Positions 1 to 64,000 are shown, counted from the stretch's first letter. The stretch is 64,000 bases of DNA from Erysipelothrix sp. HDW6C (GCF_011299615.1 NZ_CP049861.1:744001-808000), one strand, 5' to 3'. Program-made: numbers and translations. The notes: generated by a model not told the origin, from the sequence alone.

Positions 1-1
1 T

Positions 2-478
2 CTAATGCAAGCAGAGATAGCGTCATACGGTGTAGAGACAAAAGAAGATAATAAAATGGCCTTTTCATCAGAGAAGAATCCTTCGTATGCATTATCAGCA
101 GCAAAGAAAGTAGACGATGCATTCTTTAAAAAGTGGGTCGAGTCAGATGCAACTGCACTCAAGGCTGTTTTGCCAACTCAATTTACTGAAGAGACTCGAC
201 AAGAAGATACTTGGAAAACTCGTAAAGACCAACCAATTCAATATATCGAGAGTGGAAAGAAACAAGCTTTCACATTAGGAATATCGGATATTAATTATTA
301 CGAAATTAGTGCTGAAGATTTGGTCACAGAAAGTGATTTTATTATGCTACGGTCTGTTGGAAAAGCTGAAGGACAAATTGGATTTGTAACTAAAGTTGGT
401 GGCCTTGCAACGGGTGCGTCGGACTATAGATCAAACAAAAATGTATCAATGATGATTACTGCATTACCAGCAAAATAA
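2..478 (+). CDS. C-terminal part of an unidentified protein, cut by window edge
   Basis: The reading frame is open to the first bases of the window, so this is probably the 3' end of a longer gene; the first ATG inside the window (5) need not be the start. About 157 residues are visible. The segment is rich in charged residues and ends in a beta-prone stretch; no signal peptide, membrane segment or sorting motif is visible. I do not recognise the family. Its TAA stop overlaps the ribosome binding site of the next gene (8 bases to its ATG), so it is very likely the upstream member of the SipW-linked surface operon. It may be part of an exported component whose N-terminus lies outside the window. 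Confidence 0.6.
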   Translation, partial: LMQAEIASYGVETKEDNKMAFSSEKNPSYALSAAKKVDDAFFKKWVESDATALKAVLPTQFTEETRQEDTWKTRKDQPIQYIESGKKQAFTLGISDINYYEISAEDLVTESDFIMLRSVGKAEGQIGFVTKVGGLATGASDYRSNKNVSMMITALPAK

Positions 479-486
479 GGAGAAAA

Positions 487-1974
487 ATGAAAAACAATAA
501 AAAGAGAACAGGAGTACTAGTAGGTTTACTTGCAGGAGCACTCTTAGTAACAGGAACGCTTGCGTGGCAAGATGTGAGTCAACACAAAACGAATAAGTTT
601 ACAACAACATCAGTAGAACATAACGTGACACTGGTAGAGACATTTGAAGAAGTATCGAATTGGCGTAAAGGTGAAGCGAAAGTCAACCAAATCTCAGTTC
701 GTAATGGACAAGATACAGATGATATTGCTTCATATATTTATGAAGATGCTTATGTCCGTGTGCAATTAAAAGAGTTCATGGAGATTAAGAACAAATCATA
801 TACTTATAGTGAAAAACGCTACATGGTCGATGAAAAAGGGAACTTCAAACGATTCGCGACATTGGAGTTAGCGCAAGAATTCATGGCAACTCTGGGTGAA
901 GAAGCACCGGTAGATGGTCGTATCGAAGAAGTCACTGGACTCTTTGACAAAGATGAAGAAGGAAACGTAAAAGGATTCTTCTATATCGCAACTCAACAAG
1001 CGGATAAGAATGGTCAATACGGTAAGTTTATCGTCATGACAGAAGTACTGGGTGAAGGGGATGTCTTGGTTGAAGGAAGCATTAACCAAAATCACTCATC
1101 TGATGACCAACACAACAATGCAATTGTTGATGAAGAAACAGGTTCAATCGACTACAACGTTGATGAAGACCAATACACAACACACCTTTGGGGTGCTGGT
1201 GACAATATGTCTGCCGATGGCAACCCATTTACACAATATGTAAAATGGACATTTGGAACAGATGTTATCACAATGGCTGAATGGGATGGACAACCCACCG
1301 CACAGTGGATTGTCGACACAGATTCAACAGAAGGGTATGCATACTGGGGTGAAAAACTTGTTCACGGAACCGATGCAACTGCAACACCAAAATCAATCAC
1401 AAACAATATCTTAGAAAAAGTAACGTTAATTGAGCAGCCTTATGGAGCGGCAGAATATTATATTCACGTAAATATGGATGCCGTTAACTTAAAAGATGTG
1501 TCTTTATGGGCAGATGCACCAGCGAAGTTCACGAATGCGATATCAGGAAAAGATCCAATATCAATGGCGTACAAAGAATTAGCTGAAACAATTGCTACAA
1601 CTAAAACTTTGGATTTCAAAGTAATACCAGCTGATGCATCTTCAACACTTGTTACTGCAATTGCGTCAGCTCAATCGGTACATGATACTGATAATGCAAC
1701 GTTAGCTGTACTCAAAGAAGCTACTAAGGAACTTCAGTTAGCCGTAGAAGCATACAATACTAACGAACTCGTTGTAGCGAAACGTCAACTGCTTCAATTA
1801 CTGAATGAAGCAGAAGAAATTGATACAAATGGAAAATCAGAAGAATTAATAACAGCACTTTCAATTGCACATGATAATGGAGAGATGTGTTTTAATGATG
1901 GTGCAGCAGAAGTTGCACATGTTACAGAAGCAATTACAGATTTAACTGATGCACTTGCAGCGATCAAATCATAG
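487..1974 (+). CDS. exported protein with SipW-cognate signal peptide
   Basis: A 495-residue secreted protein. The N-terminus has a basic start, a hydrophobic core and then TLAWQDVSQHKTNKF, which matches the pattern of SipW-cognate signal peptides (TasA/CalY-like exported proteins) where cleavage occurs before an aromatic-Asp stretch. The same W-x-D-x-SQHKTN-K/R-F motif recurs in the gene at 3062, and sipW lies between the two. The middle of the protein (about 60-340) is unassigned; the C-terminal 130 residues are helical and resemble a FIVAR-type module found in Gram-positive surface proteins. There is no LPXTG motif or C-terminal membrane anchor, so it is probably released or assembled into a fibre or matrix. 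The ribosome binding site AAGGAG lies just upstream. Assignment as SipW substrate is inference from motif and neighbourhood. Confidence 0.8.
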   Translation: MKNNKKRTGVLVGLLAGALLVTGTLAWQDVSQHKTNKFTTTSVEHNVTLVETFEEVSNWRKGEAKVNQISVRNGQDTDDIASYIYEDAYVRVQLKEFMEIKNKSYTYSEKRYMVDEKGNFKRFATLELAQEFMATLGEEAPVDGRIEEVTGLFDKDEEGNVKGFFYIATQQADKNGQYGKFIVMTEVLGEGDVLVEGSINQNHSSDDQHNNAIVDEETGSIDYNVDEDQYTTHLWGAGDNMSADGNPFTQYVKWTFGTDVITMAEWDGQPTAQWIVDTDSTEGYAYWGEKLVHGTDATATPKSITNNILEKVTLIEQPYGAAEYYIHVNMDAVNLKDVSLWADAPAKFTNAISGKDPISMAYKELAETIATTKTLDFKVIPADASSTLVTAIASAQSVHDTDNATLAVLKEATKELQLAVEAYNTNELVVAKRQLLQLLNEAEEIDTNGKSEELITALSIAHDNGEMCFNDGAAEVAHVTEAITDLTDALAAIKS

Positions 1975-2024
1975 AACAACTTTGATTTAGTCAAAATTGA
2001 AAAGCAAAAAGAGTGTCTAGAATC

Positions 2025-2058
2025 AATGTCAAGATTATCCCATCATAGTCTTGATATT
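2025..2058 (+). repeat. 12-bp inverted repeat downstream of the exported-protein gene
   Basis: AATGTCAAGATT (2025-2036) pairs with AGTCTTGATATT (2047-2058) over all 12 positions with two G-U pairs and a 10-base loop. No T-run follows, so it is not a standard terminator; it may protect the 3' end of the upstream message or belong to the structured leader of sipW. Confidence 0.5.
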
Positions 2059-2161
2059 ATAGAAAAAATCTATATTAAGTATTCAATCATGCGTAAAATT
2101 ACGTGTGATTTGAATGCTACAATATATTTGTAATAAATGAAGAATATAAATAATAAGTAAT

Positions 2162-2226
2162 ACGTTAACATGATGATTCATGTTGACGTGCGAGGGCTGT
2201 AATCGAATTACAACCTTGGCACGTCA
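2162..2226 (+). promoter_or_regulatory. two overlapping, mutually exclusive hairpins in the sipW leader
   Basis: Hairpin A pairs ACGTTAACATGA (2162-2173) with TCATGTTGACGT (2178-2189), 12 pairs with one G-U and a 4-base loop. Hairpin B pairs 2184-2202 with 2208-2226, about 17 pairs interrupted by two mismatches, with a 5-base loop. They share bases 2184-2189, so only one can form at a time. The sipW ribosome binding site begins at 2245, about 18 bases after hairpin B. No T-run follows, which argues for a translational or RNA-stability switch, or a protein-binding site, more than for a terminator. The pairing is seen directly; the regulatory role is inferred. Confidence 0.55.
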
Positions 2227-2257
2227 CGATGAATTGAAGAAAACAGGAGGTTTATGC

Positions 2258-3049
2258 ATGCGCGATTATGACAAATTGGATAGACTGATGGATGAATTCA
2301 TTCGTCAAAGTGAACTGAAAAAAGAACAATTGACTGAAGGTGCAGAGGAGCCTCTAAAATTTGATGCATCACCACAAGATTTATCAAAAAGTCAAAAAAA
2401 ATCATGGTGGCAACCTATGAAACGTTCAAAAAAAGTGAAGTCTAAGGTGGAACCTCAGATTGCACCTTCTTCAAAAGAAACGACCGAGGTTGGTCGGGGA
2501 GTCAAAGCAGTCAAAGCAATAACGAATCTAATGTTCTATGTATTCTTAGCGATGGTTTTGATGGTTGTTGCATTTTCGATGCAAGATGGGAGTCGTTATG
2601 CAAGTGCAATGGGCTATTCACCATTTTATGTTGAAACGGCAAGTATGAACTCTGTTATTCCTCGTGGTTCATTGATTATCAGCAAACAGGTCGATGCAGA
2701 GTCACTTGTAGTGGGTGATGATATAACATTTTATGATGGTGTGAATACCCAATCAATGATCACCCATCGGATTATTAAAATCCATCCGAACTTTGAAAAT
2801 AAAGGTCTCGCGTTTGAGACAAAGGGTGTCGATAATAAAGATCCTGATTTGGAAAAAGTACATGCAAAAGAAGTTGCCGGTAAGGTTGTTGTGGTTTTGC
2901 CAAGTGTCGGAATATATCTCAGTTATGTCAAGGATAACTTGGTAATGGTTATGGTATTTGTGGGGTTGATATTTGCAACGCTTCATACCACGTCTGTCTA
3001 CTTACGTGAACGTCAAAATGAAAAACAGCAGTTAATACTGGAAAAGTAA
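2258..3049 (+). CDS. sipW: SipW-type signal peptidase I
   Basis: A 263-residue membrane-bound signal peptidase that would cleave the signal peptides of the two flanking exported proteins. The N-terminal ~85 residues are charged and cytoplasmic, followed by a membrane segment, the catalytic-Ser box TASMNSVIPRGSLII, the VGDDITFYDG stretch, and THRII, where the His replaces the usual general-base Lys as in the archaeal/eukaryotic-like (SipW) class; a second membrane segment lies near the C-terminus. The long soluble N-terminal extension is unusual for the family. The frame is open further upstream (to 2180), but ATG 2258 has AGGAGG at 2245-2250, whereas the upstream region encodes a strong RNA hairpin, so 2258 is preferred. 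It is followed 12 bases later by its presumed substrate. Confidence 0.85.
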   Translation: MRDYDKLDRLMDEFIRQSELKKEQLTEGAEEPLKFDASPQDLSKSQKKSWWQPMKRSKKVKSKVEPQIAPSSKETTEVGRGVKAVKAITNLMFYVFLAMVLMVVAFSMQDGSRYASAMGYSPFYVETASMNSVIPRGSLIISKQVDAESLVVGDDITFYDGVNTQSMITHRIIKIHPNFENKGLAFETKGVDNKDPDLEKVHAKEVAGKVVVVLPSVGIYLSYVKDNLVMVMVFVGLIFATLHTTSVYLRERQNEKQQLILEK

Positions 3050-3061
3050 GGAGTTGAATTA

Positions 3062-5719
3062 ATGAGAGTGCAAAAAATAACAACGAGGTCATTTAAAGTC
3101 GTTCTTTTGATTGCGCTTTTAGCTCAAGTCGTTCTCGGTGTTCATGGATGGTTTGATGATTCACAACATAAGACAAACCGTTTTGTGCGAGGTTTTGATG
3201 CTCATGATGTGGTACTTACAAAGCGTTCGATTGCAGCGGACAGAACTGTGATTGATTTTAGTCTTGAAGGCGCTGAATTTGAACTTTACCGTGTTGATGC
3301 TGTCGATGAGAAAATCGGTACGACCTATACGACTGATGCCAATGGCGAGATTTGGATGCATAATCTTGAAGTTGGCGATTATTACTTTTTAGAAGTTAAC
3401 CCACCTCTTGGTCACAGTTTCGATTTGGATAAAACAGGCAATCCGATACGGAAGTATACATTCAAAGTAGATACGCTTGAGCAGCCGGATGGACAACCCA
3501 TTCATGTTGACGCATACAACATTCAAAATGATGTAGCGTTGGAAATTATGAAAACAATTGTGAATTCAAATGGAGAAGATGTCAGTGTTGAACAACAAGC
3601 AGAACTCTTTTCTTTTAAAGTTACGTTCAATGAGAAAATCGATGATGACGAAGCGATTGATACGAAAGATTATGTCTATTCGATTGATGGTGGTCCAAAT
3701 CAAACCATAAAGAATGGTGAAATTATTCAGCTTAAGCATGGGCAGAAAGCAATATTTAAGTATCTTCCCTATGGCACGCGGTACGATGTTAAGGAACTCA
3801 GCGATCATGATTACACAATGTACTCATCGTTCGCCACAGGATTTGTTTATGATCGCCCTTTGGCATCCTTTGTCAACCAATCGCAAAGTGAATCGTTAGG
3901 AATTGTCGCGTTAACCAAGTATATTCGCAATCAAAGTGGCGAAGCGTTGACGGACGCTCAAAAAGAGAAACAATTTGAGTTTGAAATAACCTTCAGTGAT
4001 GGTGGAACCTATCCCGTTGGGATTGGCAATAAGCCACTTGAGATGGTTTCGAGTGGTGGTACGATTCAATTGCGTCACAATGAAACGGCGTACATCTTTA
4101 AATTACCATTTGGAACAACTTATACAATTAAAGAAAAAGACTACAGTTCTGAAGGGTATCTTAGCCAACTGGGTGTTATAGAAGGACAGATAATTGTCCA
4201 AGATATGATGATTTATAACATTAACAATATTTATCAAGACGCCCCTGAAATTGAAAGTGGTTCTCTACTGATTGCAAAACGTGTTGTCTATACAACATTG
4301 CGTGATACGTTTCAGTTTAAAGTTGATTTTCAACCTGCTGGTAACTTTAAGTATCGTATTGATGATGGTGACCTTCTTGAATACAAGTCGGGTGATTCCA
4401 TAGAGATTACTGCAGATCAGACAATTCTTTTTGAAGATCTTCCAATCGGTACCGTCTATAAAGTTACTGAATCAGAACACGATGATTACTTTGCGAGTGT
4501 ATTAAGTCAAAGCGGTACAGTTTCTGACTATAATCAGACCGTTGTTTTCCGAAATTACTTTAAGAATCCAGACAAAGACCTCGTAAGCATTACGGTGACA
4601 AAAAAAGTTAGCGGAGTTACTACTGACAAAAGTTTTGAATTTATCATGAATTTCGACGATTCAAAAGAAGTCTTCACACTGAAGGACGGTGAGTCAAAAG
4701 AATTTCAGATGAGTCCGGGAACGGTGTACGCTGTCGAAGAACGGGACTACAGTAAAGATGGTTATGAACTTGTCATTACCAACAGTCATGGAACCGTAGA
4801 AACAAAGAAAAATGTGGAAGTCATTGCAACCAATATATTCCATAAAGAACTTGCGAAAGCACAGATCAAGGGAATCAAATCATGGTCAGTGGCACCGGGG
4901 TATGAAAATCGTATTCCAAGTGCAATAACCGTGAATCTTCTTAACGAAAACAACGAAGTTGTTGCAAGTACTATTGTCAAAGAAGATGCGCATGGAAAAT
5001 GGGAATACGCATTTGAGGTTGCGCGTTTTGATGAGAACGGTGTTGAAATAGTTTATCACATTGAGGAAGAGCCGATTGACGATTTTATCGCAACGTATGA
5101 TGGCTTCAATATCTTGAATACATTTACGGTGCCAACATCTTACCTTCCCAAAGTAACCAAACAATTAATTGGTGAAGAGCACACACATGTACCAGCTCAG
5201 TTTGTCTTTACAATAACTGCACTTGAAGGTGCACCGATTGTAAATAGTGGAAGTATCGCAATTGATGGATCGGGTGAAGCAAGTTTTGCCGCTTTAGAAT
5301 TCAAACACGCAGGTACGTTTAAATATCGAATTGAAGAAAAGGTACAACGTCTCAAAGATTATACGTTTGACCGTAAACCAATAACACTCACAATAACAAC
5401 GATCAACCAAGATGACGCGATTGTGATTGCAAGTGTGTCTTATGATAAAGAGGGATTCGAAACAAATGCGACAACCGGGTTGTTTATTAATACTTATACA
5501 GGGGCGATTAAACCTCCGGTAGACCCAGAAGAGCCACTTGACCCACCAACATATCCAGGAGATTTGCCCGCAACAGGATTGGCAGCAACAGGCTTCATGT
5601 TGCAAGGAGGAATTCTGACCATGGTGGGTACAAACCTTATTATTTACAGTCGCATAACAACAATACGCCGTAATAAAAACAAAAAAGAAGGAGATGATGG
5701 AGATGGCTCAAACTCATGA
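3062..5719 (+). CDS. LPXTG-anchored multi-domain surface protein with SipW-type signal peptide
   Basis: An 885-residue cell-wall protein. The N-terminal signal is followed by WFDDSQHKTNRF, the same motif as in the protein at 487. Domains in order: a SpaA/Cna-B-like domain (about 60-150, with GAEFELYRVD), four related ~100-residue beta domains (about 160-600) each with a KxI/VxN...F-F-VTF core and ending near a YxVxE signature (DUF7601-like), a Cna-B-like domain (about 600-690), an FctA/Spy0128-like pilin isopeptide domain (about 697-812), a Pro-rich linker and the sorting signal LPATG (about 835) followed by a hydrophobic stretch, Arg-rich tail and an unusual acidic end. The architecture suggests a pilus-like adhesin. 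Being both a SipW-type precursor and sortase-anchored is notable. Ribosome binding site AAGGAG; no sortase gene is in the window. Confidence 0.85.
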   Translation: MRVQKITTRSFKVVLLIALLAQVVLGVHGWFDDSQHKTNRFVRGFDAHDVVLTKRSIAADRTVIDFSLEGAEFELYRVDAVDEKIGTTYTTDANGEIWMHNLEVGDYYFLEVNPPLGHSFDLDKTGNPIRKYTFKVDTLEQPDGQPIHVDAYNIQNDVALEIMKTIVNSNGEDVSVEQQAELFSFKVTFNEKIDDDEAIDTKDYVYSIDGGPNQTIKNGEIIQLKHGQKAIFKYLPYGTRYDVKELSDHDYTMYSSFATGFVYDRPLASFVNQSQSESLGIVALTKYIRNQSGEALTDAQKEKQFEFEITFSDGGTYPVGIGNKPLEMVSSGGTIQLRHNETAYIFKLPFGTTYTIKEKDYSSEGYLSQLGVIEGQIIVQDMMIYNINNIYQDAPEIESGSLLIAKRVVYTTLRDTFQFKVDFQPAGNFKYRIDDGDLLEYKSGDSIEITADQTILFEDLPIGTVYKVTESEHDDYFASVLSQSGTVSDYNQTVVFRNYFKNPDKDLVSITVTKKVSGVTTDKSFEFIMNFDDSKEVFTLKDGESKEFQMSPGTVYAVEERDYSKDGYELVITNSHGTVETKKNVEVIATNIFHKELAKAQIKGIKSWSVAPGYENRIPSAITVNLLNENNEVVASTIVKEDAHGKWEYAFEVARFDENGVEIVYHIEEEPIDDFIATYDGFNILNTFTVPTSYLPKVTKQLIGEEHTHVPAQFVFTITALEGAPIVNSGSIAIDGSGEASFAALEFKHAGTFKYRIEEKVQRLKDYTFDRKPITLTITTINQDDAIVIASVSYDKEGFETNATTGLFINTYTGAIKPPVDPEEPLDPPTYPGDLPATGLAATGFMLQGGILTMVGTNLIIYSRITTIRRNKNKKEGDDGDGSNS

Positions 5720-5936
5720 AGAATTAGAAACAAGTATCCATCTTGCTAAAATGGTAAAACAATTAATCAAAGAAAACAAAGCACTTCAAAAGGAAGTGGA
5801 AATACTCAAAGCACAACAAAGCCAACTTAAAGATAATCAAAGTATTGATGCTTTCTCAAGAAAACTTGAGGAACTGTATGAAATCAATCATTTGGTGGCG
5901 AATGTACTGCTTAAGAATAGTGCAATCCAAAAATAG
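5703..5936 (+). CDS. small coiled-coil protein overlapping the adhesin gene
   Basis: A 77-residue charged protein, no signal peptide or membrane segment, with an almost continuous heptad pattern (leucine/isoleucine every 3-4 residues) in its first ~50 residues and a helical end, suggesting a short homo- or hetero-dimeric coiled coil. The gene starts inside the 3' end of the adhesin gene in another frame. ATGs at 5694, 5697 and 5703 are in frame; GAAGGAG ends at 5693, so 5703 has the best spacing. The overlap implies translational coupling with the surface operon. I do not recognise the family; a cytoplasmic accessory or structural role is a guess. Confidence 0.6.
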   Translation: MAQTHEELETSIHLAKMVKQLIKENKALQKEVEILKAQQSQLKDNQSIDAFSRKLEELYEINHLVANVLLKNSAIQK

Positions 5937-6020
5937 ACAATAAGACTCTTGAACAGATTAACAGGAAACTCACTGTATCACAGCAGCTTGTCATGACGAC
6001 AATCAATACAGGAGGGGTTT

Positions 6021-6905
6021 ATGATCCATATTAAAGAATTCAAACGATTTTATACGTTTAAGGTCGTTTTCGAAACCAACAGCTTTTCGCGAGCAGCTAA
6101 GATTCTGTTTCTAACACAATCCGCTGTATCCAACCAAATCAAACAATTAGAAAAAGACCTCGATCTACAACTCTTTAACCGCAATGGTCGTAACTTTATT
6201 TCACCAACCGCTGAAGGGGAAATACTTTATGATGAAGTGATTCGTCACTTCCAAGCATGGAGTACAACAATGCAGTTGCTTAATAAAGAGGCAGACCGAA
6301 ATCAACATTGTACGATTGCGGCATCAGGATCATTTTCAATTAGCTATTTTCCCGAATTGATTGCCTACTTAATCAAACAGCACCCTAACGTTACGTTCAC
6401 GGTTAACGAGAGCAATACAGAGACCATTTATAACGATGTTTTAAAACACGACGTTGATTTTGGATTTATTGAACGGGAGTTACCTGCCAATTCAAAACTT
6501 GAACAAACCGAGATAATGCAGGATCAACTTGCTTATGTCGGTGATAAGAAAAGTGACTTATGGTTAATCCGTGAGGAACACTCAGCGGATAATTTTTTCA
6601 ACACGGCCTATTTGAATGAACACAATATCAATCCCGAGACGTTTGTGTATACCAATAACAATGATTTCACACTAAGGCTTTTAGACAATGGAACAGGGAA
6701 TACAATCATTTCAATGAGTAGTATTAAGCGATACTATCCACATTGGCTAAAGGATAAGAGTAGGGTTATTATACCGCTCAAAGGGAACTACATGCGAAAC
6801 TTCTATTTGTTGGGAGGAAACCGTGCAATTGGAATGCATGGAGAGATTTATGAGTCTATAAAAGCGTGGGCACTCACACAAGAGCGCAACGAAGCAATTC
6901 ACTAA
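6021..6905 (+). CDS. LysR-family transcriptional regulator (copy 1)
   Basis: A 294-residue LysR-type regulator: N-terminal winged helix-turn-helix (about 1-62, with FSRAAKILFLTQSAVSNQIKQL), linker helix, and a periplasmic-binding-protein-like effector domain from about 90 to the end (starting near CTIAASGSFSISYFPEL). Strong ribosome binding site GGAGGGG before ATG 6021. Downstream lies a paralogue of the same orientation with clear similarity along the whole length, so the pair arose by tandem duplication. No divergent metabolic target gene sits next to it, which is unusual for LysR proteins; the upstream surface operon or a distant gene could be the target. The palindrome GTCATGAC (5990-5997), just upstream, may be part of an autoregulatory site. 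Confidence 0.88.
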   Translation: MIHIKEFKRFYTFKVVFETNSFSRAAKILFLTQSAVSNQIKQLEKDLDLQLFNRNGRNFISPTAEGEILYDEVIRHFQAWSTTMQLLNKEADRNQHCTIAASGSFSISYFPELIAYLIKQHPNVTFTVNESNTETIYNDVLKHDVDFGFIERELPANSKLEQTEIMQDQLAYVGDKKSDLWLIREEHSADNFFNTAYLNEHNINPETFVYTNNNDFTLRLLDNGTGNTIISMSSIKRYYPHWLKDKSRVIIPLKGNYMRNFYLLGGNRAIGMHGEIYESIKAWALTQERNEAIH

Positions 6906-6919
6906 TCAAACGCAAAAAT

Positions 6920-6940
6920 CTGGAAGCATCCAGTCTTTTT
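6920..6940 (+). terminator. short terminator-like hairpin after the first LysR gene
   Basis: CTGGA (6920-6924) and TCCAG (6929-6933) form a 5-bp stem with a 4-base loop, followed by TCTTTTT. The stem is short, so termination may be partial. Confidence 0.45.
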
Positions 6941-7007
6941 GTGCATCACACACCGCATAGGATAAACACATATGTTATACTTTGTTTACACATGAGGGGA
7001 CACTCAA

Positions 7008-7913
7008 ATGATACAAACAAAAGAATTCAAACGCTTAATTGCCTTTAAGACGGTCTATGAATCCAGTAGTTTTTCTAAGGCAGCAAATACTCTTTTTTTA
7101 ACGCAATCGGCAATATCGAGCCAAATTCAGCAACTTGAGGAAGAACTGCAAGTAACACTTTTTGACCGTAAAGGTCGCAACGCCATCACACCAACAGAAG
7201 CGGGTCGTATTTTTTACGATCAAGTTCGTGAGATTCTCGAAGTGTGGCATAATGCGATGCAAAAACTCTCTGACCAATCTGAATACCGAAAGAAATGTAC
7301 GATTGCGGCATCCAACTCGTTTTCAATCAGTTTTATGCCCAGTCTGATTGAATACCTGGCCGAGAAACATCCAAACATTGAATTCAATGTCATCGAAAGT
7401 AACTCGGATTCAATTTATAATATGGTGTTACATCGTGAATATGACTTTGGTTTTGTAGAACGTGCTTTGCCAAAAAACTCTAAAATAACTCAAATGCAAG
7501 TTCTCAAAGATCCATTGGTTCTTGGTGGTGACCCGGGAAGCAAACTGTGGCTTACGCGCGAAAACCATTCAGCAATGAACCATTTTAATTATATATATCT
7601 TCAAGAGAATGGTATTATTCCCGAAAATATTATGATAGCCAATACCAATGACTTTATTATTAGGATGTTGGAATCGGGTCAGGGGCGATCCCTTGTCTCA
7701 AAACGTAATCTGAAAGGTCATGATATTCCGTATGAGGAAATAGATTCCAGATACGAACGTGATTTTCATTTGCTCATCCCCAATCCCGCAACGACAGTTT
7801 ATGAAGATGTTTGGGCAAGTATTGAGAAATGGTGCAGTGAAATACGCAATGAGGCATTGGGTGCGAATGTAATTAATTCAGATAAGCAAAATACCGAAGT
7901 GGATCTATTCTAA
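7008..7913 (+). CDS. LysR-family transcriptional regulator (copy 2)
   Basis: A 301-residue LysR regulator with the same arrangement as its upstream neighbour: HTH at about 1-62 (FSKAANTLFLTQSAISSQIQ), linker helix, and effector domain. Both start MI-x-x-KEFKR and share the phrase KCTIAAS-NSFSIS in the effector domain entry, showing recent common origin, while the ligand-contacting portion differs (for example FVERALPKNSK against FIERELPANSK region is conserved but the C-termini diverge). It carries its own upstream TATACT -10-like box at 6976-6981 and a GAGGGG ribosome binding site, and a strong terminator after it, so it is probably transcribed alone. Target unknown. Confidence 0.88.
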   Translation: MIQTKEFKRLIAFKTVYESSSFSKAANTLFLTQSAISSQIQQLEEELQVTLFDRKGRNAITPTEAGRIFYDQVREILEVWHNAMQKLSDQSEYRKKCTIAASNSFSISFMPSLIEYLAEKHPNIEFNVIESNSDSIYNMVLHREYDFGFVERALPKNSKITQMQVLKDPLVLGGDPGSKLWLTRENHSAMNHFNYIYLQENGIIPENIMIANTNDFIIRMLESGQGRSLVSKRNLKGHDIPYEEIDSRYERDFHLLIPNPATTVYEDVWASIEKWCSEIRNEALGANVINSDKQNTEVDLF

Positions 7914-7918
7914 GCGAG

Positions 7919-7953
7919 GGGTATCGTGTCAAAAATACACGGTATCCTTTTTT
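7919..7953 (+). terminator. Rho-independent terminator after LysR copy 2
   Basis: GGTATCGTGT and ACACGGTATCC arms (about 7919-7929 and 7936-7947) with a short A-rich loop and a run of seven T. Confidence 0.8.
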
Positions 7954-8037
7954 GTCGTTAAACTTGCATACTGGAAAGATCAAAGGGTACAGGATCCTTT
8001 GTTTGAGGTGTATAATGTTTAGAGAGAGGTGGCAGAC

Positions 8038-8631
8038 ATGATGAAAATTGAACACATTAAACGTGAAATTGAGAACGATAAAGAAAATATGCAATTCACT
8101 AAAATGGGATGGAAACCAATTCTTCGTGTGAGTGAAAATGCGCGTATATTAATTATCGGTCAAGCACCGGGGTTAAAGACACAAGAAGCCGAAGATGTAT
8201 TTCGTGATAAGAGTGGTGATCGCCTACGCGAGTGGCTGGGTGTTGATGAATCGCTGTTTTACGAAAGTGGTTTAATTGCTGTTTTACCCATGGATTTTTA
8301 TTTCCCAGGAAATGGAAAAAGTGGCGATTTACCACCCCGTAAAGATATAGCTGCTAAGTGGCACCCACAGCTGATCGCTGCGATGCCACATATTGAACTT
8401 ACCATTCTCATTGGAATGTATGCCCAAAAGTACTATCTCGGTAAAAGTTCGCTGGGGAATGTAACCGAGAATGTACTTGGTTATCAACACTTTCTGCCGC
8501 GTTATTTTCCCCTTGTCCACCCATCACCACGCAATCAAATATGGATATCCAAGCATCCTGAATTTCTTTCAAAGATTATCCCTGAACTACAGTACCGTAT
8601 TAAACGAATTCTTAGTGATTCGCATATGTAG
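8038..8631 (+). CDS. uracil-DNA glycosylase-like protein
   Basis: A 197-residue member of the uracil-DNA glycosylase superfamily, which removes uracil (or related damaged bases) from DNA in base-excision repair. Visible features are the motif IIGQAPGLKTQEA near residue 45, equivalent to the water-activating/phosphate-contacting motif of UDG folds, and VHPSPRNQIW near residue 165, equivalent to the conserved His-containing motif 2. It is a single-domain protein and lacks the four Fe-S cysteines of family 4, so it belongs to the uncharacterised UDG-like group found in Firmicutes. The frame permits GTG 8029, but ATG 8038 has GAGAGGT at good distance and is preferred. A TATAAT box lies at 8011-8016. 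It stands alone between two terminator-separated units. Confidence 0.8.
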   Translation: MMKIEHIKREIENDKENMQFTKMGWKPILRVSENARILIIGQAPGLKTQEAEDVFRDKSGDRLREWLGVDESLFYESGLIAVLPMDFYFPGNGKSGDLPPRKDIAAKWHPQLIAAMPHIELTILIGMYAQKYYLGKSSLGNVTENVLGYQHFLPRYFPLVHPSPRNQIWISKHPEFLSKIIPELQYRIKRILSDSHM

Positions 8632-8707
8632 TTCATATGAAGTTTCATAAAAACAACAATATTTAAGAAACCTCCATGATATACTGAAGATAAAAAGGGG
8701 GTCGCTT

Positions 8708-9379
8708 ATGTATTCAATACTGCTGATTGAAGATGATGTCGATATTCATGCATCCATTGTTCATTTACTCCGTAAGGAAGGTTTTAATGTCCTTCAAGCG
8801 TATGATGGTGAAGCGGGATTGCGTATTTTTGAGACAAACTCCGTTGATTTGATCCTTCTCGACATGATGCTTCCAAAAATTCATGGGGAGCAGGTTTTAA
8901 GAGCAATACGAAGTTTGAGTGACGTGCCAGTTATTGTTATCAGTGCACTGACGGATGAACTCGTTCAATACAATGCATTCGAGAATCGGGTTGATGATTA
9001 CGTTGTGAAGCCCTTTTCAATGAATATACTCAATTATAAGATTAAAGCGATACTGCGCAGAATTGGAAAAGTACAAGGGTCAGTACTTAATTATGAGAAG
9101 TTATCTGTTCATGTAGATGCTTACTATGCAACTTACGATGGCGACGAAATTACGCTGACTACCAAAGAATTTGAAATGTTGCAGTTATTGCTGATGAACT
9201 CAGGGCGTGTGTATTCGCGTGAAGAGATGCTTACGTTGCTATGGGGTTATGATTACTATGGCGATATGCGTAACATTGATGTCCATATTAAGAATCTTCG
9301 CAAGAAAATAGTTGTGGATTGTATTCGAACCATTAAGGGTGTGGGTTACCGTATTGATAAAAATGGGTCAAGCTTATGA
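8708..9379 (+). CDS. OmpR/PhoB-family response regulator
   Basis: A 223-residue response regulator. The receiver domain (1-115) has the acidic pair EDD (8-10), the phospho-acceptor Asp52 in LILLDMMLPK, the conserved Ser/Thr region ISALTD and Lys in VVKPFS; the C-terminal winged helix (about 128-220) ends with the usual RTIKGVGYRI. Its stop overlaps the ATG of the sensor kinase by 4 bases, and both precede an ABC exporter, a common arrangement for bacteriocin/cell-envelope stress responses. A TATACT box at 8680-8685 and the ribosome binding site AAAAGGGGG are upstream. The likely targets are its own operon and the neighbouring ABC genes, inferred from context. Confidence 0.9.
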   Translation: MYSILLIEDDVDIHASIVHLLRKEGFNVLQAYDGEAGLRIFETNSVDLILLDMMLPKIHGEQVLRAIRSLSDVPVIVISALTDELVQYNAFENRVDDYVVKPFSMNILNYKIKAILRRIGKVQGSVLNYEKLSVHVDAYYATYDGDEITLTTKEFEMLQLLLMNSGRVYSREEMLTLLWGYDYYGDMRNIDVHIKNLRKKIVVDCIRTIKGVGYRIDKNGSSL

Positions 9380-10740
9380 AGTTGAAAGTTTTTCCGAAGA
9401 TATTTCTCATTACATTTATCACGATATTAACGACCATCCTGCTTTTTTTCTATATTTTCCGACTGTTTTTCGCAAACTATCTGGCATACTATAATGAGCA
9501 GGCGTTTCATAAAATTGAAACCCAACTTGTTTCTGAGGTAACGGGTCAGTCGGTTTCAGATCTCATGGCGCAATCCTATTTCGAGAAATTTGAGCGGAAG
9601 CATGGTGTTTCAATTAATCTTTTGATTGGAGACGATACAGTGTATCCCCAATTCTTGAGCATCATGGAGAACCCAAATAATAATCATGAAGGGGATTCTT
9701 CATTTGTAGCAATCACAGGAGATGACTTTGATGCGATACACTTTTTTTGGAGTGATGGCGTGCAATATACACTCAAAGTTGTTTATCCAAGCGGAATTAG
9801 TGAGAATGATTTCTTTTCGGTATTCTCAAGTATTCTACCATTTATGATAGTTCTCGGGTTTTTGGTTTCACTTTTGATTTCCTATTTGTATGCCCGTCAT
9901 AATGAACGCAAAATTAAACACTTAAATGGCATTATGAATGAGATGGCTGTATTTGAATACGATGGATTAAGGAGTCCGGTTGAAGGCGATGAGTTTTCAC
10001 AACTCGAGAACCAGATTGATGCGATGTATCGTCAAATGACTGATGCGATGCATAAGAGTCGAAAGTTTGCGAAAGATCGAGAACTGTTTTTAAAGGGAAG
10101 TGTTCATGAGTTAAAAACGCCAATGATGTCGATGTCTCTTCGAATTGAAGCATTGTTGTTTGATGAATCACTGGATGAGCACCAATTAAAGATGGTCTAC
10201 GACATGCAACATAAAATAAATCATATGAGCAAGCTCGTCCATGAAATTTTATCGATATCAAAACTTGAATCAATACTTAATGAGGCAACAATTCAGCCAC
10301 ACATGTATCTTGAGGAAGTTGTTGAAATCCATCGTTATTTACTTGAAGATAAAATGATGGAAGTTGAGATTGAATTCGACACATCGCAAATTCGGATGTC
10401 GGAAACTGATTTTATGAAAGTAGCGTCTAATTTATTAGGGAATGCTATAAAGTATGGTTGTGAATCCTCAACAATCAATGTTCACTATCAAAACCGTCGA
10501 TTAAGGATTGAGAACTATCGTATGAATGTCATTGATCCTACGAAAGACTTGCTTAAACCGTTTGTTCAAGGCCATGACAGTACTGATGGTGAGAGTCATG
10601 GGCTGGGACTTTATGTTGTTGCGATGATTGCGCATAAGTATGATTATGGTCTCACGGTTGATAGTTCGGGAGAACGTTTTGTAGTTCAACTTGATTTTAA
10701 TACCGATAATTCCAAAAATTACGCAAACGATTCAAAATAG
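9376..10740 (+). CDS. sensor histidine kinase
   Basis: A 454-residue membrane kinase, partner of the upstream response regulator. It has a membrane segment at about 10-35, an extracellular sensor loop of about 120 residues, a second membrane segment at about 155-175, a linker, the phospho-acceptor His244 in VHELKTPMM, an N box NLLGNAIKYG and a G box ESHGLGLYVV. The gene overlaps its partner by 4 bases. Its stop codon sits inside the loop of a strong terminator (10725-10754), which separates the two-component genes from the following ABC operon. The signal is unknown; the ABC neighbour suggests an envelope-acting peptide or antibiotic. Confidence 0.9.
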   Translation: MKLKVFPKIFLITFITILTTILLFFYIFRLFFANYLAYYNEQAFHKIETQLVSEVTGQSVSDLMAQSYFEKFERKHGVSINLLIGDDTVYPQFLSIMENPNNNHEGDSSFVAITGDDFDAIHFFWSDGVQYTLKVVYPSGISENDFFSVFSSILPFMIVLGFLVSLLISYLYARHNERKIKHLNGIMNEMAVFEYDGLRSPVEGDEFSQLENQIDAMYRQMTDAMHKSRKFAKDRELFLKGSVHELKTPMMSMSLRIEALLFDESLDEHQLKMVYDMQHKINHMSKLVHEILSISKLESILNEATIQPHMYLEEVVEIHRYLLEDKMMEVEIEFDTSQIRMSETDFMKVASNLLGNAIKYGCESSTINVHYQNRRLRIENYRMNVIDPTKDLLKPFVQGHDSTDGESHGLGLYVVAMIAHKYDYGLTVDSSGERFVVQLDFNTDNSKNYANDSK

Positions 10741-10754
10741 AATCGTTTTTTTTT
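10725..10754 (+). terminator. terminator overlapping the kinase stop codon
   Basis: AAACGATTC (10725-10733) and GAATCGTTT (10740-10748) form a perfect 9-bp stem with a 6-base loop that contains most of the TAG stop (10738-10740), followed by a T-run to 10754. Confidence 0.85.
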
Positions 10755-10833
10755 CCTTTACACACAGTTCATAGCGTCTTTACATTGGCTACATATTGAC
10801 TTGATAAGATGTCTTTGGAAACGAGGTATTAAC

Positions 10834-12264
10834 ATGGGAGTCATTAAAAGAACATGGGTAAGTATTACCAAACGAAAGGGAAAAAGTCTAATTTTACTAT
10901 TGGTTGTATTCGTAATCGCAAATGTCATTGCAGGAGCGGTTTCAGTAAACAATGCTTCAGAGCAATTGAATAACGTGATGAAAGGGCAATTGGGTGCGAA
11001 GGCACGCATTGAGCAGGATTTGAGTAAGATGGGGACAGCGGTATTCAAGCCAGTTACCGCTGAAGTCGCTGAGACTGTCGCAAAACTGACTCAAGTTAAA
11101 AGTGTCGATTACAGCATTGAGGTTGGCATGGGATCAGACAAAGTAAAGAGCTACAGCGTGGATAAAGATTATGATCCTGACGATGATGAATTTGCGTTCG
11201 CCCGTTTTAGTTTTAAAGGGTCAAACTCAAGTAAACCCAGTGACTTTGCAGCAGGTACTGCACAGTTACTCGAAGGCGTAATGCCATCAACTGAGAGGGG
11301 ATCAAAGGAAATTATCATCACAAAGACTTTAGCAGAGAAAAACAAGTTAAAAGTAGGAGATACCGCAACCTTTTACTTAGGAAATGCAGTGAATGATGTA
11401 AAGAATCGTCGCTTTGATGTCAAAGAAAAAATCCCCTATGAGTTTAAGATTGTTGGAATCTACAACAAAGCATCGACATCAAGCGGACCCGATGCAGAAT
11501 ACAGCAAAGAGATAGATGCAAATACGATCTATACAAATTTAGGCATTGCTACCGAGATTGATGCTCTAAAGGCAAATTTTGATTATGCGCACGATACGCA
11601 AAGGACAAATGAAACATTAGAACAGTATCTTTCGTCAGTAACACCAACTTATGAATTGAAATCATCGGATGATATTGATTCGTTTATCGCAGAGGCCAGC
11701 AAACTCATCGATACCAATGGCTATAAAATTACATCGTCCAAAGATTCCTTCAAGTCAGTTTCGGGGTCAATTGCAAGTATGAAAGAAATATCGAATCTCA
11801 TTCTTATCTTTGGAACAGGAGCTGCAATTCTAATTCTTACACTCGTTCTTGTCCTTTTCTTAAGAGAGCGAAAACATGAGTTTGGCATTTATCAAGCATT
11901 GGGTGAGGCCAAAGTGAAAACAACAGTGCAAGTCGCTTTAGAGGTCTTGATTATCGCCATGTTGGGAATCTCATTATCGATTTACTCGGGAAATAAATTG
12001 GCGGAGGGTCTTTCCAAACAAATGATCACAACACAGCTTGCAACGAAGCCTGAAGAGACGAGCAATATACCGGGATTTGTACCAATGGAAGAGGCACCAT
12101 TATCAACGGTTGATGAAGCAGAAATTGCCAAGAATTTTGAAGTCTCCATTGATTCGAATTATATCATTGGATTGTACAGTCTTGTACTTGGTGCAAGTAT
12201 GGTTTCGATTCTTATATCGGCGGGTTACATCTTAAGTTTGAATCCCCGTGAAATACTACTGTAG
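10834..12264 (+). CDS. ABC transporter permease, FtsX/MacB-like
   Basis: A 476-residue permease: basic N-terminus, membrane segment at about 17-37, a large extracellular domain (about 40-325, MacB_PCD-like), then three membrane segments (about 330-352, 378-398, 448-470) with the FtsX signature region around RERKHEFGIYQALGEAK. Such proteins work as mechanotransmitting exporters of peptides or in lipoprotein/antibiotic efflux, not as importers. The frame opens earlier at TTG 10801, but ATG 10834 with ACGAGGT upstream is preferred. The ATPase gene follows 10 bases later. The preceding two-component system probably controls it. Confidence 0.85.
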   Translation: MGVIKRTWVSITKRKGKSLILLLVVFVIANVIAGAVSVNNASEQLNNVMKGQLGAKARIEQDLSKMGTAVFKPVTAEVAETVAKLTQVKSVDYSIEVGMGSDKVKSYSVDKDYDPDDDEFAFARFSFKGSNSSKPSDFAAGTAQLLEGVMPSTERGSKEIIITKTLAEKNKLKVGDTATFYLGNAVNDVKNRRFDVKEKIPYEFKIVGIYNKASTSSGPDAEYSKEIDANTIYTNLGIATEIDALKANFDYAHDTQRTNETLEQYLSSVTPTYELKSSDDIDSFIAEASKLIDTNGYKITSSKDSFKSVSGSIASMKEISNLILIFGTGAAILILTLVLVLFLRERKHEFGIYQALGEAKVKTTVQVALEVLIIAMLGISLSIYSGNKLAEGLSKQMITTQLATKPEETSNIPGFVPMEEAPLSTVDEAEIAKNFEVSIDSNYIIGLYSLVLGASMVSILISAGYILSLNPREILL

Positions 12265-12274
12265 GAGGTAAATT

Positions 12275-12943
12275 ATGTTAGAAGCAAAAGACGTATGTTT
12301 TAGTTACCGTGATGGTGAAAAGAGCAAGCAAGTATTGAGAAATGTTAACATGAATTTTGAAAAAGGAATATATTATGCAATTCTTGGCCGCTCAGGAAGT
12401 GGCAAAACAACATTGATGGCACTCTTGAGTGCCCTGGATTCTCCACAATCGGGATCGATTGCGCTTGATGGTGTCGATATTAAGAAAAAGGGTTTAAATC
12501 GTTACCGACGAAATTCAATTGGTATCGTGTTTCAACAATTTCATCTAATCCCCTATATGTCAGCGATGCAAAATATCCTTGTTGCTACATCGATTAGTGA
12601 TAACAAAGCAATGAATAAAGCAGAAATTTATACGTTATTGAATAGCTTGGGTATCACTGAAGATAAAATGCATCGTCCGATTACACAGCTCTCTGGTGGG
12701 GAACAACAACGGGTTGGGATTGCACGTTCCCTCGCTACCAAAGTTGATATTATTATTGCCGATGAGCCGACGGGTAATCTTGATAAGACGACACAAAAAG
12801 ACATTATTGCATGTTTTCAAAGGATGGCCCATGAAGAAGGGAAATGCGTTATTGTTGTTACGCACTCCCGTGATGTTGCCAATTCAAGTGATGTTATTTT
12901 AAAAATGGATGAAGGTTCACTAACAAGCGTGGATAAAAGATAG
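12275..12943 (+). CDS. ABC transporter ATPase, LolD/MacB type
   Basis: A 222-residue nucleotide-binding protein, partner of the FtsX-like permease. It has Walker [10 protein letters not shown] (about 38), Q-loop [10 protein letters not shown], the signature [16 protein letters not shown], Walker [13 protein letters not shown] and the switch His in VVTHSRD. The [10 protein letters not shown] phrase is typical of the LolD/MacB/SalX exporter group. Ribosome binding site GTAGGAGGT ahead of ATG 12275; strong terminator downstream closes the unit. Confidence 0.92.
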
Positions 12944-12966
12944 TCTCATCTTCTTATAGATTACGA

Positions 12967-13008
12967 AAAAAATGCCGCGTTTAACTTTACAGTTATCGCG
13001 GCATTTTT
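12967..13008 (+). terminator. terminator after the ABC exporter
   Basis: AAATGCCGCG and CGCGGCATTT arms (to about 12979 and from 12997) with T-run; A-run on the other side means it could act on both strands. Confidence 0.85.
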
Positions 13009-13034
13009 GGTGTTTCGGTATGAATTGTGACCAT

Positions 13035-13064
13035 TAAAAAACCCACTTTAATAATAAAGTGGGT
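13035..13064 (-). terminator. terminator of the minus-strand tRNA-His
   Basis: CCCACTTTA and its complement around a 3-base loop (about 13042-13063); read on the minus strand it is followed by a run of six T (A-run 13035-13041 on the plus strand). Confidence 0.8.
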
Positions 13065-13076
13065 GCAATTTTCATA

Positions 13077-13155
13077 TGGGGCGACCGACGGGGCTCGAAC
13101 CCGCGGAATGCCGGTACCACAAACCGGTGCGTTAACCAACTTCGCCACGATCGCC
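13077..13155 (-). tRNA. tRNA-His (GTG)
   Basis: Cloverleaf on the minus strand: acceptor GCGATCG pairs with CGGTCGC, the extra G at -1 faces C73 as is diagnostic for tRNA-His, the anticodon loop TTGTGGT sits on a CCGGT/ACCGG stem giving anticodon GTG, the T-loop is TTCGAGC, and the 3' CCA is encoded. It is a single gene with its own terminator. Confidence 0.95.
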
Positions 13156-13258
13156 ATTTGCTTTGATATTATAGCCCAAACAAATTCAATTGTAAATAGG
13201 GTATATTAAAAATAGCCAAATATGATATAGTTACTATACAAATGGAGGATAAATCGCG

Positions 13259-14095
13259 ATGAAAATAGCAGTTATTACAGATTCATCTGCAGGTGTATCG
13301 CAAGCACAGGCAGCGGAATACGGGATTTATGTTGCGCGTATGCCGCTAACAATTGATGGCAAGGAATATATAGAAGAAGAAGGCATCTCACGTATTGAGC
13401 TTATTGCAGCCATGCGCCGCGGTGCTAAAGTTAGTACTTCACAGCCACCATTGGGTGTGTTGATTGAAACATTCGAATCCTTATTAAAGGAGTACGATCA
13501 TGTTATCTTCCTTCCAATTTCAAGTAAACTGAGTGGAACGTATCAAACGGCACTGGGTCTTGCAAGTGATTTCGACAATCGTATTACGGTTATTGATTCA
13601 CAATTTGTTGCCGCACCCTTGTTGCTCTTATCTGTCGATGTTAAGAAAATGGCAGACATGGGAATGGATCCTCTAAAGATAAAGGAAAAGGTTGAGCGTG
13701 AGGCGGAAATGTTTGCACCACTGATTCCTGAAGATATTCAATATTTAAAGCGTGGTGGACGCATTACACCTGCTGCTGCAGCAATTGCAAACTTGTTGAA
13801 GATCATTCCGGTGTTGAAAGTTGCCAATGGTGAAATCGATGTTTTAGAAAAAGTGCGAACACATAAAAAGGCGCTTAAAGTTGGATTCGGTCATGTTTTC
13901 GAAGGGCGCAATATCGACGAGTATGAATGGATTGTATTGGATGGTGATTGCGATCCGAAGACATTTGAATCGCTTGTTGAAGATGTGGAGAAACACATTG
14001 GACGACCAGCAGTTCGTGAACTCTTGTATCCAATTGTGCTCGCACATACGGGTCCAGGATCAATTGCACTGTGTGCATATAAGAAATTAATTTAA
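13259..14095 (+). CDS. degV: DegV family fatty-acid-binding protein
   Basis: A 278-residue DegV/FakB protein, which binds a fatty acid and presents it to a FakA-type kinase for incorporation into phospholipids. The N-terminus ITDSSAGVSQ contains the conserved carboxylate-phosphate-binding Ser region, followed by VSTSQPP and the LSGTYQTA helix; GGRITPAAAAIANLLKIIPVL is the hallmark of the second domain. Length matches the family (about 280). Ribosome binding site GGAGG at 13244-13248. It is followed by argS after 15 bases; the two may be cotranscribed. Confidence 0.9.
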   Translation: MKIAVITDSSAGVSQAQAAEYGIYVARMPLTIDGKEYIEEEGISRIELIAAMRRGAKVSTSQPPLGVLIETFESLLKEYDHVIFLPISSKLSGTYQTALGLASDFDNRITVIDSQFVAAPLLLLSVDVKKMADMGMDPLKIKEKVEREAEMFAPLIPEDIQYLKRGGRITPAAAAIANLLKIIPVLKVANGEIDVLEKVRTHKKALKVGFGHVFEGRNIDEYEWIVLDGDCDPKTFESLVEDVEKHIGRPAVRELLYPIVLAHTGPGSIALCAYKKLI

Positions 14096-14110
14096 TAAAA
14101 GGAGTAATGT

Positions 14111-15751
14111 ATGAATTTGATTGAAACAAACCTGGTGGGGGTTTTAGAAACAATAATAAGTGAAGAGTTCGGAATCGAAAAAGAACCGGGACTCGTCATG
14201 CTATCAATTCCCAATAATGCAGAGATGGGAGACTACTCGACAAACATTGCAATGCGCATCAACAAACGTGTAAGTAAGAGTCCGCGTGATGTAGCAGAAA
14301 CGATTATCGCGCGCCTTGACGGCCACGAAATGCTCGTACGTGTTGAGGTTGCGGGTCCTGGATTTATAAACTTCTTTATGAAACCTGAAGTACTTGCAAG
14401 TGTTATCAATACAGTCATCGCTGCTGGTCCAGACTATGGTCGATCAAATTCAGGTGAAGGCATTCGCACGCTTGCTGAATACGTAAGTGCAAACCCAACA
14501 GGGCAACTTCATGTTGGTCATGCTCGTGGTGCAGCGTGGGGTGATTCATTGACACGTATTATGAAATTTGCAGGGTATGATGTTTTACGTGAGTACTACG
14601 TGAATGATCTTGGAAACCAAATTACAATGTTAAGTCACTCGCTTTATGCTCGCTATAAGCAAGCGCTTGGACATCAAGCAGAACTCCCTGAAGATGGTTA
14701 CCATGGAGAAGATATAAAGCAAATCGCTCAAGACGTTATTGCACGTGTGGGGGATACTTGGCTTGATAAACCTGAGGCAGAATGGGTTCCATTCTTCAAA
14801 GAAATTGGTATTGAGTTCGAACTTGAACGCATTAAAAAAGACCTCGCAACATTTGGGGTATCCTTTGATTCATGGGTCAGTGAAAAATCATTGTACGATG
14901 AGGGTCGTGTTGAACGTGTTCTCAAAGACATGCGTGCCAATGGTGTAACCTACGAATTGGAGGGTGCATTATGGTTCCGTTCAACGGATTATGGTGATGA
15001 TAAAGATCGTGTTCTTATCAAGTCAGATGGATCTTACACTTATCTTGTTCCCGATATTGCAAATCATATCTACAAACTCGAACGCGGCTACAACAAACTC
15101 TTAAACTTATGGGGTGGTGACCACCATGGTTACATTCCCCGTATGAATGCAGCGTTGGAGTCGTTTGGTTACAAAGATGTTATGGATGTCGATATTATTC
15201 AAATGGTTCGTCTTATCGAGAATGGTGTTGAGGTTAAGATGTCGAAACGTACTGGTAATGCAGTAGGGCTCGTTGATCTTGTCGATGATATTGGCGTTGA
15301 TGCTGCGCGCTACTTCTTTACAAGTCGTGCGTTACAGACTCCCCTTGATTTTGATCTTGGACTCGCACGTAGTAAATCAAATGACAACCCTGTGTTCTAT
15401 GCTCAATATGCACATGCTCGTATTTGCTCAATCTTGCGCCAAGCAGATAATGTAACACCTGTTGAAGAAATTGGCTTGTTAGTTCATCCAAAAGAAGTTG
15501 AATTGCTAAAGTACATCAATGAATTCAGTTCAGTTGTTGCCGATGCTGCGAAGAACCGTCAAGTTCATAAGATTCCAAACTACATTCAACAACTTGCAGC
15601 ATTATTCCATACATTCTATGGAGAATTGAAAGTTAACGATCCAAGCAATCCTGAACTTTCAAATCAGAGATTAAATCTACTTGTTGCAACTAAAATAACA
15701 TTGAGTAATGCGTTATCGCTTATCGGAGTTTCAGCTCCTGAGCAAATGTAA
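14111..15751 (+). CDS. argS: arginyl-tRNA synthetase
   Basis: A 546-residue class I synthetase charging tRNA-Arg with arginine. It has the N-terminal Add-1 domain, the HIGH-type motif HVGHARGA beginning at His134, the KMSKR motif at about residues 376-380 and a C-terminal DALR anticodon-binding domain from about 425 with YAQYAHARI. Length is normal for bacterial ArgRS and all signature residues are intact. AAAAGGAG precedes ATG 14111. No T-box leader is visible upstream. Confidence 0.95.
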   Translation: MNLIETNLVGVLETIISEEFGIEKEPGLVMLSIPNNAEMGDYSTNIAMRINKRVSKSPRDVAETIIARLDGHEMLVRVEVAGPGFINFFMKPEVLASVINTVIAAGPDYGRSNSGEGIRTLAEYVSANPTGQLHVGHARGAAWGDSLTRIMKFAGYDVLREYYVNDLGNQITMLSHSLYARYKQALGHQAELPEDGYHGEDIKQIAQDVIARVGDTWLDKPEAEWVPFFKEIGIEFELERIKKDLATFGVSFDSWVSEKSLYDEGRVERVLKDMRANGVTYELEGALWFRSTDYGDDKDRVLIKSDGSYTYLVPDIANHIYKLERGYNKLLNLWGGDHHGYIPRMNAALESFGYKDVMDVDIIQMVRLIENGVEVKMSKRTGNAVGLVDLVDDIGVDAARYFFTSRALQTPLDFDLGLARSKSNDNPVFYAQYAHARICSILRQADNVTPVEEIGLLVHPKEVELLKYINEFSSVVADAAKNRQVHKIPNYIQQLAALFHTFYGELKVNDPSNPELSNQRLNLLVATKITLSNALSLIGVSAPEQM

Positions 15752-15805
15752 TTGCATTTTAAAGTGTATGAGTGTATTATATAAGTGTTACAGGGGGTGA
15801 ACGAT

Positions 15806-16171
15806 ATGTCACTTGGAAAAAGCTCTATCGCAATCTATCGTCAAATCATTGATTATTTTCGATATGAGATTGCGTCGGGTCGCGTAAAGCCTGGAGATCG
15901 CATTGACTCCATTCGCAACTTGGCACTCGAATTTAAGGTCAACCCAAATACGGTTCAAAAAGCATTGAACGAACTTGAGCGTGAAGGGTTGGTCGCAACA
16001 GACCGTACCAATGGTAAATTTGTTACCGATGATATGGAACGTATTGCTGCATTAAGAGGGGATTTGTGTCATGAAATCAGTGTAGACTTTGTGAACAAGG
16101 TTAAAGACCTTAACATGGAAGTTACTGAGATTATGGTACACATACAATCAGTATGGGAGGAGAAGAAATAA
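15806..16171 (+). CDS. GntR-family regulator, YtrA subfamily
   Basis: A 121-residue short GntR protein: winged helix (about 8-75, with IDSIRNLALEFKVNPNTVQKALNELEREGLV) and a ~45-residue C-terminal dimerisation tail without an effector domain, as in YtrA. The frame continues upstream to GTG 15785, but ATG 15806 has AGGGGGTGA. It is the first gene of an operon with an ABC ATPase and permease, with its stop overlapping the next ATG (TAATG), so it probably represses its own ABC operon, as known for YtrA. Confidence 0.88.
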   Translation: MSLGKSSIAIYRQIIDYFRYEIASGRVKPGDRIDSIRNLALEFKVNPNTVQKALNELEREGLVATDRTNGKFVTDDMERIAALRGDLCHEISVDFVNKVKDLNMEVTEIMVHIQSVWEEKK

Positions 16172-16872
16172 TGGATATGCCGTATCTAAGTCTTCGAGGT
16201 CTCCAAAAAGCTTATGGGAATACACCCGTAATTAATAATGTTAACCTCGAATTGACTGGTGGAAAAATAATTGGACTCTGTGGTCCAAACGGTGCTGGTA
16301 AAACAACACTCATTAAAATGATTATGGGGTTACTTCGCGACTATCATGGCGATATCAAAGTACTTGGGGATGATATCGGACCAAAGTCAAAAGCACGTAT
16401 TTCATACTTGCCAGATGTCGAGTACCTCGACCCACGCGCGACAGGATTATCAACCGCGAAGCTCTATCAAGATATGTATGCAGATTTTGATTTGCACACA
16501 TTGGAAGACTTGTTTGTTAAAATGAAACTTGACAGTTCAATGCCTGTTTCAAAAATGTCAAAAGGGATGCGTGAGAAATTCCAACTTGCTTTGTGTCTTT
16601 CACGTCAAGCCGATATTTATATCTTTGATGAGCCGATTGCAGGTGTTGACCCTGCTTCACGAGATTCAATTATTGATACAATTTTGAGCAACTATACAAA
16701 AGATGCTCTACTCATTATCTCAACGCATTTAATTGCCGATATTGAACCTGTTTTGGATGAAGTTGTTTTCTTGAAAGATGGCGCAATCTACCTTCATGAA
16801 AACTGTGATGATTTGCGTGAAGAACGTGGAGCATCAGTCAATGATGTATTCAGAGAGGTATTCAAATGGTAG
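16171..16872 (+). CDS. ABC transporter ATPase of the YtrA-type operon
   Basis: A 233-residue ABC ATPase with Walker A GPNGAGKTT, signature region SKMSKGMREKFQLAL (degenerate, as in the CcmA/YtrB exporter group), Walker B IYIFDEPIAGVDP and His switch ISTHLI. ATG 16171 overlaps the regulator stop and has GGGAGGAG upstream; an in-frame ATG at 16153 is less likely. It works with the overlapping permease gene as an export-type transporter, perhaps for an envelope-active compound. Confidence 0.9.
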   Translation: MDMPYLSLRGLQKAYGNTPVINNVNLELTGGKIIGLCGPNGAGKTTLIKMIMGLLRDYHGDIKVLGDDIGPKSKARISYLPDVEYLDPRATGLSTAKLYQDMYADFDLHTLEDLFVKMKLDSSMPVSKMSKGMREKFQLALCLSRQADIYIFDEPIAGVDPASRDSIIDTILSNYTKDALLIISTHLIADIEPVLDEVVFLKDGAIYLHENCDDLREERGASVNDVFREVFKW

Positions 16873-17669
16873 GAAAATTAATTAAAAATGAAATTAAAGA
16901 AAATGTAAGTTTATACACTCCGGTGTTTATTATGACTTTAATCGGTGGCGTTGCCTCGATCTTGCTAGGCATGCGATTCCGTTCAATGTCAAGTTCAAGC
17001 TTCAATGGTGGCGAATTATTTATTGGCTTAGCCATTATGATTATCTACACACTTCTGATTGCTTCAGCAGTAATGACAATCCGTGCAATGATTATCATGT
17101 TGTACCACAGTTTGTATAAGAAGAATGCATACCGCGTCTTCACATACCCTGTTTCATCGACTGAACTTTTGGTCTCAAAAGTTATTGGTGTGACATTTTG
17201 GACAATTGTATCATCATTATTCATTGTTGGAATTTATGTTGGGGCACTCTTACTAACGTTCAATGACTTTAATATTATTGGCGCATTTGTTGAAATATTC
17301 TCAGAGCTTCGTTTCATACTCTTTGAATCAGATTCACTCATGTCTTCAATTATCTTGATTGCCAACTACGTATTTAGTTCTTTTGCAACAATTTCGTATA
17401 TTCTTCTTGCAGGATCAATTGCGAACTCAAAATACATACGTCGTGGTCGTGGTTTGTATACATTCCTAATTTATTTTGGAATTACAATCGTTGTCTCAGT
17501 AATTGGAAATATGATTGCACCAACAACCATTAGTTCATATTCAATGAGTCGTGGATTTATTACGGATGCATCACTGATGTTGAGTTTACTTCGTCATGTA
17601 CTCTTTGCAACGCTTTCATGTGTCGGAACAATATGGATGTGGAATAATAAACTCGAAATCTTGAACTAA
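16866..17669 (+). CDS. ABC-2-type permease of the YtrA-type operon
   Basis: A 267-residue integral membrane protein with about six hydrophobic segments (about 17-37, 58-80, 105-135, 160-185, 205-225, 235-260) and no other domains. It overlaps the ATPase gene by 7 bases, making translational coupling likely, and is followed by a terminator. The sequence itself carries no substrate information; the partner ATPase and the YtrA-like regulator suggest an exporter. Confidence 0.8.
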   Translation: MVGKLIKNEIKENVSLYTPVFIMTLIGGVASILLGMRFRSMSSSSFNGGELFIGLAIMIIYTLLIASAVMTIRAMIIMLYHSLYKKNAYRVFTYPVSSTELLVSKVIGVTFWTIVSSLFIVGIYVGALLLTFNDFNIIGAFVEIFSELRFILFESDSLMSSIILIANYVFSSFATISYILLAGSIANSKYIRRGRGLYTFLIYFGITIVVSVIGNMIAPTTISSYSMSRGFITDASLMLSLLRHVLFATLSCVGTIWMWNNKLEILN

Positions 17670-17683
17670 AAGTTCTGAAATTT

Positions 17684-17715
17684 AACCTTCACTTGAATTA
17701 TGAGTGAAGGTTTTT
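17684..17715 (+). terminator. terminator after the YtrA-type ABC operon
   Basis: AACCTTCAC (17684-17692) and GTGAAGGTT (17704-17712) with an 11-base loop and T-run. Confidence 0.8.
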
Positions 17716-17746
17716 CTTTGTCACTCAGCATGAGCATTCGAGAAAT

Positions 17747-17775
17747 AAAAAAACTCTTGGCTTAAATTCCAAGAG
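17747..17775 (-). terminator. terminator of yfcE (minus strand)
   Basis: CTCTTGG (17754-17760) and CCAAGAG (17769-17775); on the minus strand the stem is followed by a run of T (plus-strand A-run 17747-17753). Confidence 0.8.
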
Positions 17776-17776
17776 C

Positions 17777-18322
17777 CTATTCGTACGAAAGTGACGACGT
17801 CATGTAGACTTCGTGTTTGAGCGTGAAAGTTGTCAGTGTTGTACCACTAAGGTAACCATATGTGTTGGGGTGCCCTTCTTTAGGTAGGGCAATGGATCCG
17901 GGATTAAAGAGCATAACACCATCAACATCGTTCATCGTTGGAATATGCGTGTGTCCGGAAATAAAGAGACGTGATCGCTTCTTAGGGCCGTCATCGACAG
18001 GATTTAAAAGGTGTCCATGCGTGATGTAAGTTGTAATGTTATTTAGATTTGTGACAGTGTAGTCTTGCATCATTGAGAAATTCAATAACATTTGGTCGAC
18101 TTCAGCATCGCAATTCCCACGCACAGCAAGAACCGGAACTGACAGTCCATTCAATTGATCTGCAACCTTTTGAGGATTGTAATCCTCTAATATAGGATTA
18201 CGCGGACCATGGTATAGATTGTCACCAACAAGCACAACCATATCGTATGGATACGGTGTATTTAATACATCGCGAAGGCGTTCATGACTGCCATGTATAT
18301 CAGAAATAATGAGTATATTCAT
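17777..18322 (-). CDS. yfcE: YfcE-type phosphodiesterase
   Basis: A 181-residue calcineurin-like metallophosphoesterase. All metal-binding motifs are present: DIHG (8-11), GDNLYHGPRNP, RGNCDAEVDQMLL, THGH and SGHTHIP, then NPGSI. The phrases HGPRN and VRGNCD-x-EVDQMLL match the Escherichia coli YfcE phosphodiesterase closely. The physiological substrate is not established. The gene is transcribed alone on the minus strand, with ribosome binding site AAGGAG upstream and its own terminator. Confidence 0.9.
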   Translation of the reverse strand: MNILIISDIHGSHERLRDVLNTPYPYDMVVLVGDNLYHGPRNPILEDYNPQKVADQLNGLSVPVLAVRGNCDAEVDQMLLNFSMMQDYTVTNLNNITTYITHGHLLNPVDDGPKKRSRLFISGHTHIPTMNDVDGVMLFNPGSIALPKEGHPNTYGYLSGTTLTTFTLKHEVYMTSSLSYE

Positions 18323-18448
18323 AAGAATCCTCCTTGTAATATCAATTATAACTCAATTTTGTGTTCTTGTGTTTTTACAATTCACAGAATTGACATAAAT
18401 GAGCGTTTCCTTTATGGTAAAATAACAACAGGAAGTGAAAAGAAAAAT

Positions 18449-19153
18449 ATGAAAGACAAACAAAACAAAAAAGGATTTTTAATGTGGTTTGTTGTACTCA
18501 TGTCGGTGATGATACTTGTGGTCGGGGGATTCTACTTGTATCGTGGTTACCAAGCACGGGTTAACATCGATAATACAACAACAATTAGTGATAATAGTTA
18601 CTATACACTAAGAGGAAATGCGACAGCATATCAGAAAGAAATCTATAAGGAACTTTCCGATGAGTTAAATAAAGATGTTCGCGATGATAATAAGGCAGTT
18701 GAATTGGTTGCGAAGAACTATGTCGCTGACTTTTTTACGTGGTCAAATAAACTGCGTTTCAATGATATGGGTGGAGCACAATATATAAACCGCGATATCC
18801 GTAAATGGGTTTATGATAAAGCATTGGATACTTTCTATAATGATATGTATTACTATTTAGAAAAAGGGCAAGTTAAAGATACACTTGAGGTTACCGATTC
18901 TGTTGCGAGTGTCAAAAATGTTAAATTTGTAACAGAAGAAGAACACTATGATAGTGAACTGGAAGAAATGGTGCCTGCAGTTGAAGTCGATGCATTTGAA
19001 GTTACAATTTCATGGACTTACAAAGATTCAAGTGTTGTAAGTATTGCTGATTTTCAAAAGGAAGCAAAGATCATTGTGGTCAAAGACAGCGATGGATTAT
19101 ATTCAATCGTGGAGGTAAGTAATGGAAAAACCCAAGAAAACCCTGAAGCTTAA
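18449..19153 (+). CDS. single-pass membrane protein upstream of LCP genes
   Basis: A 234-residue protein with a basic N-terminus, one membrane segment (about 10-31) and an extracellular domain rich in charged and aromatic residues. I do not recognise the family; the extracellular part resembles NTF2-like/accessory domains in pattern only. The frame opens upstream (to 18284), but that part overlaps the divergent yfcE promoter; ATG 18449 has GGAAGTGAAAAG upstream and begins the natural signal-anchor. Its 3' end overlaps the start of the first LCP gene by 32 bases, so the two are translationally coupled and probably act together in wall-polymer attachment. Confidence 0.75.
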   Translation: MKDKQNKKGFLMWFVVLMSVMILVVGGFYLYRGYQARVNIDNTTTISDNSYYTLRGNATAYQKEIYKELSDELNKDVRDDNKAVELVAKNYVADFFTWSNKLRFNDMGGAQYINRDIRKWVYDKALDTFYNDMYYYLEKGQVKDTLEVTDSVASVKNVKFVTEEEHYDSELEEMVPAVEVDAFEVTISWTYKDSSVVSIADFQKEAKIIVVKDSDGLYSIVEVSNGKTQENPEA

Positions 19154-21095
19154 AGAACTCTTTAACAATCCCATTGTTGGTGTTGTGATTGTTCTTTTAG
19201 TCAATATCGTCATTGCTGCAATCATTGTCCTTGCAGGACGCTATATTAAAATACATAGCCAATACTTTATGTTAGGAATTGGTGTTTTAGTCATCATGGC
19301 TCTCATTATTAATACCTTGTTTTTAATTGGTTATGTTAAACAAATTAAGATTTTCCGTCACATTCTAATTTACTCGGGTGTTTTAGTCTTGTTAATTGGG
19401 AGTGTAGGAACATTCTACTTGTATAAAACTGACAGTTTAATTAATCAAATTGTGAACCAAAATGAAGCGGAAACTGTTGATTATGTCGTTCTTTCGTTTG
19501 AACAAGGAAAGACAACAGATGATCTTGGCGATCAGAAACTCGGTTATGTCAAAGGCAAAGATACAAGCTACAGTGAATTGCTTAAAGAATCTGTAAGACC
19601 ATATTCTCGTACAGTCGAATATGTTGAGTATGCAACAGAAGTGGAATTGCTCGAAGCAACTCTAGAGAAAGAAATTCATTTTGCGGCATTACCGAAGAAC
19701 TATCGAATTTATGCTGAGAACTTTACAGAAGATCGTAACCCGTTCCAAACTACAACCGAACTCTTCACATTCTCAACAAAAGTTGAACATACAATTTCAA
19801 ATGTGGATGTGCTCCAAGAACCATTCAAATTGTTAATGCTTGGAATCAATGATGAACTTGCCGATTCCATAATTTTAGCAACGTTCAATCCACAAACACT
19901 CAAAGTAACAATGACAAGTCTTGCACGTGACTCATTTGTACCCATTGCATGTCAAGGGGATCAACGCGACAAGTTAAACCATGCCCGCGGCGTGAATCGT
20001 CAGTGTATTATTGACACTGTCGAAAACTTCTTGGATGAAAAGATTGATTTCTACTTTGAAACAGACTTCTATGCGCTCGTTAAAATTGTTGACGCATTGG
20101 GTGGTTTAGAGATTGAATCTCCGGTAACATTTGCCGGTTCATTCCCATTAGAAGGTGAGTATGATGACTATGGTTACCCTGTATACGAAGGGGTTACTGT
20201 TCCAGAAGGCAAAAACCTTCTGACTGGTAAGCAAGTGTTAACCTTTGCCCGTGAGCGATACGCTTTCCCGGATTCAGACTTTACACGTCAACGTAACCAA
20301 CAATATGTTATTAAAGAAGTTGCAACCAAAATCATTGCAACACGCGACCCAAATACGTTAATCAAAGTTCTCGAGGGTGCAAAAGATAATATTAAGACAA
20401 ACCTGACGGTTAATGACATATCAGCCTTGATGGGATATGCCATTCAAAGCTTGGATACATCCCCTTTAGAACCAATGGATACCTTTAGAATTGTCTCGAC
20501 ACAGGTTATGGGACAAGGAAGTACCCGTCCAAATGGTGCTTCGGTAATTATTCCATACTATACAGAAATGCAAAATGTTCGTGATCTTATTGATATGAAC
20601 GTGGTTGTAGAACCCGTGCTTAAGAATGCGCAATCGTTTGAGTTCTCCTACCTTGATAAATACAATGCAGCTACTGATTTTGACGGTTACCGTGAAAATA
20701 CTGGCGAATTGTATACAGGTGGTCAAGTTGATACAGAGGAACCAGAAGTTCCTGAGGAAACACCGGTTGAAGAAACACCCGTTGAAAATACGGATGTCAC
20801 AGTTCCGGATTTTGGAAGTATGACTCGTGATGCAATCTTAGCTTGGGGTGCAGAAAACAGTGTTGACGTTTCTTTTGGAGAATACCCAACAAGTGAAGCA
20901 CAATATACGGATGGTCAGTTCTGGTCGCAATCGGCTGGAGCGGGATCTGTTATTCAAAAAGGTGGCGCTATTACAATCACCTATATCGTGAAAACAGAAG
21001 AAGAGGCTCCTATAATCCCACCTGATGAAGAGACTCCTGAAGAACCAGGAACTGATGGCGAAGGCGGAGATGTGAAACCAACACCCAATCCATAA
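19122..21095 (+). CDS. LytR-CpsA-Psr family cell-wall glycopolymer ligase (copy 1)
   Basis: A 657-residue membrane protein with three N-terminal membrane segments (about 15-40, 50-70, 80-105), an accessory domain (about 120-225), the LCP catalytic domain (about 235-400) with ILATFNPQTLKVTMTSLARDS and the conserved Arg-rich KLNHARGVNRQC stretch, and a C-terminal PASTA-like domain (about 565-625, VPDFGSMTRDAILAWG) after an acidic Pro/Glu/Thr linker. LCP enzymes transfer undecaprenyl-linked polymers such as teichoic acids or capsule to peptidoglycan outside the membrane. Start ATG 19122 has GGAGG upstream, inside the preceding gene. Confidence 0.9.
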   Translation: MEKPKKTLKLKELFNNPIVGVVIVLLVNIVIAAIIVLAGRYIKIHSQYFMLGIGVLVIMALIINTLFLIGYVKQIKIFRHILIYSGVLVLLIGSVGTFYLYKTDSLINQIVNQNEAETVDYVVLSFEQGKTTDDLGDQKLGYVKGKDTSYSELLKESVRPYSRTVEYVEYATEVELLEATLEKEIHFAALPKNYRIYAENFTEDRNPFQTTTELFTFSTKVEHTISNVDVLQEPFKLLMLGINDELADSIILATFNPQTLKVTMTSLARDSFVPIACQGDQRDKLNHARGVNRQCIIDTVENFLDEKIDFYFETDFYALVKIVDALGGLEIESPVTFAGSFPLEGEYDDYGYPVYEGVTVPEGKNLLTGKQVLTFARERYAFPDSDFTRQRNQQYVIKEVATKIIATRDPNTLIKVLEGAKDNIKTNLTVNDISALMGYAIQSLDTSPLEPMDTFRIVSTQVMGQGSTRPNGASVIIPYYTEMQNVRDLIDMNVVVEPVLKNAQSFEFSYLDKYNAATDFDGYRENTGELYTGGQVDTEEPEVPEETPVEETPVENTDVTVPDFGSMTRDAILAWGAENSVDVSFGEYPTSEAQYTDGQFWSQSAGAGSVIQKGGAITITYIVKTEEEAPIIPPDEETPEEPGTDGEGGDVKPTPNP

Positions 21096-21102
21096 TGGGT
21101 TT

Positions 21103-21128
21103 AGAGGGTAGTGCGACTACCCTCTTTT
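21103..21128 (+). terminator. hairpin between the two LCP genes
   Basis: AGAGGGTAGT (21103-21112) and ACTACCCTCT (21116-21125) make a perfect 10-bp stem with a 3-base loop, but only four T follow, so it may be an attenuator giving less of copy 2. Confidence 0.65.
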
Positions 21129-21167
21129 CAATAGAGTGTGTTATGTGATAGCACATGGAGGTTAGCA

Positions 21168-23093
21168 ATGGCAAAACAAAGAAGAAAAAGACGCAGTTTT
21201 ATTTTCGATATTCCCCTTGTGGGAATGCTCATCGTATTGATGGTTAATGTGGTGGTTGCAGCAGTGATTATACTTGCAGGACGCTACATTAAAATACACA
21301 CGCAATACTTTATGCTTGGAATTGCGGTCCTTATGGTTGTAGCTCTAATTCTCGACCTGCTGTTTTTAATTGGATTTGTGAAACGCGTATCGGCATTCCG
21401 TCGTCTTACCATCTACTTTGGTTTGATTGTGATTGCTGTGGGTGGCGTTGGGACGTATTATCTTTACAAGACAGATAATATTATCAATCAAATCATCAAT
21501 CTAACAGCGCAAGAAAGTGTGGAGTATGTTGTTGTATCTTTTGACAAAAACCTAACAACATCTGACATGGATCATAAAAAATTGGGATACATTTCCAGTA
21601 TCGATCCAACGTATAAAGAAGTTGTGAAAGAAAGTGTTTCGGCATACTCACAAACAGTCGAGTTGGTTGAGTATAAGAACAGTGTTGATTTGTTGAAGGC
21701 AAGTCAGCGTCAGGAGATTGCATTTGCTGCATTACCAAAAACATACAAGCGGTTGAGTGATGATTTTGCACAAGATGATAATCCCCTTGAGAATATTGCA
21801 GTTCTTTTCCCATTTAAAACAGAAATTGAACAAAATAGCAGTACCGTTGATGTTCTTAAAGAACCGTTTACGTTGTTGATGTTGGGTAATAATGAAGATT
21901 TATCCGATTCAATCATTCTGGCAACATTCAATCCAAAGACATTGCGTGTCACGATGACCAGCCTTGCCCGTGACTCATTTGTTCCCATTGCATGTCGTGA
22001 TGGTGAGCGTGATAAGTTGAACCATTCGCGTGGTGAGAGTCGCCAATGTATTATTGATACCGTGGAAAACTACTTGGATGAAGAGATTGATTTCTATTTT
22101 GAAACAGATTTTTATGCCTTGGTAAAAATAGTTGATGCATTAGGGGGACTTGATATTGAGTCACCAGTTACTTTTGCAGGGTCATTCCCACTTGAAGGCG
22201 AATATGATGAGTATGGCGAACCTGTCTACGAAGGCATAACAGTTCCAGCAGGACTTAATCATCTTGATGGGAAACAAGTGCTTACGTTTGCGCGTGAACG
22301 TCATAACATTGATGGTGAGGACTTTGGTCGTCAAATGAATCAACAATATGTTATCAAAGAAGTTGCCACAAAAATAATCAGTACACGTAATGTGAATACT
22401 CTGGTTAATGTTTTGGATGCTGCAAAAGATAATGTAAGTACAAACCTATCTGTAAATGATATTACCGCCTTGATGGGGTATGCAATCCAAAGTTTGGATA
22501 GCTCGCCACTTACGCCAATGGAAACATTCCGCATTGTCTCAACACAGATCGCTGGAGATGATGATGTCAGACCCAATGGCGCAATGGTAATTATTCCTTA
22601 TTTGAGTCAAATGCAAAATGTTCGCGATCTCATTGATATTAATGTGCGTCACGAACCCAAACTATTGAACAATACATCGTTTGAATTCTCATATACAGAT
22701 AAGTACAATGCAGCTTTAGATTTTGATGGATACAGAGAAAATGAAGGCGAACTCTATATCGGCCAAGAAATAGAATACGAAACACCATCAAACAACAACA
22801 CTTCAACATCAGAGAAACCATCGGAGAATGGTTCAGTTGTCGTGCGTGATTTTAGTGGATGGTCCGATGAAGAGATATCTTCGTGGGGGTCAGAGCGGGG
22901 AATCGCAATTACGTTTGGAACCTATTCAACATCTGATGAACAATTTAATGAAGGTCAGTTTTGGTCACAATCCGTTACACCTGGAGAAACAATCTACAGT
23001 GGCGACAGTATTCATATCGATCGTGTCGTAAAGGTTGGTGGCGAACAGCCGGTGGACGATGAAACAGATGAAGAACGTAACGATGATGCATAA
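21168..23093 (+). CDS. LytR-CpsA-Psr family cell-wall glycopolymer ligase (copy 2)
   Basis: A 641-residue paralogue of the upstream LCP protein with the same order: three membrane segments, accessory domain, LCP domain (ILATFNPKTLRVTMTSLARDS, then KLNHSRGESRQC), Ser/Asn/Thr linker and a PASTA-like C-terminal domain (about 560-620). The two are highly similar throughout the LCP domain and diverge in the linker. The frame opens at 21138 but ATG 21168 has TGGAGGTTAG upstream and is used here. Tandem LCP copies usually reflect partial redundancy or different polymer substrates. Confidence 0.9.
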   Translation: MAKQRRKRRSFIFDIPLVGMLIVLMVNVVVAAVIILAGRYIKIHTQYFMLGIAVLMVVALILDLLFLIGFVKRVSAFRRLTIYFGLIVIAVGGVGTYYLYKTDNIINQIINLTAQESVEYVVVSFDKNLTTSDMDHKKLGYISSIDPTYKEVVKESVSAYSQTVELVEYKNSVDLLKASQRQEIAFAALPKTYKRLSDDFAQDDNPLENIAVLFPFKTEIEQNSSTVDVLKEPFTLLMLGNNEDLSDSIILATFNPKTLRVTMTSLARDSFVPIACRDGERDKLNHSRGESRQCIIDTVENYLDEEIDFYFETDFYALVKIVDALGGLDIESPVTFAGSFPLEGEYDEYGEPVYEGITVPAGLNHLDGKQVLTFARERHNIDGEDFGRQMNQQYVIKEVATKIISTRNVNTLVNVLDAAKDNVSTNLSVNDITALMGYAIQSLDSSPLTPMETFRIVSTQIAGDDDVRPNGAMVIIPYLSQMQNVRDLIDINVRHEPKLLNNTSFEFSYTDKYNAALDFDGYRENEGELYIGQEIEYETPSNNNTSTSEKPSENGSVVVRDFSGWSDEEISSWGSERGIAITFGTYSTSDEQFNEGQFWSQSVTPGETIYSGDSIHIDRVVKVGGEQPVDDETDEERNDDA

Positions 23094-23099
23094 GATGTG

Positions 23100-23125
23100 A
23101 AGAGAGCGGGCAACCACTCTCTTTT
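23100..23125 (+). terminator. terminator after LCP copy 2
   Basis: AAGAGAG (23100-23106) pairs with CTCTCTT (23117-23123), inner GG/CC extends the stem; a short T-run follows. Confidence 0.6.
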
Positions 23126-23200
23126 CCACTGTTTAAAATTAATTTGTTTTTTAATCATGTTTATAAGATAATATGACTAATGAATTTAGGAGATCGCACC

Positions 23201-24073
23201 ATGAAACACGTATTTATTATTAATCCAATTTCCGGTTTAGGAAAATATAAAGATGCGCAAGCGTGGGTTGAAGACTACTTCGCGGCGCTTGAAGATGAAG
23301 TTGAAATTCGCTTTTCAGAATATGCAGGCCATGCAAAAGAAATTGCGAGTGAATATCATGGCGATGTTGTATTATATGCAGTGGGCGGTGATGGAACGGC
23401 GCATGAAGTTTTGAACGGGATGGATCTTGATGTGCAACTCGCAATTATTCCCGTCGGAACGGGTAATGATTTCTGGCGGATGATTGGCGCTGACAAGAAA
23501 GATTTGAAAAAAGTGTTAAAGGACACCGTTCATGGTGTTGTGCGTAATATAGATGTCGGCGAAGCCAATGGACACCGTTTCTTGAATAGCCTGAACGTTG
23601 GTTTGGATTCTGAAGTAAACAAACATGTTAACGCGGTGCGTTCGACATTATTTCCCCGAACCATGATTTATGGATATTATGCAATTGTAGAACTCTTGAA
23701 GCGAAAGAAGACCAACATAGAAGTCACAGTTGATGGTGTGACAACAGCTTATGAGACAATTCTTACATCAATCATGAATGGGAAGTGGTACGGCGGTGGA
23801 TTTAAAAGCGCCCCATTGGCTGAGTTCGATGATGGCTTGCTCGAAGTAACAATTGTAGATAGCTTGCCTTTGTATCGGATACCACGTATTTTCCCCATGT
23901 ACTTTCAAGGGAAGCACCTTGGCCTTGATGTCGTGCATCACAGTAAGTTGAAAGCACTCACCATTAAGTCACCCATCCCCCTCGCAGTTGGGTTTGATGG
24001 CGAAGTATATGAGTATGATACAATCGATATTCGAATTCTTGAAGGTCAATTGAAACTTCGATTGCCTGCGTGA
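23201..24073 (+). CDS. diacylglycerol kinase family lipid kinase
   Basis: A 290-residue DgkB/YegS-type kinase that phosphorylates diacylglycerol or a related lipid using ATP at the membrane, recycling lipid from teichoic acid synthesis. Motifs: INPISGLGKYK at the start, the nucleotide-binding GGDGTAHEVLNGM at about residues 63-75, and GTGNDFWRMIG at about 85-95. Start ATG 23201 has TTTAGGAGA upstream; ATG 23180 is in frame but poorly placed. Its position after wall-polymer ligases is compatible with envelope metabolism. Confidence 0.88.
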   Translation: MKHVFIINPISGLGKYKDAQAWVEDYFAALEDEVEIRFSEYAGHAKEIASEYHGDVVLYAVGGDGTAHEVLNGMDLDVQLAIIPVGTGNDFWRMIGADKKDLKKVLKDTVHGVVRNIDVGEANGHRFLNSLNVGLDSEVNKHVNAVRSTLFPRTMIYGYYAIVELLKRKKTNIEVTVDGVTTAYETILTSIMNGKWYGGGFKSAPLAEFDDGLLEVTIVDSLPLYRIPRIFPMYFQGKHLGLDVVHHSKLKALTIKSPIPLAVGFDGEVYEYDTIDIRILEGQLKLRLPA

Positions 24074-24135
24074 GCATTGTCACTTACTTTTAAAATAGTT
24101 GTGTTATAATAATAAGGCTTAATGGAGGTATAATT

Positions 24136-24444
24136 ATGAAAAACTTAACAAAAGCTAACTTTAACGAAGAAATTAATAATGGTGTTGTTCTTGTAGATTT
24201 CTATGCTGACTGGTGTGGTCCATGTAAGATGATTTCACCAATCTTAGCAGAACTCTCAGAAACACATGCTGATAAAGCAACCATCGTCAAAATCAATGTT
24301 GACGAAGAAGGCGAATTGGCACAACGTTTTGACGTCATGTCAATCCCAACATTAATCTTATTCAAAGACGGTAAACCTGTGGGACGTAAAACAGGATTCA
24401 TGCCAAAACCTGAGTTAGAAAAATTCATAACATCAGCAGAATAA
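24136..24444 (+). CDS. trxA: thioredoxin
   Basis: A 102-residue thioredoxin, the cytoplasmic disulfide reductant. The active site WCGPC has Cys27 and Cys30, the cis-Pro region SIPTLILF is present and length is standard. It is a single-gene unit with TATAAT-like sequence upstream (near 24108), AATGGAGGT before the ATG and a strong terminator downstream. Its reductase is not in the window. Confidence 0.95.
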   Translation: MKNLTKANFNEEINNGVVLVDFYADWCGPCKMISPILAELSETHADKATIVKINVDEEGELAQRFDVMSIPTLILFKDGKPVGRKTGFMPKPELEKFITSAE

Positions 24445-24449
24445 GAGAG

Positions 24450-24478
24450 ACACCAACAAAAAGTTGGTGTTTTTTTTT
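24450..24478 (+). terminator. terminator of trxA
   Basis: ACACCAAC (24450-24457) and GTTGGTGT (24463-24470) with AAAAA loop and eight-T run. Confidence 0.9.
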
Positions 24479-24574
24479 CATATGCATTGATTTTCAAATT
24501 TCGTTATGTATAATAAACATGTGTTTAAACTTACTAATATATTTGTTTAGTAGTAGTAAACAAAAGAGGTGCGT

Positions 24575-25108
24575 ATGGAAATTGGAAAGAAATTGAAAGA
24601 ATTGCGAATAAAAAATGGCCTAACGTTAGAAGAACTTGCAAGCCGTAGTGAACTAACAAAGGGTTTTTTATCGCAACTGGAAAATGATTTGACATCTCCG
24701 TCGATTGCAACCTTGAATGATCTTGTGGAAGCCTTGGGTACCAATCTCTCTGTTTTCTTTAAACAAGAGAAAAAAGAACAGATTGTATTTAAGACTGAAG
24801 ACTATTTTGTTGATGAACGTGAGGAACAAACAATTCATTGGATTGTTCCCAATGCTCAGAAAAATGAAATGGAACCGATCTTGATTGAGTTGAAAACTGG
24901 CGGACAATCCAGTGTCATCGAACCGCATGAGGGCGAGGAGTTTGGCTATGTTCTGCAAGGTAAGGTACAATTAAGGTATGGTGATGAGGAAATCACAGTA
25001 TCCAAAGGGCAAACTTTCTACATCAATGGAAGCAAGTCTCATGTTTTGGTAAATGATTTTCAACAGACAGCACGCGTCATTTGGGTATGTACGCCACCAA
25101 TTTTTTAA
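24575..25108 (+). CDS. XRE-cupin regulator of polyamine transport
   Basis: A 177-residue regulator: XRE-type HTH (about 5-60, [21 protein letters not shown]) and a C-terminal cupin domain (about 105-170) with [15 protein letters not shown]. This layout is shared with PuuR-type proteins that sense polyamines or related small molecules through the cupin. It sits 11 bases upstream of potABCD in the same direction and probably controls that operon. GTG 24569 is in frame; ATG 24575 with AAGAGGTG upstream is preferred. Confidence 0.88.
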
Positions 25109-25119
25109 GGAGGATTAGT

Positions 25120-26169
25120 ATGGACAGAGATTTATTAATTCAATTCAAAAATATTGTCAAAAACTTTGATGATCAATTAGTTCTTAAAGGCATTAATTTG
25201 GATATTTTTGAGAATGAATTTGTAACATTACTGGGACCGTCAGGTTGTGGTAAGACGACACTACTTAGAATCTTAGGGGGATTCTTGGAACAGAGTTCTG
25301 GGGAAGTTTATTTTGATGGCATCGAAATATCCGGACTACCAGCCTATAAACGAGAAATTAACACCGTATTCCAACGGTATGCATTGTTTCCGCATTTAAA
25401 TGTGTATGACAACATCGCGTTTGGATTACGAATTAAAAAAGAAGATGAAGGTGTTATCAAACAAAAAGTTGAGCGCATGCTGGATCTTGTAGGACTTAAA
25501 GGATTTGAGAAACGAAGCGTTACGCTGATGTCGGGGGGGCAACAGCAACGAATTGCGATTGCGCGCGCGCTTGTTAACGAACCTATGGTATTGCTTCTGG
25601 ATGAGCCTCTAGGAGCCCTAGACCTTAAGTTACGAAAAGAGATGCAACACGAACTCAAGGAAATTCAACGTGATGTAGGGATTACCTTCGTCTACGTTAC
25701 CCATGATCAAGAAGAAGCCTTAACAATGTCTGATAAGATCGTAGTTATGAACGAGGGTGAAATCCAACAGATTGGAACACCGATGGATATCTACAACGAG
25801 CCAGAAAACCGATTTGTTGCGAATTTTATTGGGGATTCAAATATTCTTGAAGCAATCATGATTCGTGATAATTTAGTCGAATTTGACGGAATTGAATTTG
25901 AATGTGTGGACCATGGTTTTGATGAGAATGAAAAAGTCGATGTGGTCATCCGTCCTGAAGATATTGATATTGTTGATGTTGATTTGGGAAAACTTGTGGG
26001 TACTGTTGAGTCAATCTTGTTCAAAGGTGTCCATTATGAAATTGTTGTTGCAACTGAAAATCGTGAATTCAAAATTCATACAACGGATGTTTCTGAAGTT
26101 GGAAAAGAAGTTGGCATCCACTTCTTCCCTGAAGACATTCATGTCATGTACACGATGGAGTCGTATTAA
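25120..26169 (+). CDS. potA: spermidine/putrescine ABC importer, ATPase
   Basis: A 349-residue ATPase driving polyamine uptake. ABC domain (1-235): Walker [11 protein letters not shown]-loop, signature [16 protein letters not shown], Walker [14 protein letters not shown], His switch VTHDQEEA; C-terminal TOBE/OB domain (about 265-349). The [11 protein letters not shown] and [11 protein letters not shown] phrases fit the CUT/Pot family. Start at ATG 25120 with AAGGAGGATTAG upstream; the frame opens earlier at 25081 inside the regulator gene. Its stop overlaps the potB ATG (TAATG). Confidence 0.93.
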
Positions 26170-27014
26170 TGAAGCAATATCGTAAGCTGATTACCCCTTA
26201 TGTAGTATGGATGGCCTTATTTATTGTACTGCCGATGTTGTTTGTGCTTATCTATGCATTGACGACAAAAGGGAACGCAGTTATCTCACTGCAGTTTACG
26301 CTCGAAAACTTTAAGAAATTCTTTGACCCCGTATTCGTAAAGGTACTTGTTGAGTCTTTAAGAATTGCATTAATCACAACTGTAATTTGTTTGATTATTG
26401 GTTATCCATTGGCATACATTATTTCACGTCGAAGTGATCGGACACAAACATTACTGATTCTCTTGGTAACCATTCCAATGTGGATTAACATGTTGGTACG
26501 TACGTATGCATGGATTAGCATTCTTTCCGATGTTGGAATTATTAATAACGTTTTGGGATTCTTCGGAATTCCCCCACTTAAGATGATGTACACAGATTTC
26601 GCAGTTATCCTGGGAATGGTATACAACTTCTTACCATTTATGATTATTCAAATTTATACAGTTCTATCGAAGATGGACGAGTCACTTGTTCAGGCAAGTT
26701 ATGATTTGGGAGCCAACCGCTTCCAAACATTTCGCAAGGTTATTTTCCCACTGTCACTATCCGGTGTTATTTCGGGAATCACTCTTGTATTCTTACCTTC
26801 GCTCTCGACGTTTATTATTCCAAAATTCTTGGGTGGAGGAAGCTATGTCTTGATTGGTAATCTTATTGAGAACCAGTTCATTAATATTGGTGACTATAAC
26901 TTTGGATCCGCAATATCACTAATTATGGCGGTACTCATCTTAGTATCCATGCACTTCGCAAACAAGTTTGATCGTGATCAAGCTGAGGAACTTCCAAAGG
27001 GAGGTAAACTCTAA
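26169..27014 (+). CDS. potB: spermidine/putrescine ABC importer, permease B
   Basis: A 281-residue permease with about six membrane segments and the BPD-type EAA-like loop ASYDLGANRFQTFRKVIFPLSLSG (about 177-200, quoted in part) that contacts PotA. The N-terminus and length fit PotB. The gene overlaps potA and potC by single bases, giving a tightly coupled operon potABCD. Confidence 0.92.
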   Translation: MKQYRKLITPYVVWMALFIVLPMLFVLIYALTTKGNAVISLQFTLENFKKFFDPVFVKVLVESLRIALITTVICLIIGYPLAYIISRRSDRTQTLLILLVTIPMWINMLVRTYAWISILSDVGIINNVLGFFGIPPLKMMYTDFAVILGMVYNFLPFMIIQIYTVLSKMDESLVQASYDLGANRFQTFRKVIFPLSLSGVISGITLVFLPSLSTFIIPKFLGGGSYVLIGNLIENQFINIGDYNFGSAISLIMAVLILVSMHFANKFDRDQAEELPKGGKL

Positions 27015-27817
27015 TGAAAAAACAACGTCGCTTTGGAGGGTTCTTTGCACTTGGTGCAATGTTGCTCTTCTTCTATGGACCGATTCTTGTTATGATGATT
27101 TTCTCATTCAATGACTCGCGTTCCCTAACCTCATGGGCAGGATTCTCAACACAATGGTATACCAAGTTGTTTGAAAGTCGTGACATGATGGATGCAGTGC
27201 GTAACTCTGTTACCATTGCGATTTTAGCAACATTGATTTCAACTGTTGTTGGAACGCTAACTGCAATTGGTATTTCCAAACACAAACCACTCGTCAAGAA
27301 ACTCTTCCTTGCCGTTAACAACTTCCCAGTTTTAAACCCTGAGATTGTTACAGCGATAAGTTTGATGCTCTTGTTCGCATCCGTACAAGTGTTTGAAAAA
27401 GGGTATATAACCATGTTAATTGCCCACATTACATTCTGTACACCGTACGTCATCATGACAGTACTTCCAAAATTACGCTCATTAGATCCAAGTTTAGCCG
27501 ATGCGGCAATGGACCTGGGAGCGACGCCATTCAAAGCGTTAACGAAAGTTATCCTACCGCAATTAACACCGGCAATTATATCCGGCGCCTTGATTGCATT
27601 CACAATGTCATTTGATGACTTTGTGATCTCATACTTTGTAACGGGTAATGGGGTCAGCAATATTTCGATTCTTGTTTATACAATGTCGAAACGTATTAAT
27701 CCAACCATTAACGCATTGTCGACCATTATTGTTGTGATTATTACCATTGCACTCGTATTAATAAATGTCGTCCCTCTCTTTGTAAAGAAGGACAAAAGAA
27801 AGGTGGTTACTGAATGA
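27014..27817 (+). CDS. potC: spermidine/putrescine ABC importer, permease C
   Basis: A 267-residue permease, second membrane subunit of the polyamine importer, with about six membrane segments and EAA loop AAMDLGATPFKALTKVILP (about 155-175). FSFNDSRSLTSWAGFSTQWY is the usual PotC/YdcV segment after the first membrane helix. Its start overlaps the potB stop by one base and its TGA overlaps the potD start (ATGA). Confidence 0.92.
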   Translation: MKKQRRFGGFFALGAMLLFFYGPILVMMIFSFNDSRSLTSWAGFSTQWYTKLFESRDMMDAVRNSVTIAILATLISTVVGTLTAIGISKHKPLVKKLFLAVNNFPVLNPEIVTAISLMLLFASVQVFEKGYITMLIAHITFCTPYVIMTVLPKLRSLDPSLADAAMDLGATPFKALTKVILPQLTPAIISGALIAFTMSFDDFVISYFVTGNGVSNISILVYTMSKRINPTINALSTIIVVIITIALVLINVVPLFVKKDKRKVVTE

Positions 27818-28866
27818 AAAAATTAGCAGTAGCATTATTAGCATTATTTATTTTAGTCGGTTGTGGCTCAGGATCGGGCGAAGCAAAACAAGAACTCCGT
27901 GTATTCAACTGGGGTGAGTATATTGACGAAAGCTTGATTACTGAGTTTGAGAAAGAATTTAATGTCAAAGTTATCTACGATAAGTTTGAATCCAATGAAG
28001 CAATGTATACAAAATTACAAGATGGCTCAAAATATGACATCTTAGTACCTTCTGACTACATGACACAACGTATGCGTGAAGAAGGTCTCTTACAAAAAGT
28101 TGATTACTCAAAGGTTCCAAATTATGAAAATGTCCTTCCAAATCTTAAAGGACGTCATATGGATCCAACGAACGAATACACGGTTCCTTATTTCTGGGGA
28201 AATGTAGGTATTCTTTACAATAAAAATAACGTTGATGTCGCTGACTTGGAATCCCAAGGTTGGAACATCTTAATGAATGAAAAATACAAAGGTAAACTCT
28301 ATTTCTACGATTCAGAACGTGATGCATTCATGATTGCTCTAAAGGCACATGGATACTCAATGAACACAACAGACCCTGCAGAACTTGAAGTTGCTTATAA
28401 TTGGTTAGTTGATATGCGTAAAACAATGGACGCCATCTACGTAACTGATGAAGTTATTGATGGAATGGCAACGGGTGTTAAAGATATGGCTGTCATGTAT
28501 TCTGGGGACGCAAACTATGTTCTAAGCGAAAATCCAGATATGGCATTCTATTCACCAGCAGAAGGAACAAATACATGGGTTGATGCCATGGTAATTCCTG
28601 CAAATGCACCAAATCCTGAACTTGCACACACGTGGATGAACTACATGATCGACGCAGAGAGCTCAAAAGCAATCACAGAGGCAATTGGTTATACAAGTCC
28701 AATTCAGTCCGTTATTGACGACGTAACAGGGCCAGGGGGCACCTACGAAGGAATCGCTTCCTATGTAACCCGTACAGGCTATGCAAAAGACGAAGAATTC
28801 TTCTACGATGCAGACATGAAAGTGATCCTCTCAGATTACTGGCAACGCATTAAAGCCACTAATTAG
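27814..28866 (+). CDS. potD: spermidine/putrescine-binding lipoprotein
   Basis: A 350-residue substrate-binding lipoprotein. The lipobox LVGC puts the lipidated Cys at about residue 18. The mature part begins with RVFNWGEYIDESLI, diagnostic for PotD/PotF, and shows the DILVPSDYM and YFWGNVGILYNK segments of the fold; several Trp/Asp/Glu residues typical of the polyamine pocket are present. Final gene of the potABCD operon, closed by a terminator at 28892-28918. Confidence 0.93.
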   Translation: MKKLAVALLALFILVGCGSGSGEAKQELRVFNWGEYIDESLITEFEKEFNVKVIYDKFESNEAMYTKLQDGSKYDILVPSDYMTQRMREEGLLQKVDYSKVPNYENVLPNLKGRHMDPTNEYTVPYFWGNVGILYNKNNVDVADLESQGWNILMNEKYKGKLYFYDSERDAFMIALKAHGYSMNTTDPAELEVAYNWLVDMRKTMDAIYVTDEVIDGMATGVKDMAVMYSGDANYVLSENPDMAFYSPAEGTNTWVDAMVIPANAPNPELAHTWMNYMIDAESSKAITEAIGYTSPIQSVIDDVTGPGGTYEGIASYVTRTGYAKDEEFFYDADMKVILSDYWQRIKATN

Positions 28867-28891
28867 TGGGGCAAAATATACCGCAATAAAG

Positions 28892-28918
28892 AAAAGCGCA
28901 AAATCGCGCTTTTTTTTT
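28892..28918 (+). terminator. terminator of the pot operon
   Basis: AAAAGCGC (28892-28899) and GCGCTTTT (28906-28913) with a 6-base loop, then more T. Confidence 0.88.
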
Positions 28919-28927
28919 AGTTTATGC

Positions 28928-28955
28928 TTGCTTTTTGTTTTTGTTATTGTATAAT
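28928..28955 (+). promoter_or_regulatory. promoter of the tRNA cluster
   Basis: TTGCTT (28928-28933) and TATAAT (28950-28955), 16-base spacer, about 20 bases upstream of tRNA-Cys. Confidence 0.6.
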
Positions 28956-28975
28956 GTAAAAGCACAGTGAGAAAC

Positions 28976-29049
28976 GGTTCCTTAGCCAAGTGGTAAGGCA
29001 ATAGACTGCAACTCTGTGATCATCGGTTCAAATCCGATAGGAACCTCCA
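28976..29049 (+). tRNA. tRNA-Cys (GCA)
   Basis: Acceptor arms GGTTCCT and AGGAACC, anticodon loop with GCA, TTCAAAT T-loop, encoded CCA. First of nine tRNA genes. Confidence 0.95.
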
Positions 29050-29057
29050 AAAATACT

Positions 29058-29144
29058 GGGGATGTGGCGGAATTGGTAGACGCAACGGACTTAAAATCCG
29101 TTGAAGGCAACTTCGTATGGGTTCAAGTCCCTTCATCCCCACCA
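29058..29144 (+). tRNA. tRNA-Leu (TAA)
   Basis: Class II tRNA with long variable arm; acceptor GGGGATG pairs with its 3' partner, anticodon TAA, encoded CCA. Confidence 0.95.
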
Positions 29145-29194
29145 TTACTTTATTTTGGGGTTTAAATAGCCGAGATTTAAATCGATGTAAATAC

Positions 29195-29271
29195 GCGCTC
29201 GTAGCTCAATTGGATAGAGCACCTGATTACGGCTCAGGAGGTTATGGGTTCAACTCCTGTCGAGCGCGCCA
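29195..29271 (+). tRNA. tRNA-Arg (ACG)
   Basis: Acceptor GCGCTCG / CGAGCGC, anticodon ACG (inosine-modified in bacteria, reading CGN codons), encoded CCA. Confidence 0.95.
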
Positions 29272-29278
29272 TATTTAT

Positions 29279-29355
29279 CGGGATGTAGCACAGCTTGGTA
29301 GTGCACCTGGTTTGGGACCAGGGGGTCGCAGGTTCGAATCCTGTCATCCCGACCA
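29279..29355 (+). tRNA. tRNA-Pro (TGG)
   Basis: Acceptor CGGGATG with matching 3' strand, anticodon TGG in loop TTTGGGA, encoded CCA. Confidence 0.95.
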
Positions 29356-29385
29356 TTTTTTTTGAAAACTGATATTATGATTTTT

Positions 29386-29462
29386 GGCGGGTTAGCTCAG
29401 TTGGCTAGAGCGTCCGGTTCATACCCGGAAGGTCGCGAGTTCGAATCTCACACCCGCTACCA
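29386..29462 (+). tRNA. tRNA-Met (CAT), elongator
   Basis: Acceptor GGCGGGT/ACCCGCT, anticodon CAT, A73, encoded CCA. It has ordinary 1-72 pairing and resembles the Bacillus elongator type (GGCG...GCTACCA), so elongator Met is preferred over initiator. Confidence 0.9.
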
Positions 29463-29492
29463 TTTATTTATTTGAAAACAAACTGTAGTAGC

Positions 29493-29569
29493 GGACCCTT
29501 AGCTCAGTTGGTTAGAGCTACCGGCTCATAACCGGTTGGTCGTAGGTTCGAGTCCTACAGGGTCCACCA
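29493..29569 (+). tRNA. tRNA-Ile2 (CAT, lysidine type)
   Basis: Anticodon CAT, but acceptor GGACCCT/AGGGTCC and the body closely match the Bacillus tRNA-Ile whose C34 is converted to lysidine by TilS to read AUA. Encoded CCA. Confidence 0.85.
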
Positions 29570-29584
29570 AAATTTTTAATAATT

Positions 29585-29673
29585 GGAGGAGTACCCAAGT
29601 GGCTGAAGGGACTGGTCTTGAAAACCAGCAGACGTTCGCGCGTGCGGGAGTTCGAATCTCCCCTCCTCCGCCA
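29585..29673 (+). tRNA. tRNA-Ser (TGA)
   Basis: Class II tRNA with long variable arm, acceptor GGAGGAG, anticodon TGA, discriminator G73, encoded CCA. Confidence 0.95.
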
Positions 29674-29681
29674 AATTATTC

Positions 29682-29709
29682 TTGATTAATAAATGGAATG
29701 TGTTATAAT
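29682..29709 (+). promoter_or_regulatory. internal promoter before tRNA-fMet
   Basis: TTGATT (29682-29687) and TATAAT (29704-29709), 16-base spacer, lying in the only gap large enough inside the cluster; it would drive the last two tRNAs separately. Confidence 0.55.
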
Positions 29710-29737
29710 AACTAAGCATTAAGAAATACCAATATAT

Positions 29738-29814
<77 letters not shown>

Positions 29815-29816
29815 AT

Positions 29817-29892
29817 GGCCCTGTAGCTCAGTTGGTAGAGCAATGGATTGAAGCTCCATGTGTCCTCAGTTCGATTCTGAGTGGGGCCACCA
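29817..29892 (+). tRNA. tRNA-Phe (GAA)
   Basis: Acceptor GGCCCTG, anticodon loop TTGAAGC on an ATGGA/TCCAT stem, T-loop TTCGATT, encoded CCA. Last gene of the cluster and directly upstream of the accessory-looking stretch. Confidence 0.95.
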
Positions 29893-29907
29893 TGACACAG
29901 TATATAA

Positions 29908-29939
29908 GCACTGAATTTTAATTAATTCAGTGCTTTTTT
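29908..29939 (+). terminator. terminator of the tRNA cluster
   Basis: GCACTGAATT (29908-29917) and AATTCAGTGC (29924-29933), perfect 10-bp stem, six T. Confidence 0.9.
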
Positions 29940-30008
29940 ACGTTCCACAAGATTTGAAATAAAAAAGTCACTTAGGATTCTAATTTCCTTGCATGACTTT
30001 CTAAATAC

Positions 30009-30941
30009 TTATGAAAATTTATCCTTTAATTGCTTTCTCAAGGTTCGTTGAGTAAGATACAATTTTATACTTCGCAGTCCATTATTCCAAGCATTAACTC
30101 CTGCTTCTTTAGAATATTTTTGATAGTATGACTGAACATCCTGAATACTATAGCCTCTCTCAAGTGCCGTTTTCATACGATAAACCAGCAATGCGGGTAA
30201 GCGATATCCTAACAGGATACGTTCAATCCTAGAATTTGAATTAACATGTTTTGATGCCACCATTCTCATGATAGATTCATAATCGCGATCAATCTTATCT
30301 AGAGAAAATGCTGATAATTGCTGATCGTCCCCATCAATCAAATAGTTAACTAAGTATTGCTCGACGCTAACGATGCTTTTACTCATTGAAATAACTTCAG
30401 AGAAGAACTCTATATCCTCGCCCCAGGAGATATTTTCAACAAAACGTATTGTATTATCATCCAATACAGATTTTTTAACAAGCCACCCGGCTGTTTGAAC
30501 TGCGATTTTACCAAGCAAATAATCTTCCAATACATTGTTTGTTTTAAACGATGTGTCACGTGGTTGGCGTGAGTCGACGCTAACTACATTGTATCCGCAA
30601 AAGCAAAGATCACTATTTGTATATTGTATATGGTTAAGCATGTTTTCAATATAATCTAGTTCATAAGAGTCGTCTGAATCTAAAAATGAGATATATGCAC
30701 CTTTAGCAATTTCAATTCCTACATTTCTAGCATTCGAAACACCACCATTTGTTATCTGTTTAAGGACGATACGATTATCTTCGAATGATTGAATGACTGA
30801 AGCGGTGTTATCAGTACTTCCATCATCAATGACTACCAATTCCAAATTTTTATATGTCTGCTCAAGCACGGACTTGATTGTTTGACTTATGGATTCTGCA
30901 CCATTATAAACGGGCACTACAATCGATACTAATGATTCCAT
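30009..30941 (-). CDS. family 2 glycosyltransferase
   Basis: A 310-residue inverting GT-A glycosyltransferase. VSIVVPVYNGAESISQTI is the classic N-terminus, IDDGSTD follows at about 37-43 and SFLDSDDSYE carries the DxD metal site at about 89-97. The C-terminal third is helical and basic with no clear membrane segment, suggesting peripheral membrane association. It is a lone minus-strand gene, AGGAG upstream of the ATG, with no polysaccharide cluster around it; an orphan capsule or teichoic-acid decorating enzyme is possible. The gene is visibly more AT-rich than the core genes to its left. Confidence 0.88.
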   Translation of the reverse strand: MESLVSIVVPVYNGAESISQTIKSVLEQTYKNLELVVIDDGSTDNTASVIQSFEDNRIVLKQITNGGVSNARNVGIEIAKGAYISFLDSDDSYELDYIENMLNHIQYTNSDLCFCGYNVVSVDSRQPRDTSFKTNNVLEDYLLGKIAVQTAGWLVKKSVLDDNTIRFVENISWGEDIEFFSEVISMSKSIVSVEQYLVNYLIDGDDQQLSAFSLDKIDRDYESIMRMVASKHVNSNSRIERILLGYRLPALLVYRMKTALERGYSIQDVQSYYQKYSKEAGVNAWNNGLRSIKLYLTQRTLRKQLKDKFS

Positions 30942-31687
30942 AATATTCTCCTTATACTCTAAGTATATCTAAGTTTAATTACTATGTTTTATTATATCGC
31001 ATTAAAACAAAAAATAGTTACACAATTATTGGTTTCGACTTCACTCAATTCAATCTCAGTTTATAATGACTCTTTACATTACTTGAACAATTAGTTAGAG
31101 AATTCCGTATAATTTTCCAAACTACAGTACCTATCATGTTGCTTCTTTAGATACCGAAGTAACTGTTTCTGAATTAATTCTTGGATAAAGTGTGCTCATC
31201 GACTCGATAAAATGAACTGAAAGATGAATCCAGCAAATGAAAAGGGCGGTTTGATTTGAAGTATTCTCTGTGCCTAAAGTTTAAAATAATAAAAAGTGAA
31301 TTGAATGGTCCAATATGGATACCGTAACATGTTGGATATAAATCAAGGATTACTATAACGCCCAAATGAATAAATAGAATGCCAATACTCAGTCTTAGAA
31401 GTGTGATATGAAACTAAAGTATAAGCAATCTAATGGTAAGCGCAAACAGTGTTTAACCCATTAATTGAATTGAATATTTTGACAGTTCAAGTAGATATTA
31501 CAATCGGTTTTGATTAGTTACATAAATTAGATGTTTCGTAACATTACATAATCTTGAGCGTTTGTTAAGTATATAATCTTATTGAAGATTAAAACAAGTA
31601 AGTTAAGTTAAATTAATTTATGGATACCTTCTCAAAAAATGCATGCTTGATAGTGCATGCAAGTTATAGAATCATACAGGAGAAGAT
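30942..31687. other. 746-bp AT-rich intergenic region without a recognisable gene
   Basis: Frames are broken throughout and I found no homology-like peptide on either strand. A 63-codon minus-strand frame (31174-31365) starts with TTG and lacks a ribosome binding site. The right end must hold the promoter and leader of the leucine-rich-repeat gene. It could be decayed coding DNA. Confidence 0.5.
31640..31661 (+). repeat. inverted repeat in the leader of the LRR gene
   Basis: TGCATGC (31640-31646) and GCATGCA (31655-31661), 8-base loop, about 15 bases before the ribosome binding site; operator or leader hairpin. Confidence 0.5.
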
Positions 31688-33463
31688 ATGCAAGAAAAAA
31701 TGATAAATTATATTAAAAATGGTAGTAAAGTAGCTGTTCTTTTAGCGCTACTACTAACAGGAGTAACGAAAATTAACGCAAGTGAAGCAAGTGATGAGAA
31801 GGATGAATCAGCAAAAAAAATTTCCACTGAGATAGAACGAATTGATTCTCAGCTCCCTTCTAATATTACTGAAATTGAAGTTGAAAAAGATGTACTGATT
31901 ACCGCTGAATCCACTGAAGTGGAACAAGTTTCAGAATTTAATGAAAAATCAATTGTTGGAAGAATTACGGATTTATTTCAAGATCAAAATTTGGCTGAAG
32001 CTGTAGCTGTGACACTCGGGTACTCATCTGTAGACGAAAATCTAACAACTGAAGATGTGCAAAAGCTTACGATTCTTAAGGCTAATGATGCAGGAATAAA
32101 ATCTCTGGAAGGAATTCAAATTCTAACAAATATTCGCTCTATCACACTACAAAGAAATGAGATTACGAATTTATCACCCTTGGATTCGTTACCTAAATTG
32201 ATTGGTCTTGACCTATCGTCCAATAACATTAGTGACATTGGAACCCTTGAGACAATCCCATCACTAATTAGTATTGCATTTAGTGATAACCAAATTTCAG
32301 ATATATCAGCACTAGCACCGCTCACAAAACTTAAAACAGTATATCTATCTAGAAATTTGATAACAGATATGTCGCCACTCGCAGGACTCGTTTCAATCGC
32401 AACACTAAGTTTAGAATCAAATAAAATCGAAGATATAAGTTATTTATCAACTTTAAAAGGTTTAGTGAATCTATACATTAGTAATGGTCAGGGAAGTTTT
32501 GCTAATCTAGAACCACTGTCAACTCTTGAAAATCTAAAAGAACTATACAGTTCAAATAACCAAATTGTTGATATCAGTCCGCTTAAGAATATTAGTAGTC
32601 TTGAGAAAGTGGTATTGTATAGTAATAGAATTACGGATATTGAGCCACTTCAAGGTCTTTCAAATCTTTCATTTATAACATTGAGCTACAATAATATCAA
32701 CGACATTAGCGCACTTGAAGGGCTGACAAATGTAACTCAATTATATCTAAGAGGAAATTATATTCATGATATTAGTCCGATATCAAACTACTACCAAAAT
32801 CTGACAGACTATGACTTTAGAGATCAAACCATTAAATTAGACTCAACAAAACTGATGAGTAATGTTAGTGTTTCAAATCCAATTATTAATATTGATCAAA
32901 AGAACACAGAAATTACTTTCAGTAGAATCAGTGATGGCGGGGTTTCTTCGAATGAAGGTATTTCATGGAGTGGTTTAATTAACCAACAACGTACTAGTTT
33001 CAACTTTAATAATGGAGACATGTTCACGGGAACGGTCTACCATCCATTTAAACAGGTCGATGTTCATGTAGCGTTTATTGACGAGAGCGGAGTCCAATTG
33101 TTGAGTCCTCAAGCAGTAACATATGAGATAGATGAGACATTCACGATATCTGCGCCGAAAATTGATGGATATGAGGTTGTTGATAATGAACTATTTGAAG
33201 GTGCAGCAAATACACAAAGCAAGCACACGTTTGTGTATATGAAAATCACCCTTCCTAATGATACAAATGAAACACCAATTGATCAGAATTTAAACACAGA
33301 TACTGATCAAAACATACAAAATGCCAACAAAGCTGATGAAACAGCAACCTTGCCTAAAACAGGAATTCAAAACACGGGTAGTTTAGTGATGGTGTTGGGT
33401 GTAATACTTACCGGTTCTGGTGTTCTATTAGTGTTAAGAAAAAATCAACTGTCTAAAAAATAA
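31688..33463 (+). CDS. internalin-like leucine-rich-repeat LPXTG surface protein
   Basis: A 591-residue wall-anchored protein. Signal peptide (about 1-33), a charged region, then about ten 21-22-residue leucine-rich repeats (about 120-375) of the internalin type with the pattern L-x-x-L-x-L-x-x-N-x-I-x-D-I-S-x-L; an Ig-like inter-repeat domain (about 380-450), a MucBP-like domain (about 455-525), a polar linker and the sorting signal LPKTG at 555-559 with hydrophobic stretch and basic tail. Such proteins bind host receptors in Listeria and relatives; the ligand here is unknown. GGAGAAG lies before ATG 31688. It stands alone and ends with a terminator. Confidence 0.9.
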   Translation: MQEKMINYIKNGSKVAVLLALLLTGVTKINASEASDEKDESAKKISTEIERIDSQLPSNITEIEVEKDVLITAESTEVEQVSEFNEKSIVGRITDLFQDQNLAEAVAVTLGYSSVDENLTTEDVQKLTILKANDAGIKSLEGIQILTNIRSITLQRNEITNLSPLDSLPKLIGLDLSSNNISDIGTLETIPSLISIAFSDNQISDISALAPLTKLKTVYLSRNLITDMSPLAGLVSIATLSLESNKIEDISYLSTLKGLVNLYISNGQGSFANLEPLSTLENLKELYSSNNQIVDISPLKNISSLEKVVLYSNRITDIEPLQGLSNLSFITLSYNNINDISALEGLTNVTQLYLRGNYIHDISPISNYYQNLTDYDFRDQTIKLDSTKLMSNVSVSNPIINIDQKNTEITFSRISDGGVSSNEGISWSGLINQQRTSFNFNNGDMFTGTVYHPFKQVDVHVAFIDESGVQLLSPQAVTYEIDETFTISAPKIDGYEVVDNELFEGAANTQSKHTFVYMKITLPNDTNETPIDQNLNTDTDQNIQNANKADETATLPKTGIQNTGSLVMVLGVILTGSGVLLVLRKNQLSKK

Positions 33464-33541
33464 CATTGTTATTTTCCTTAATGAAAATGCCAAATAATTA
33501 AAAATTTAAATAATCCACAAGCGTTAGATAAATTAGTACGT

Positions 33542-33575
33542 GAAAGACTTCCTATAATCAGGGAGTCTTTCTTTG
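33542..33575 (+). terminator. terminator of the LRR protein gene
   Basis: GAAAGACTTCC and GGGAGTCTTTC arms (33542-33552, 33561-33571), 8-base loop, T-rich end. Confidence 0.8.
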
Positions 33576-33848
33576 TTGTTAGTCGATTATCGGTTTCGAG
33601 CAATATGATAAATTACATTAGATTGAGAGGAAAAGAGATGTTATATTCAATGCATTATTTAGTATGAGAATCTACTAAAAGTTTGACAAGGAGGTAGTTT
33701 TCACCATTTTGCTCAATTCAGCACATTATTCCCAAGTTATCGCAATTAATATCTACTTTTGAAGACATTAGAACGCGGATTAATATCATTACTAACAAAT
33801 GTGCATTTCAATGTAATAGGATTAATAGAGAACTATTTGGAGGGTATT
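33576..33848. other. intergenic region upstream of the Hsp70-like gene
   Basis: No gene visible. A perfect TTGACA at about 33683 is not followed by a convincing -10 at normal spacing. The Hsp70 frame is open here from 33759, but the true start appears to be 33849. Confidence 0.4.
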
Positions 33849-35555
33849 ATGTTAATTGGTATAGACTTAGGGACTACGAACTGCCTAGTGAGTATTCGTA
33901 AAGACGGGAAAACTGTATTGGTGCCCAACGAATTCAATGAATTTCTGACACCGACCGCAATTCATATCAGCCATAATGCAGAAATTACGATTGGAAAAAT
34001 CGCTCTTGAGAAGAAGATTGAAGAGCCTTCGAGGACAGTAAGTCTTTTCAAACGTAGTATGGGAAGCGATTTGAAGTATAAGGTTGGTGATACAAGATAT
34101 ACCTCGCTAGAACTCTCCTCTTTTATGATAAGAAAACTGGTTGCGGATGTTGAGAGATTTACTGGAGAAACGGTAACGGAAGCTATTATCTCAGTACCGG
34201 CATACTTTACCGACCAACAACGTAATGCAACTCGAAATTGTGGAATTCTAGCGGGTGTCAAAGTTGATAGAATTATTAATGAACCATCCGCAGCAGTTCT
34301 CACAAAACTTGATAACGATAAAAATGAAGGGATTTTTGTTGTATTTGATTTTGGTGGGGGCACACTGGATGTTACAGTGGTCGATGTTTTTGATAAGATT
34401 GTTGAGATTCTGACAGTATCAGGTGATAACGCATTGGGAGGTAGTGATATTGACCGATTAATTTTTGAAGATGTATTAAACAAGTATCCTCAACTCAGAA
34501 AGGGTGGACGACAGATTGAAGAAATAATTCTCAAGAAAAGTGAGAAACTAAAAATTAAACTTTCAGAAACTGATTGTGCCTCATTTCAAATCAATTTTAG
34601 TGATGAAGTACTACAATATGAACTCAGTAAAAATAAACTAACGCTTATTTGTAGGCCGTTGTTATTAAGAATTAGAAAAGTAATTGCGAGTGCACTTGGG
34701 GATGCGGGATATACGATCAATGATGTTGATGATGTTGTCTGTGTAGGTGGTTCGAGCAAATCATATATAATTAACGAGTATCTCAAACAACTGTTTCAAG
34801 TGGAAATTAATCAGAATGTCAACCCTGATGAAGCCATAGTATATGGTCTTGGTGAGATGATTGCCATAATGAATAGAGAATCGGGCAAAAGAGATATTGT
34901 AATTACAGATGTCTGTCCATTTTCACTTGGGACTTCAATATTGGGCGACATTTTCTCACAAATAATTCCCAAAAATACGACACTCCCAGTTTCGATGACA
35001 AAGAGCTATGTCACAGTGAGGGATAATCAAAAAAAGATACATTTTGAGGTGTTGCAAGGAGATAACATGATTGGATCTTTGAACGAGAAATTGTCGTCCT
35101 TCGAAGTCCCTGTGACACGCCTTCCTCAAGGTGAAGCTCAAGTTTTTGTTACATATGGTTATGACATCAATGGAATTTTAACGATACATGCTGTACATGA
35201 AAAAGAGAATGGTAAAGAAGAGGTCTCCATGACTCTAAAAACTAATAGTTTTGTAAGTGATGACGAAATTAAAAAGAGCCGAACGAAGCTCGAGAAAATT
35301 AAACCGAAAGTTTATGCATACTCAGTGCGGCAAGAGGCATTACTGATGCGTCTCAATAACGCTTCGATCGAATCGAGTGCGTATCAGAAAGATATTATCT
35401 TAAAACTATATCAAGATTTCATCGAATGCATTCATAACGAAAGTCCGAAGACCTCGGTTGAAATGGAACGCAAAATTTCACAAGTTCTAAACGATTTCGA
35501 TGACAATAAACTAGATGTTTTTCATTTAATAAAAGATAAAAGCAGACGAAGTTAG
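33849..35555 (+). CDS. HscC-like Hsp70 chaperone
   Basis: A 568-residue Hsp70 family protein. The ATPase half shows GIDLGTTNCLVSI at the N-terminus, the Hsp70 pattern VPAYFTDQQRNATRNCG, IINEPSAA, FDFGGGTLDVTV and CVGGSSKSY; the substrate domain starts near residue 355 (VCPFSLGT) and is short, so the protein lacks the full C-terminal lid and EEVD-like tail of DnaK (about 610-640). Length and form match HscC (Hsc62). The next gene encodes a membrane J-protein, the arrangement known for HscC with DjlB/DjlC. Start chosen at ATG 33849 with GGAGGG upstream; the extra codons from 33759 have no such site. This is not the housekeeping dnaK (no hrcA, grpE or dnaJ nearby). Confidence 0.85.
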   Translation: MLIGIDLGTTNCLVSIRKDGKTVLVPNEFNEFLTPTAIHISHNAEITIGKIALEKKIEEPSRTVSLFKRSMGSDLKYKVGDTRYTSLELSSFMIRKLVADVERFTGETVTEAIISVPAYFTDQQRNATRNCGILAGVKVDRIINEPSAAVLTKLDNDKNEGIFVVFDFGGGTLDVTVVDVFDKIVEILTVSGDNALGGSDIDRLIFEDVLNKYPQLRKGGRQIEEIILKKSEKLKIKLSETDCASFQINFSDEVLQYELSKNKLTLICRPLLLRIRKVIASALGDAGYTINDVDDVVCVGGSSKSYIINEYLKQLFQVEINQNVNPDEAIVYGLGEMIAIMNRESGKRDIVITDVCPFSLGTSILGDIFSQIIPKNTTLPVSMTKSYVTVRDNQKKIHFEVLQGDNMIGSLNEKLSSFEVPVTRLPQGEAQVFVTYGYDINGILTIHAVHEKENGKEEVSMTLKTNSFVSDDEIKKSRTKLEKIKPKVYAYSVRQEALLMRLNNASIESSAYQKDIILKLYQDFIECIHNESPKTSVEMERKISQVLNDFDDNKLDVFHLIKDKSRRS

Positions 35556-35601
35556 ATAAATGTAACTTTAGAATCGATGTGAATTGAAAAGGATGAACGT
35601 G

Positions 35602-36648
35602 ATGAATTTTGACGGTATGACAATATGGGAAATATTAGAAATTAGCGAAACAGATGATGAACATATCATTAGAAAAGCGTATTCAAAAGTTGTTAAACAA
35701 TACCATCCAGAAGAAAATCCCGAGTTATTTAAGAAAGTATATAAAGCATACAAAATTGCGATATCTATTGCTAAGCACAAGAGGCTATGGAATGCACAAT
35801 CACACGATGATTCAATGTTTGAAGGCCAAGTTGAAGATGAATTCTCACCATTGCCAAATCAAGCAGTCTCAGAAATGACTGTTGTTGAAACAGTTGAGAC
35901 AAATAACATCGAATCAGCCATCCCATTTGAGGAAATGGACATTAACAGTGAACAACTAAGTCTAATCGATGCGGTGTATCCGATGGTATTTCAGTTACGT
36001 TCATTGTTAGAGGATTATCGAGAAGATGAAGCAGATGTTATAATTACTAAACTCGCAAATCGAAATGCGTTTGATGATGAGGGAATTGTGAATGCAATCA
36101 TCGACCAAATTCTAAACATTGAGTTGTACATAAGATATGATTCTGTTCCAGTCAAAGCGATTCAGCGTATCGCAGACATGATTTCTGTAAGCAATGTAAT
36201 TGATTCTGTGACGTTCGATGCATTTCTAATGCATATAAGAAAGCTAAGTATTTTGAATCAGATTTCAAATTTTACTTTTATGCGAACCAAAGAAGAGATA
36301 CATGGAGAAAATATTGAAATTCCTTTTGAAACAAAAAAGATTCTTAGTGAAATTGATGATTTCAATGATGTGATCCACTGGATAGAAAAGGAAGAACTTG
36401 ATATCTTGAAGCGTCCGCATCTACGCAACGATGTAACTGTATTTTTGTATCTGATGCTTCACATGTATGAAGACAGACCAGAGTATAAACATATTGTACA
36501 AATGCGTAACGCATTACTAATTAAAGCATATCAAGAGGATAAGTTCGAAAATTTAGATGTACCTTCCAAAGTATGGATAATAATGTGTATCATACTAATA
36601 GGGTTTCTAGTTCTTGTATTATTCGGCATTGGGTTGGCAACCATGTAG
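35602..36648 (+). CDS. membrane-anchored J-domain protein with HPE motif
   Basis: A 348-residue co-chaperone candidate for the Hsp70 gene upstream. The J-domain is N-terminal (about 6-55: WEILEISETDDEHIIRKAYS, then YHPEENPELFKKVYKAY). The catalytic HPD tripeptide is HPE (35-37), a conservative change that could weaken or retune Hsp70 stimulation. A long acidic, helical middle (60-315) is unassigned; a single membrane segment (about 322-345) anchors the C-terminus, so the J-domain faces the cytoplasm. The frame opens at TTG 35584; ATG 35602 with AAAAGG at suitable distance is preferred. The gap to the Hsp70 stop is 46 bases without a terminator, so the pair is an operon. Confidence 0.8.
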   Translation: MNFDGMTIWEILEISETDDEHIIRKAYSKVVKQYHPEENPELFKKVYKAYKIAISIAKHKRLWNAQSHDDSMFEGQVEDEFSPLPNQAVSEMTVVETVETNNIESAIPFEEMDINSEQLSLIDAVYPMVFQLRSLLEDYREDEADVIITKLANRNAFDDEGIVNAIIDQILNIELYIRYDSVPVKAIQRIADMISVSNVIDSVTFDAFLMHIRKLSILNQISNFTFMRTKEEIHGENIEIPFETKKILSEIDDFNDVIHWIEKEELDILKRPHLRNDVTVFLYLMLHMYEDRPEYKHIVQMRNALLIKAYQEDKFENLDVPSKVWIIMCIILIGFLVLVLFGIGLATM

Positions 36649-36717
36649 CGTTTATAATTGGAAGTTCTCAAGGATTGTGTATTATTCGTGACATAAATGA
36701 ATGTTTTCATACCGTGT

Positions 36718-36747
36718 TTGCGATTTTGGTTGTTATGCGACTATAAT
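36718..36747 (+). promoter_or_regulatory. candidate promoter of the lipoprotein gene
   Basis: TTGCGA (36718-36723) and TATAAT (36742-36747), 18-base spacer, 22 bases before the start codon. Confidence 0.5.
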
Positions 36748-36769
36748 ATGTGTAATGGAGGAAAATAAT

Positions 36770-37234
36770 ATGAAAAAATTACTAACCGTATTGGGTGTTC
36801 TATTTATTCTTGTGGGATGTTCATCAGGAACGAAAGATACAGTTTGCACAACGAAAGATTTCGAAGGTGGTGCAGGGACAATTACACTTGTGAAAAAGAC
36901 AAAAGGTGAAGATACTCTTAAATCTATCGTCGTTGAGGGTGATGTTAGTGATCCTGATGCAAAACTTGGTGTAACCATGATCAACTCATTGTTGTCAGAT
37001 ATTGGTGGTATTGACCTTAAAATAGAAAATGATAAGTTAAGTGCATCTGTTGAATTTGATGCATTAGATACTGCAAAACTAGCGGAATTGTTTGCAATGT
37101 TTGGTGGTGAGTTTGGTTCAGATGATATGCCATCTCAAGCTGAGCTTGACTTAATGATTAAAATGTTCCAAGGACATGACTTTGTTGTTCAAGGTCTTGA
37201 AAGCGAAGGATTTGCTTGCTCAGTAGCGAACTAA
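36770..37234 (+). CDS. small lipoprotein of unknown function
   Basis: A 154-residue lipoprotein with lipobox LVGC (lipid Cys at about residue 18). The mature domain has two further Cys (one at CTTKDF near the start, one in GFACSVAN at the end) that could form a disulfide joining the ends. Sequence resembles small DUF1307/YehR-like lipoproteins in size and layout, but I am not certain. The frame opens upstream at 36701; ATG 36770 follows GGAGG and gives a proper signal peptide. Single-gene unit with terminator. Confidence 0.75.
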   Translation: MKKLLTVLGVLFILVGCSSGTKDTVCTTKDFEGGAGTITLVKKTKGEDTLKSIVVEGDVSDPDAKLGVTMINSLLSDIGGIDLKIENDKLSASVEFDALDTAKLAELFAMFGGEFGSDDMPSQAELDLMIKMFQGHDFVVQGLESEGFACSVAN

Positions 37235-37240
37235 TCAAAG

Positions 37241-37267
37241 AAGAGTAGCCATAACGGCTACTTTTTT
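37241..37267 (+). terminator. terminator of the lipoprotein gene
   Basis: AGTAGCC (37244-37250) and GGCTACT (37256-37262) with 5-base loop and T-run. Confidence 0.85.
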
Positions 37268-37270
37268 GTA

Positions 37271-38026
37271 TTACTGTGTAAGCATCTTATTTAGCCAATC
37301 CAGAAGTGAAGTCTTGATTTCCTCAAAGTATTGGACATCAAGCTCGTGAACTCTGTGAGAACTTGAAACCAGTACTGACTGTGGATTGCCCTGGACGATT
37401 GTACTTGATTCAATATAAGGAACATCAGGATCAAATATGCTATGCCATGCAAATACAGGTGATAATATATCAAGATTTATAGTAGGAAGCGAATTACCAA
37501 GATAGCTAAGCCAAACTCCTGTTTGTCGTGAGTGGACATACAAACTATAGCGTTCGCCCACAGATGCGCTTGTAAGGATTGTAGGGGAAATAAGGTGTTG
37601 CAAAGTGCGTTCTGGGATTTTTGGTAATGCAAGGTAGTGCCTATTGGGTGTCGACATCCAGTCTGTCCGATTGCCACTGTAACCGTAGAAAGAAATGATA
37701 AACTTTGGTTTAAAGAAAGCAGCTAATTGTAGCGCTAAAAATGCTCCTGCAGAACGACCGAAGAAACCATAGGACTGAATATTACCACTCGCTATAACAT
37801 CCGTCAGTGTTTGCTTTAAACTTGCTAGAATACCATCAAACTTCATCTCAGGTGCAAGGGGGTAATCAATGGCGATGATTGTGATAGCCTGATTGTTGAA
37901 GAAAGTGATCACATCTTTGGGTAAATCGTTGCGTGATCCAAAAATTAGACCGCCGCCATGAAAATAGAAAAGTGTGAACTTTGAAGTGGGTGTTGCGTAG
38001 AGTGTTAATGTGTCGCTGTTAATCAT
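37271..38026 (-). CDS. alpha/beta hydrolase, HSL-type esterase
   Basis: A 251-residue esterase-like protein. The oxyanion-hole motif HGGG (about 24-27, in YFHGGGLIFGS) and the nucleophile elbow GRSAG (Ser near residue 93) are typical of the hormone-sensitive-lipase family; an Asp and the His in SSHRVHELD near the C-terminus complete a plausible triad. The open frame reaches TTG 38185, but that would overlap the divergent pucR start; ATG 38026 is preceded by AAGGAAAGAGG on the minus strand and leaves a 150-bp divergent promoter region. Divergence from pucR raises the possibility of shared regulation with the ureide cluster; the substrate is unknown. Confidence 0.75.
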   Translation of the reverse strand: MINSDTLTLYATPTSKFTLFYFHGGGLIFGSRNDLPKDVITFFNNQAITIIAIDYPLAPEMKFDGILASLKQTLTDVIASGNIQSYGFFGRSAGAFLALQLAAFFKPKFIISFYGYSGNRTDWMSTPNRHYLALPKIPERTLQHLISPTILTSASVGERYSLYVHSRQTGVWLSYLGNSLPTINLDILSPVFAWHSIFDPDVPYIESSTIVQGNPQSVLVSSSHRVHELDVQYFEEIKTSLLDWLNKMLTQ

Positions 38027-38147
38027 AGGAATACCTCTTTCCTTAATTATACAAAATAATTGAATCAATGCATTAGACATGGTGGATAAAGAAAACGGAA
38101 ATTGTGTAGGTAATGTGCGCAAATCTTCCAAAAGTTTGGCGTTAAGG

Positions 38148-38153
38148 TATAAT
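38148..38153 (+). promoter_or_regulatory. -10 box of pucR
   Basis: TATAAT, 24 bases before the start codon; the -35 region is weak. A half-site GGATAA (38084-38089, with TTAGAC at the symmetrical position 38073-38078) upstream resembles the palindromes at 39833 and 42641. Confidence 0.45.
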
Positions 38154-38176
38154 AGGTTTATAAAGACAGGTGATTC

Positions 38177-39814
38177 ATGATGCAATACATGGTTAAAGAC
38201 GTACTAAAAGTTCCCGCTCTAAAGTCCGCAGCATTACTATCGGGGAAAGAAGGGATCTACAACGAAGTAACAGATATCATTGTTATGGAAGCACACGATA
38301 TTGAACGGTGGTTGAAACCGGGCCAATTGGTATTAAGCAGTCTATTTTCTCTCAAGGAAAGCACACGTCAAGAGTACGCTGATTTTGTTGCGGAAATGAA
38401 AAAGCGTGGGGCAAGTGGCTTGATCATAAAAATGGGACGGTTTGTGGATGCAATCCCAGCGGGTTTGATAGAAGGGTGCGCGGATCATGATTTGCCACTC
38501 ATTCAAATCAACGAAACAGTACCGTACAGTTCAATAATTCTCGAAGTGATGCAAAACCTAATTAACCAGAAAGCAGATATGCTGGATGTTTATCAAAATG
38601 TGCATCATGAGTTTAAAACACTGGCCATGCGTGAACCAGAAAGCAAAGATGTTTTGGATGTGTTGAAAAAGATTATTGGACGGGATGTCAGTCTTTATGA
38701 TGATGTGAGACAATGCATTGCGACAACGGAACGTGGTGCACTGGATGTTGAGGTGCGTGATGCGCGTGAACTGTTTCGCGAACAGTATATGCATTACGAG
38801 TACTTCCGTGAATTAATTGTGGACGGTGGCGTCATGCAATCGCGTTTGGTCTGCAAGATACCAGGAATGGATGGATCACCTCAGTATTTAGCGATTCGTG
38901 AAGTTGAAACATTTGTCGAAATGATTGATTTTATGGCAATTGAGAATGCCGCAAGTACACTGCAATTTGAAGGAATCAAACAAGTTGCGCTTTCTCGTGA
39001 GAAAGAAAGCCATATGAACGATATTGTTGACCACATAATTAATGGTAAATATAAGGATATCGAAGAACTAAATGAGAATGCACTGCTGTTAAAATTATCA
39101 CTGGATAAAAAGTATCGTGTGGTAACATGGCAACACTTTGAAGGAAAGGTCTCAAGCGGAAATCGCTCGTTTCAAGAACATACTGCATATATGGGATGTA
39201 CAAACGGTATCATTGATTCTATAAAAAGTGTGTGGCCGCGAAATGCATATCGTATCTTCTCCAATCGATTGACGTTTATTGTTGAGGATAATTTCACAAC
39301 GGACCAAGCATTTCGGGATTATGTTGAAGAAACATTAACCAAAGTATTTAAGGAGCACAATCGTGGCAACATCGTGCTGCGCGTTGGAATCAGTGATCAA
39401 GGTAATTTGAGCGATATTCCTCGCCTTGCCGCACAACCGCTTCGTGTTGTGCAAATTTCTGATATGATTCATCAACCATCATTTGTCGTACTTTATAAAG
39501 ACTTGGGTATCTACCGTATCTTGATTGAGTTATCAAAGGAAAATGATTTGAATGATTATGTTTCGGATATTGTGAAGACACTGTATGAACACGACCCTGA
39601 TTATTTTGAGACGGTTCGGGTATTCTTAGATACCAATCAAAACTACAAGCAAACGGCTGATATACTGTTTGTTCACCCAAAGACTGTTCGCTATCGCATT
39701 GAAAAGATAAAGGAACTGACCAAATTGGATTTCGATAATCCTGAAGAGATGCTTCAAATCATGATTGGCATTCGTATTTTCCAGCTCTTGGGACATTCTA
39801 AAACAACCGTCTAA
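38177..39814 (+). CDS. pucR: PucR-family transcriptional regulator
   Basis: A 545-residue regulator of the purine/ureide type. N-terminal PucR domain (about 1-125, VKDVLKVPALKSAALLSGKEG...), a central GGDEF-like fold segment without catalytic motif (about 290-430), and a C-terminal HTH_30 domain (about 480-540) with NQNYKQTADILFVHPKTVRYR. In Bacillus PucR activates purine catabolism in response to ureides. Here it directly precedes a permease, an amidohydrolase and a transcarbamylase operon, so it is probably their activator. A terminator overlapping its stop codon separates it from the next gene. Confidence 0.9.
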   Translation: MMQYMVKDVLKVPALKSAALLSGKEGIYNEVTDIIVMEAHDIERWLKPGQLVLSSLFSLKESTRQEYADFVAEMKKRGASGLIIKMGRFVDAIPAGLIEGCADHDLPLIQINETVPYSSIILEVMQNLINQKADMLDVYQNVHHEFKTLAMREPESKDVLDVLKKIIGRDVSLYDDVRQCIATTERGALDVEVRDARELFREQYMHYEYFRELIVDGGVMQSRLVCKIPGMDGSPQYLAIREVETFVEMIDFMAIENAASTLQFEGIKQVALSREKESHMNDIVDHIINGKYKDIEELNENALLLKLSLDKKYRVVTWQHFEGKVSSGNRSFQEHTAYMGCTNGIIDSIKSVWPRNAYRIFSNRLTFIVEDNFTTDQAFRDYVEETLTKVFKEHNRGNIVLRVGISDQGNLSDIPRLAAQPLRVVQISDMIHQPSFVVLYKDLGIYRILIELSKENDLNDYVSDIVKTLYEHDPDYFETVRVFLDTNQNYKQTADILFVHPKTVRYRIEKIKELTKLDFDNPEEMLQIMIGIRIFQLLGHSKTTV

Positions 39815-39826
39815 GGTTGTTTTTTC
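39801..39826 (+). terminator. terminator overlapping the pucR stop
   Basis: AAACAACC (39801-39808) and GGTTGTTT (39815-39822) with a 6-base loop containing the TAA, followed by T. Confidence 0.8.
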
Positions 39827-39830
39827 TTTC

Positions 39831-39851
39831 TTTTATCCACAATGGATAAAA
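39831..39851. promoter_or_regulatory. palindromic operator candidate upstream of the permease operon
   Basis: TTTTATCC (39831-39838) and GGATAAAA (39844-39851) around ACAAT: a perfect 8-bp-arm palindrome. The core TTATCC-N5-GGATAA recurs at 42641-42657 before allF, suggesting a binding site for a common regulator, most simply PucR. Confidence 0.6.
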
Positions 39852-39967
39852 GAGGATGTTTTTTTGCCTTATTTGGGACAAGTAATCGGTTACACCCTGA
39901 TATAGAATAAAACTACAGAACAGATACGTTAGTTTCTGTAATGATTTCATAACAAGGAGGAGAAATC

Positions 39968-41320
39968 ATGAAAAAAAGAGGGAAGAAGCTCATTCTTATT
40001 CTGACGCTTGTCTTTGGTTTGTTAACCATAGCAACACAGAGCATCATGGCTTTGGAGATTAGTGAGATTGTTGCACCAACAGGCTTCAAGGCTGTTATGG
40101 TCATCATTCCACTAATTCTAGTATTGGTATTGCTATTTCTAAAAGTTGATATGGTCTTGGCGGGTGCAATCGCTGCGGGTATCGCGATGATCATTGGTGG
40201 TGTATCACTTGCTGAAATGAACAAAGAGGTGTTGGGAGCAATTCCAACAATGCTTACAATCACGGTTCCTATCATTAACTCCGCGATTGCGATGGCAGTA
40301 TTTAAGGCAGGAAGTTATACAGCTGCCCTAGAGCTTGTCAACCGAGCTACAAAAGGAAAAGTAGAATATGTATCTGCGTTTCTTGTCATTCTTGTTGCAG
40401 CAGCAACCTATATGTCCGGTATCGGTGGTGGTAGTGCAATGGTTATTGCTCCACTAGCATTTGCTGCAGTAGGTGCGATTCCGGAGTTAATTGCCGGTAT
40501 GTCGATTGCAGCTGCGGTATCGTTTACAACATCACCTGCTTCGCTTGAAACAAGCATTACTTCACAATTGGGTGGATTTGAAGCAGCAACATATGTTGAT
40601 GCAATGCGTCCATTCTGGTTGTTCTTCTTGATTCTTGCGATTGGTATTGCATTCGTTGGTGTTAAACGTCGTAAGTTGGGATTCAAACAATCTGAGAATA
40701 AAGAATATGCAGATATGTCAAATGGGAAACTCTTTAAATATACCATTCCTGCAATCTATCTCTTATTCTCTGTAATCTTTGGACCCCTAATCAGCAAGGT
40801 GTTCTTCTCGCCGATTGTTTATATGATTGTTACAGTATTGCTCATTGTTGTATGTACAGGCTTGGATATTAATAAAGCCTTCTCATCAATGATTGAAGGG
40901 TCAAATTACATTCTGACACGCTTGTTTCAAGTAGGGATTTTCTTAGGATTCATTAACGTTATCGCAAGCACAGGTACCTTTGCAGTTATCGCAAACGTTG
41001 CATCGGCAGCACCGACAGCAATTGTGGTTCCTGTTGCAGTCTTAACGGGAATTCTTATTGGTGTTCCTGCAGGGGCGTATGTCGGCTCCATATTGACGCT
41101 TGTCTTGCCAATTGGTATTGCCCTTGGATTTACACCAATTCAACTAGGGTTTATCACCATGGGCGTTGGATTAGGAAGTCAAATGAGTTTCGTTAATATT
41201 ACCATGCAGGCACTTTCGTCAGGATTCCAAATCCCTATTCTACAAGTCGTTAAGGGAAATATTAAGTGGTTATCACTTGCGAGTGTCTTGTTGGTTGTTG
41301 CATCATTTATTTTTGCTTAA
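39968..41320 (+). CDS. IT-superfamily permease, presumed ureide/carbamoyl-compound importer
   Basis: A 450-residue integral membrane protein with about 11-12 hydrophobic segments, including the gly-rich loop SGIGGGSAMVIAPLAFAA and a hairpin-like FTTSPASLETSI, resembling ion-transporter-superfamily permeases (GntP/DctM/C4-dicarboxylate-like). The N-terminus has a basic start and a hydrophobic segment that may be the first helix. It is cotranscribed with the amidohydrolase and regulated with the transcarbamylase operon, so import of the pathway substrate (an anionic ureide?) is the likely role; substrate is inference only. AAGGAGGAG precedes ATG 39968. Confidence 0.8.
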   Translation: MKKRGKKLILILTLVFGLLTIATQSIMALEISEIVAPTGFKAVMVIIPLILVLVLLFLKVDMVLAGAIAAGIAMIIGGVSLAEMNKEVLGAIPTMLTITVPIINSAIAMAVFKAGSYTAALELVNRATKGKVEYVSAFLVILVAAATYMSGIGGGSAMVIAPLAFAAVGAIPELIAGMSIAAAVSFTTSPASLETSITSQLGGFEAATYVDAMRPFWLFFLILAIGIAFVGVKRRKLGFKQSENKEYADMSNGKLFKYTIPAIYLLFSVIFGPLISKVFFSPIVYMIVTVLLIVVCTGLDINKAFSSMIEGSNYILTRLFQVGIFLGFINVIASTGTFAVIANVASAAPTAIVVPVAVLTGILIGVPAGAYVGSILTLVLPIGIALGFTPIQLGFITMGVGLGSQMSFVNITMQALSSGFQIPILQVVKGNIKWLSLASVLLVVASFIFA

Positions 41321-41344
41321 AGGTAAACATAGGAGGAACGTATT

Positions 41345-42574
41345 ATGGATTTACTATTTAAAAATGTTCGTATTGATGAAGCAGGTGCGTTAAAAGATGT
41401 TGCTGTCAAAGATGGTAAGATTGTTGCCATTGAGGATCACGTAGATGGCGATGTTAAACGCACGATTGAAGGAAACGGTCGTGTATTGGTACCAGGTCTT
41501 GTTGAAAGTCACATTCATTTGGATAAAGCTTTAATTGCGAATCGCAAGCCAAATCTATCAGGAACGCTCAAAGAGGCAATCGAAGTTACGGCATCATTGA
41601 AGCCTACGTTCTCAGCTGAAGATATTTATGAACGTGCTACCAAAGCATTGAAAGAATTGATATTACCGAATGGCGTCACATTTATGCGTACACATGCTGA
41701 ATTTGATCCATCACAAGGATTTACTGGTTTTGATGTTATTATGAAAATCAAAGAAGAGTTCAAAGACTACATTGACATTCAAGTTGTCGCCTTTCCACAA
41801 GAAGGAATCTTTAAAGCACCTGGAACAGAGGAAATGATGGTTGAAGCCATGGAACGTGGAGCAGACGTTGTAGGTGCGGTTCCTTATAATGACCGTGATG
41901 CAATTGAACATATTGATTATGTGTTTGAACTTGCGCAACGCTTTAATAAGCCCATCGATCTTCACCAAGATTTTGCCGATAATGCCGATAAAATATCAAT
42001 TGATTACCTTGCAAAGAAAACAATTGAAACGGGGTATCAAGGTCGTGTTTCCGTAGGGCACTTAACTGCAATTGCTGCATTGCCACCCGAAGAGTTACAA
42101 CCGATTTTGGAACTAATGGCAGAAGCGGATATCAGTGTAATGGCTCTGCCTGCAACTGATCTTCACTTGGGTGCACGTAATGATACATACAATGTGCGCC
42201 GTACTGTCACACCAATTCGCAAACTCCGTGATGCGGGAGTCAACGTATGTATTGCAACAAATAACATTCGTAATGCCTTTACACCATATGGTACAGGGGA
42301 TATTGTTCAAACAGCGATGCTTGCAATCCCAGTAGCTCACCTTGGTGGTGCTGCGGACTTACCAACAGTATTGCCAATGATCACAACAAATCCTGCACGT
42401 GCCTTAGGCTTAGATGGTTATGGAATTGTAGTCGGAAATAATGCTGATATGGTTCTTTTGGATACAACATCGTATGGTGATGCCATCATTGACTTACCAA
42501 TCAAGTCGGTGGTAGTGAAATCAGGACGAGTTACAGTCGAAAATTCAAAAACGACGCAGTTTGGGATTCAATAA
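41345..42574 (+). CDS. amidohydrolase of the cytosine-deaminase-like group with altered active site
   Basis: A 409-residue TIM-barrel amidohydrolase. Metal ligands seen: HIHLDK (His56, His58), His207 in DLHQDF and His239 in GHLTAI. Two usual residues differ: at the place where cytosine deaminase has the catalytic Glu of HCDE the sequence is HQDF (Phe210), and the late metal-binding Asp of a TDN-type motif is Asn (ATNN, 304-307). It therefore is unlikely to be an ordinary cytosine deaminase. Lying 24 bases after the permease gene and before the transcarbamylase operon, it may open a ring to make the ureido substrate. AGGAGGAACG upstream of the ATG. Confidence 0.8.
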   Translation: MDLLFKNVRIDEAGALKDVAVKDGKIVAIEDHVDGDVKRTIEGNGRVLVPGLVESHIHLDKALIANRKPNLSGTLKEAIEVTASLKPTFSAEDIYERATKALKELILPNGVTFMRTHAEFDPSQGFTGFDVIMKIKEEFKDYIDIQVVAFPQEGIFKAPGTEEMMVEAMERGADVVGAVPYNDRDAIEHIDYVFELAQRFNKPIDLHQDFADNADKISIDYLAKKTIETGYQGRVSVGHLTAIAALPPEELQPILELMAEADISVMALPATDLHLGARNDTYNVRRTVTPIRKLRDAGVNVCIATNNIRNAFTPYGTGDIVQTAMLAIPVAHLGGAADLPTVLPMITTNPARALGLDGYGIVVGNNADMVLLDTTSYGDAIIDLPIKSVVVKSGRVTVENSKTTQFGIQ

Positions 42575-42577
42575 TGC

Positions 42578-42600
42578 AAAGGCGCACTGCGCCTTTTATT
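42578..42600 (+). terminator. terminator of the permease-amidohydrolase operon
   Basis: AAAGGCGC (42578-42585) and GCGCCTTT (42589-42596) with loop ACT and T-rich tail. Confidence 0.8.
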
Positions 42601-42640
42601 ATCCAATAATTCGGTAAATGACTAATAAATGAGGACTTCT

Positions 42641-42657
42641 TTATCCGTTAAGGATAA
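42641..42657. promoter_or_regulatory. palindromic operator candidate upstream of allF
   Basis: TTATCC-GTTAA-GGATAA; same arms and spacing as the site at 39833-39849. A further TTATCC half-site lies exactly 42 bp upstream (42599-42604), about four helical turns. A TATGAT -10-like box at 42680-42685 would put the palindrome centre near -43, a typical activator position. Confidence 0.6.
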
Positions 42658-42715
42658 TGACCCACATGATTACATGGACTATGATTGATTCGAGGAAGCA
42701 GAAAGGATACAGAGT

Positions 42716-44467
42716 ATGATAAAAACAATTATAAAAAAGAACGCATATAAAGATTCCGTGGTCTTAATGTTGTTAACAAATGAAATTGCTTCATTGGATG
42801 GTGTAAATCGCGTTTCCATTATGATGGCAACAGCGGCGAACAAAGACATTTTTGCACAAGCAGATTTACTAACAGATGAAGTCACCACCGCAGCGGCAGA
42901 TGATATCGCAATCGTGATGGATGTCACATCTGATGATGTGGTTGATGGTGTTATGGAGGCGATTGAAGCATTCCTTAACAAGAGTGATAAAAAAGATGCT
43001 GACCAAGGTGCGATGACAGTGAGAAACTGGGATAAGGCGATTGAAGCAATGCCTGATGCTAATCTTGCAGTATTCTCAATTCCAGGAATCTATGCCGCAG
43101 AAGAGGCGGATACTGCACTGGACAAAGGATTGAATGTATTTCTATTTAGTGACAATGTCACCTTAGAAGATGAGATTCGTCTCAAAAAGAAGGCGCGTGA
43201 TTTGGACTTACTTGTAATGGGTCCGGATTGTGGTACGGGCATAGTAGCCGGTGTCCCGATTGCGTTTACAAACAAAGTAAATGATGGCTCAATTGGCGTT
43301 GTAGGGGCATCTGGAACTGGAATACAGGAAGTTACGACGTTAATTGATAAAGCTGGTCAAGGGATTACGAGCGCTCTTGGAACGGGTGGACGCGATCTGA
43401 ATGCTGGCGTTGGTGGAATCACGATGCTTGATAGTATTCATCACTTGCAAGCACAACAGGATACGAAGGTAATTCTCGTTGTTTCAAAACCACCTGCTAA
43501 AGAAGTTAAAGAAACGATTGAAGCTTATTTAAGAACGTTGGATAAACCAGTAGTCACACTCTTCCTGGGAGAAAAACCAGAAGATCATGAAACAAATATT
43601 TATCGTGCTTACACATTGGAAGAGGCAGCACTAGCAGCAGTTGCACTTGTTGAAGGAAAAGATCCTCACACTTTGAATCTTAACCGTCAGCCTGAACAAG
43701 CTGTATCAGGAATTCAAGGCAAAGTAATCAAAGCCTACTACTCGGGTGGTACCTTGGCATCTGAAGCAGCAATGCTTGTTAACGATGCGCTACAATTGCC
43801 CAAAGAAGGGAAACAACCCCATGGGTTTATGCTAAACCATGATGGCTTTGAGATTATTGACTTGGGCGATGATGAATATACACAAGGACGTCCGCATCCA
43901 ATGATTGATCCAAGCAAACGGATTGAACTTATGAAGTCGGCTGCCTCTGATCCACGAACAGGTGTTGTCTTATTTGATGTAGTCTTAGGCTATGGATCAC
44001 ATGCTGATATGGCAGGGTCACTCGCCCCAACAATCGTTGAATTAATGCAAGAAAATAGAGATTTAAAATTTGTTGCAACGGTTTGTGGAACAAAACAAGA
44101 TCCTCAGGATTTGGGAGCACAAATTCAAATACTTGAAGATATCGGTGTGTTTGTTGCGAAAAGTAACGCCCATGCTGTACTCACAGCACTTCAGTATCTT
44201 GGACACAATGTTATTTATGAACAAAGACCCATTCATGAGCAAGGGACCGGCGTGGTTCCGGAATTAAAAATGTCCGCAAAAATAAGCGAATTAATAACCG
44301 CAAAACCACGCATTATAAATGTTGGATTGCAAAGCTTTGCAGACAATCTTCAGGATGCTGGGGCAACGGTGGTTCAATTTGATTGGCGTCCACTTGCAGG
44401 TGGCGATGCAACACTCATTAAAGCATTGAAATATCTTGATAATTATAAATTTACGAAAGGGGCCTAA
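42716..44467 (+). CDS. allF: FdrA/AllF-type transcarbamylase subunit
   Basis: A 583-residue protein of the FdrA family (succinyl-CoA-synthetase-like fold; E. coli FdrA is about 555). In E. coli FdrA, YlbE and YlbF together were shown to form oxamic transcarbamylase (AllFGH), converting oxalurate plus phosphate to oxamate and carbamoyl phosphate at the end of allantoin fermentation. Visible features: a Rossmann-like nucleotide/phosphate region (GPDCGTGIVAG, GVVGASGTGIQEV) and SALGTGGRDLNAGVGG typical of the ligase-CoA fold. First gene of the allFGHK-type operon; 3 bases separate it from allG. The real substrate here may differ because the allantoin pathway genes are absent. Confidence 0.88.
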   Translation: MIKTIIKKNAYKDSVVLMLLTNEIASLDGVNRVSIMMATAANKDIFAQADLLTDEVTTAAADDIAIVMDVTSDDVVDGVMEAIEAFLNKSDKKDADQGAMTVRNWDKAIEAMPDANLAVFSIPGIYAAEEADTALDKGLNVFLFSDNVTLEDEIRLKKKARDLDLLVMGPDCGTGIVAGVPIAFTNKVNDGSIGVVGASGTGIQEVTTLIDKAGQGITSALGTGGRDLNAGVGGITMLDSIHHLQAQQDTKVILVVSKPPAKEVKETIEAYLRTLDKPVVTLFLGEKPEDHETNIYRAYTLEEAALAAVALVEGKDPHTLNLNRQPEQAVSGIQGKVIKAYYSGGTLASEAAMLVNDALQLPKEGKQPHGFMLNHDGFEIIDLGDDEYTQGRPHPMIDPSKRIELMKSAASDPRTGVVLFDVVLGYGSHADMAGSLAPTIVELMQENRDLKFVATVCGTKQDPQDLGAQIQILEDIGVFVAKSNAHAVLTALQYLGHNVIYEQRPIHEQGTGVVPELKMSAKISELITAKPRIINVGLQSFADNLQDAGATVVQFDWRPLAGGDATLIKALKYLDNYKFTKGA

Positions 44468-44470
44468 ATC

Positions 44471-45736
44471 ATGACATTTAGAACAATTGAAGATGCAAAC
44501 CAAGCTGTAATTGATCGCATTAAAGCAGGAAGTCCAATTCTTGTTGATGTCGTCCCAGCAAAATCTGTTATCAGTGAATTGAATGGGAAGGTACTTCTTC
44601 ATGCTGGGCCGCCAATCTTATGGGAAAACATGCCAGATCCAATGCAAGGGTCTTGTGTTGGTGCCGTATTATTCGAACAATGGGCAAGCACAGAAGATGA
44701 AGCAAGACAAATGTTGTCCGAGGGGAAGATTGCATTTATACCGTGTCATCATGTAAATGCAGTAGGACCAATGGGTGGTATTACTTCGGCAAATATGCCT
44801 GTACTTGTTGTTGAAGATCGTGTTCACAATACGGTTGCCTATTGTCAAATGAATGAGGGCATTGGTGCAGTACTTCGATTTGGTGCTTACTCACAAGAAG
44901 TTATCACCCGACTCGAATGGATGCGCGATACGCTTGGACCCGTACTTGGAAAAGCAATTCGAGCTATGGATGAAGGGTTAAGTATCAATCCAATGGTTGC
45001 CCGTGCTATTGCAATGGGCGATGAGTTTCATCAACGAAATATTGCGGCATCACTTATTTTCTTAAAAGAAGTTACGCCAATTATCGCACGCTTGAAGGAT
45101 ATCAGCGATGCAGAACGAACAGAAGTTTTACAATTTCTTGCTGATACAGATCAATTCTTTCTTAACATCATGATGGCTTCTGCGAAAGCAGTCATGGATG
45201 GCGCACGTCAAATCAAAGAAGGAACCATAGTCACAGCGATGTGTCGTAATGGAGAAAACTTTGGAATTCGTATTGCTGGGATGGGTGATGAATGGTTTGT
45301 AGCTCCCGTAAATACGCCACAAGGTCTTTACTTCACAGGATATACCGGTGATGATGCAAGTCCTGATATGGGTGACAGTGCAATTACTGAAACGTTCGGA
45401 GTTGGAGGGATGGCGATGATTGCTGCTCCAGCCGTTACACGTTTCGTTGGAACGGGTGGCTTTGATGATGCGCTGCGAATTTCCAATGAAATGGATGAGA
45501 TTGTCATGGACCACAATCCAAACTTTATCATCCCAACATGGAATTTCAAGGGTACACACCTGGGCATTGATGCTCGCAAAGTCGTAGCAACAGGGATCAC
45601 CCCGGTTATTAATACAGGTATTGCCAATAAAAAAGCAGGCCGTGGTCAAATTGGTGCAGGGACGGTACACCCACCTGTAGCTTGTTTTGAAAAAGCCATT
45701 GCTGCTTACGCTAAAAAACTTGGAATGGAAGGATAA
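44471..45736 (+). CDS. allG: YlbE/AllG-type transcarbamylase subunit (DUF1116)
   Basis: A 421-residue DUF1116 protein, same length as E. coli YlbE (about 419), the second subunit of AllFGH oxamic transcarbamylase. Characteristic segments: PILWENMPDPMQGSCVGA, HHVNAVGPMGGITSANMPV, RNGENFGIRIAGMGD and the C-terminal GAGTVHPPVACF. The Gly/Asn-rich motifs are likely to bind the carbamoyl group or phosphate. The gene begins 3 bases after allF with AAAGGGGCC upstream, and is followed by allH across 1 base. Confidence 0.9.
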   Translation: MTFRTIEDANQAVIDRIKAGSPILVDVVPAKSVISELNGKVLLHAGPPILWENMPDPMQGSCVGAVLFEQWASTEDEARQMLSEGKIAFIPCHHVNAVGPMGGITSANMPVLVVEDRVHNTVAYCQMNEGIGAVLRFGAYSQEVITRLEWMRDTLGPVLGKAIRAMDEGLSINPMVARAIAMGDEFHQRNIAASLIFLKEVTPIIARLKDISDAERTEVLQFLADTDQFFLNIMMASAKAVMDGARQIKEGTIVTAMCRNGENFGIRIAGMGDEWFVAPVNTPQGLYFTGYTGDDASPDMGDSAITETFGVGGMAMIAAPAVTRFVGTGGFDDALRISNEMDEIVMDHNPNFIIPTWNFKGTHLGIDARKVVATGITPVINTGIANKKAGRGQIGAGTVHPPVACFEKAIAAYAKKLGMEG

Positions 45737-45737
45737 T

Positions 45738-46550
45738 ATGACAACACTAAAGGCACTGTCGATTTCGCAATCAGCCAAGACAATGTTAACTGAGAATCAT
45801 GAATTAATTCATGTACACAGTACCTTTAGTCATGGTCTTAATCTTCTTGTTGATGATCGTCTTATATTTATAGGTGATTCAAATTCTCCTTTTGGAATCC
45901 AACTATCACAAAATGACATGCATCAATTATCTTTAGTCAGTAAGGAAACAACAGTCTTTTATCATAATGCCAAACTTTACTTCCGTAATCTCCTTAAACC
46001 TATTACGGTTGAACTTGCTGATTGTCCCCTTGATGCATGGACAATGTCGACGTTTTCTCAAGACAGTGCCAGTCTTGAGAAACGTCTACACTTAATCCGA
46101 AATATTACAACACCGACAGGGTTTGATCTTTCAGTGGATGAAACGCTACAAATAATTAAAACTGAACTTCCGGATACTGAAAGTAGGGTTCAATGGCTTT
46201 TGGGTCGTGGACGTGGACTCACTCCATCAGGAGATGATGTTCTACTTGGGTATTTGGCAATCACGCGTTCGTTAAATATGTGCGTGAGTGCTACTGAAAA
46301 TATACTATCAGATAGACTCAAAATAGATACTACAACCCATGTATCCTACGAGTATCTTCACTACGCACTGGAAAACAAATGGAGTCTTAGAATGGTAAAT
46401 TTTCTAGAAAGTCTGCATTGTGCAAGTGATGAAGCATTTACGCGTCAACTTATTTCGTTTTTAGATTATGGACACACATCCGGTTGTGATACCTTGCTGG
46501 GTATTGCGTGGGGATTGGAAGAAATACTTAATAAAGAAGGTAACATATGA
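45738..46550 (+). CDS. allH: YlbF/AllH-type transcarbamylase subunit (DUF2877)
   Basis: A 270-residue DUF2877 protein matching E. coli YlbF (about 271), third subunit of the AllFGH enzyme. The conserved LLGRGRGLTPSGDDVLLGYL (about 155-174) and TSGCDTLLGIAWG near the C-terminus are the family hallmarks. The frame is open from 45687, but ATG 45738 follows GGAAGGATA and removes a long overlap with allG. It overlaps the kinase gene by 4 bases (ATGA). Confidence 0.9.
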   Translation: MTTLKALSISQSAKTMLTENHELIHVHSTFSHGLNLLVDDRLIFIGDSNSPFGIQLSQNDMHQLSLVSKETTVFYHNAKLYFRNLLKPITVELADCPLDAWTMSTFSQDSASLEKRLHLIRNITTPTGFDLSVDETLQIIKTELPDTESRVQWLLGRGRGLTPSGDDVLLGYLAITRSLNMCVSATENILSDRLKIDTTTHVSYEYLHYALENKWSLRMVNFLESLHCASDEAFTRQLISFLDYGHTSGCDTLLGIAWGLEEILNKEGNI

Positions 46551-47482
46551 AACAGAAAATAGTAATTGCATTGGGTGGAAATGCCTTGGGTGAGACCCCA
46601 TCCGAACAAAGAGATGCGGTAGCGATTGCTGCCAGAAGTATTGTCGATCTGATTGCACTGGGTCACGATGTAACGGTAGTCCATGGAAATGGACCTCAAG
46701 TTGGAATGATTCACTTGGCTTTTGATATAGCAGCCCAACAAACTGAAGATATCCCTGAAATGCCGTTTGCAGAAGCGTCAGCAATGTCACAAGGGTATAT
46801 TGGTTACCATCTTCAAAATGCGGTTGGAAATGAGTTGAGAGAGCGTACAATCGATAAGTCAGTAGCAACCGTCCTAACACAAGTTGTTGTTGATAAACAG
46901 GATCCAGCATTCACCACACTCACAAAACCAATTGGTCCCTTTTACGATGAAGTAACAATGCTTGCTCTATCCGAAAAGAATGGATATACATACATTGAAG
47001 ATTCAGGCCGCGGTTACCGTCGTGTTGTTGCATCACCGATGCCGGTGACTGTGGTCGAGCGTGACGCCATTAAATCACTTGTGGATGCAGGTGTCTTGGT
47101 AATCTCAAATGGTGGTGGGGGAATCCCTGTTATCGAGGAAAATGGGAAGTATGTTGGGGTCGATGCCGTAATCGATAAAGATAATGCGGCTTCAAAAGTG
47201 GCTGATGAAATTGATGCCGATATCCTTGTAATTCTTACAGGTGTCGACAAAGTAGCAATTCATTATGGCAAGTTCAACCAAGAATGGTTAACGACACTCA
47301 CGATTCCGATGGCCAACCAATATATTAATGAAGGACATTTTGCTCCAGGATCAATGCTGCCCAAAGTGGAGGCATCAGTTCGATTTGTAGAAGGTCGACA
47401 AAACCGTAAAGCCATTATTACATCTTTAGAGAATGCCCATTTGGCAATTTCTGAGGGGAATGGCACAACCATTCAATCATAG
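46547..47482 (+). CDS. arcC: carbamate kinase
   Basis: A 311-residue carbamate kinase: carbamoyl phosphate plus ADP gives ATP, CO2 and ammonia. Signature regions: IALGGNALG at the N-terminus, VVHGNGPQVG, SMSQGYIGYHLQNAV, ISNGGGGIPVI and VDAVIDKDNAA. Its place as last gene of the transcarbamylase operon (the role of AllK/YbcF in E. coli) indicates that the pathway is used for substrate-level ATP formation. No arginine deiminase genes are nearby. Translationally coupled to allH through ATGA. Confidence 0.95.
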   Translation: MKQKIVIALGGNALGETPSEQRDAVAIAARSIVDLIALGHDVTVVHGNGPQVGMIHLAFDIAAQQTEDIPEMPFAEASAMSQGYIGYHLQNAVGNELRERTIDKSVATVLTQVVVDKQDPAFTTLTKPIGPFYDEVTMLALSEKNGYTYIEDSGRGYRRVVASPMPVTVVERDAIKSLVDAGVLVISNGGGGIPVIEENGKYVGVDAVIDKDNAASKVADEIDADILVILTGVDKVAIHYGKFNQEWLTTLTIPMANQYINEGHFAPGSMLPKVEASVRFVEGRQNRKAIITSLENAHLAISEGNGTTIQS

Positions 47483-47494
47483 AGTATTCAATGA

Positions 47495-47529
47495 AAAGAG
47501 TCGCTCATAAATTGAGTGACTCTTTCTTT
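47495..47529. terminator. bidirectional terminator between arcC and the minus-strand surface protein
   Basis: AAAGAGTCGCTCA (47495-47507) and TGAGTGACTCTTT (47513-47525), 13-bp stem with one G-T pair, 5-base loop. Confidence 0.85.
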
Positions 47530-47540
47530 GTGTGAACCTT

Positions 47541-50500
47541 TTACTTCTTGGTTTTCATTTGGTCCGAGAGTAAGTTTCTCGACTCCATTAGAATCAAAAA
47601 GATTCCTGATCCAAGTATTATCATTGCCACTATTGGTAAAAGCGAAGAGTTGATTCCTGCATTGGGGAGTGAGTCGACGTTATTCTTCGGATCTTTATCA
47701 ACAGGTGTTGAACGGTTGATTGGTTCATAAATGTAAACCACAAGAATATCCTCGTTAACAATTCCTTGGGTATTGCTTGGTTCTGCTTTGAGTTTATATT
47801 GCTTCCCGTTGTATTCAAGTGTTTCAAGACGTTGTGTCTGATAGTTCGTTCCGACATTATAGGTTGATACTGTTGCATCGCGGATATCGGTACCATTCGT
47901 ATCTTGGTATTTTGTAGTGACGGTTGCGGTTTGAATCTCGTTATTCAGTTCACTGTATGTATAAATGACATCGATATTACCATTTATGACATTTCCTGTA
48001 CTGTTGGTTGCCTCGACTTTAATTGTATACGCTTTTCCGTTATAGGATATTGTTGCGGTTCGTGCAGTAGTATAGGGTGTTCCAACAACGAGTGTTTGTA
48101 TTGACTTTGCTTTAATATCTTGGCCGGCAATGTTTCGGTAGTAGGTTGTAACAGTTCCTGTCTGCTGTTGTGGTGATGTGAGATCGTATGTATAAGTAAC
48201 ATCGGTATTTCCAGCAACGACAGTACCACTTGCATTCGCTGGTGCAGTGTTAAGAAGGTATGTCTTTCCATCAAAGATGATAGTTGTTGGGGCTGTTGTG
48301 GTGTAGGCTGTTCCAATTGTCAGTGTCTGAATCTGACTGGTTTGAATATCGACGCCGTCTTGACGCTTGAAGTATGTAGTAACAGTACCGTCAAGTTCCG
48401 CACGTGTTTCGATTCGGTAGGTATAAATAACATTTATTGGATCAGTACCTACAGTTCCATCTTTGTTTGTAGGTTCACTCCATAAAGCGTAGACTTGGTT
48501 GTTGTAGTTTATTGTTTGCGGTCGTGTTGTTGTGTACGGAGAATTTGTATTCACAGTTTGAAGGATACTTGGCTGCAAATCGGTTCCTGATTCATCTTGA
48601 TAATATGTCGTAACAGTGACGGTATTAACTTGTGGGTCGGGGATTTCATAGATATAAATGACATCCGTATTTCCCGACACAACAGGACCACTCTTGTTGG
48701 CTGGTTCCGTTTTAAGTATGTAAGTTTCACTGTTGAATTGAATGGTCTCTGGTCGTGTCGTTGTGTAGGTTTGACCAACATTAAGAATCTGTGTTGTAAG
48801 GGTCTGAAGGTCTGTACCATTTGTGTCGTGATAATAAGTTGTGATGGTCGCTGTTTCAATCGCAGGTTCATCCAGCTCATAGACATAGGTTACATCCGTA
48901 TTTCCGCTTGTGGTAGTACCGGTTTTGTTGGTTGCTTCAGTTTTTAATGTGTAGTTTTTATTGTTATACGTTATGGTTGAAGGTCGTTGTGTTGTGTAAT
49001 GTGTTCCAACCACTTTTGTAGCGATACTTGTGCTTGCGATGGCAAGGTCATCCTCGTCTACGAAGTGTGTGGTTACGGTTCCACCGGCAACATGAATTGT
49101 ACGGGTGAAAGGGACTGCGTAGGCACCATCATTCGCTGTAATATCAGCAGGAAGTTTACCGATGGCAGAAGCTTTCGCATCCAGAGCGGTGTAGGTATAC
49201 GTGAGTGTTACATCCTGATTTGCATAGGAATCATCAGAAAGTGCAACTGGTAGTTCAGTTAAAGTATACGCTGTCGCCTCAGCATTAATGAAAACACGGA
49301 TATTATCAATGTCAGTACCGATTGCGGTTCCATCAGAGAAAATTCCATTATCTGTTAAAGTGAAACTTGAACCTCCTAATGTTGTATCAAAAGATGCATG
49401 TTTCGTCGCATCCCAATCAATAATTGTTGATAAGTCACCAAAATTTGAGAAAAAAGGGCGTGTTGTTTCGATTATGAAGGTTGATACATTAGGAGAGAGT
49501 AGTTTCAATAAATTACCATTATCAAGGCTAATGCCGCTCTTATAGGCATCGGGTACATTTAAGAAGGCAGGATTATCGTTGCCACGTAATGTATCACCGG
49601 ATGCATACATAAAATATACAACTTCAGTATCGTTGATAGCGTCATTGGTACGTTCTGTTTCGGTTGCGAAAAAGTCGGAATCCAAGTCGGAACCGCGATA
49701 GAACCCCGTTAATTGAATTTGACCACCCATGCCACCGGGAATATTACTTGCACCACTGTTCTTCTGGATTTCGCGCAAGCCAGTATTAAGTGTTGATGAA
49801 AACTCATTAACACCTTTTTCTATCATCAGACCATTCGCGTTGCGTATGGCGCTATCCATATACAATTTTCCTATACCCCCTAATTGTGAGTATCCATACG
49901 GTGTAATGTGAAGATTTGCGGTTGCATTGATGTAATAATTTGGGTTGCTCGCATATGAACCGATAAGGTCTGTTCCATTCTTTGCTCTTAAATATGTTTG
50001 TGCGCCTCGAAGCCCGTGCGACGGTGAGCTACGCATCGTTAGAGTAATATCACTTCGCGTGGTATTGTAACGTGTAGGAATGGTCATTTTATTCTTTTCT
50101 GTCATCATATAATCGTTTACGGTATTATCTTCGCCATAGCCGATAAGGTTTGGGAAATAAGTACCAGTACCGTAATTCTTAATTGTCGTTGTATTCGTAT
50201 TTCCTGGCACAATTGGCAGGACTCCAACGGTTAGTCTTGAAGACGTTATATTACCTGCAATCGCATTTGGAGCTGCAGTTGTGGCAACCGTAGGAATTGA
50301 AGGGCCATCATATGTTAGTGGTCCATACTTTGTGGGGTTTGTGTTAATCAAGTTTGAGTTACGATCAAGCACACCCATATAACCAGAATAACGATCTTCA
50401 ATTGCAATGTTGTTGGCCAGATAAAATTCATTATAAGTCATCCCTTGAGCGTAAACAATGATTCCAGCATCTGCTGAAGCGACAAGATTTGTGATGTTTG

Positions 50501-50663
50501 TAGTAATTACTGTATCTAAAAAACCTTTATCAACAGTACTGTCGGTATAGTAGTTTGAACCAGTGAGTAAGTATGTTTTATCAGCGTTGTCTGCGTGCAC
50601 CGGGTGTGCAGAGGCTGTTGATAGTAACAGAATAAGGCAAAGTAAAATTGTTGATTTTCTCAT
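47541..50663 (-). CDS. large LPNAG-anchored surface protein with MucBP-like repeats
   Basis: A 1040-residue wall protein. Signal peptide with cleavage near HPVHA-DN (about 24). Residues ~30-520 form a unique, Ser/Asn/Thr-rich region with no recognised domain, followed by six ~75-residue MucBP-like repeats (about 530-980), each starting with a TVTTYY-x-D-x-x-G-x-D-I/LQ-like phrase and ending VTYxY. The sorting signal is LPNAG (999-1003), a variant with Ala in the fourth place, then a hydrophobic stretch and basic end. MucBP repeats suggest mucus or glycan binding, by family analogy. AAAGGGGAT on the minus strand precedes the ATG. The gene stands alone. Confidence 0.88.
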   Translation of the reverse strand: MRKSTILLCLILLLSTASAHPVHADNADKTYLLTGSNYYTDSTVDKGFLDTVITTNITNLVASADAGIIVYAQGMTYNEFYLANNIAIEDRYSGYMGVLDRNSNLINTNPTKYGPLTYDGPSIPTVATTAAPNAIAGNITSSRLTVGVLPIVPGNTNTTTIKNYGTGTYFPNLIGYGEDNTVNDYMMTEKNKMTIPTRYNTTRSDITLTMRSSPSHGLRGAQTYLRAKNGTDLIGSYASNPNYYINATANLHITPYGYSQLGGIGKLYMDSAIRNANGLMIEKGVNEFSSTLNTGLREIQKNSGASNIPGGMGGQIQLTGFYRGSDLDSDFFATETERTNDAINDTEVVYFMYASGDTLRGNDNPAFLNVPDAYKSGISLDNGNLLKLLSPNVSTFIIETTRPFFSNFGDLSTIIDWDATKHASFDTTLGGSSFTLTDNGIFSDGTAIGTDIDNIRVFINAEATAYTLTELPVALSDDSYANQDVTLTYTYTALDAKASAIGKLPADITANDGAYAVPFTRTIHVAGGTVTTHFVDEDDLAIASTSIATKVVGTHYTTQRPSTITYNNKNYTLKTEATNKTGTTTSGNTDVTYVYELDEPAIETATITTYYHDTNGTDLQTLTTQILNVGQTYTTTRPETIQFNSETYILKTEPANKSGPVVSGNTDVIYIYEIPDPQVNTVTVTTYYQDESGTDLQPSILQTVNTNSPYTTTRPQTINYNNQVYALWSEPTNKDGTVGTDPINVIYTYRIETRAELDGTVTTYFKRQDGVDIQTSQIQTLTIGTAYTTTAPTTIIFDGKTYLLNTAPANASGTVVAGNTDVTYTYDLTSPQQQTGTVTTYYRNIAGQDIKAKSIQTLVVGTPYTTARTATISYNGKAYTIKVEATNSTGNVINGNIDVIYTYSELNNEIQTATVTTKYQDTNGTDIRDATVSTYNVGTNYQTQRLETLEYNGKQYKLKAEPSNTQGIVNEDILVVYIYEPINRSTPVDKDPKNNVDSLPNAGINSSLLPIVAMIILGSGIFLILMESRNLLSDQMKTKK

Positions 50664-51114
50664 AAATATCCCCTTTATCGAACTTCGATTTCATTTCAAA
50701 AGAAACATACAATAAAGTGTAATGGGTGTTATCAACAAACCTCCTTTTTATAACCCATCCCCACGAATGAAACATGTGATAAAGACAAAAAAGCAAGCAA
50801 AACATAAGGTGCTTGATAATAATCGGTAAAACATTGAATTGTTTGGGTTCTATATATGATAGGAATAGAGCCTAAACATCGGGAACTTAATAGTAGTTGA
50901 ATTAATTTTATAATAGCATAACTTTGGATTAAAGTCAGTGAAAAACACTATCGATACCTGAAGAATCAATTCTAATTTAATCAAAATAAAAGAAACATAT
51001 TTCCGATTCACAGCCATTTTTAAAGAAAACTGTCCTAAAATAATGGTAATGTTTGATATCTTGCGTGTTTTGTTATGATAAGGTATTATTCAAGGAGAGA
51101 TGAGGGATGTCATA
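50664..51114. other. intergenic region between divergent surface-protein and RpiR genes
   Basis: About 450 bp, AT-rich, holding both divergent promoter regions. An incomplete inverted repeat GGGTGTTAT/ATAACCC occurs near 50726-50756. A 74-codon minus-strand frame across 50581-50805 overlaps the signal peptide of the large protein and looks spurious. No small gene is convincing. Confidence 0.4.
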
Positions 51115-51951
51115 ATGGTATATAGCAAACTCCAAAGTAAAGATGGACTGTCATCAGTTCAAGGACATATAGCAGATTATGTTCTTGCGCATACCGATCG
51201 TGTGCTAACAATATCAATTCATGAGCTGGCGGCGTCAACCAATACATCAATTGCGACTGTGACACGCTTCTGTAAGAAACTGGGTGTCGACGGATACCGT
51301 GATTTCCAAATCAGTTTGCTTCGATCGTTGAATGTGCATATGATGGTTACTGAAGAGCAAATACCACTAAATGAAAATAGTAACGAGCTTGAACTCGTGG
51401 ATAGTATTGGTTCATTACAGAAACGTGCCATTACTTCGACGCAGTTGCTACTAACGACTGAATTGTTAAGTGGGACAATTGATGCAATCAATAAAGCAGA
51501 GAATCTGTATGGTGTCGGTATCAGTGACAGTTTTATCAGTTTGCATGATTTTCAAAACAAACTCTTGAAAGTATCGAAGTTCGTCCGCATTGCATTCTTA
51601 CAACCAGAGCAAACCTTCTTATGTGCTCAAGCGACGCCGCGCGATGTTGCCTTCGTAATATCATATGGAGGTAAAAGTGCCGAAGTCGTTAATGCTTGCA
51701 AGATATTAAAGAAACGCGGTGCAATAATCATTGCACTTACTTCGGATGAAAAGAGCCCTGTAGGAAGATTAGCTACCCGTATTTTACCGTTGCCGCCTAT
51801 TGATGAAGAAGATGAATTGATTCGGATTACTTTCTCGTATGCTGCGATTTCTTATGCGATTAATTTAATTTATGCAGGACTCTACCGCAATAATTATGCT
51901 AAGAACCAAGACTATATTGTGAAGGTTAAAGACGAGTATTTGAATAAATAG
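51115..51951 (+). CDS. MurR/RpiR-family transcriptional regulator
   Basis: A 278-residue regulator: N-terminal HTH_6 (about 1-75, LAASTNTSIATVTRFCKKLG) and C-terminal SIS sugar-phosphate-binding domain (about 120-255, with VAFVISYGGKSAEVVNACK). Such proteins sense phosphosugars. ATG 51100 is in frame but only 2 bases from AAGGAG; ATG 51115 has GAGGGAT at better distance. A strong terminator follows, so it is transcribed apart from the C-S lyase and PTS genes that it probably controls. Confidence 0.88.
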   Translation: MVYSKLQSKDGLSSVQGHIADYVLAHTDRVLTISIHELAASTNTSIATVTRFCKKLGVDGYRDFQISLLRSLNVHMMVTEEQIPLNENSNELELVDSIGSLQKRAITSTQLLLTTELLSGTIDAINKAENLYGVGISDSFISLHDFQNKLLKVSKFVRIAFLQPEQTFLCAQATPRDVAFVISYGGKSAEVVNACKILKKRGAIIIALTSDEKSPVGRLATRILPLPPIDEEDELIRITFSYAAISYAINLIYAGLYRNNYAKNQDYIVKVKDEYLNK

Positions 51952-51957
51952 ATACAA

Positions 51958-52003
51958 ATTACCACTATTCGAGCAATCTGAATCGAAATAGCGGTAATTT
52001 TTT
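51958..52003 (+). terminator. terminator of the RpiR gene
   Basis: ATTACCACTATTCGA (51958-51972) and TCGAAATAGCGGTAAT (51983-51998), about 14 pairs with few imperfections, then seven T. Confidence 0.85.
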
Positions 52004-52079
52004 TCTGTAAGCGATAATCATTTGAGAAGTTACTTGACGCTTGCTAAGATGGACTTGTTCGGAACGAGGTTGAAAATAT

Positions 52080-53249
52080 ATGATCAAAAATGATTTAGTA
52101 AAAACATGTCTTGAGGTTCTAACGGATGAAAGTGAGCACCAATCAATTTCCCCAGAAATTGCGATGACTTCTTCATTCTACTCGCGAGACTATCAAGAAT
52201 ATGTTGATGCAAGTAAAGATGAATTCAATCACTTTGTGTATACGCGTGGTGCGAATCCTACCAATAATAAACTGGAGAGCATCCTTTGTAAGTTGGAAGG
52301 AGCGCAAAAGTGTAAAGTATTTGCTTCAGGTATGGGAGCAATTAGTGCAACATTACAGTCATTTCTACACAATGGGAGCCATATTGTTGTCGTTAATTCG
52401 ATTTATTCAACAACACTAAAGTATATAAAAACTCTTGAAAGGTTTGGTGTATCCCATACAGTTGTAGCTTCCACGGATACATCTGACATCGTAAGCGCAC
52501 TTCAGGAGAATACAGATGTAATTTATATGGAAAGTCCATCAAGTCAGAAGTTTGAGATGGTTGCACTAAAGCAAATCACAAGAATTGCTCAGGAGCGAAA
52601 CATCATTACAATGATTGACAATACATGGGCAACCCCATTATTTCAAAGACCGTTAGAATTTGGCGTTGATGTTGTGTTACATTCGTGTTCCAAATATATT
52701 GGCGGTCACTCTGATATTGTATGTGGTGCTGTGTTGGGTTCTTTCGACCACGTGACACAAATTGAAAATACAGGTTACTTAACAATGGGATCAACATGCA
52801 GTCCCATGAACAGTTTTTTGGCGATACGAGGCATTCGGACGTTGCCGCTGCGTATGGAGAAGCACAGCAAGAATGTAATCGAAGTCATTGATGCTCTTAG
52901 CAATGATGCTCGTATTGAAACAATTTATCATCCTTATGTACAACAGCGCGCATTGGCGGATGAGTACCTCAGTGGGTATGGTAGCTTAATGTCGTTAACA
53001 TTCAAGGATAAAGATACTGAAAAATTAAAGAGTTTTGTCAATGAACTCAGTACCTTTATGATTGGTGTAAGTTGGGGTGGATTCGAGAGTATGATATTAC
53101 CGGGATTTAAAGATGACAACCAAGCGGTGATGGCATCACGTGGACTTGATATTACACATACAAGAATGTTTGTGGGTCTGCTTGAAGCGGAAACGACAAT
53201 TAACGATATAAAGTCTGCACTTGATGTAGCGTATGGATTGAAACAATAG
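52080..53249 (+). CDS. PLP-dependent C-S lyase, Cys/Met metabolism family
   Basis: A 389-residue PLP enzyme of the cystathionine gamma-synthase/beta-lyase family. Features: YTRGANPTNNKLE, the PLP-stacking region ASGMGAISATLQS, Asp in MIDNTWATPLF, and the Schiff-base Lys in HSCSKYIGGHSD. It would split a sulfur amino acid thioether to thiol, ammonia and keto acid, or perform a related transsulfuration step. It precedes a PTS EIIC in one operon behind a sugar-phosphate regulator, an arrangement reminiscent of MalY-MalX. Which sugar or sulfur compound is involved cannot be told from sequence. Confidence 0.85.
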   Translation: MIKNDLVKTCLEVLTDESEHQSISPEIAMTSSFYSRDYQEYVDASKDEFNHFVYTRGANPTNNKLESILCKLEGAQKCKVFASGMGAISATLQSFLHNGSHIVVVNSIYSTTLKYIKTLERFGVSHTVVASTDTSDIVSALQENTDVIYMESPSSQKFEMVALKQITRIAQERNIITMIDNTWATPLFQRPLEFGVDVVLHSCSKYIGGHSDIVCGAVLGSFDHVTQIENTGYLTMGSTCSPMNSFLAIRGIRTLPLRMEKHSKNVIEVIDALSNDARIETIYHPYVQQRALADEYLSGYGSLMSLTFKDKDTEKLKSFVNELSTFMIGVSWGGFESMILPGFKDDNQAVMASRGLDITHTRMFVGLLEAETTINDIKSALDVAYGLKQ

Positions 53250-53294
53250 TATTCTTTTAAAAAGTAATTTTAAAAATGAGGAAAGGAAATAATA

Positions 53295-54584
53295 ATGGGA
53301 AATAAAATTAGCAAATTTATGAATGAAAAAGTACTTCCTTTAGGAATGAAAATTGGAGGTCAACGTCACTTGCTAGCAATTCGTGACGGTATGGCAGCGT
53401 CCATTCCATTAATCATTGTTGGATCAATTTTCTTAATCATCGGAAATCTTCCAATTCCAGGATATACAGAATTTGTAGCTGGAATATTTGGAGCGGATTG
53501 GACTGTGAAACTTGATTATGCAGTTAATGCGACATTTAGCATTATGGCACTTATCTGTGTGTTTGCGATATCAAACAGTCTTGCGAATAAATACAGTGTT
53601 GATGGTGTATCGGCAGGATTTATTTCGTTGGCTGCGTTCTTAGTTGTTACCCCACTTACAGCAGATGGTGGAATACCACTTGCATACATGGGGAGTAAAG
53701 GTCTCTTTGTTGCAATCGTTGTTTCACTTGTAAGTACAGAGATATTCCGATTTATGGTTCAAAAAGACATTGTTATTAAAATGCCTGAAAACGTACCGCC
53801 CGCAGTCAGTAAATCATTTGTCGCTCTGATTCCATCGATCTTAACAGTGACATTATTCTGGGTGATTCGATTAATTGTCGAAGCAACTGGATTTGGAAAC
53901 ATCCACGAAATTATTGCTGTAATCCTTGGTGGACCACTATCTTACCTGGGTGGTGGTTATGTTGGAGGGTTGGTGGCAATCCTTATCACATCACTGTTTT
54001 GGACTGTAGGGATCCACGGATGGGACTTGGTGCTCAGTGTTATGCAGCCAACATACATGTTGATGTTGGATCAAAATAGAGTTGCTTTCCAAGCAGGTGC
54101 TGAAATTCCAAATATTATCAATTACTCCTTCTATAATGTATTTGTATGGATGGGTGGTAGTGGTGTGCTGATTGCAATCGCTGTCCTTTTGATTCTACGA
54201 AGTCGCAGTAGACAAATGAAAGAATTGGCAAAAATAGCCGTTCCTCCAACAGTGTTTGGGGTAAATGAACCCCTTATGTTTGGTTTTCCAATCGTCATGA
54301 ATCCAATCATGATTATTCCCTATGTATTGGCACCTGTGGTAGTATTTACAATTTCATATGCCGCCATGTACTTTAAGATAGTGCCGATGACAAATGGTGT
54401 AATGGTCCCATGGACAATGCCACCACTAATTGGAGGTTATCTTGCGACAGGAAGCATCAAAGGTACGTTGTTACAGCTTGTAAATATTATAATATCCGTA
54501 GCAATCTATTATCCATTCTTTAAAATTGCGGATGACACAGCTTATGCAATTGAAAATAAAAAGACATCAGCAATTGATGCCTAG
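53295..54584 (+). CDS. PTS system EIIC component, cellobiose/lactose class
   Basis: A 429-residue EIIC permease of the lactose/cellobiose (CelB) class with about ten membrane segments. FLIIGNLPIPGYTEFV and the conserved NEPLMFGFPIVMNPIMIIP (about 318-336) are typical. It imports and, with EIIB, phosphorylates a beta-glycoside or amino sugar. No EIIA or EIIB gene is adjacent, so it must use subunits encoded elsewhere. GAGGAAAGG precedes the ATG; same operon as the C-S lyase. Confidence 0.9.
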   Translation: MGNKISKFMNEKVLPLGMKIGGQRHLLAIRDGMAASIPLIIVGSIFLIIGNLPIPGYTEFVAGIFGADWTVKLDYAVNATFSIMALICVFAISNSLANKYSVDGVSAGFISLAAFLVVTPLTADGGIPLAYMGSKGLFVAIVVSLVSTEIFRFMVQKDIVIKMPENVPPAVSKSFVALIPSILTVTLFWVIRLIVEATGFGNIHEIIAVILGGPLSYLGGGYVGGLVAILITSLFWTVGIHGWDLVLSVMQPTYMLMLDQNRVAFQAGAEIPNIINYSFYNVFVWMGGSGVLIAIAVLLILRSRSRQMKELAKIAVPPTVFGVNEPLMFGFPIVMNPIMIIPYVLAPVVVFTISYAAMYFKIVPMTNGVMVPWTMPPLIGGYLATGSIKGTLLQLVNIIISVAIYYPFFKIADDTAYAIENKKTSAIDA

Positions 54585-54586
54585 AA

Positions 54587-54612
54587 AAAGAGAATCGAAA
54601 GATTCTTTTTTT
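54587..54612. terminator. bidirectional terminator between PTS and rsuA-type genes
   Basis: AAAGAGAATC and GATTCTTTTT arms with GAAA tetraloop (54597-54600), T-run to 54612; A-run on the other strand. Confidence 0.85.
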
Positions 54613-55300
54613 ACGCAGTAAATAGATTGATTTCTTCCTCGGTTAAGTCGCGATATGCACCCAACTTAAGAGAGGGGTCCAAATTGAGCGAGCCGATTTT
54701 GACCCGTTTTAGGTAAATAACTTCATTTTCACAGTGGTGCATCATGCGCTTCACTTGATGGTACTTTCCTTCAGCAATTGTCAGAAGGATTTTGTTATCG
54801 TCAATCATCTCAACCGTCGCTGGTTTCAAAATGGTGTCATCAAGCGGTATTCCTTCGAGAAGTTCACTGATGAATCGTTTGTCAAATGGTTTTTCCAAAT
54901 GAACGAGGTATTGCTTATGGATGTTACGCTTTCCATGGGCGATTGCATGTGAGAAATGCCCGTCATTGGTAATGAGTAAGAGTCCTTCGGTATCTGCATC
55001 CAAACGGCCGACAAAGAAGAGGTCACTTCGATAGGTGTCAATCAGTTCAAGTACCGATGGGTATTCAACCGCATCGTGGGAACAAATGTAGCCTGCTGGC
55101 TTATTCATCATGAGATAAACGTTCTCGACATACTCGATCAATTCGCCATCTACGGTGACACGGTCGTTATCTGGATTCAAAATATAACCAGAATCCGAAA
55201 CAATATTGTCGTTCACGCTTACTAATTTTTTCTTAATAAGTGTTTTTGTATCCTTGCGCGTTCCGTAACCGTTGTGCGCTAAAAATTTATCCAATCGCAT
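54611..55300 (-). CDS. rsuA: RsuA-family pseudouridine synthase
   Basis: A 229-residue pseudouridine synthase, likely for 16S rRNA position 516. N-terminal S4 RNA-binding domain (about 1-60, MRLDKFLAHNGYGTRKD), catalytic motif GRLDADTEGLLLITNDG with catalytic Asp at about residue 103, and KQYLV and HQVKRM later motifs. Length (about 230) fits RsuA. Minus strand, alone; its stop codon lies within the shared terminator. Confidence 0.85.
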   Translation of the reverse strand: MRLDKFLAHNGYGTRKDTKTLIKKKLVSVNDNIVSDSGYILNPDNDRVTVDGELIEYVENVYLMMNKPAGYICSHDAVEYPSVLELIDTYRSDLFFVGRLDADTEGLLLITNDGHFSHAIAHGKRNIHKQYLVHLEKPFDKRFISELLEGIPLDDTILKPATVEMIDDNKILLTIAEGKYHQVKRMMHHCENEVIYLKRVKIGSLNLDPSLKLGAYRDLTEEEINLFTA

Positions 55301-55344
55301 GTGATATCCTCACTTTTTATTCTATTATACCAGTAAAATGTGAT

Positions 55345-56313
55345 TTAATCTTGTGTGGTTTTCAGAGTATCTATGATTGCATCTGTTACTGCAATGCCAT
55401 CATTCTTAAGCGCGAGAATAACACTCCCGATACTTGGTTCGAAGATGGGTTCAACAACTTCGCAGTCAATATCCATGAGACTTTCTTTAAAGGGAGTTAG
55501 GATGGATGAACCACTTTTGAATACGCCACCTGCATATGAGACTTTCGTGGTTTCGACATAGTGAAGATTTGTATAAATTGCGGTTACAATCTCACCAAGT
55601 TCATAAGCAGCATCGCGGTAGATTTCAAGAGCGGGAGCATCGTTGTAGCGTGCAAGGGGAGATAACTCTTCAGCCATTGCTGCAATTTGTGTGCGATCAA
55701 ATGCCAAAACATTCGCTACATAATTTAACATGTCAGTATCATCCTCAAATGCGTGATTGCGATTCATGCTGTGATACAGTTCAGTCTTTGGCCTACGCCC
55801 GTCACTTTGTTTTGAGTATTCTTGAATATATCTGCAGGCAATCCAATGCGCACTCCCTTCGTCGCCACCAAATGCATGGTGCCAACCGCCCGATGTAAAT
55901 CGTTTCCCGTGATCATCAATACCGAGTCCGATTGATCCTGTTCCGGCAATAACGCAAATCCCAATTTCACCAGCGAGTGCGCCAGCGAGTGCATTATCGG
56001 TATCGTTACCGATTGAATGAGGTATCGTCTGCAAGGCAATTTGAATCGCTTTTTCTATACGAGGGGTGTCACGAACAATATCTCCATAACCAGGACAACC
56101 AACAAAAATATGAGCGATATCTGTGATGTTTAAATCGGTGTTTTTCAGGCAAGTGCCAACGCCTTCTTGAACTCGCTCACTCAATCCCTCAAGACCGCAT
56201 TGAAGATAATGAATGGTTGCCTTCGTTGTGCTGGTAAGTACTTTTCCGTTTTCATTGGCGAGGGTAAATTTTGTTTTTGTTCCACCGCCATCAATTCCAA
56301 TATAGTAGCGCAT
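55345..56313 (-). CDS. BadF/BadG-type kinase, N-acetylglucosamine kinase-like
   Basis: A 322-residue ASKHA-fold kinase. Phosphate 1 motif IGIDGGGTKTKFTLA, NDTDNALAGALAG with the catalytic Asp, ICVIAGTGSIG (phosphate 2) and SGGWHHAFGGDEGSAHWI match the BadF-type N-acetylhexosamine kinases. It would phosphorylate the monosaccharide released by the GH4 enzyme encoded divergently. The frame opens at 56352; ATG 56313 follows AAAGGAT encoded in the end of the LacI gene, one base after its stop, so translation is coupled. Confidence 0.85.
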   Translation of the reverse strand: MRYYIGIDGGGTKTKFTLANENGKVLTSTTKATIHYLQCGLEGLSERVQEGVGTCLKNTDLNITDIAHIFVGCPGYGDIVRDTPRIEKAIQIALQTIPHSIGNDTDNALAGALAGEIGICVIAGTGSIGLGIDDHGKRFTSGGWHHAFGGDEGSAHWIACRYIQEYSKQSDGRRPKTELYHSMNRNHAFEDDTDMLNYVANVLAFDRTQIAAMAEELSPLARYNDAPALEIYRDAAYELGEIVTAIYTNLHYVETTKVSYAGGVFKSGSSILTPFKESLMDIDCEVVEPIFEPSIGSVILALKNDGIAVTDAIIDTLKTTQD

Positions 56314-56314
56314 T

Positions 56315-57319
56315 TTATTTATCCTTTCTGATTGAGTTGCGTTCAACGACATGGGTTGTTACAAGTGTATTTGTGATAAGGGTATCGCCTTCAATGACCA
56401 GCTCACGCATTCTCTTGACAGCAAGTTGGCCAATTGTCTTGGTTGGAACATTAATCGTTGTGAGTGTGGGTATAGTATGAGCGCTGCCGGGTATATCGTT
56501 AAAACCAAGTACAGAGATATCCTCAGGAACTTTATAACCTTTTTCATAGAGAACACTCAGGATTACCGCAGCAAGTGTATCACTTCCTGCAAAGATTGCT
56601 TCTGGGCGATGTTCTGATGCCATTAAAGATTCTGTCATGTGGGCACATGTGTCAATATCCCATCCGCAGTCAAAAACAATGCGCGGATTCATCGGAATTT
56701 GGTGACGTCGCAATGATTCGCGATAACCAATCATACGGTGTGTTCCTTCAAATTCTTCATTTGGAGTGCTCCCACCAATATATGCAATGTCGCGAAACCC
56801 TTTTCTGAAAAGATAGTCCATGGCTTGGTTTGTTGCTTCAAGTTTATCGAAACCAACATTGTTGAAGTGGTAAGAATCAAAGTCGATACCTACAATATGG
56901 TTAATTTCACGTACAAGCGCATCAAGAATAGATTTTGGAAGATTCTCCATTAAGAAAACGCCATCTGGCTGCAAATCGAGAAGTTCTTGAAATCCGTTTG
57001 GAGCATTAAGTTCGGTGTAATTCTTAATAGCGATGAGATTGATGTTATGTTTTGAACACTCTTCTTCAATCGTGCTCAGGATTGTATTGAAAAAAGGATC
57101 CCCGTACTTCTCGGATGTAAGCGCAAGAATTACTGCGACACGAAAGGGTATCGATCCTTTCTTTTTACTTTTATAGGTGTAGTTTAAAGTTGCTACTGCG
57201 TCCATAATTGTTTGTCGTGTTTCATCACTGATTTTAAACGTATGATCTTCGGATAATACGCGTGAAACAGTGGCGGCGGATACATTCGCAAGTTTGGCGA
57301 CATCTCTTAGTGTTGACAT
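56315..57319 (-). CDS. LacI-family transcriptional regulator
   Basis: A 334-residue LacI regulator: HTH (about 2-48, STLRDVAKLANVSAATVSRVL), hinge helix and periplasmic-binding-type effector domain (about 60-334, with FLMENLPKSI and ILSVLYEKGYKVPEDISVLGFNDIPGS). The frame opens at 57373, but ATG 57319 with AAGGGAGA at good distance gives the usual family N-terminus. It lies with the kinase on the minus strand, divergent from the sugar operon. Three TTTA-S-TAAA palindromes in the shared promoter region are its probable binding sites, including one over its own start region, so autoregulation is likely. Confidence 0.92.
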   Translation of the reverse strand: MSTLRDVAKLANVSAATVSRVLSEDHTFKISDETRQTIMDAVATLNYTYKSKKKGSIPFRVAVILALTSEKYGDPFFNTILSTIEEECSKHNINLIAIKNYTELNAPNGFQELLDLQPDGVFLMENLPKSILDALVREINHIVGIDFDSYHFNNVGFDKLEATNQAMDYLFRKGFRDIAYIGGSTPNEEFEGTHRMIGYRESLRRHQIPMNPRIVFDCGWDIDTCAHMTESLMASEHRPEAIFAGSDTLAAVILSVLYEKGYKVPEDISVLGFNDIPGSAHTIPTLTTINVPTKTIGQLAVKRMRELVIEGDTLITNTLVTTHVVERNSIRKDK

Positions 57320-57332
57320 ATTCATTCTCCCT

Positions 57333-57345
57333 TGTTTACTAAACA
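57333..57345. promoter_or_regulatory. LacI operator candidate 1
   Basis: TGTTTACTAAACA, perfect 13-bp palindrome around a central C; it covers the predicted transcription start of the LacI gene. Confidence 0.7.
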
Positions 57346-57373
57346 TACTAGTATAAAACCAGACAATTGTCAA
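57345..57373 (-). promoter_or_regulatory. promoter of the LacI-kinase operon
   Basis: On the minus strand TTGACA (57373-57368) and TAGTAT (57350-57345), 17-base spacer; the -10 abuts operator candidate 1. Confidence 0.6.
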
Positions 57374-57375
57374 TT

Positions 57376-57388
57376 ATTTTACTAAAAC
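57376..57388. promoter_or_regulatory. LacI operator candidate 2
   Basis: ATTTTACTAAAAC with perfect core TTTTACTAAAA (57377-57387); centre 43 bp from candidate 1. Overlaps upstream sequence of both divergent promoters. Confidence 0.65.
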
Positions 57389-57401
57389 GTTTATGAAAGC
57401 C

Positions 57402-57430
57402 TTTACAACACGAGAAATCGTCGCTATAAT
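57402..57430 (+). promoter_or_regulatory. promoter of the GH4-ABC operon
   Basis: TTTACA (57402-57407) and TATAAT (57425-57430) with 17-base spacer, near-consensus sigma-70-type promoter. Confidence 0.75.
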
Positions 57431-57458
57431 CGGGTTATGAAAGGTAAACATAGATTAA

Positions 57459-57471
57459 TGTTTAGTAAATA
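57459..57471. promoter_or_regulatory. LacI operator candidate 3
   Basis: TGTTTAGTAAATA, one mismatch from a perfect palindrome; centre 83 bp from candidate 2 and about 28 bases after the predicted GH4 transcription start, a roadblock position. Confidence 0.65.
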
Positions 57472-57480
57472 CGGTGGTTT

Positions 57481-58812
57481 ATGAAACGTAAGTTTGCATT
57501 TATTGGAGCGGGGTCTTTGGACTTCACCCGTGGACTCGTCCGTGATATTCTCACATTTGATGCTTTTGATGGCTGTGAGATTTACCTCATGGATATTAAT
57601 GAAAAAAGACTTGAGTACGCATATGATGGTGTTATGCGTATTGTTGAGAAAGGAGGCTATAACGCTACAGTTAAAGCGACAACAGATCGTGAAGAAGCAC
57701 TTAAAGATGCAGATGGTGTGTTGATTACAATCTTACAGGGTGGCGTTGAAGTTTGGCGTCATGACATTGAGATTCCTAAAAAATATGGTGTTGACACCTG
57801 TGTTGGTGATACACGGGGTCCATCCGGAATCTTCCGATTCTTGCGAACTGCACCTGTGATGCTTGATATTATTCGTGATGTTGAGAAACTCTGTCCCAAT
57901 GCGATTGTATTAAACTATACAAATCCAATGGCAATGTTAGTAAGTTTCCTTCAAACACAGACAAAAGTAAATGTTACCGGATTATGCCATAGTGTTCAGG
58001 GTACTGCAGAAATGTTGGCCGAATGGATTGGCGCAGATATGAAAGATGTTGAATATACATGTGCAGGTATAAATCACCAAGCGTTCCACCTCGAATTTAA
58101 AGTTAAAGGTGAAGACGCTTATCCACAAATTTGGGAAGCAATCAAGCGTGATGAAATTCTTAATGAAGAACAATTACGCATTGAGATGTTCAAACACTTA
58201 GGTTACTTTATTACAGAATCCAGTGGTCATAACTCTGAATACGTAGCGTGGTTCCGTAAACGTCCCGATTTGATTGAAAAATATTGTACCTATGGTACAG
58301 GTTGGAATCCGGGTCACTATGCCTATATCTTGGATGAGTATTTAGGTCGTGAACATACCTGGGAACAAGAGTACAAAGACTGGGTTGCGACGGGTGAAAT
58401 TGAACTCGAACGCGGAAACGAATATGCTTCGCATATATTCAATGCATTGTTTGGCGATGGAACACCGTATTTCTTTAATGGTAACATTCGCAATCAAAAC
58501 TATATTACAAATATTGATAATGGTGCCTGTGTTGAAGTTCCAGTAGTAGCAACAACACGTGGAATTCACACTGTACAACAAATAACCTTACCAGATCACC
58601 TTTCAATTATGGTAAATAACTCGGCAAAAATCGAAGAACTTGCTGTCAAGGCTGCCATCGAAGGGGATGCGGAAAAAGTATTTCAAGCAATCTTATTTGA
58701 TCCCTTGACATCTGCTGTTCTCAGCATGCAAGAAATCAAAGATATGGTTCAAGAAATGCTTTATAAGAACAAGGAATATCTACAACACTTCAAAACATTA
58801 GAGCTTAAATAG
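57481..58812 (+). CDS. GH4 family glycosidase, alpha-galactosidase-like
   Basis: A 443-residue glycoside hydrolase family 4 enzyme, which uses NAD and a divalent metal to oxidise the sugar transiently at C3. The Rossmann start KFAFIGAGSLDFTRGLV, the metal-binding LCHSVQGTAEM and CAGINHQAF segments and LNYTNPMAM are present; these phrases are closest to MelA alpha-galactosidase (E. coli MelA has CHSVQGT and CAGINH too). Substrate specificity within GH4 varies, so alpha-galactosidase is likely but not certain. It is the first gene of the ABC operon; the protein is cytoplasmic, so the transporter must import an intact oligosaccharide or glycoside. Confidence 0.88.
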   Translation: MKRKFAFIGAGSLDFTRGLVRDILTFDAFDGCEIYLMDINEKRLEYAYDGVMRIVEKGGYNATVKATTDREEALKDADGVLITILQGGVEVWRHDIEIPKKYGVDTCVGDTRGPSGIFRFLRTAPVMLDIIRDVEKLCPNAIVLNYTNPMAMLVSFLQTQTKVNVTGLCHSVQGTAEMLAEWIGADMKDVEYTCAGINHQAFHLEFKVKGEDAYPQIWEAIKRDEILNEEQLRIEMFKHLGYFITESSGHNSEYVAWFRKRPDLIEKYCTYGTGWNPGHYAYILDEYLGREHTWEQEYKDWVATGEIELERGNEYASHIFNALFGDGTPYFFNGNIRNQNYITNIDNGACVEVPVVATTRGIHTVQQITLPDHLSIMVNNSAKIEELAVKAAIEGDAEKVFQAILFDPLTSAVLSMQEIKDMVQEMLYKNKEYLQHFKTLELK

Positions 58813-58820
58813 GAGACAAT

Positions 58821-60074
58821 ATGAAAACGAAAGTTACATTAGTTATATTATTGGCATTGATGCTTTTAGTTGGTTGCGGACAAGCGACTACAGACAAGAC
58901 AGTATTAACATTCTGGGGACATCAAAATGATGCGTGGGCAGCTTCTTATCGAGAAATTGCTGACAAGTATGAAGTTGAAAATCCAGATATTAAGATTGAA
59001 TTTGAATTTTATCCCTACGACCAATTTGAATCTAAGGTACAAACATCCTTGATTTCAAAAGAAGGGGGTGCAGATATTTACGAATTATGGGGTGGATGGG
59101 CTATCGACTTTGCCCCAACAGGATCCTTAGAAAAAATGCCAACCGCATTTGAAGAAGAGATTCGTAAGGACTCATATCCTTCAACCTATGGTGCATTAGA
59201 GCATGAAGGCCACCTCTATGGTATTCCATTGGAGTTCAACATTGAAAATGGTGGTATGTTGGTTAACAACGCACTTCTTGAAGCCAAATCAATTGCCGTC
59301 CCAACAACATGGGCCGATTTAAAAACTGCAGCTGTTGCTTTAACTGAAAAAGAAGGAGATCTCATTACAATTAAGGGATTTGACTTTGTAAACTGGGACT
59401 CCGTTCCGTATCTCTTTACATCAATGATTCTTTCCCAAGGTGGAAGTTATCAACAAGAAGATGGAACCTTTACCTTTAATACCGAAGAAGGGCGCAAGGC
59501 ATTTAGTGAACTTCACAGTCTTGTCGCTGATTTGCAGGTAACGAATATGGAAGGTCTATCGGGTGGTGGTGATATGGAAGGCTACCAACAACTCTATTCT
59601 GGCCGTGCAGCGATTGTGCCACGTGGTGTATGGACGGTTGCTGAAGGGATGCATACCTTTGGTTTGGAACACGGAAAAGACTTTAGTTATGTTTCTATGC
59701 CATGGTTTGGTGCTGAACCAAAATTTGCAGCAGAGACAGGGTGGTCATTAGCTGTCAATGCATCATCGGATAAGAAAGAAGAAGCCTTAAAATTCTTAGA
59801 GTTCTTCTACAAAGATGAAAACTTACTCCAACATAATATTAAGAGTGCACAAGTGCCATCGAAGAAAAGTATTGCTCATGATGCAAAACTTCTCGAAGAA
59901 ATGCCATATGTCGAACCACTTGTTTCAGTTCTCGATAAAGCCCAATTCATTGGCTACTTTAATACCGATGTATTCAAAGAAGCAATCAATGAAGTATTCC
60001 AGGAATATGAGGCAGGTCATTATGGAAGTGTCGAAGATGCACTCAAGGCAATTGAAGCAAAACTAAACAAATAA
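58821..60074 (+). CDS. sugar ABC transporter substrate-binding lipoprotein
   Basis: A 417-residue family 1 extracellular solute-binding protein. Lipobox LVGC places the lipidated Cys at about residue 19; the mature protein has the LTFWGHQNDAWAAS start and Trp-rich sugar pocket (YELWGGWAID, GVWTVAEGM). It captures the oligosaccharide for the permeases encoded downstream. Ribosome binding site TAGGAGA; 8 bases after the GH4 gene. A strong hairpin follows the gene, probably giving it higher expression than the permeases. Confidence 0.9.
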   Translation: MKTKVTLVILLALMLLVGCGQATTDKTVLTFWGHQNDAWAASYREIADKYEVENPDIKIEFEFYPYDQFESKVQTSLISKEGGADIYELWGGWAIDFAPTGSLEKMPTAFEEEIRKDSYPSTYGALEHEGHLYGIPLEFNIENGGMLVNNALLEAKSIAVPTTWADLKTAAVALTEKEGDLITIKGFDFVNWDSVPYLFTSMILSQGGSYQQEDGTFTFNTEEGRKAFSELHSLVADLQVTNMEGLSGGGDMEGYQQLYSGRAAIVPRGVWTVAEGMHTFGLEHGKDFSYVSMPWFGAEPKFAAETGWSLAVNASSDKKEEALKFLEFFYKDENLLQHNIKSAQVPSKKSIAHDAKLLEEMPYVEPLVSVLDKAQFIGYFNTDVFKEAINEVFQEYEAGHYGSVEDALKAIEAKLNK

Positions 60075-60076
60075 TG

Positions 60077-60109
60077 TTTGCGATGGGGGGCGTGTCTCCC
60101 CATCGCAAA
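60077..60109 (+). other. intercistronic hairpin after the binding-protein gene
   Basis: TTTGCGATGGGG (60077-60088) and CCCCATCGCAAA (60098-60109), perfect 12-bp GC-rich stem. No T-run follows, so it is more likely a 3' mRNA stabiliser or attenuator, as known between binding-protein and permease genes in other sugar operons. Confidence 0.7.
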
Positions 60110-60128
60110 TACAATGAAGGGTGGTACA

Positions 60129-61004
60129 ATGAAATATAAAAAATTCGTTTGGATTATACTGATACCTGTATTCATTCACATGTCAGTTTTTATAATTGGC
60201 CCGATATTCGCAGGGGTTGGAATCTCCTTCTTTGATTATAATCCTTTAAATGCACATCAGAATTTTATTGGAATGCAAAACTATGTGCGATTGCTCAGTG
60301 ATAATGTATTTATTAAAGCAGTAACAAATACACTATTCTTCGTAGCAGTAACTGTGACATTAAACGTGACAATCTCATTAGGGATCGCAAGTTTAATTAA
60401 CTCATTTCGCTCCAATAAAGTACGCAGTCTCTTTCGTATGATCTTCTTTCTACCCTGTGTGGCACCATTGGTCGCTTCATCGGTAGTGTGGTCAAAAAGT
60501 ATTCTAACTACAACCAACGGCTTGGTAAATATTGTTTTACGACAACTTGGATTTGCTGGGGTCAATTGGCTTGGTGATCCCAATATCCTGATGTGGTCAA
60601 TCATTGTCTTTACACTGTGGGCGGATATTGGCTACAACATCATTCTCTTTACAGCGGGCCTTGATGGGATTCCTGCCGATATTTACGAAGCATCCGATAT
60701 TGACGGGGCGAGTAAATGGCAACAGTTTATTCATGTTACGGTCCCACTGTTGGGGCGAACCTTTGCATTTGTTTTGGTAATGACGCTTATTTCTCATTTC
60801 CAAATGTTTGCGCAGTTTGCGGTGATGGCTGTCAAGAATGGACCTTTAAATTCTGGGGTCGTACTTACAAGTCAAATCTATCGTACGGCGTTTGAATATA
60901 AAGATATGGGTTATGCATCGGCAATATCTGTTGTACTCTTCTTGATTATTCTTGTAGTCAGCATGGTTCAACAAAAACTTAACAAAGTAGAATGGGAGTA
61001 CTAA
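60129..61004 (+). CDS. sugar ABC transporter permease, MsmF/UgpA type
   Basis: A 291-residue permease with about six membrane segments and the EAA loop DIYEASDIDGASKWQQFIHV (about 195-215). Typical CUT1 first permease of Gram-positive oligosaccharide importers. The frame opens at 60078 within the hairpin; ATG 60129 with GAAGGGTGG is preferred. One base separates it from the second permease gene. Confidence 0.9.
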   Translation: MKYKKFVWIILIPVFIHMSVFIIGPIFAGVGISFFDYNPLNAHQNFIGMQNYVRLLSDNVFIKAVTNTLFFVAVTVTLNVTISLGIASLINSFRSNKVRSLFRMIFFLPCVAPLVASSVVWSKSILTTTNGLVNIVLRQLGFAGVNWLGDPNILMWSIIVFTLWADIGYNIILFTAGLDGIPADIYEASDIDGASKWQQFIHVTVPLLGRTFAFVLVMTLISHFQMFAQFAVMAVKNGPLNSGVVLTSQIYRTAFEYKDMGYASAISVVLFLIILVVSMVQQKLNKVEWEY

Positions 61005-61005
61005 G

Positions 61006-61827
61006 ATGAGAAAAATGAAATGGTCGAAGATACTCATTATTATCTTCTTGGTCACACTCGCGATAATCTTTGTAGTTCCCTACTTTTGGATGATTTCCAA
61101 CTCATTCAAGAGCACACAAGAAATCATGACAGATCCACAACATCTACTTCCAGTGAATCCAACATTGCGAGGGTATCAGAAGGTACTTACAGAGTCACCC
61201 TTCTTTTATTGGTTGCGCAACAGTTTATTCATTACAATTACCAATACAGTTATAATTTTAGCTGTCAGTAGCATTGTGGGGTATATCTTCTCGAAATTTA
61301 AATTTCGCTTCAAAAAGACTTTGTTGTTTATAATCTTAGCAACGATGATGATACCATCACAAATTACCATGATTCCATCATTCTTATTAATCAACAAATT
61401 AGGGTTATACAATAACGTAGGCGCTTTGATTTATCCCTCGTTTGTTAATGCATTTGGAATCTACTTATGCAAGCAGTTCTGTGATGAAATTCCCAATTCT
61501 CTAATTGAAAGTGCACGCATTGATGGCGCTAAGGAATTCTATATATTCCGTAAGATAATCTTACCAATATTGAAACCGGCCCTGGGCGCTCTCGCAATCT
61601 TTACATTCTTGAACTATTGGAATGACTACTTGAATCCTCTTATCATGTTGAATGACATTAAGAAGATGACATTGCCACTTGCGCTTTCATTCTTTGCATC
61701 CCAACATGCAGCTGATTTGTCTGCAACGATGGCAGCTGCAGCTCTAATTATGATTCCAGTTACAATTGTGTTCATGATGTTCCAAAAATACTTTATCAAA
61801 GGTATTACAATGACGGGGATTAAGTAG
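61006..61827 (+). CDS. sugar ABC transporter permease, MsmG/UgpE type
   Basis: A 273-residue second CUT1 permease, six membrane segments, N-terminal FVVPYFWMISNSFKSTQEIM and EAA loop LIESARIDGAKEFYIFRKII (about 166-185). No ATPase gene is present in the operon, so a shared MsmK-type ATPase elsewhere is presumably used. Confidence 0.9.
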   Translation: MRKMKWSKILIIIFLVTLAIIFVVPYFWMISNSFKSTQEIMTDPQHLLPVNPTLRGYQKVLTESPFFYWLRNSLFITITNTVIILAVSSIVGYIFSKFKFRFKKTLLFIILATMMIPSQITMIPSFLLINKLGLYNNVGALIYPSFVNAFGIYLCKQFCDEIPNSLIESARIDGAKEFYIFRKIILPILKPALGALAIFTFLNYWNDYLNPLIMLNDIKKMTLPLALSFFASQHAADLSATMAAAALIMIPVTIVFMMFQKYFIKGITMTGIK

Positions 61828-61835
61828 GAGGTCCT

Positions 61836-62870
61836 ATGAAGTTATCAAATTATAAGCCGATTCCAGAGTGTGTTGTTAAAGAAACAAGTGTCAACACACC
61901 AAAATTTAAAGTCTTTGACTTCCATACTCATATGGGAAAACTTCTTTTAGGTGATGACTATGCATTACGTTATGAAACCGGAGCGTATGTAGAGAAACTC
62001 AAGAGCATGGGAGTAGTTGGTATTGTAAACTTAGATGGTTTCTGGGGGCATGATACTGATGCAATGAATCAAAAAATTGCTGGATATGAGGATTTCATTC
62101 ATACGTTTATGTGGATTGATACATCAATTATTGATGATCCAGAGTTTACATCAAAAACGAAAGCGGCAATTCTTGAAGGAATCGGCAAAGGCATGGTTGG
62201 TATCAAAATGTGGAAGGACATCTCACTCGGACAGATTGACCAAAATGGCAATTATATCCGTACGGATGATCCTCGACTGGATATCATCTATGAAATGGCA
62301 GCAAAATATAGGCTACCAGTTTTGATTCATATTGCCGATCCAACCGCTTTCTTCAAACCGTTAAATGACACAAACGAACGTTATGAGGAAATATCTGAAA
62401 ATCCTGACTGGAGTTTCTCTGATGACAAATTTATGACGTTTGCGGAATTGATGGAGATGCAAGATCGTATGATTGCGCTTCATCCTGAAACAGTATTTGT
62501 TATTGCTCATGTCGGTTCTTATGCTGAAAACCTTGAACATGTGAGCGAGCGCATGCGTCGTTATCCGAATATGTATGTTGATGTTTCTGCACGTATTGCG
62601 GAATTGGGTCGTGTTCCTTATAGCAGTCGCAAATTCTTCCTCGAATTTCAAGATCGCATTCTATTTGGAACCGATTGTACGCCCTTAGATGTTGGTGCAC
62701 ACCATCCGATTATTTACCGTATGGCAGAAACAGACGATGAGTATTTTCCATACAGTGATGAAATCGTGGGTGGACAAGGTCGCTGGAATATTTACGGTTT
62801 GAATCTACCGGATGAAGTCTTAGAGAAGTTCTATTATAAGAATGCAGCTCGAATTCTTAATCTAGACTAA
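61836..62870 (+). CDS. amidohydrolase-2 family metal-dependent hydrolase
   Basis: A 344-residue TIM-barrel hydrolase. Metal-site motifs: FHTHMGK (His30, His32), a mid-chain IHIADP (His) with FVIAHVGS later, and FGTDCTP with the catalytic Asp. This group includes lactonases (fucono-, rhamnono- and pyrone-dicarboxylate lactonase) and decarboxylases. Its presence as last gene of a GH4-ABC operon is unusual; hydrolysis of a sugar lactone or an aglycone linked to the imported glycoside is possible, but the substrate cannot be told from sequence. TAGGAGGTCC precedes the ATG. Confidence 0.8.
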   Translation: MKLSNYKPIPECVVKETSVNTPKFKVFDFHTHMGKLLLGDDYALRYETGAYVEKLKSMGVVGIVNLDGFWGHDTDAMNQKIAGYEDFIHTFMWIDTSIIDDPEFTSKTKAAILEGIGKGMVGIKMWKDISLGQIDQNGNYIRTDDPRLDIIYEMAAKYRLPVLIHIADPTAFFKPLNDTNERYEEISENPDWSFSDDKFMTFAELMEMQDRMIALHPETVFVIAHVGSYAENLEHVSERMRRYPNMYVDVSARIAELGRVPYSSRKFFLEFQDRILFGTDCTPLDVGAHHPIIYRMAETDDEYFPYSDEIVGGQGRWNIYGLNLPDEVLEKFYYKNAARILNLD

Positions 62871-62876
62871 AGTAGA

Positions 62877-62906
62877 AAACAATCCCATGCGGATTGTTTT
62901 TTTTTA
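62877..62906 (+). terminator. terminator of the GH4-ABC operon
   Basis: AAACAATCC (62877-62885) and GGATTGTTT (62891-62899), 5-base loop, long T-run. Confidence 0.88.
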
Positions 62907-62961
62907 TCGCTTGGTGATGGTATAATCAACGCATGTTTAGTTATTGGAAAGGATAATCCGT

Positions 62962-63798
62962 ATGATAACACTTAAGTCGCTCAGTGGGTTTTCTTTAGAA
63001 ACCATCCATGATGCATTTGTTAAGGCTTTTTCCGATTATGCTGTACCCATGAACCCAGACATCCATGCTTTTAAAGCGATGTTATTACGACGTGGTTTTG
63101 ACAAGCATGTTTCAGTCGGGGCTTTTGCGGATGATCTGCTCGTTGGGTTCATTCTAAATGGCAGTCGCTTGTGGACTGGGAAATCGACAATCTATGATTT
63201 GGGAACGGGCGTATTGCCAAGTTATCGCAGGCAAGGGCTAACTACGCGTATGTTCTCTTTTGCATTAACGCTTTTCAATCACGATCAATATCTCTTAGAA
63301 GTGCTTCAATCCAATACATCCGCAATCGCATTGTATGAGAAACAAGGGTTCAAAGTTGTTCGAAACTTTGATTGTTATCAAGGAAAGCAAGACCAAATTC
63401 GCTGCCAAGATATTGTGGAGGTAAAGCGCGTTGAGTCTTTGAATGCTGTTCCTTTGGGTATGTTTACAGACTGTAATTATGCGTGGCAAAATGCTACGGA
63501 TTCGGTTAATGCAGTCGTCGATATCTTTCATTACTATTGTGCATACGATGGATCTCATGTTATCGGATATGGATGTGTTGATCCAATAACGGGTGATGTT
63601 CCCCAGTTTGCAGTTTCAAAGGAGTACCGTCGTCGTGGGATTGGTACACAACTTCTAAAAAAACTTGGTGCGGTTTCGCAAACTGGCGTTGTTAAATTTA
63701 TCAATGTTGATGAAAGTGTTGATTCAATGCGTCGTTTCTTGGATGCAAATGGGATGCATGTTTTCGTAAAACAATTTGAAATGATACGTGTACTGTAA
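62962..63798 (+). CDS. tandem GNAT-domain acetyltransferase
   Basis: A 278-residue protein with two GNAT folds. Each has the acetyl-CoA-binding pattern: VLPSYRRQGLTTRMFSFAL at about 92-110 and VSKEYRRRGIGTQLLKKLG at about 222-240. The N-terminal half also keeps the GNAT C-terminal segment EVLQSNTSAIALYEKQGFK. It acetylates an unknown amine or protein. Frame opens at 62944; ATG 62962 with GAAAGGATA is preferred. Single-gene unit, followed by a terminator. Confidence 0.85.
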   Translation: MITLKSLSGFSLETIHDAFVKAFSDYAVPMNPDIHAFKAMLLRRGFDKHVSVGAFADDLLVGFILNGSRLWTGKSTIYDLGTGVLPSYRRQGLTTRMFSFALTLFNHDQYLLEVLQSNTSAIALYEKQGFKVVRNFDCYQGKQDQIRCQDIVEVKRVESLNAVPLGMFTDCNYAWQNATDSVNAVVDIFHYYCAYDGSHVIGYGCVDPITGDVPQFAVSKEYRRRGIGTQLLKKLGAVSQTGVVKFINVDESVDSMRRFLDANGMHVFVKQFEMIRVL

Positions 63799-63825
63799 AA
63801 AAGCGAGATGAGAGTCTCGCTTTTA
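63799..63825. terminator. bidirectional terminator at the right end
   Basis: AAAAGCGAGA (63799-63808) and TCTCGCTTTT (63815-63824), 6-base loop; T-run for the plus strand and A-run for the minus strand. It overlaps the minus-strand stop codon. Confidence 0.85.
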
Positions 63826-64000
63826 TGATTGTTTTCGTATGGGTAGGTAAATATCACAAAGTAGTGATTGATCATCAAGAGAATCGATGGGATAGTATTC
63901 ATAATCCAATCCAACGGTATCGAGCTCGTATCCGGAAGTAGGGAACCATTCATTAAAAATGTAGTTCCAAGTCTCTTGAATATTTTGGACGAAGTTATCT
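63823..64000 (-). CDS. C-terminal end of a GyrI-like effector-domain protein, cut by window edge
   Basis: About 58 residues are visible on the minus strand, ending at TAA (63825-63823), with the 5' part beyond the window. The peptide contains WNYIFNEWFPTSGYEL, DYEYYP and CDIYLPIRK, the typical last part of the GyrI-like/AraC-type effector-binding domain (as at the C-terminus of many AraC/XylS or MerR regulators and stand-alone proteins). The N-terminal partner cannot be seen, so regulator or stand-alone ligand-binding protein remains open. Confidence 0.75.
   Translation of the reverse strand, partial: DNFVQNIQETWNYIFNEWFPTSGYELDTVGLDYEYYPIDSLDDQSLLCDIYLPIRKQS

Follow-up and report, generated by a model that had tools for sequence, protein, structure and literature searches.

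A candidate oxalurate fermentation module with an atypical amidohydrolase in Erysipelothrix sp. HDW6C

Oxalurate is a breakdown product of uric acid. In Escherichia coli, AllFGH has been characterised as an oxamic transcarbamylase that interconverts oxalurate and phosphate with oxamate and carbamoyl phosphate (PMC11326118), and the reaction of the E. coli carbamate kinase AllK has likewise been shown. Enterococci, E. faecalis among them, are reported to draw energy from oxalurate as such by way of oxamate transcarbamylase (PMC3282769, PMC6022934). In nitrifiers (ammonia oxidisers), allFGH and a carbamate kinase gene without upstream purine genes have already been reported (PMC12625717). Here we describe a related cluster from Erysipelothrix sp. 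HDW6C, whose genome is a single contig of 2.36 Mb. The window analysed is a 64,000-nucleotide stretch of this genome (39% GC), and all positions are counted from its first base.

Gene content and conservation of the cluster

Seven tandem genes in the same direction occupy positions 38177-47482 (Table 1), and a divergent alpha/beta hydrolase gene lies at the left edge. The sequence-only reading had listed pucR, permease, amidohydrolase, allF, allG, allH and arcC as present and tightly packed; all seven were found at that place, with gaps of 24, 141, 3, 1 and -4 bases from the permease gene to arcC (arcC and allH overlap by 4 bases). Matches to AllF, AllG and AllH indicate that all three transcarbamylase subunits are encoded. 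The carbamate kinase scored 352 against TIGR00746, slightly below the cut-off of 358, and both membership of its family and an operon shared with the transcarbamylase were found.

Table 1. Features of the cluster and its left edge in the Erysipelothrix sp. HDW6C window
Feature	Coordinates	Strand	Evidence and remarks
Alpha/beta hydrolase (Abhydrolase_3)	37271..38026	-	Divergent from pucR; likely start ATG 38026, listed ORF from TTG 38185
PucR-type regulator	38177..39814	+	PucR N-terminal domain and C-terminal HTH_30; PF07905 E 1e-30
Permease	39968..41320	+	No Pfam match; model has an ion transporter superfamily fold as in the anion transporters MleN, INDY and TRAP DctM, at low sequence identity
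Amidohydrolase, NN type	41345..42574	+	Cytosine-deaminase/AtzC family; PF07969 E 5e-33
AllF (FdrA), oxamic transcarbamylase subunit	42716..44467	+	NF004760 690 bits, cut-off 433; 40% identity to E. coli AllF
AllG (YlbE/DUF1116), oxamic transcarbamylase subunit	44471..45736	+	PF06545 E 2e-94; 59% identity to E. coli AllG
AllH (YlbF/DUF2877), oxamic transcarbamylase subunit	45738..46550	+	PF11392 E 3e-24; start ATG 45738, replacing listed TTG
Catabolic carbamate kinase (ArcC/AllK type)	46547..47482	+	NF009007 357 bits, cut-off 266

Other genes of the window lie outside the cluster. At 33759-36648, an Hsp70-family protein (598 aa) is followed by a 354-aa protein whose sole recognised part is a J domain at the N terminus, and the two resemble a dedicated Hsp70/J pair, and a 1040-aa protein with five MucBP domains, likely a surface protein, is encoded next to the cluster on the minus strand (47541-50663).

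The close relatives of the host are Erysipelothrix aquatica, E. anatis and E. urinaevulpis. E. aquatica and E. anatis keep the full order PucR-permease-amidohydrolase-allFGH-arcC, and E. urinaevulpis, Alkalibacterium, Vagococcus and one Deferribacterales metagenome-assembled genome (MAG) keep most of it; because the order recurs in this way, the arrangement is not due to chance. Further Bacillota and one Deferribacterota MAG share the permease, the amidohydrolase, allFG and arcC. Relatives of the alpha/beta hydrolase occur near E. coli-type AllFG in most carriers (Erysipelothrix, Alkalibacterium, Vagococcus, E. faecalis, E. aquimarinus and the genome G180), and this enzyme therefore probably belongs to the system. 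AllF and AllG are fused or share one open frame of approximately 1000-1030 aa in Alkalibacterium (locus L040, 11192-14281), E. faecalis (L081, 10339-13350) and G180 (L092).

One E. faecalis record contains genes for the alpha/beta hydrolase, PucR, AllFG, AllH, carbamate kinase, AllD, a permease and the amidohydrolase in one cluster. This record is labelled a plasmid, yet it holds ezrA and other chromosomal-type genes. We infer that its cluster is the enterococcal oxalurate locus; our literature searches found no paper tying this gene cluster to enterococcal oxalurate use.

The permease gave no match in Pfam and no sequence match in the PDB. Its AlphaFold2 model (pLDDT 77.5) best matches MleN, followed by INDY-type dicarboxylate and TRAP DctM membrane proteins, with a TM-score of approximately 0.67 for the best match and 0.4-0.6 for most others, at sequence identities of only about 11-17%. 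To judge from this model, the fold would suit organic anions, oxalurate for example, more than it would an uncharged ring.

AllFGH substrate and the allantoin genes

To place AllG, the one subunit of the three for which a tree was built, a maximum likelihood tree was constructed from 33 AllG proteins. The window protein falls into a single clade (100/100) with E. coli AllG, the AllG of other carriers of the NN amidohydrolase and an AllB-linked protein of G180. In Vagococcus, E. faecalis and G180 the AllG proteins of this clade are encoded next to allantoin genes, and the clade is separate from all AllG groups linked to BiuH or AtzD (biuret/cyanurate) or to hydantoinase-like genes. Given this grouping with the oxamic transcarbamylase of E. 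coli, the window AllFGH is likely, as far as sequence can tell, an oxamic transcarbamylase with oxalurate as its substrate. This narrows what the sequence-only reading had left open, and oxalurate is now the strong default.

That reading had also described a self-contained module of import, phosphorolysis and carbamate kinase without allantoin genes, and searching the whole genome for allB and allD bears this out. In family (profile) searches, from which all gene absences given here derive, the host genome contained no Ldh_2 protein and thus no AllD (ureidoglycolate dehydrogenase), and nothing scored above the allantoinase (AllB) model cut-off, the sole match below it being the dihydroorotase beside pyrB. 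The host Amidohydro_1 proteins are this dihydroorotase, adenine-deaminase-like, NagA-like and EF_0837-like proteins (all four named by inspection) and the cluster amidohydrolase. Of the M20 peptidases, the eight strongest, ahead of three weaker ones, were compared with E. coli AllC, and none is like it. The same pattern, with AllD absent and AllB not above cut-off, was found in the three other Erysipelothrix genomes, in genome G292 and in one Deferribacterota genome; Alkalibacterium has AllD only, and Vagococcus and E. aquimarinus have both AllB and AllD.

The sequence-only reading went further and suggested a possible new ureide fermentation. Its stand-alone module is retained here; its open substrate is not, as oxalurate is likely and oxalurate fermentation has already been reported in E. 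faecalis. We now consider it quite unlikely that the substrate of AllFGH is, in place of oxalurate, a new ureide that the amidohydrolase produces. The genome search just described would agree with such a substrate, as would the Erysipelotrichales relatives of AllFGH that lie beside biuret/cyanurate-type genes, because of which the family probably has several substrates; the window AllG, however, groups with the E. coli enzyme and not with the biuret or cyanurate clades.

The Erysipelotrichales contexts of AllG are varied: a BiuH-like protein with a NAT-type permease, an AtzD/TrzD cyanuric-acid-hydrolase-like protein with a canonical amidohydrolase, a distant hydantoinase-like protein, and AllB. 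Biuret or cyanurate use by the window cluster was rejected because its AllG lies outside those clades and the cluster encodes neither AtzD nor BiuH. Elsewhere in Erysipelotrichales genomes (loci L112-L115, L117 and L128), AllFG(H) and carbamate kinase adjoin BiuH-like isochorismatases and NAT-type permeases, which points to a clade of AllFGH that serves biuret or some similar ureide; the BiuH representative (L058) scored 282, below the biuret-hydrolase cut-off of 370. At loci L057, L058, L062, L064-L066 and L069, AtzD/TrzD family proteins occur with AllG paralogues and an amidohydrolase of the canonical cytosine-deaminase-like kind, a combination that may allow cyanurate or barbiturate to be used anaerobically with a yield of ATP. 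The split of the AllFGH family into clades that travel with biuret/cyanurate genes predicts new transcarbamylase substrates.

An amidohydrolase with altered catalytic residues and divided company

Sequence comparison and the predicted fold alike place the cluster amidohydrolase nearest to CodA, the cytosine deaminase of E. coli, and to AtzC; the model has a mean pLDDT of 78, with low values at the active-site loops. Assignment to the ring-opening hydantoinase, allantoinase and dihydroorotase families, the type proposed from the window sequence, was rejected, since those families match short stretches only. Residues H56, H58, H207, H239, K61 and Q152 are kept, and the four active-site His of subtype III (HxH and two further) are invariant in the orthologues. 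The metal-binding Asp after strand 8 (CodA D313, AtzC D303) is replaced by Asn306, CodA Asp314 by N307 and the catalytic CodA Glu217 by Phe210, each in 18 of 18 aligned orthologues drawn from Bacillota, Pseudomonadota and Deferribacterota. In AtzC and CodA that Asp is a metal ligand, and the metal-bound water of AtzC hydrogen-bonds to it (PMC4577212). By contrast, amidohydrolase copies adjoining AtzD genes retain the Asp-Asn pair and the Glu. The residues of the window enzyme are at odds with hydrolysis of the ordinary subtype III kind.

Proteins of the NN type group in a single clade, together with a 41% identical rhizobial protein (97/92), whose place is less sure because its branch is long. 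A plasmid search for the amidohydrolase returned the E. faecalis record and rhizobial relatives of about 40% identity. On Rhizobium plasmids (L079 and L162), relatives of approximately 41% identity have as neighbours an alpha/beta hydrolase, a flavin oxidoreductase and an annotated '8-oxoguanine deaminase'. The one such protein inspected, that of L079, shares the Phe/Asn-Asn signature, although its gene set looks unrelated. A DNA search of E. coli gave no match to the amidohydrolase, and even sampling of phylum and class gave no further carriers beyond the order.

Outside the allFGH context, the gene keeps different company. In Pseudomonas and Enterobacter it lies directly behind the cyanase gene cynS (8/8 proteobacterial loci), and genes for carbonic anhydrase (cynT) and a LysR regulator (cynR) are present at all seven loci that reach far enough. 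No AllG was found in the three Pseudomonas and one Enterobacter carriers searched. Two of these AllG-less carriers, P. lundensis and Enterobacter, were also searched for cyanase and have it, and none was found in the nine AllG-carrying genomes searched for it; AllG and cyanase are thus mutually exclusive among the carriers searched for both. Genome G303 encodes the amidohydrolase beside the permease and a carbamate kinase with no neighbouring allFGH, and its AllG copies lie outside the E. coli clade. From this distribution, the amidohydrolase accompanies either carbamoyl-phosphate-making or cyanate-destroying genes, and this split is the strongest unexplained pattern in the data. It allows either a feeder role, such as the conversion of parabanate to oxalurate, or a role in carbamoyl or cyanate chemistry. 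Literature searches on cyanase together with amidohydrolases, and on enzymatic parabanate hydrolysis, found nothing relevant.

The second of these roles, in which the enzyme would handle carbamoyl groups or cyanate directly, with AllFGH plus carbamate kinase or cyanase as alternative downstream partners, is in our judgement unlikely. It would account for the cyn linkage, the mutual exclusion and the carbamate kinase neighbour in G303, and it would suit an active site from which the water-activating Asp/Glu pair is gone and in which the metal-type His are kept. The enzyme could release cyanate from a ureide without water activation, or it could clear cyanate, which arises by decay of carbamoyl phosphate (PMC6022934), or the carbamoylated products of that decay. 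However, Gln152 and Phe150, which in the pocket would accommodate a urea-like ring, are conserved relative to CodA, and Pseudomonas already has cyanase for cyanate. That the NN clade catalyses a reaction new to the superfamily, for example non-hydrolytic cyanate release or carbamoyl transfer from a ureide at a three-His metal site, is speculative and rather improbable; if true, the carbamoyl product would yield ATP via AllFGH and carbamate kinase in anaerobes, or would be destroyed by cyanase in Pseudomonas.

A downstream role is very improbable. Here the amidohydrolase would hydrolyse the end product oxamate to oxalate and ammonia, which would explain its position beside oxamate-forming genes in Bacillota and give an exit to a product that is otherwise a dead end (PMC11326118, PMC9843812), but there is no oxamate in the cyanase context and the enzyme is without the canonical catalytic residues.

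A proposed oxalurate-to-ATP module compared with known systems

We favour, at a probability of roughly 0.6, a self-contained oxalurate-to-ATP fermentation module with the NN amidohydrolase as a side or feeder enzyme. The permease would be an organic anion carrier, most likely bringing oxalurate in and perhaps letting oxamate out. AllFGH, on its phylogeny and the reaction shown for the E. coli enzyme, would convert oxalurate and phosphate to oxamate and carbamoyl phosphate, from which carbamate kinase would make ATP; the carbamate would break down to ammonia and CO2. The ureide is presumably the signal for PucR. The amidohydrolase would act at the ureide/carbamoyl node, and our leading guess is that it may form oxalurate out of a precursor that is cyclic or carbamoylated, parabanate for instance; it is not simply a substitute for AllD, since both coexist in E. 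faecalis.

This reading draws on AllF, AllG, AllH and carbamate kinase matching their family models head to tail, on the clade that AllG shares with the E. coli protein, on the permease model matching anion transporters, on the lack of AllD and of above-cut-off AllB in the Erysipelothrix, Deferribacterota and G292 genomes, and on the presence of the same parts in E. faecalis, a species reported to use oxalurate. Several observations count against it: the coexistence of the amidohydrolase with AllD in E. faecalis; the G303 locus, with amidohydrolase, permease and carbamate kinase but AllG outside the E. coli clade; the proteobacterial cyanase linkage, which an oxalurate role does not explain; and the permease fold match, which has low identity and modest TM-scores.

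The cluster would give genes to the fermentation of free oxalurate, known mainly from physiology of the 1960s-80s, and would show that this fermentation can stand alone without allantoin genes in Erysipelothrix. For the NN amidohydrolase clade, the altered catalytic residues and the two kinds of neighbours make the reaction testable. In the literature searched, the stand-alone Erysipelothrix module with its permease and NN amidohydrolase, the linkage of this amidohydrolase to cyanase, and the AllG clades tied to biuret/cyanurate genes appear to be new; the type of fermentation is already known from enterococci.

Compared with E. coli allFGHK (PMC11326118, PMC9843812), the window shares the gene order allF-allG-allH-carbamate kinase, with AllG of the same clade at 59% identity, and adds PucR, the anion-type permease, the NN amidohydrolase and the alpha/beta hydrolase; in contrast to E. 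coli, no allB or allD was found in the Erysipelothrix genome. The likeness to E. faecalis extends from physiology, in which free oxalurate is reported to be catabolised via oxamate transcarbamylase and carbamate kinase (cited in PMC3282769 and PMC6022934), to its sequence record, where all window gene types are present; E. faecalis has in addition AllD, SDF and MFS transporters and a second amidohydrolase. The ammonia-oxidiser allFGHK genes (PMC12625717) likewise lack upstream purine genes but lie beside biuH/trtA and a GatA-like amidohydrolase instead of the NN amidohydrolase. CodA and AtzC (amidohydrolase superfamily subtype III) share with the window enzyme the fold, the HxH motif, the third and fourth His and the substrate-binding Gln, and differ in the metal-binding Asp and Glu217, replaced here by Asn and Phe. 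Arginine and agmatine deiminase fermentations also pass from a transcarbamylase through carbamoyl phosphate to ATP by carbamate kinase, but their transcarbamylase is unrelated, and the ureide used by the window cluster, which has no deiminase, is presumably ready-made.
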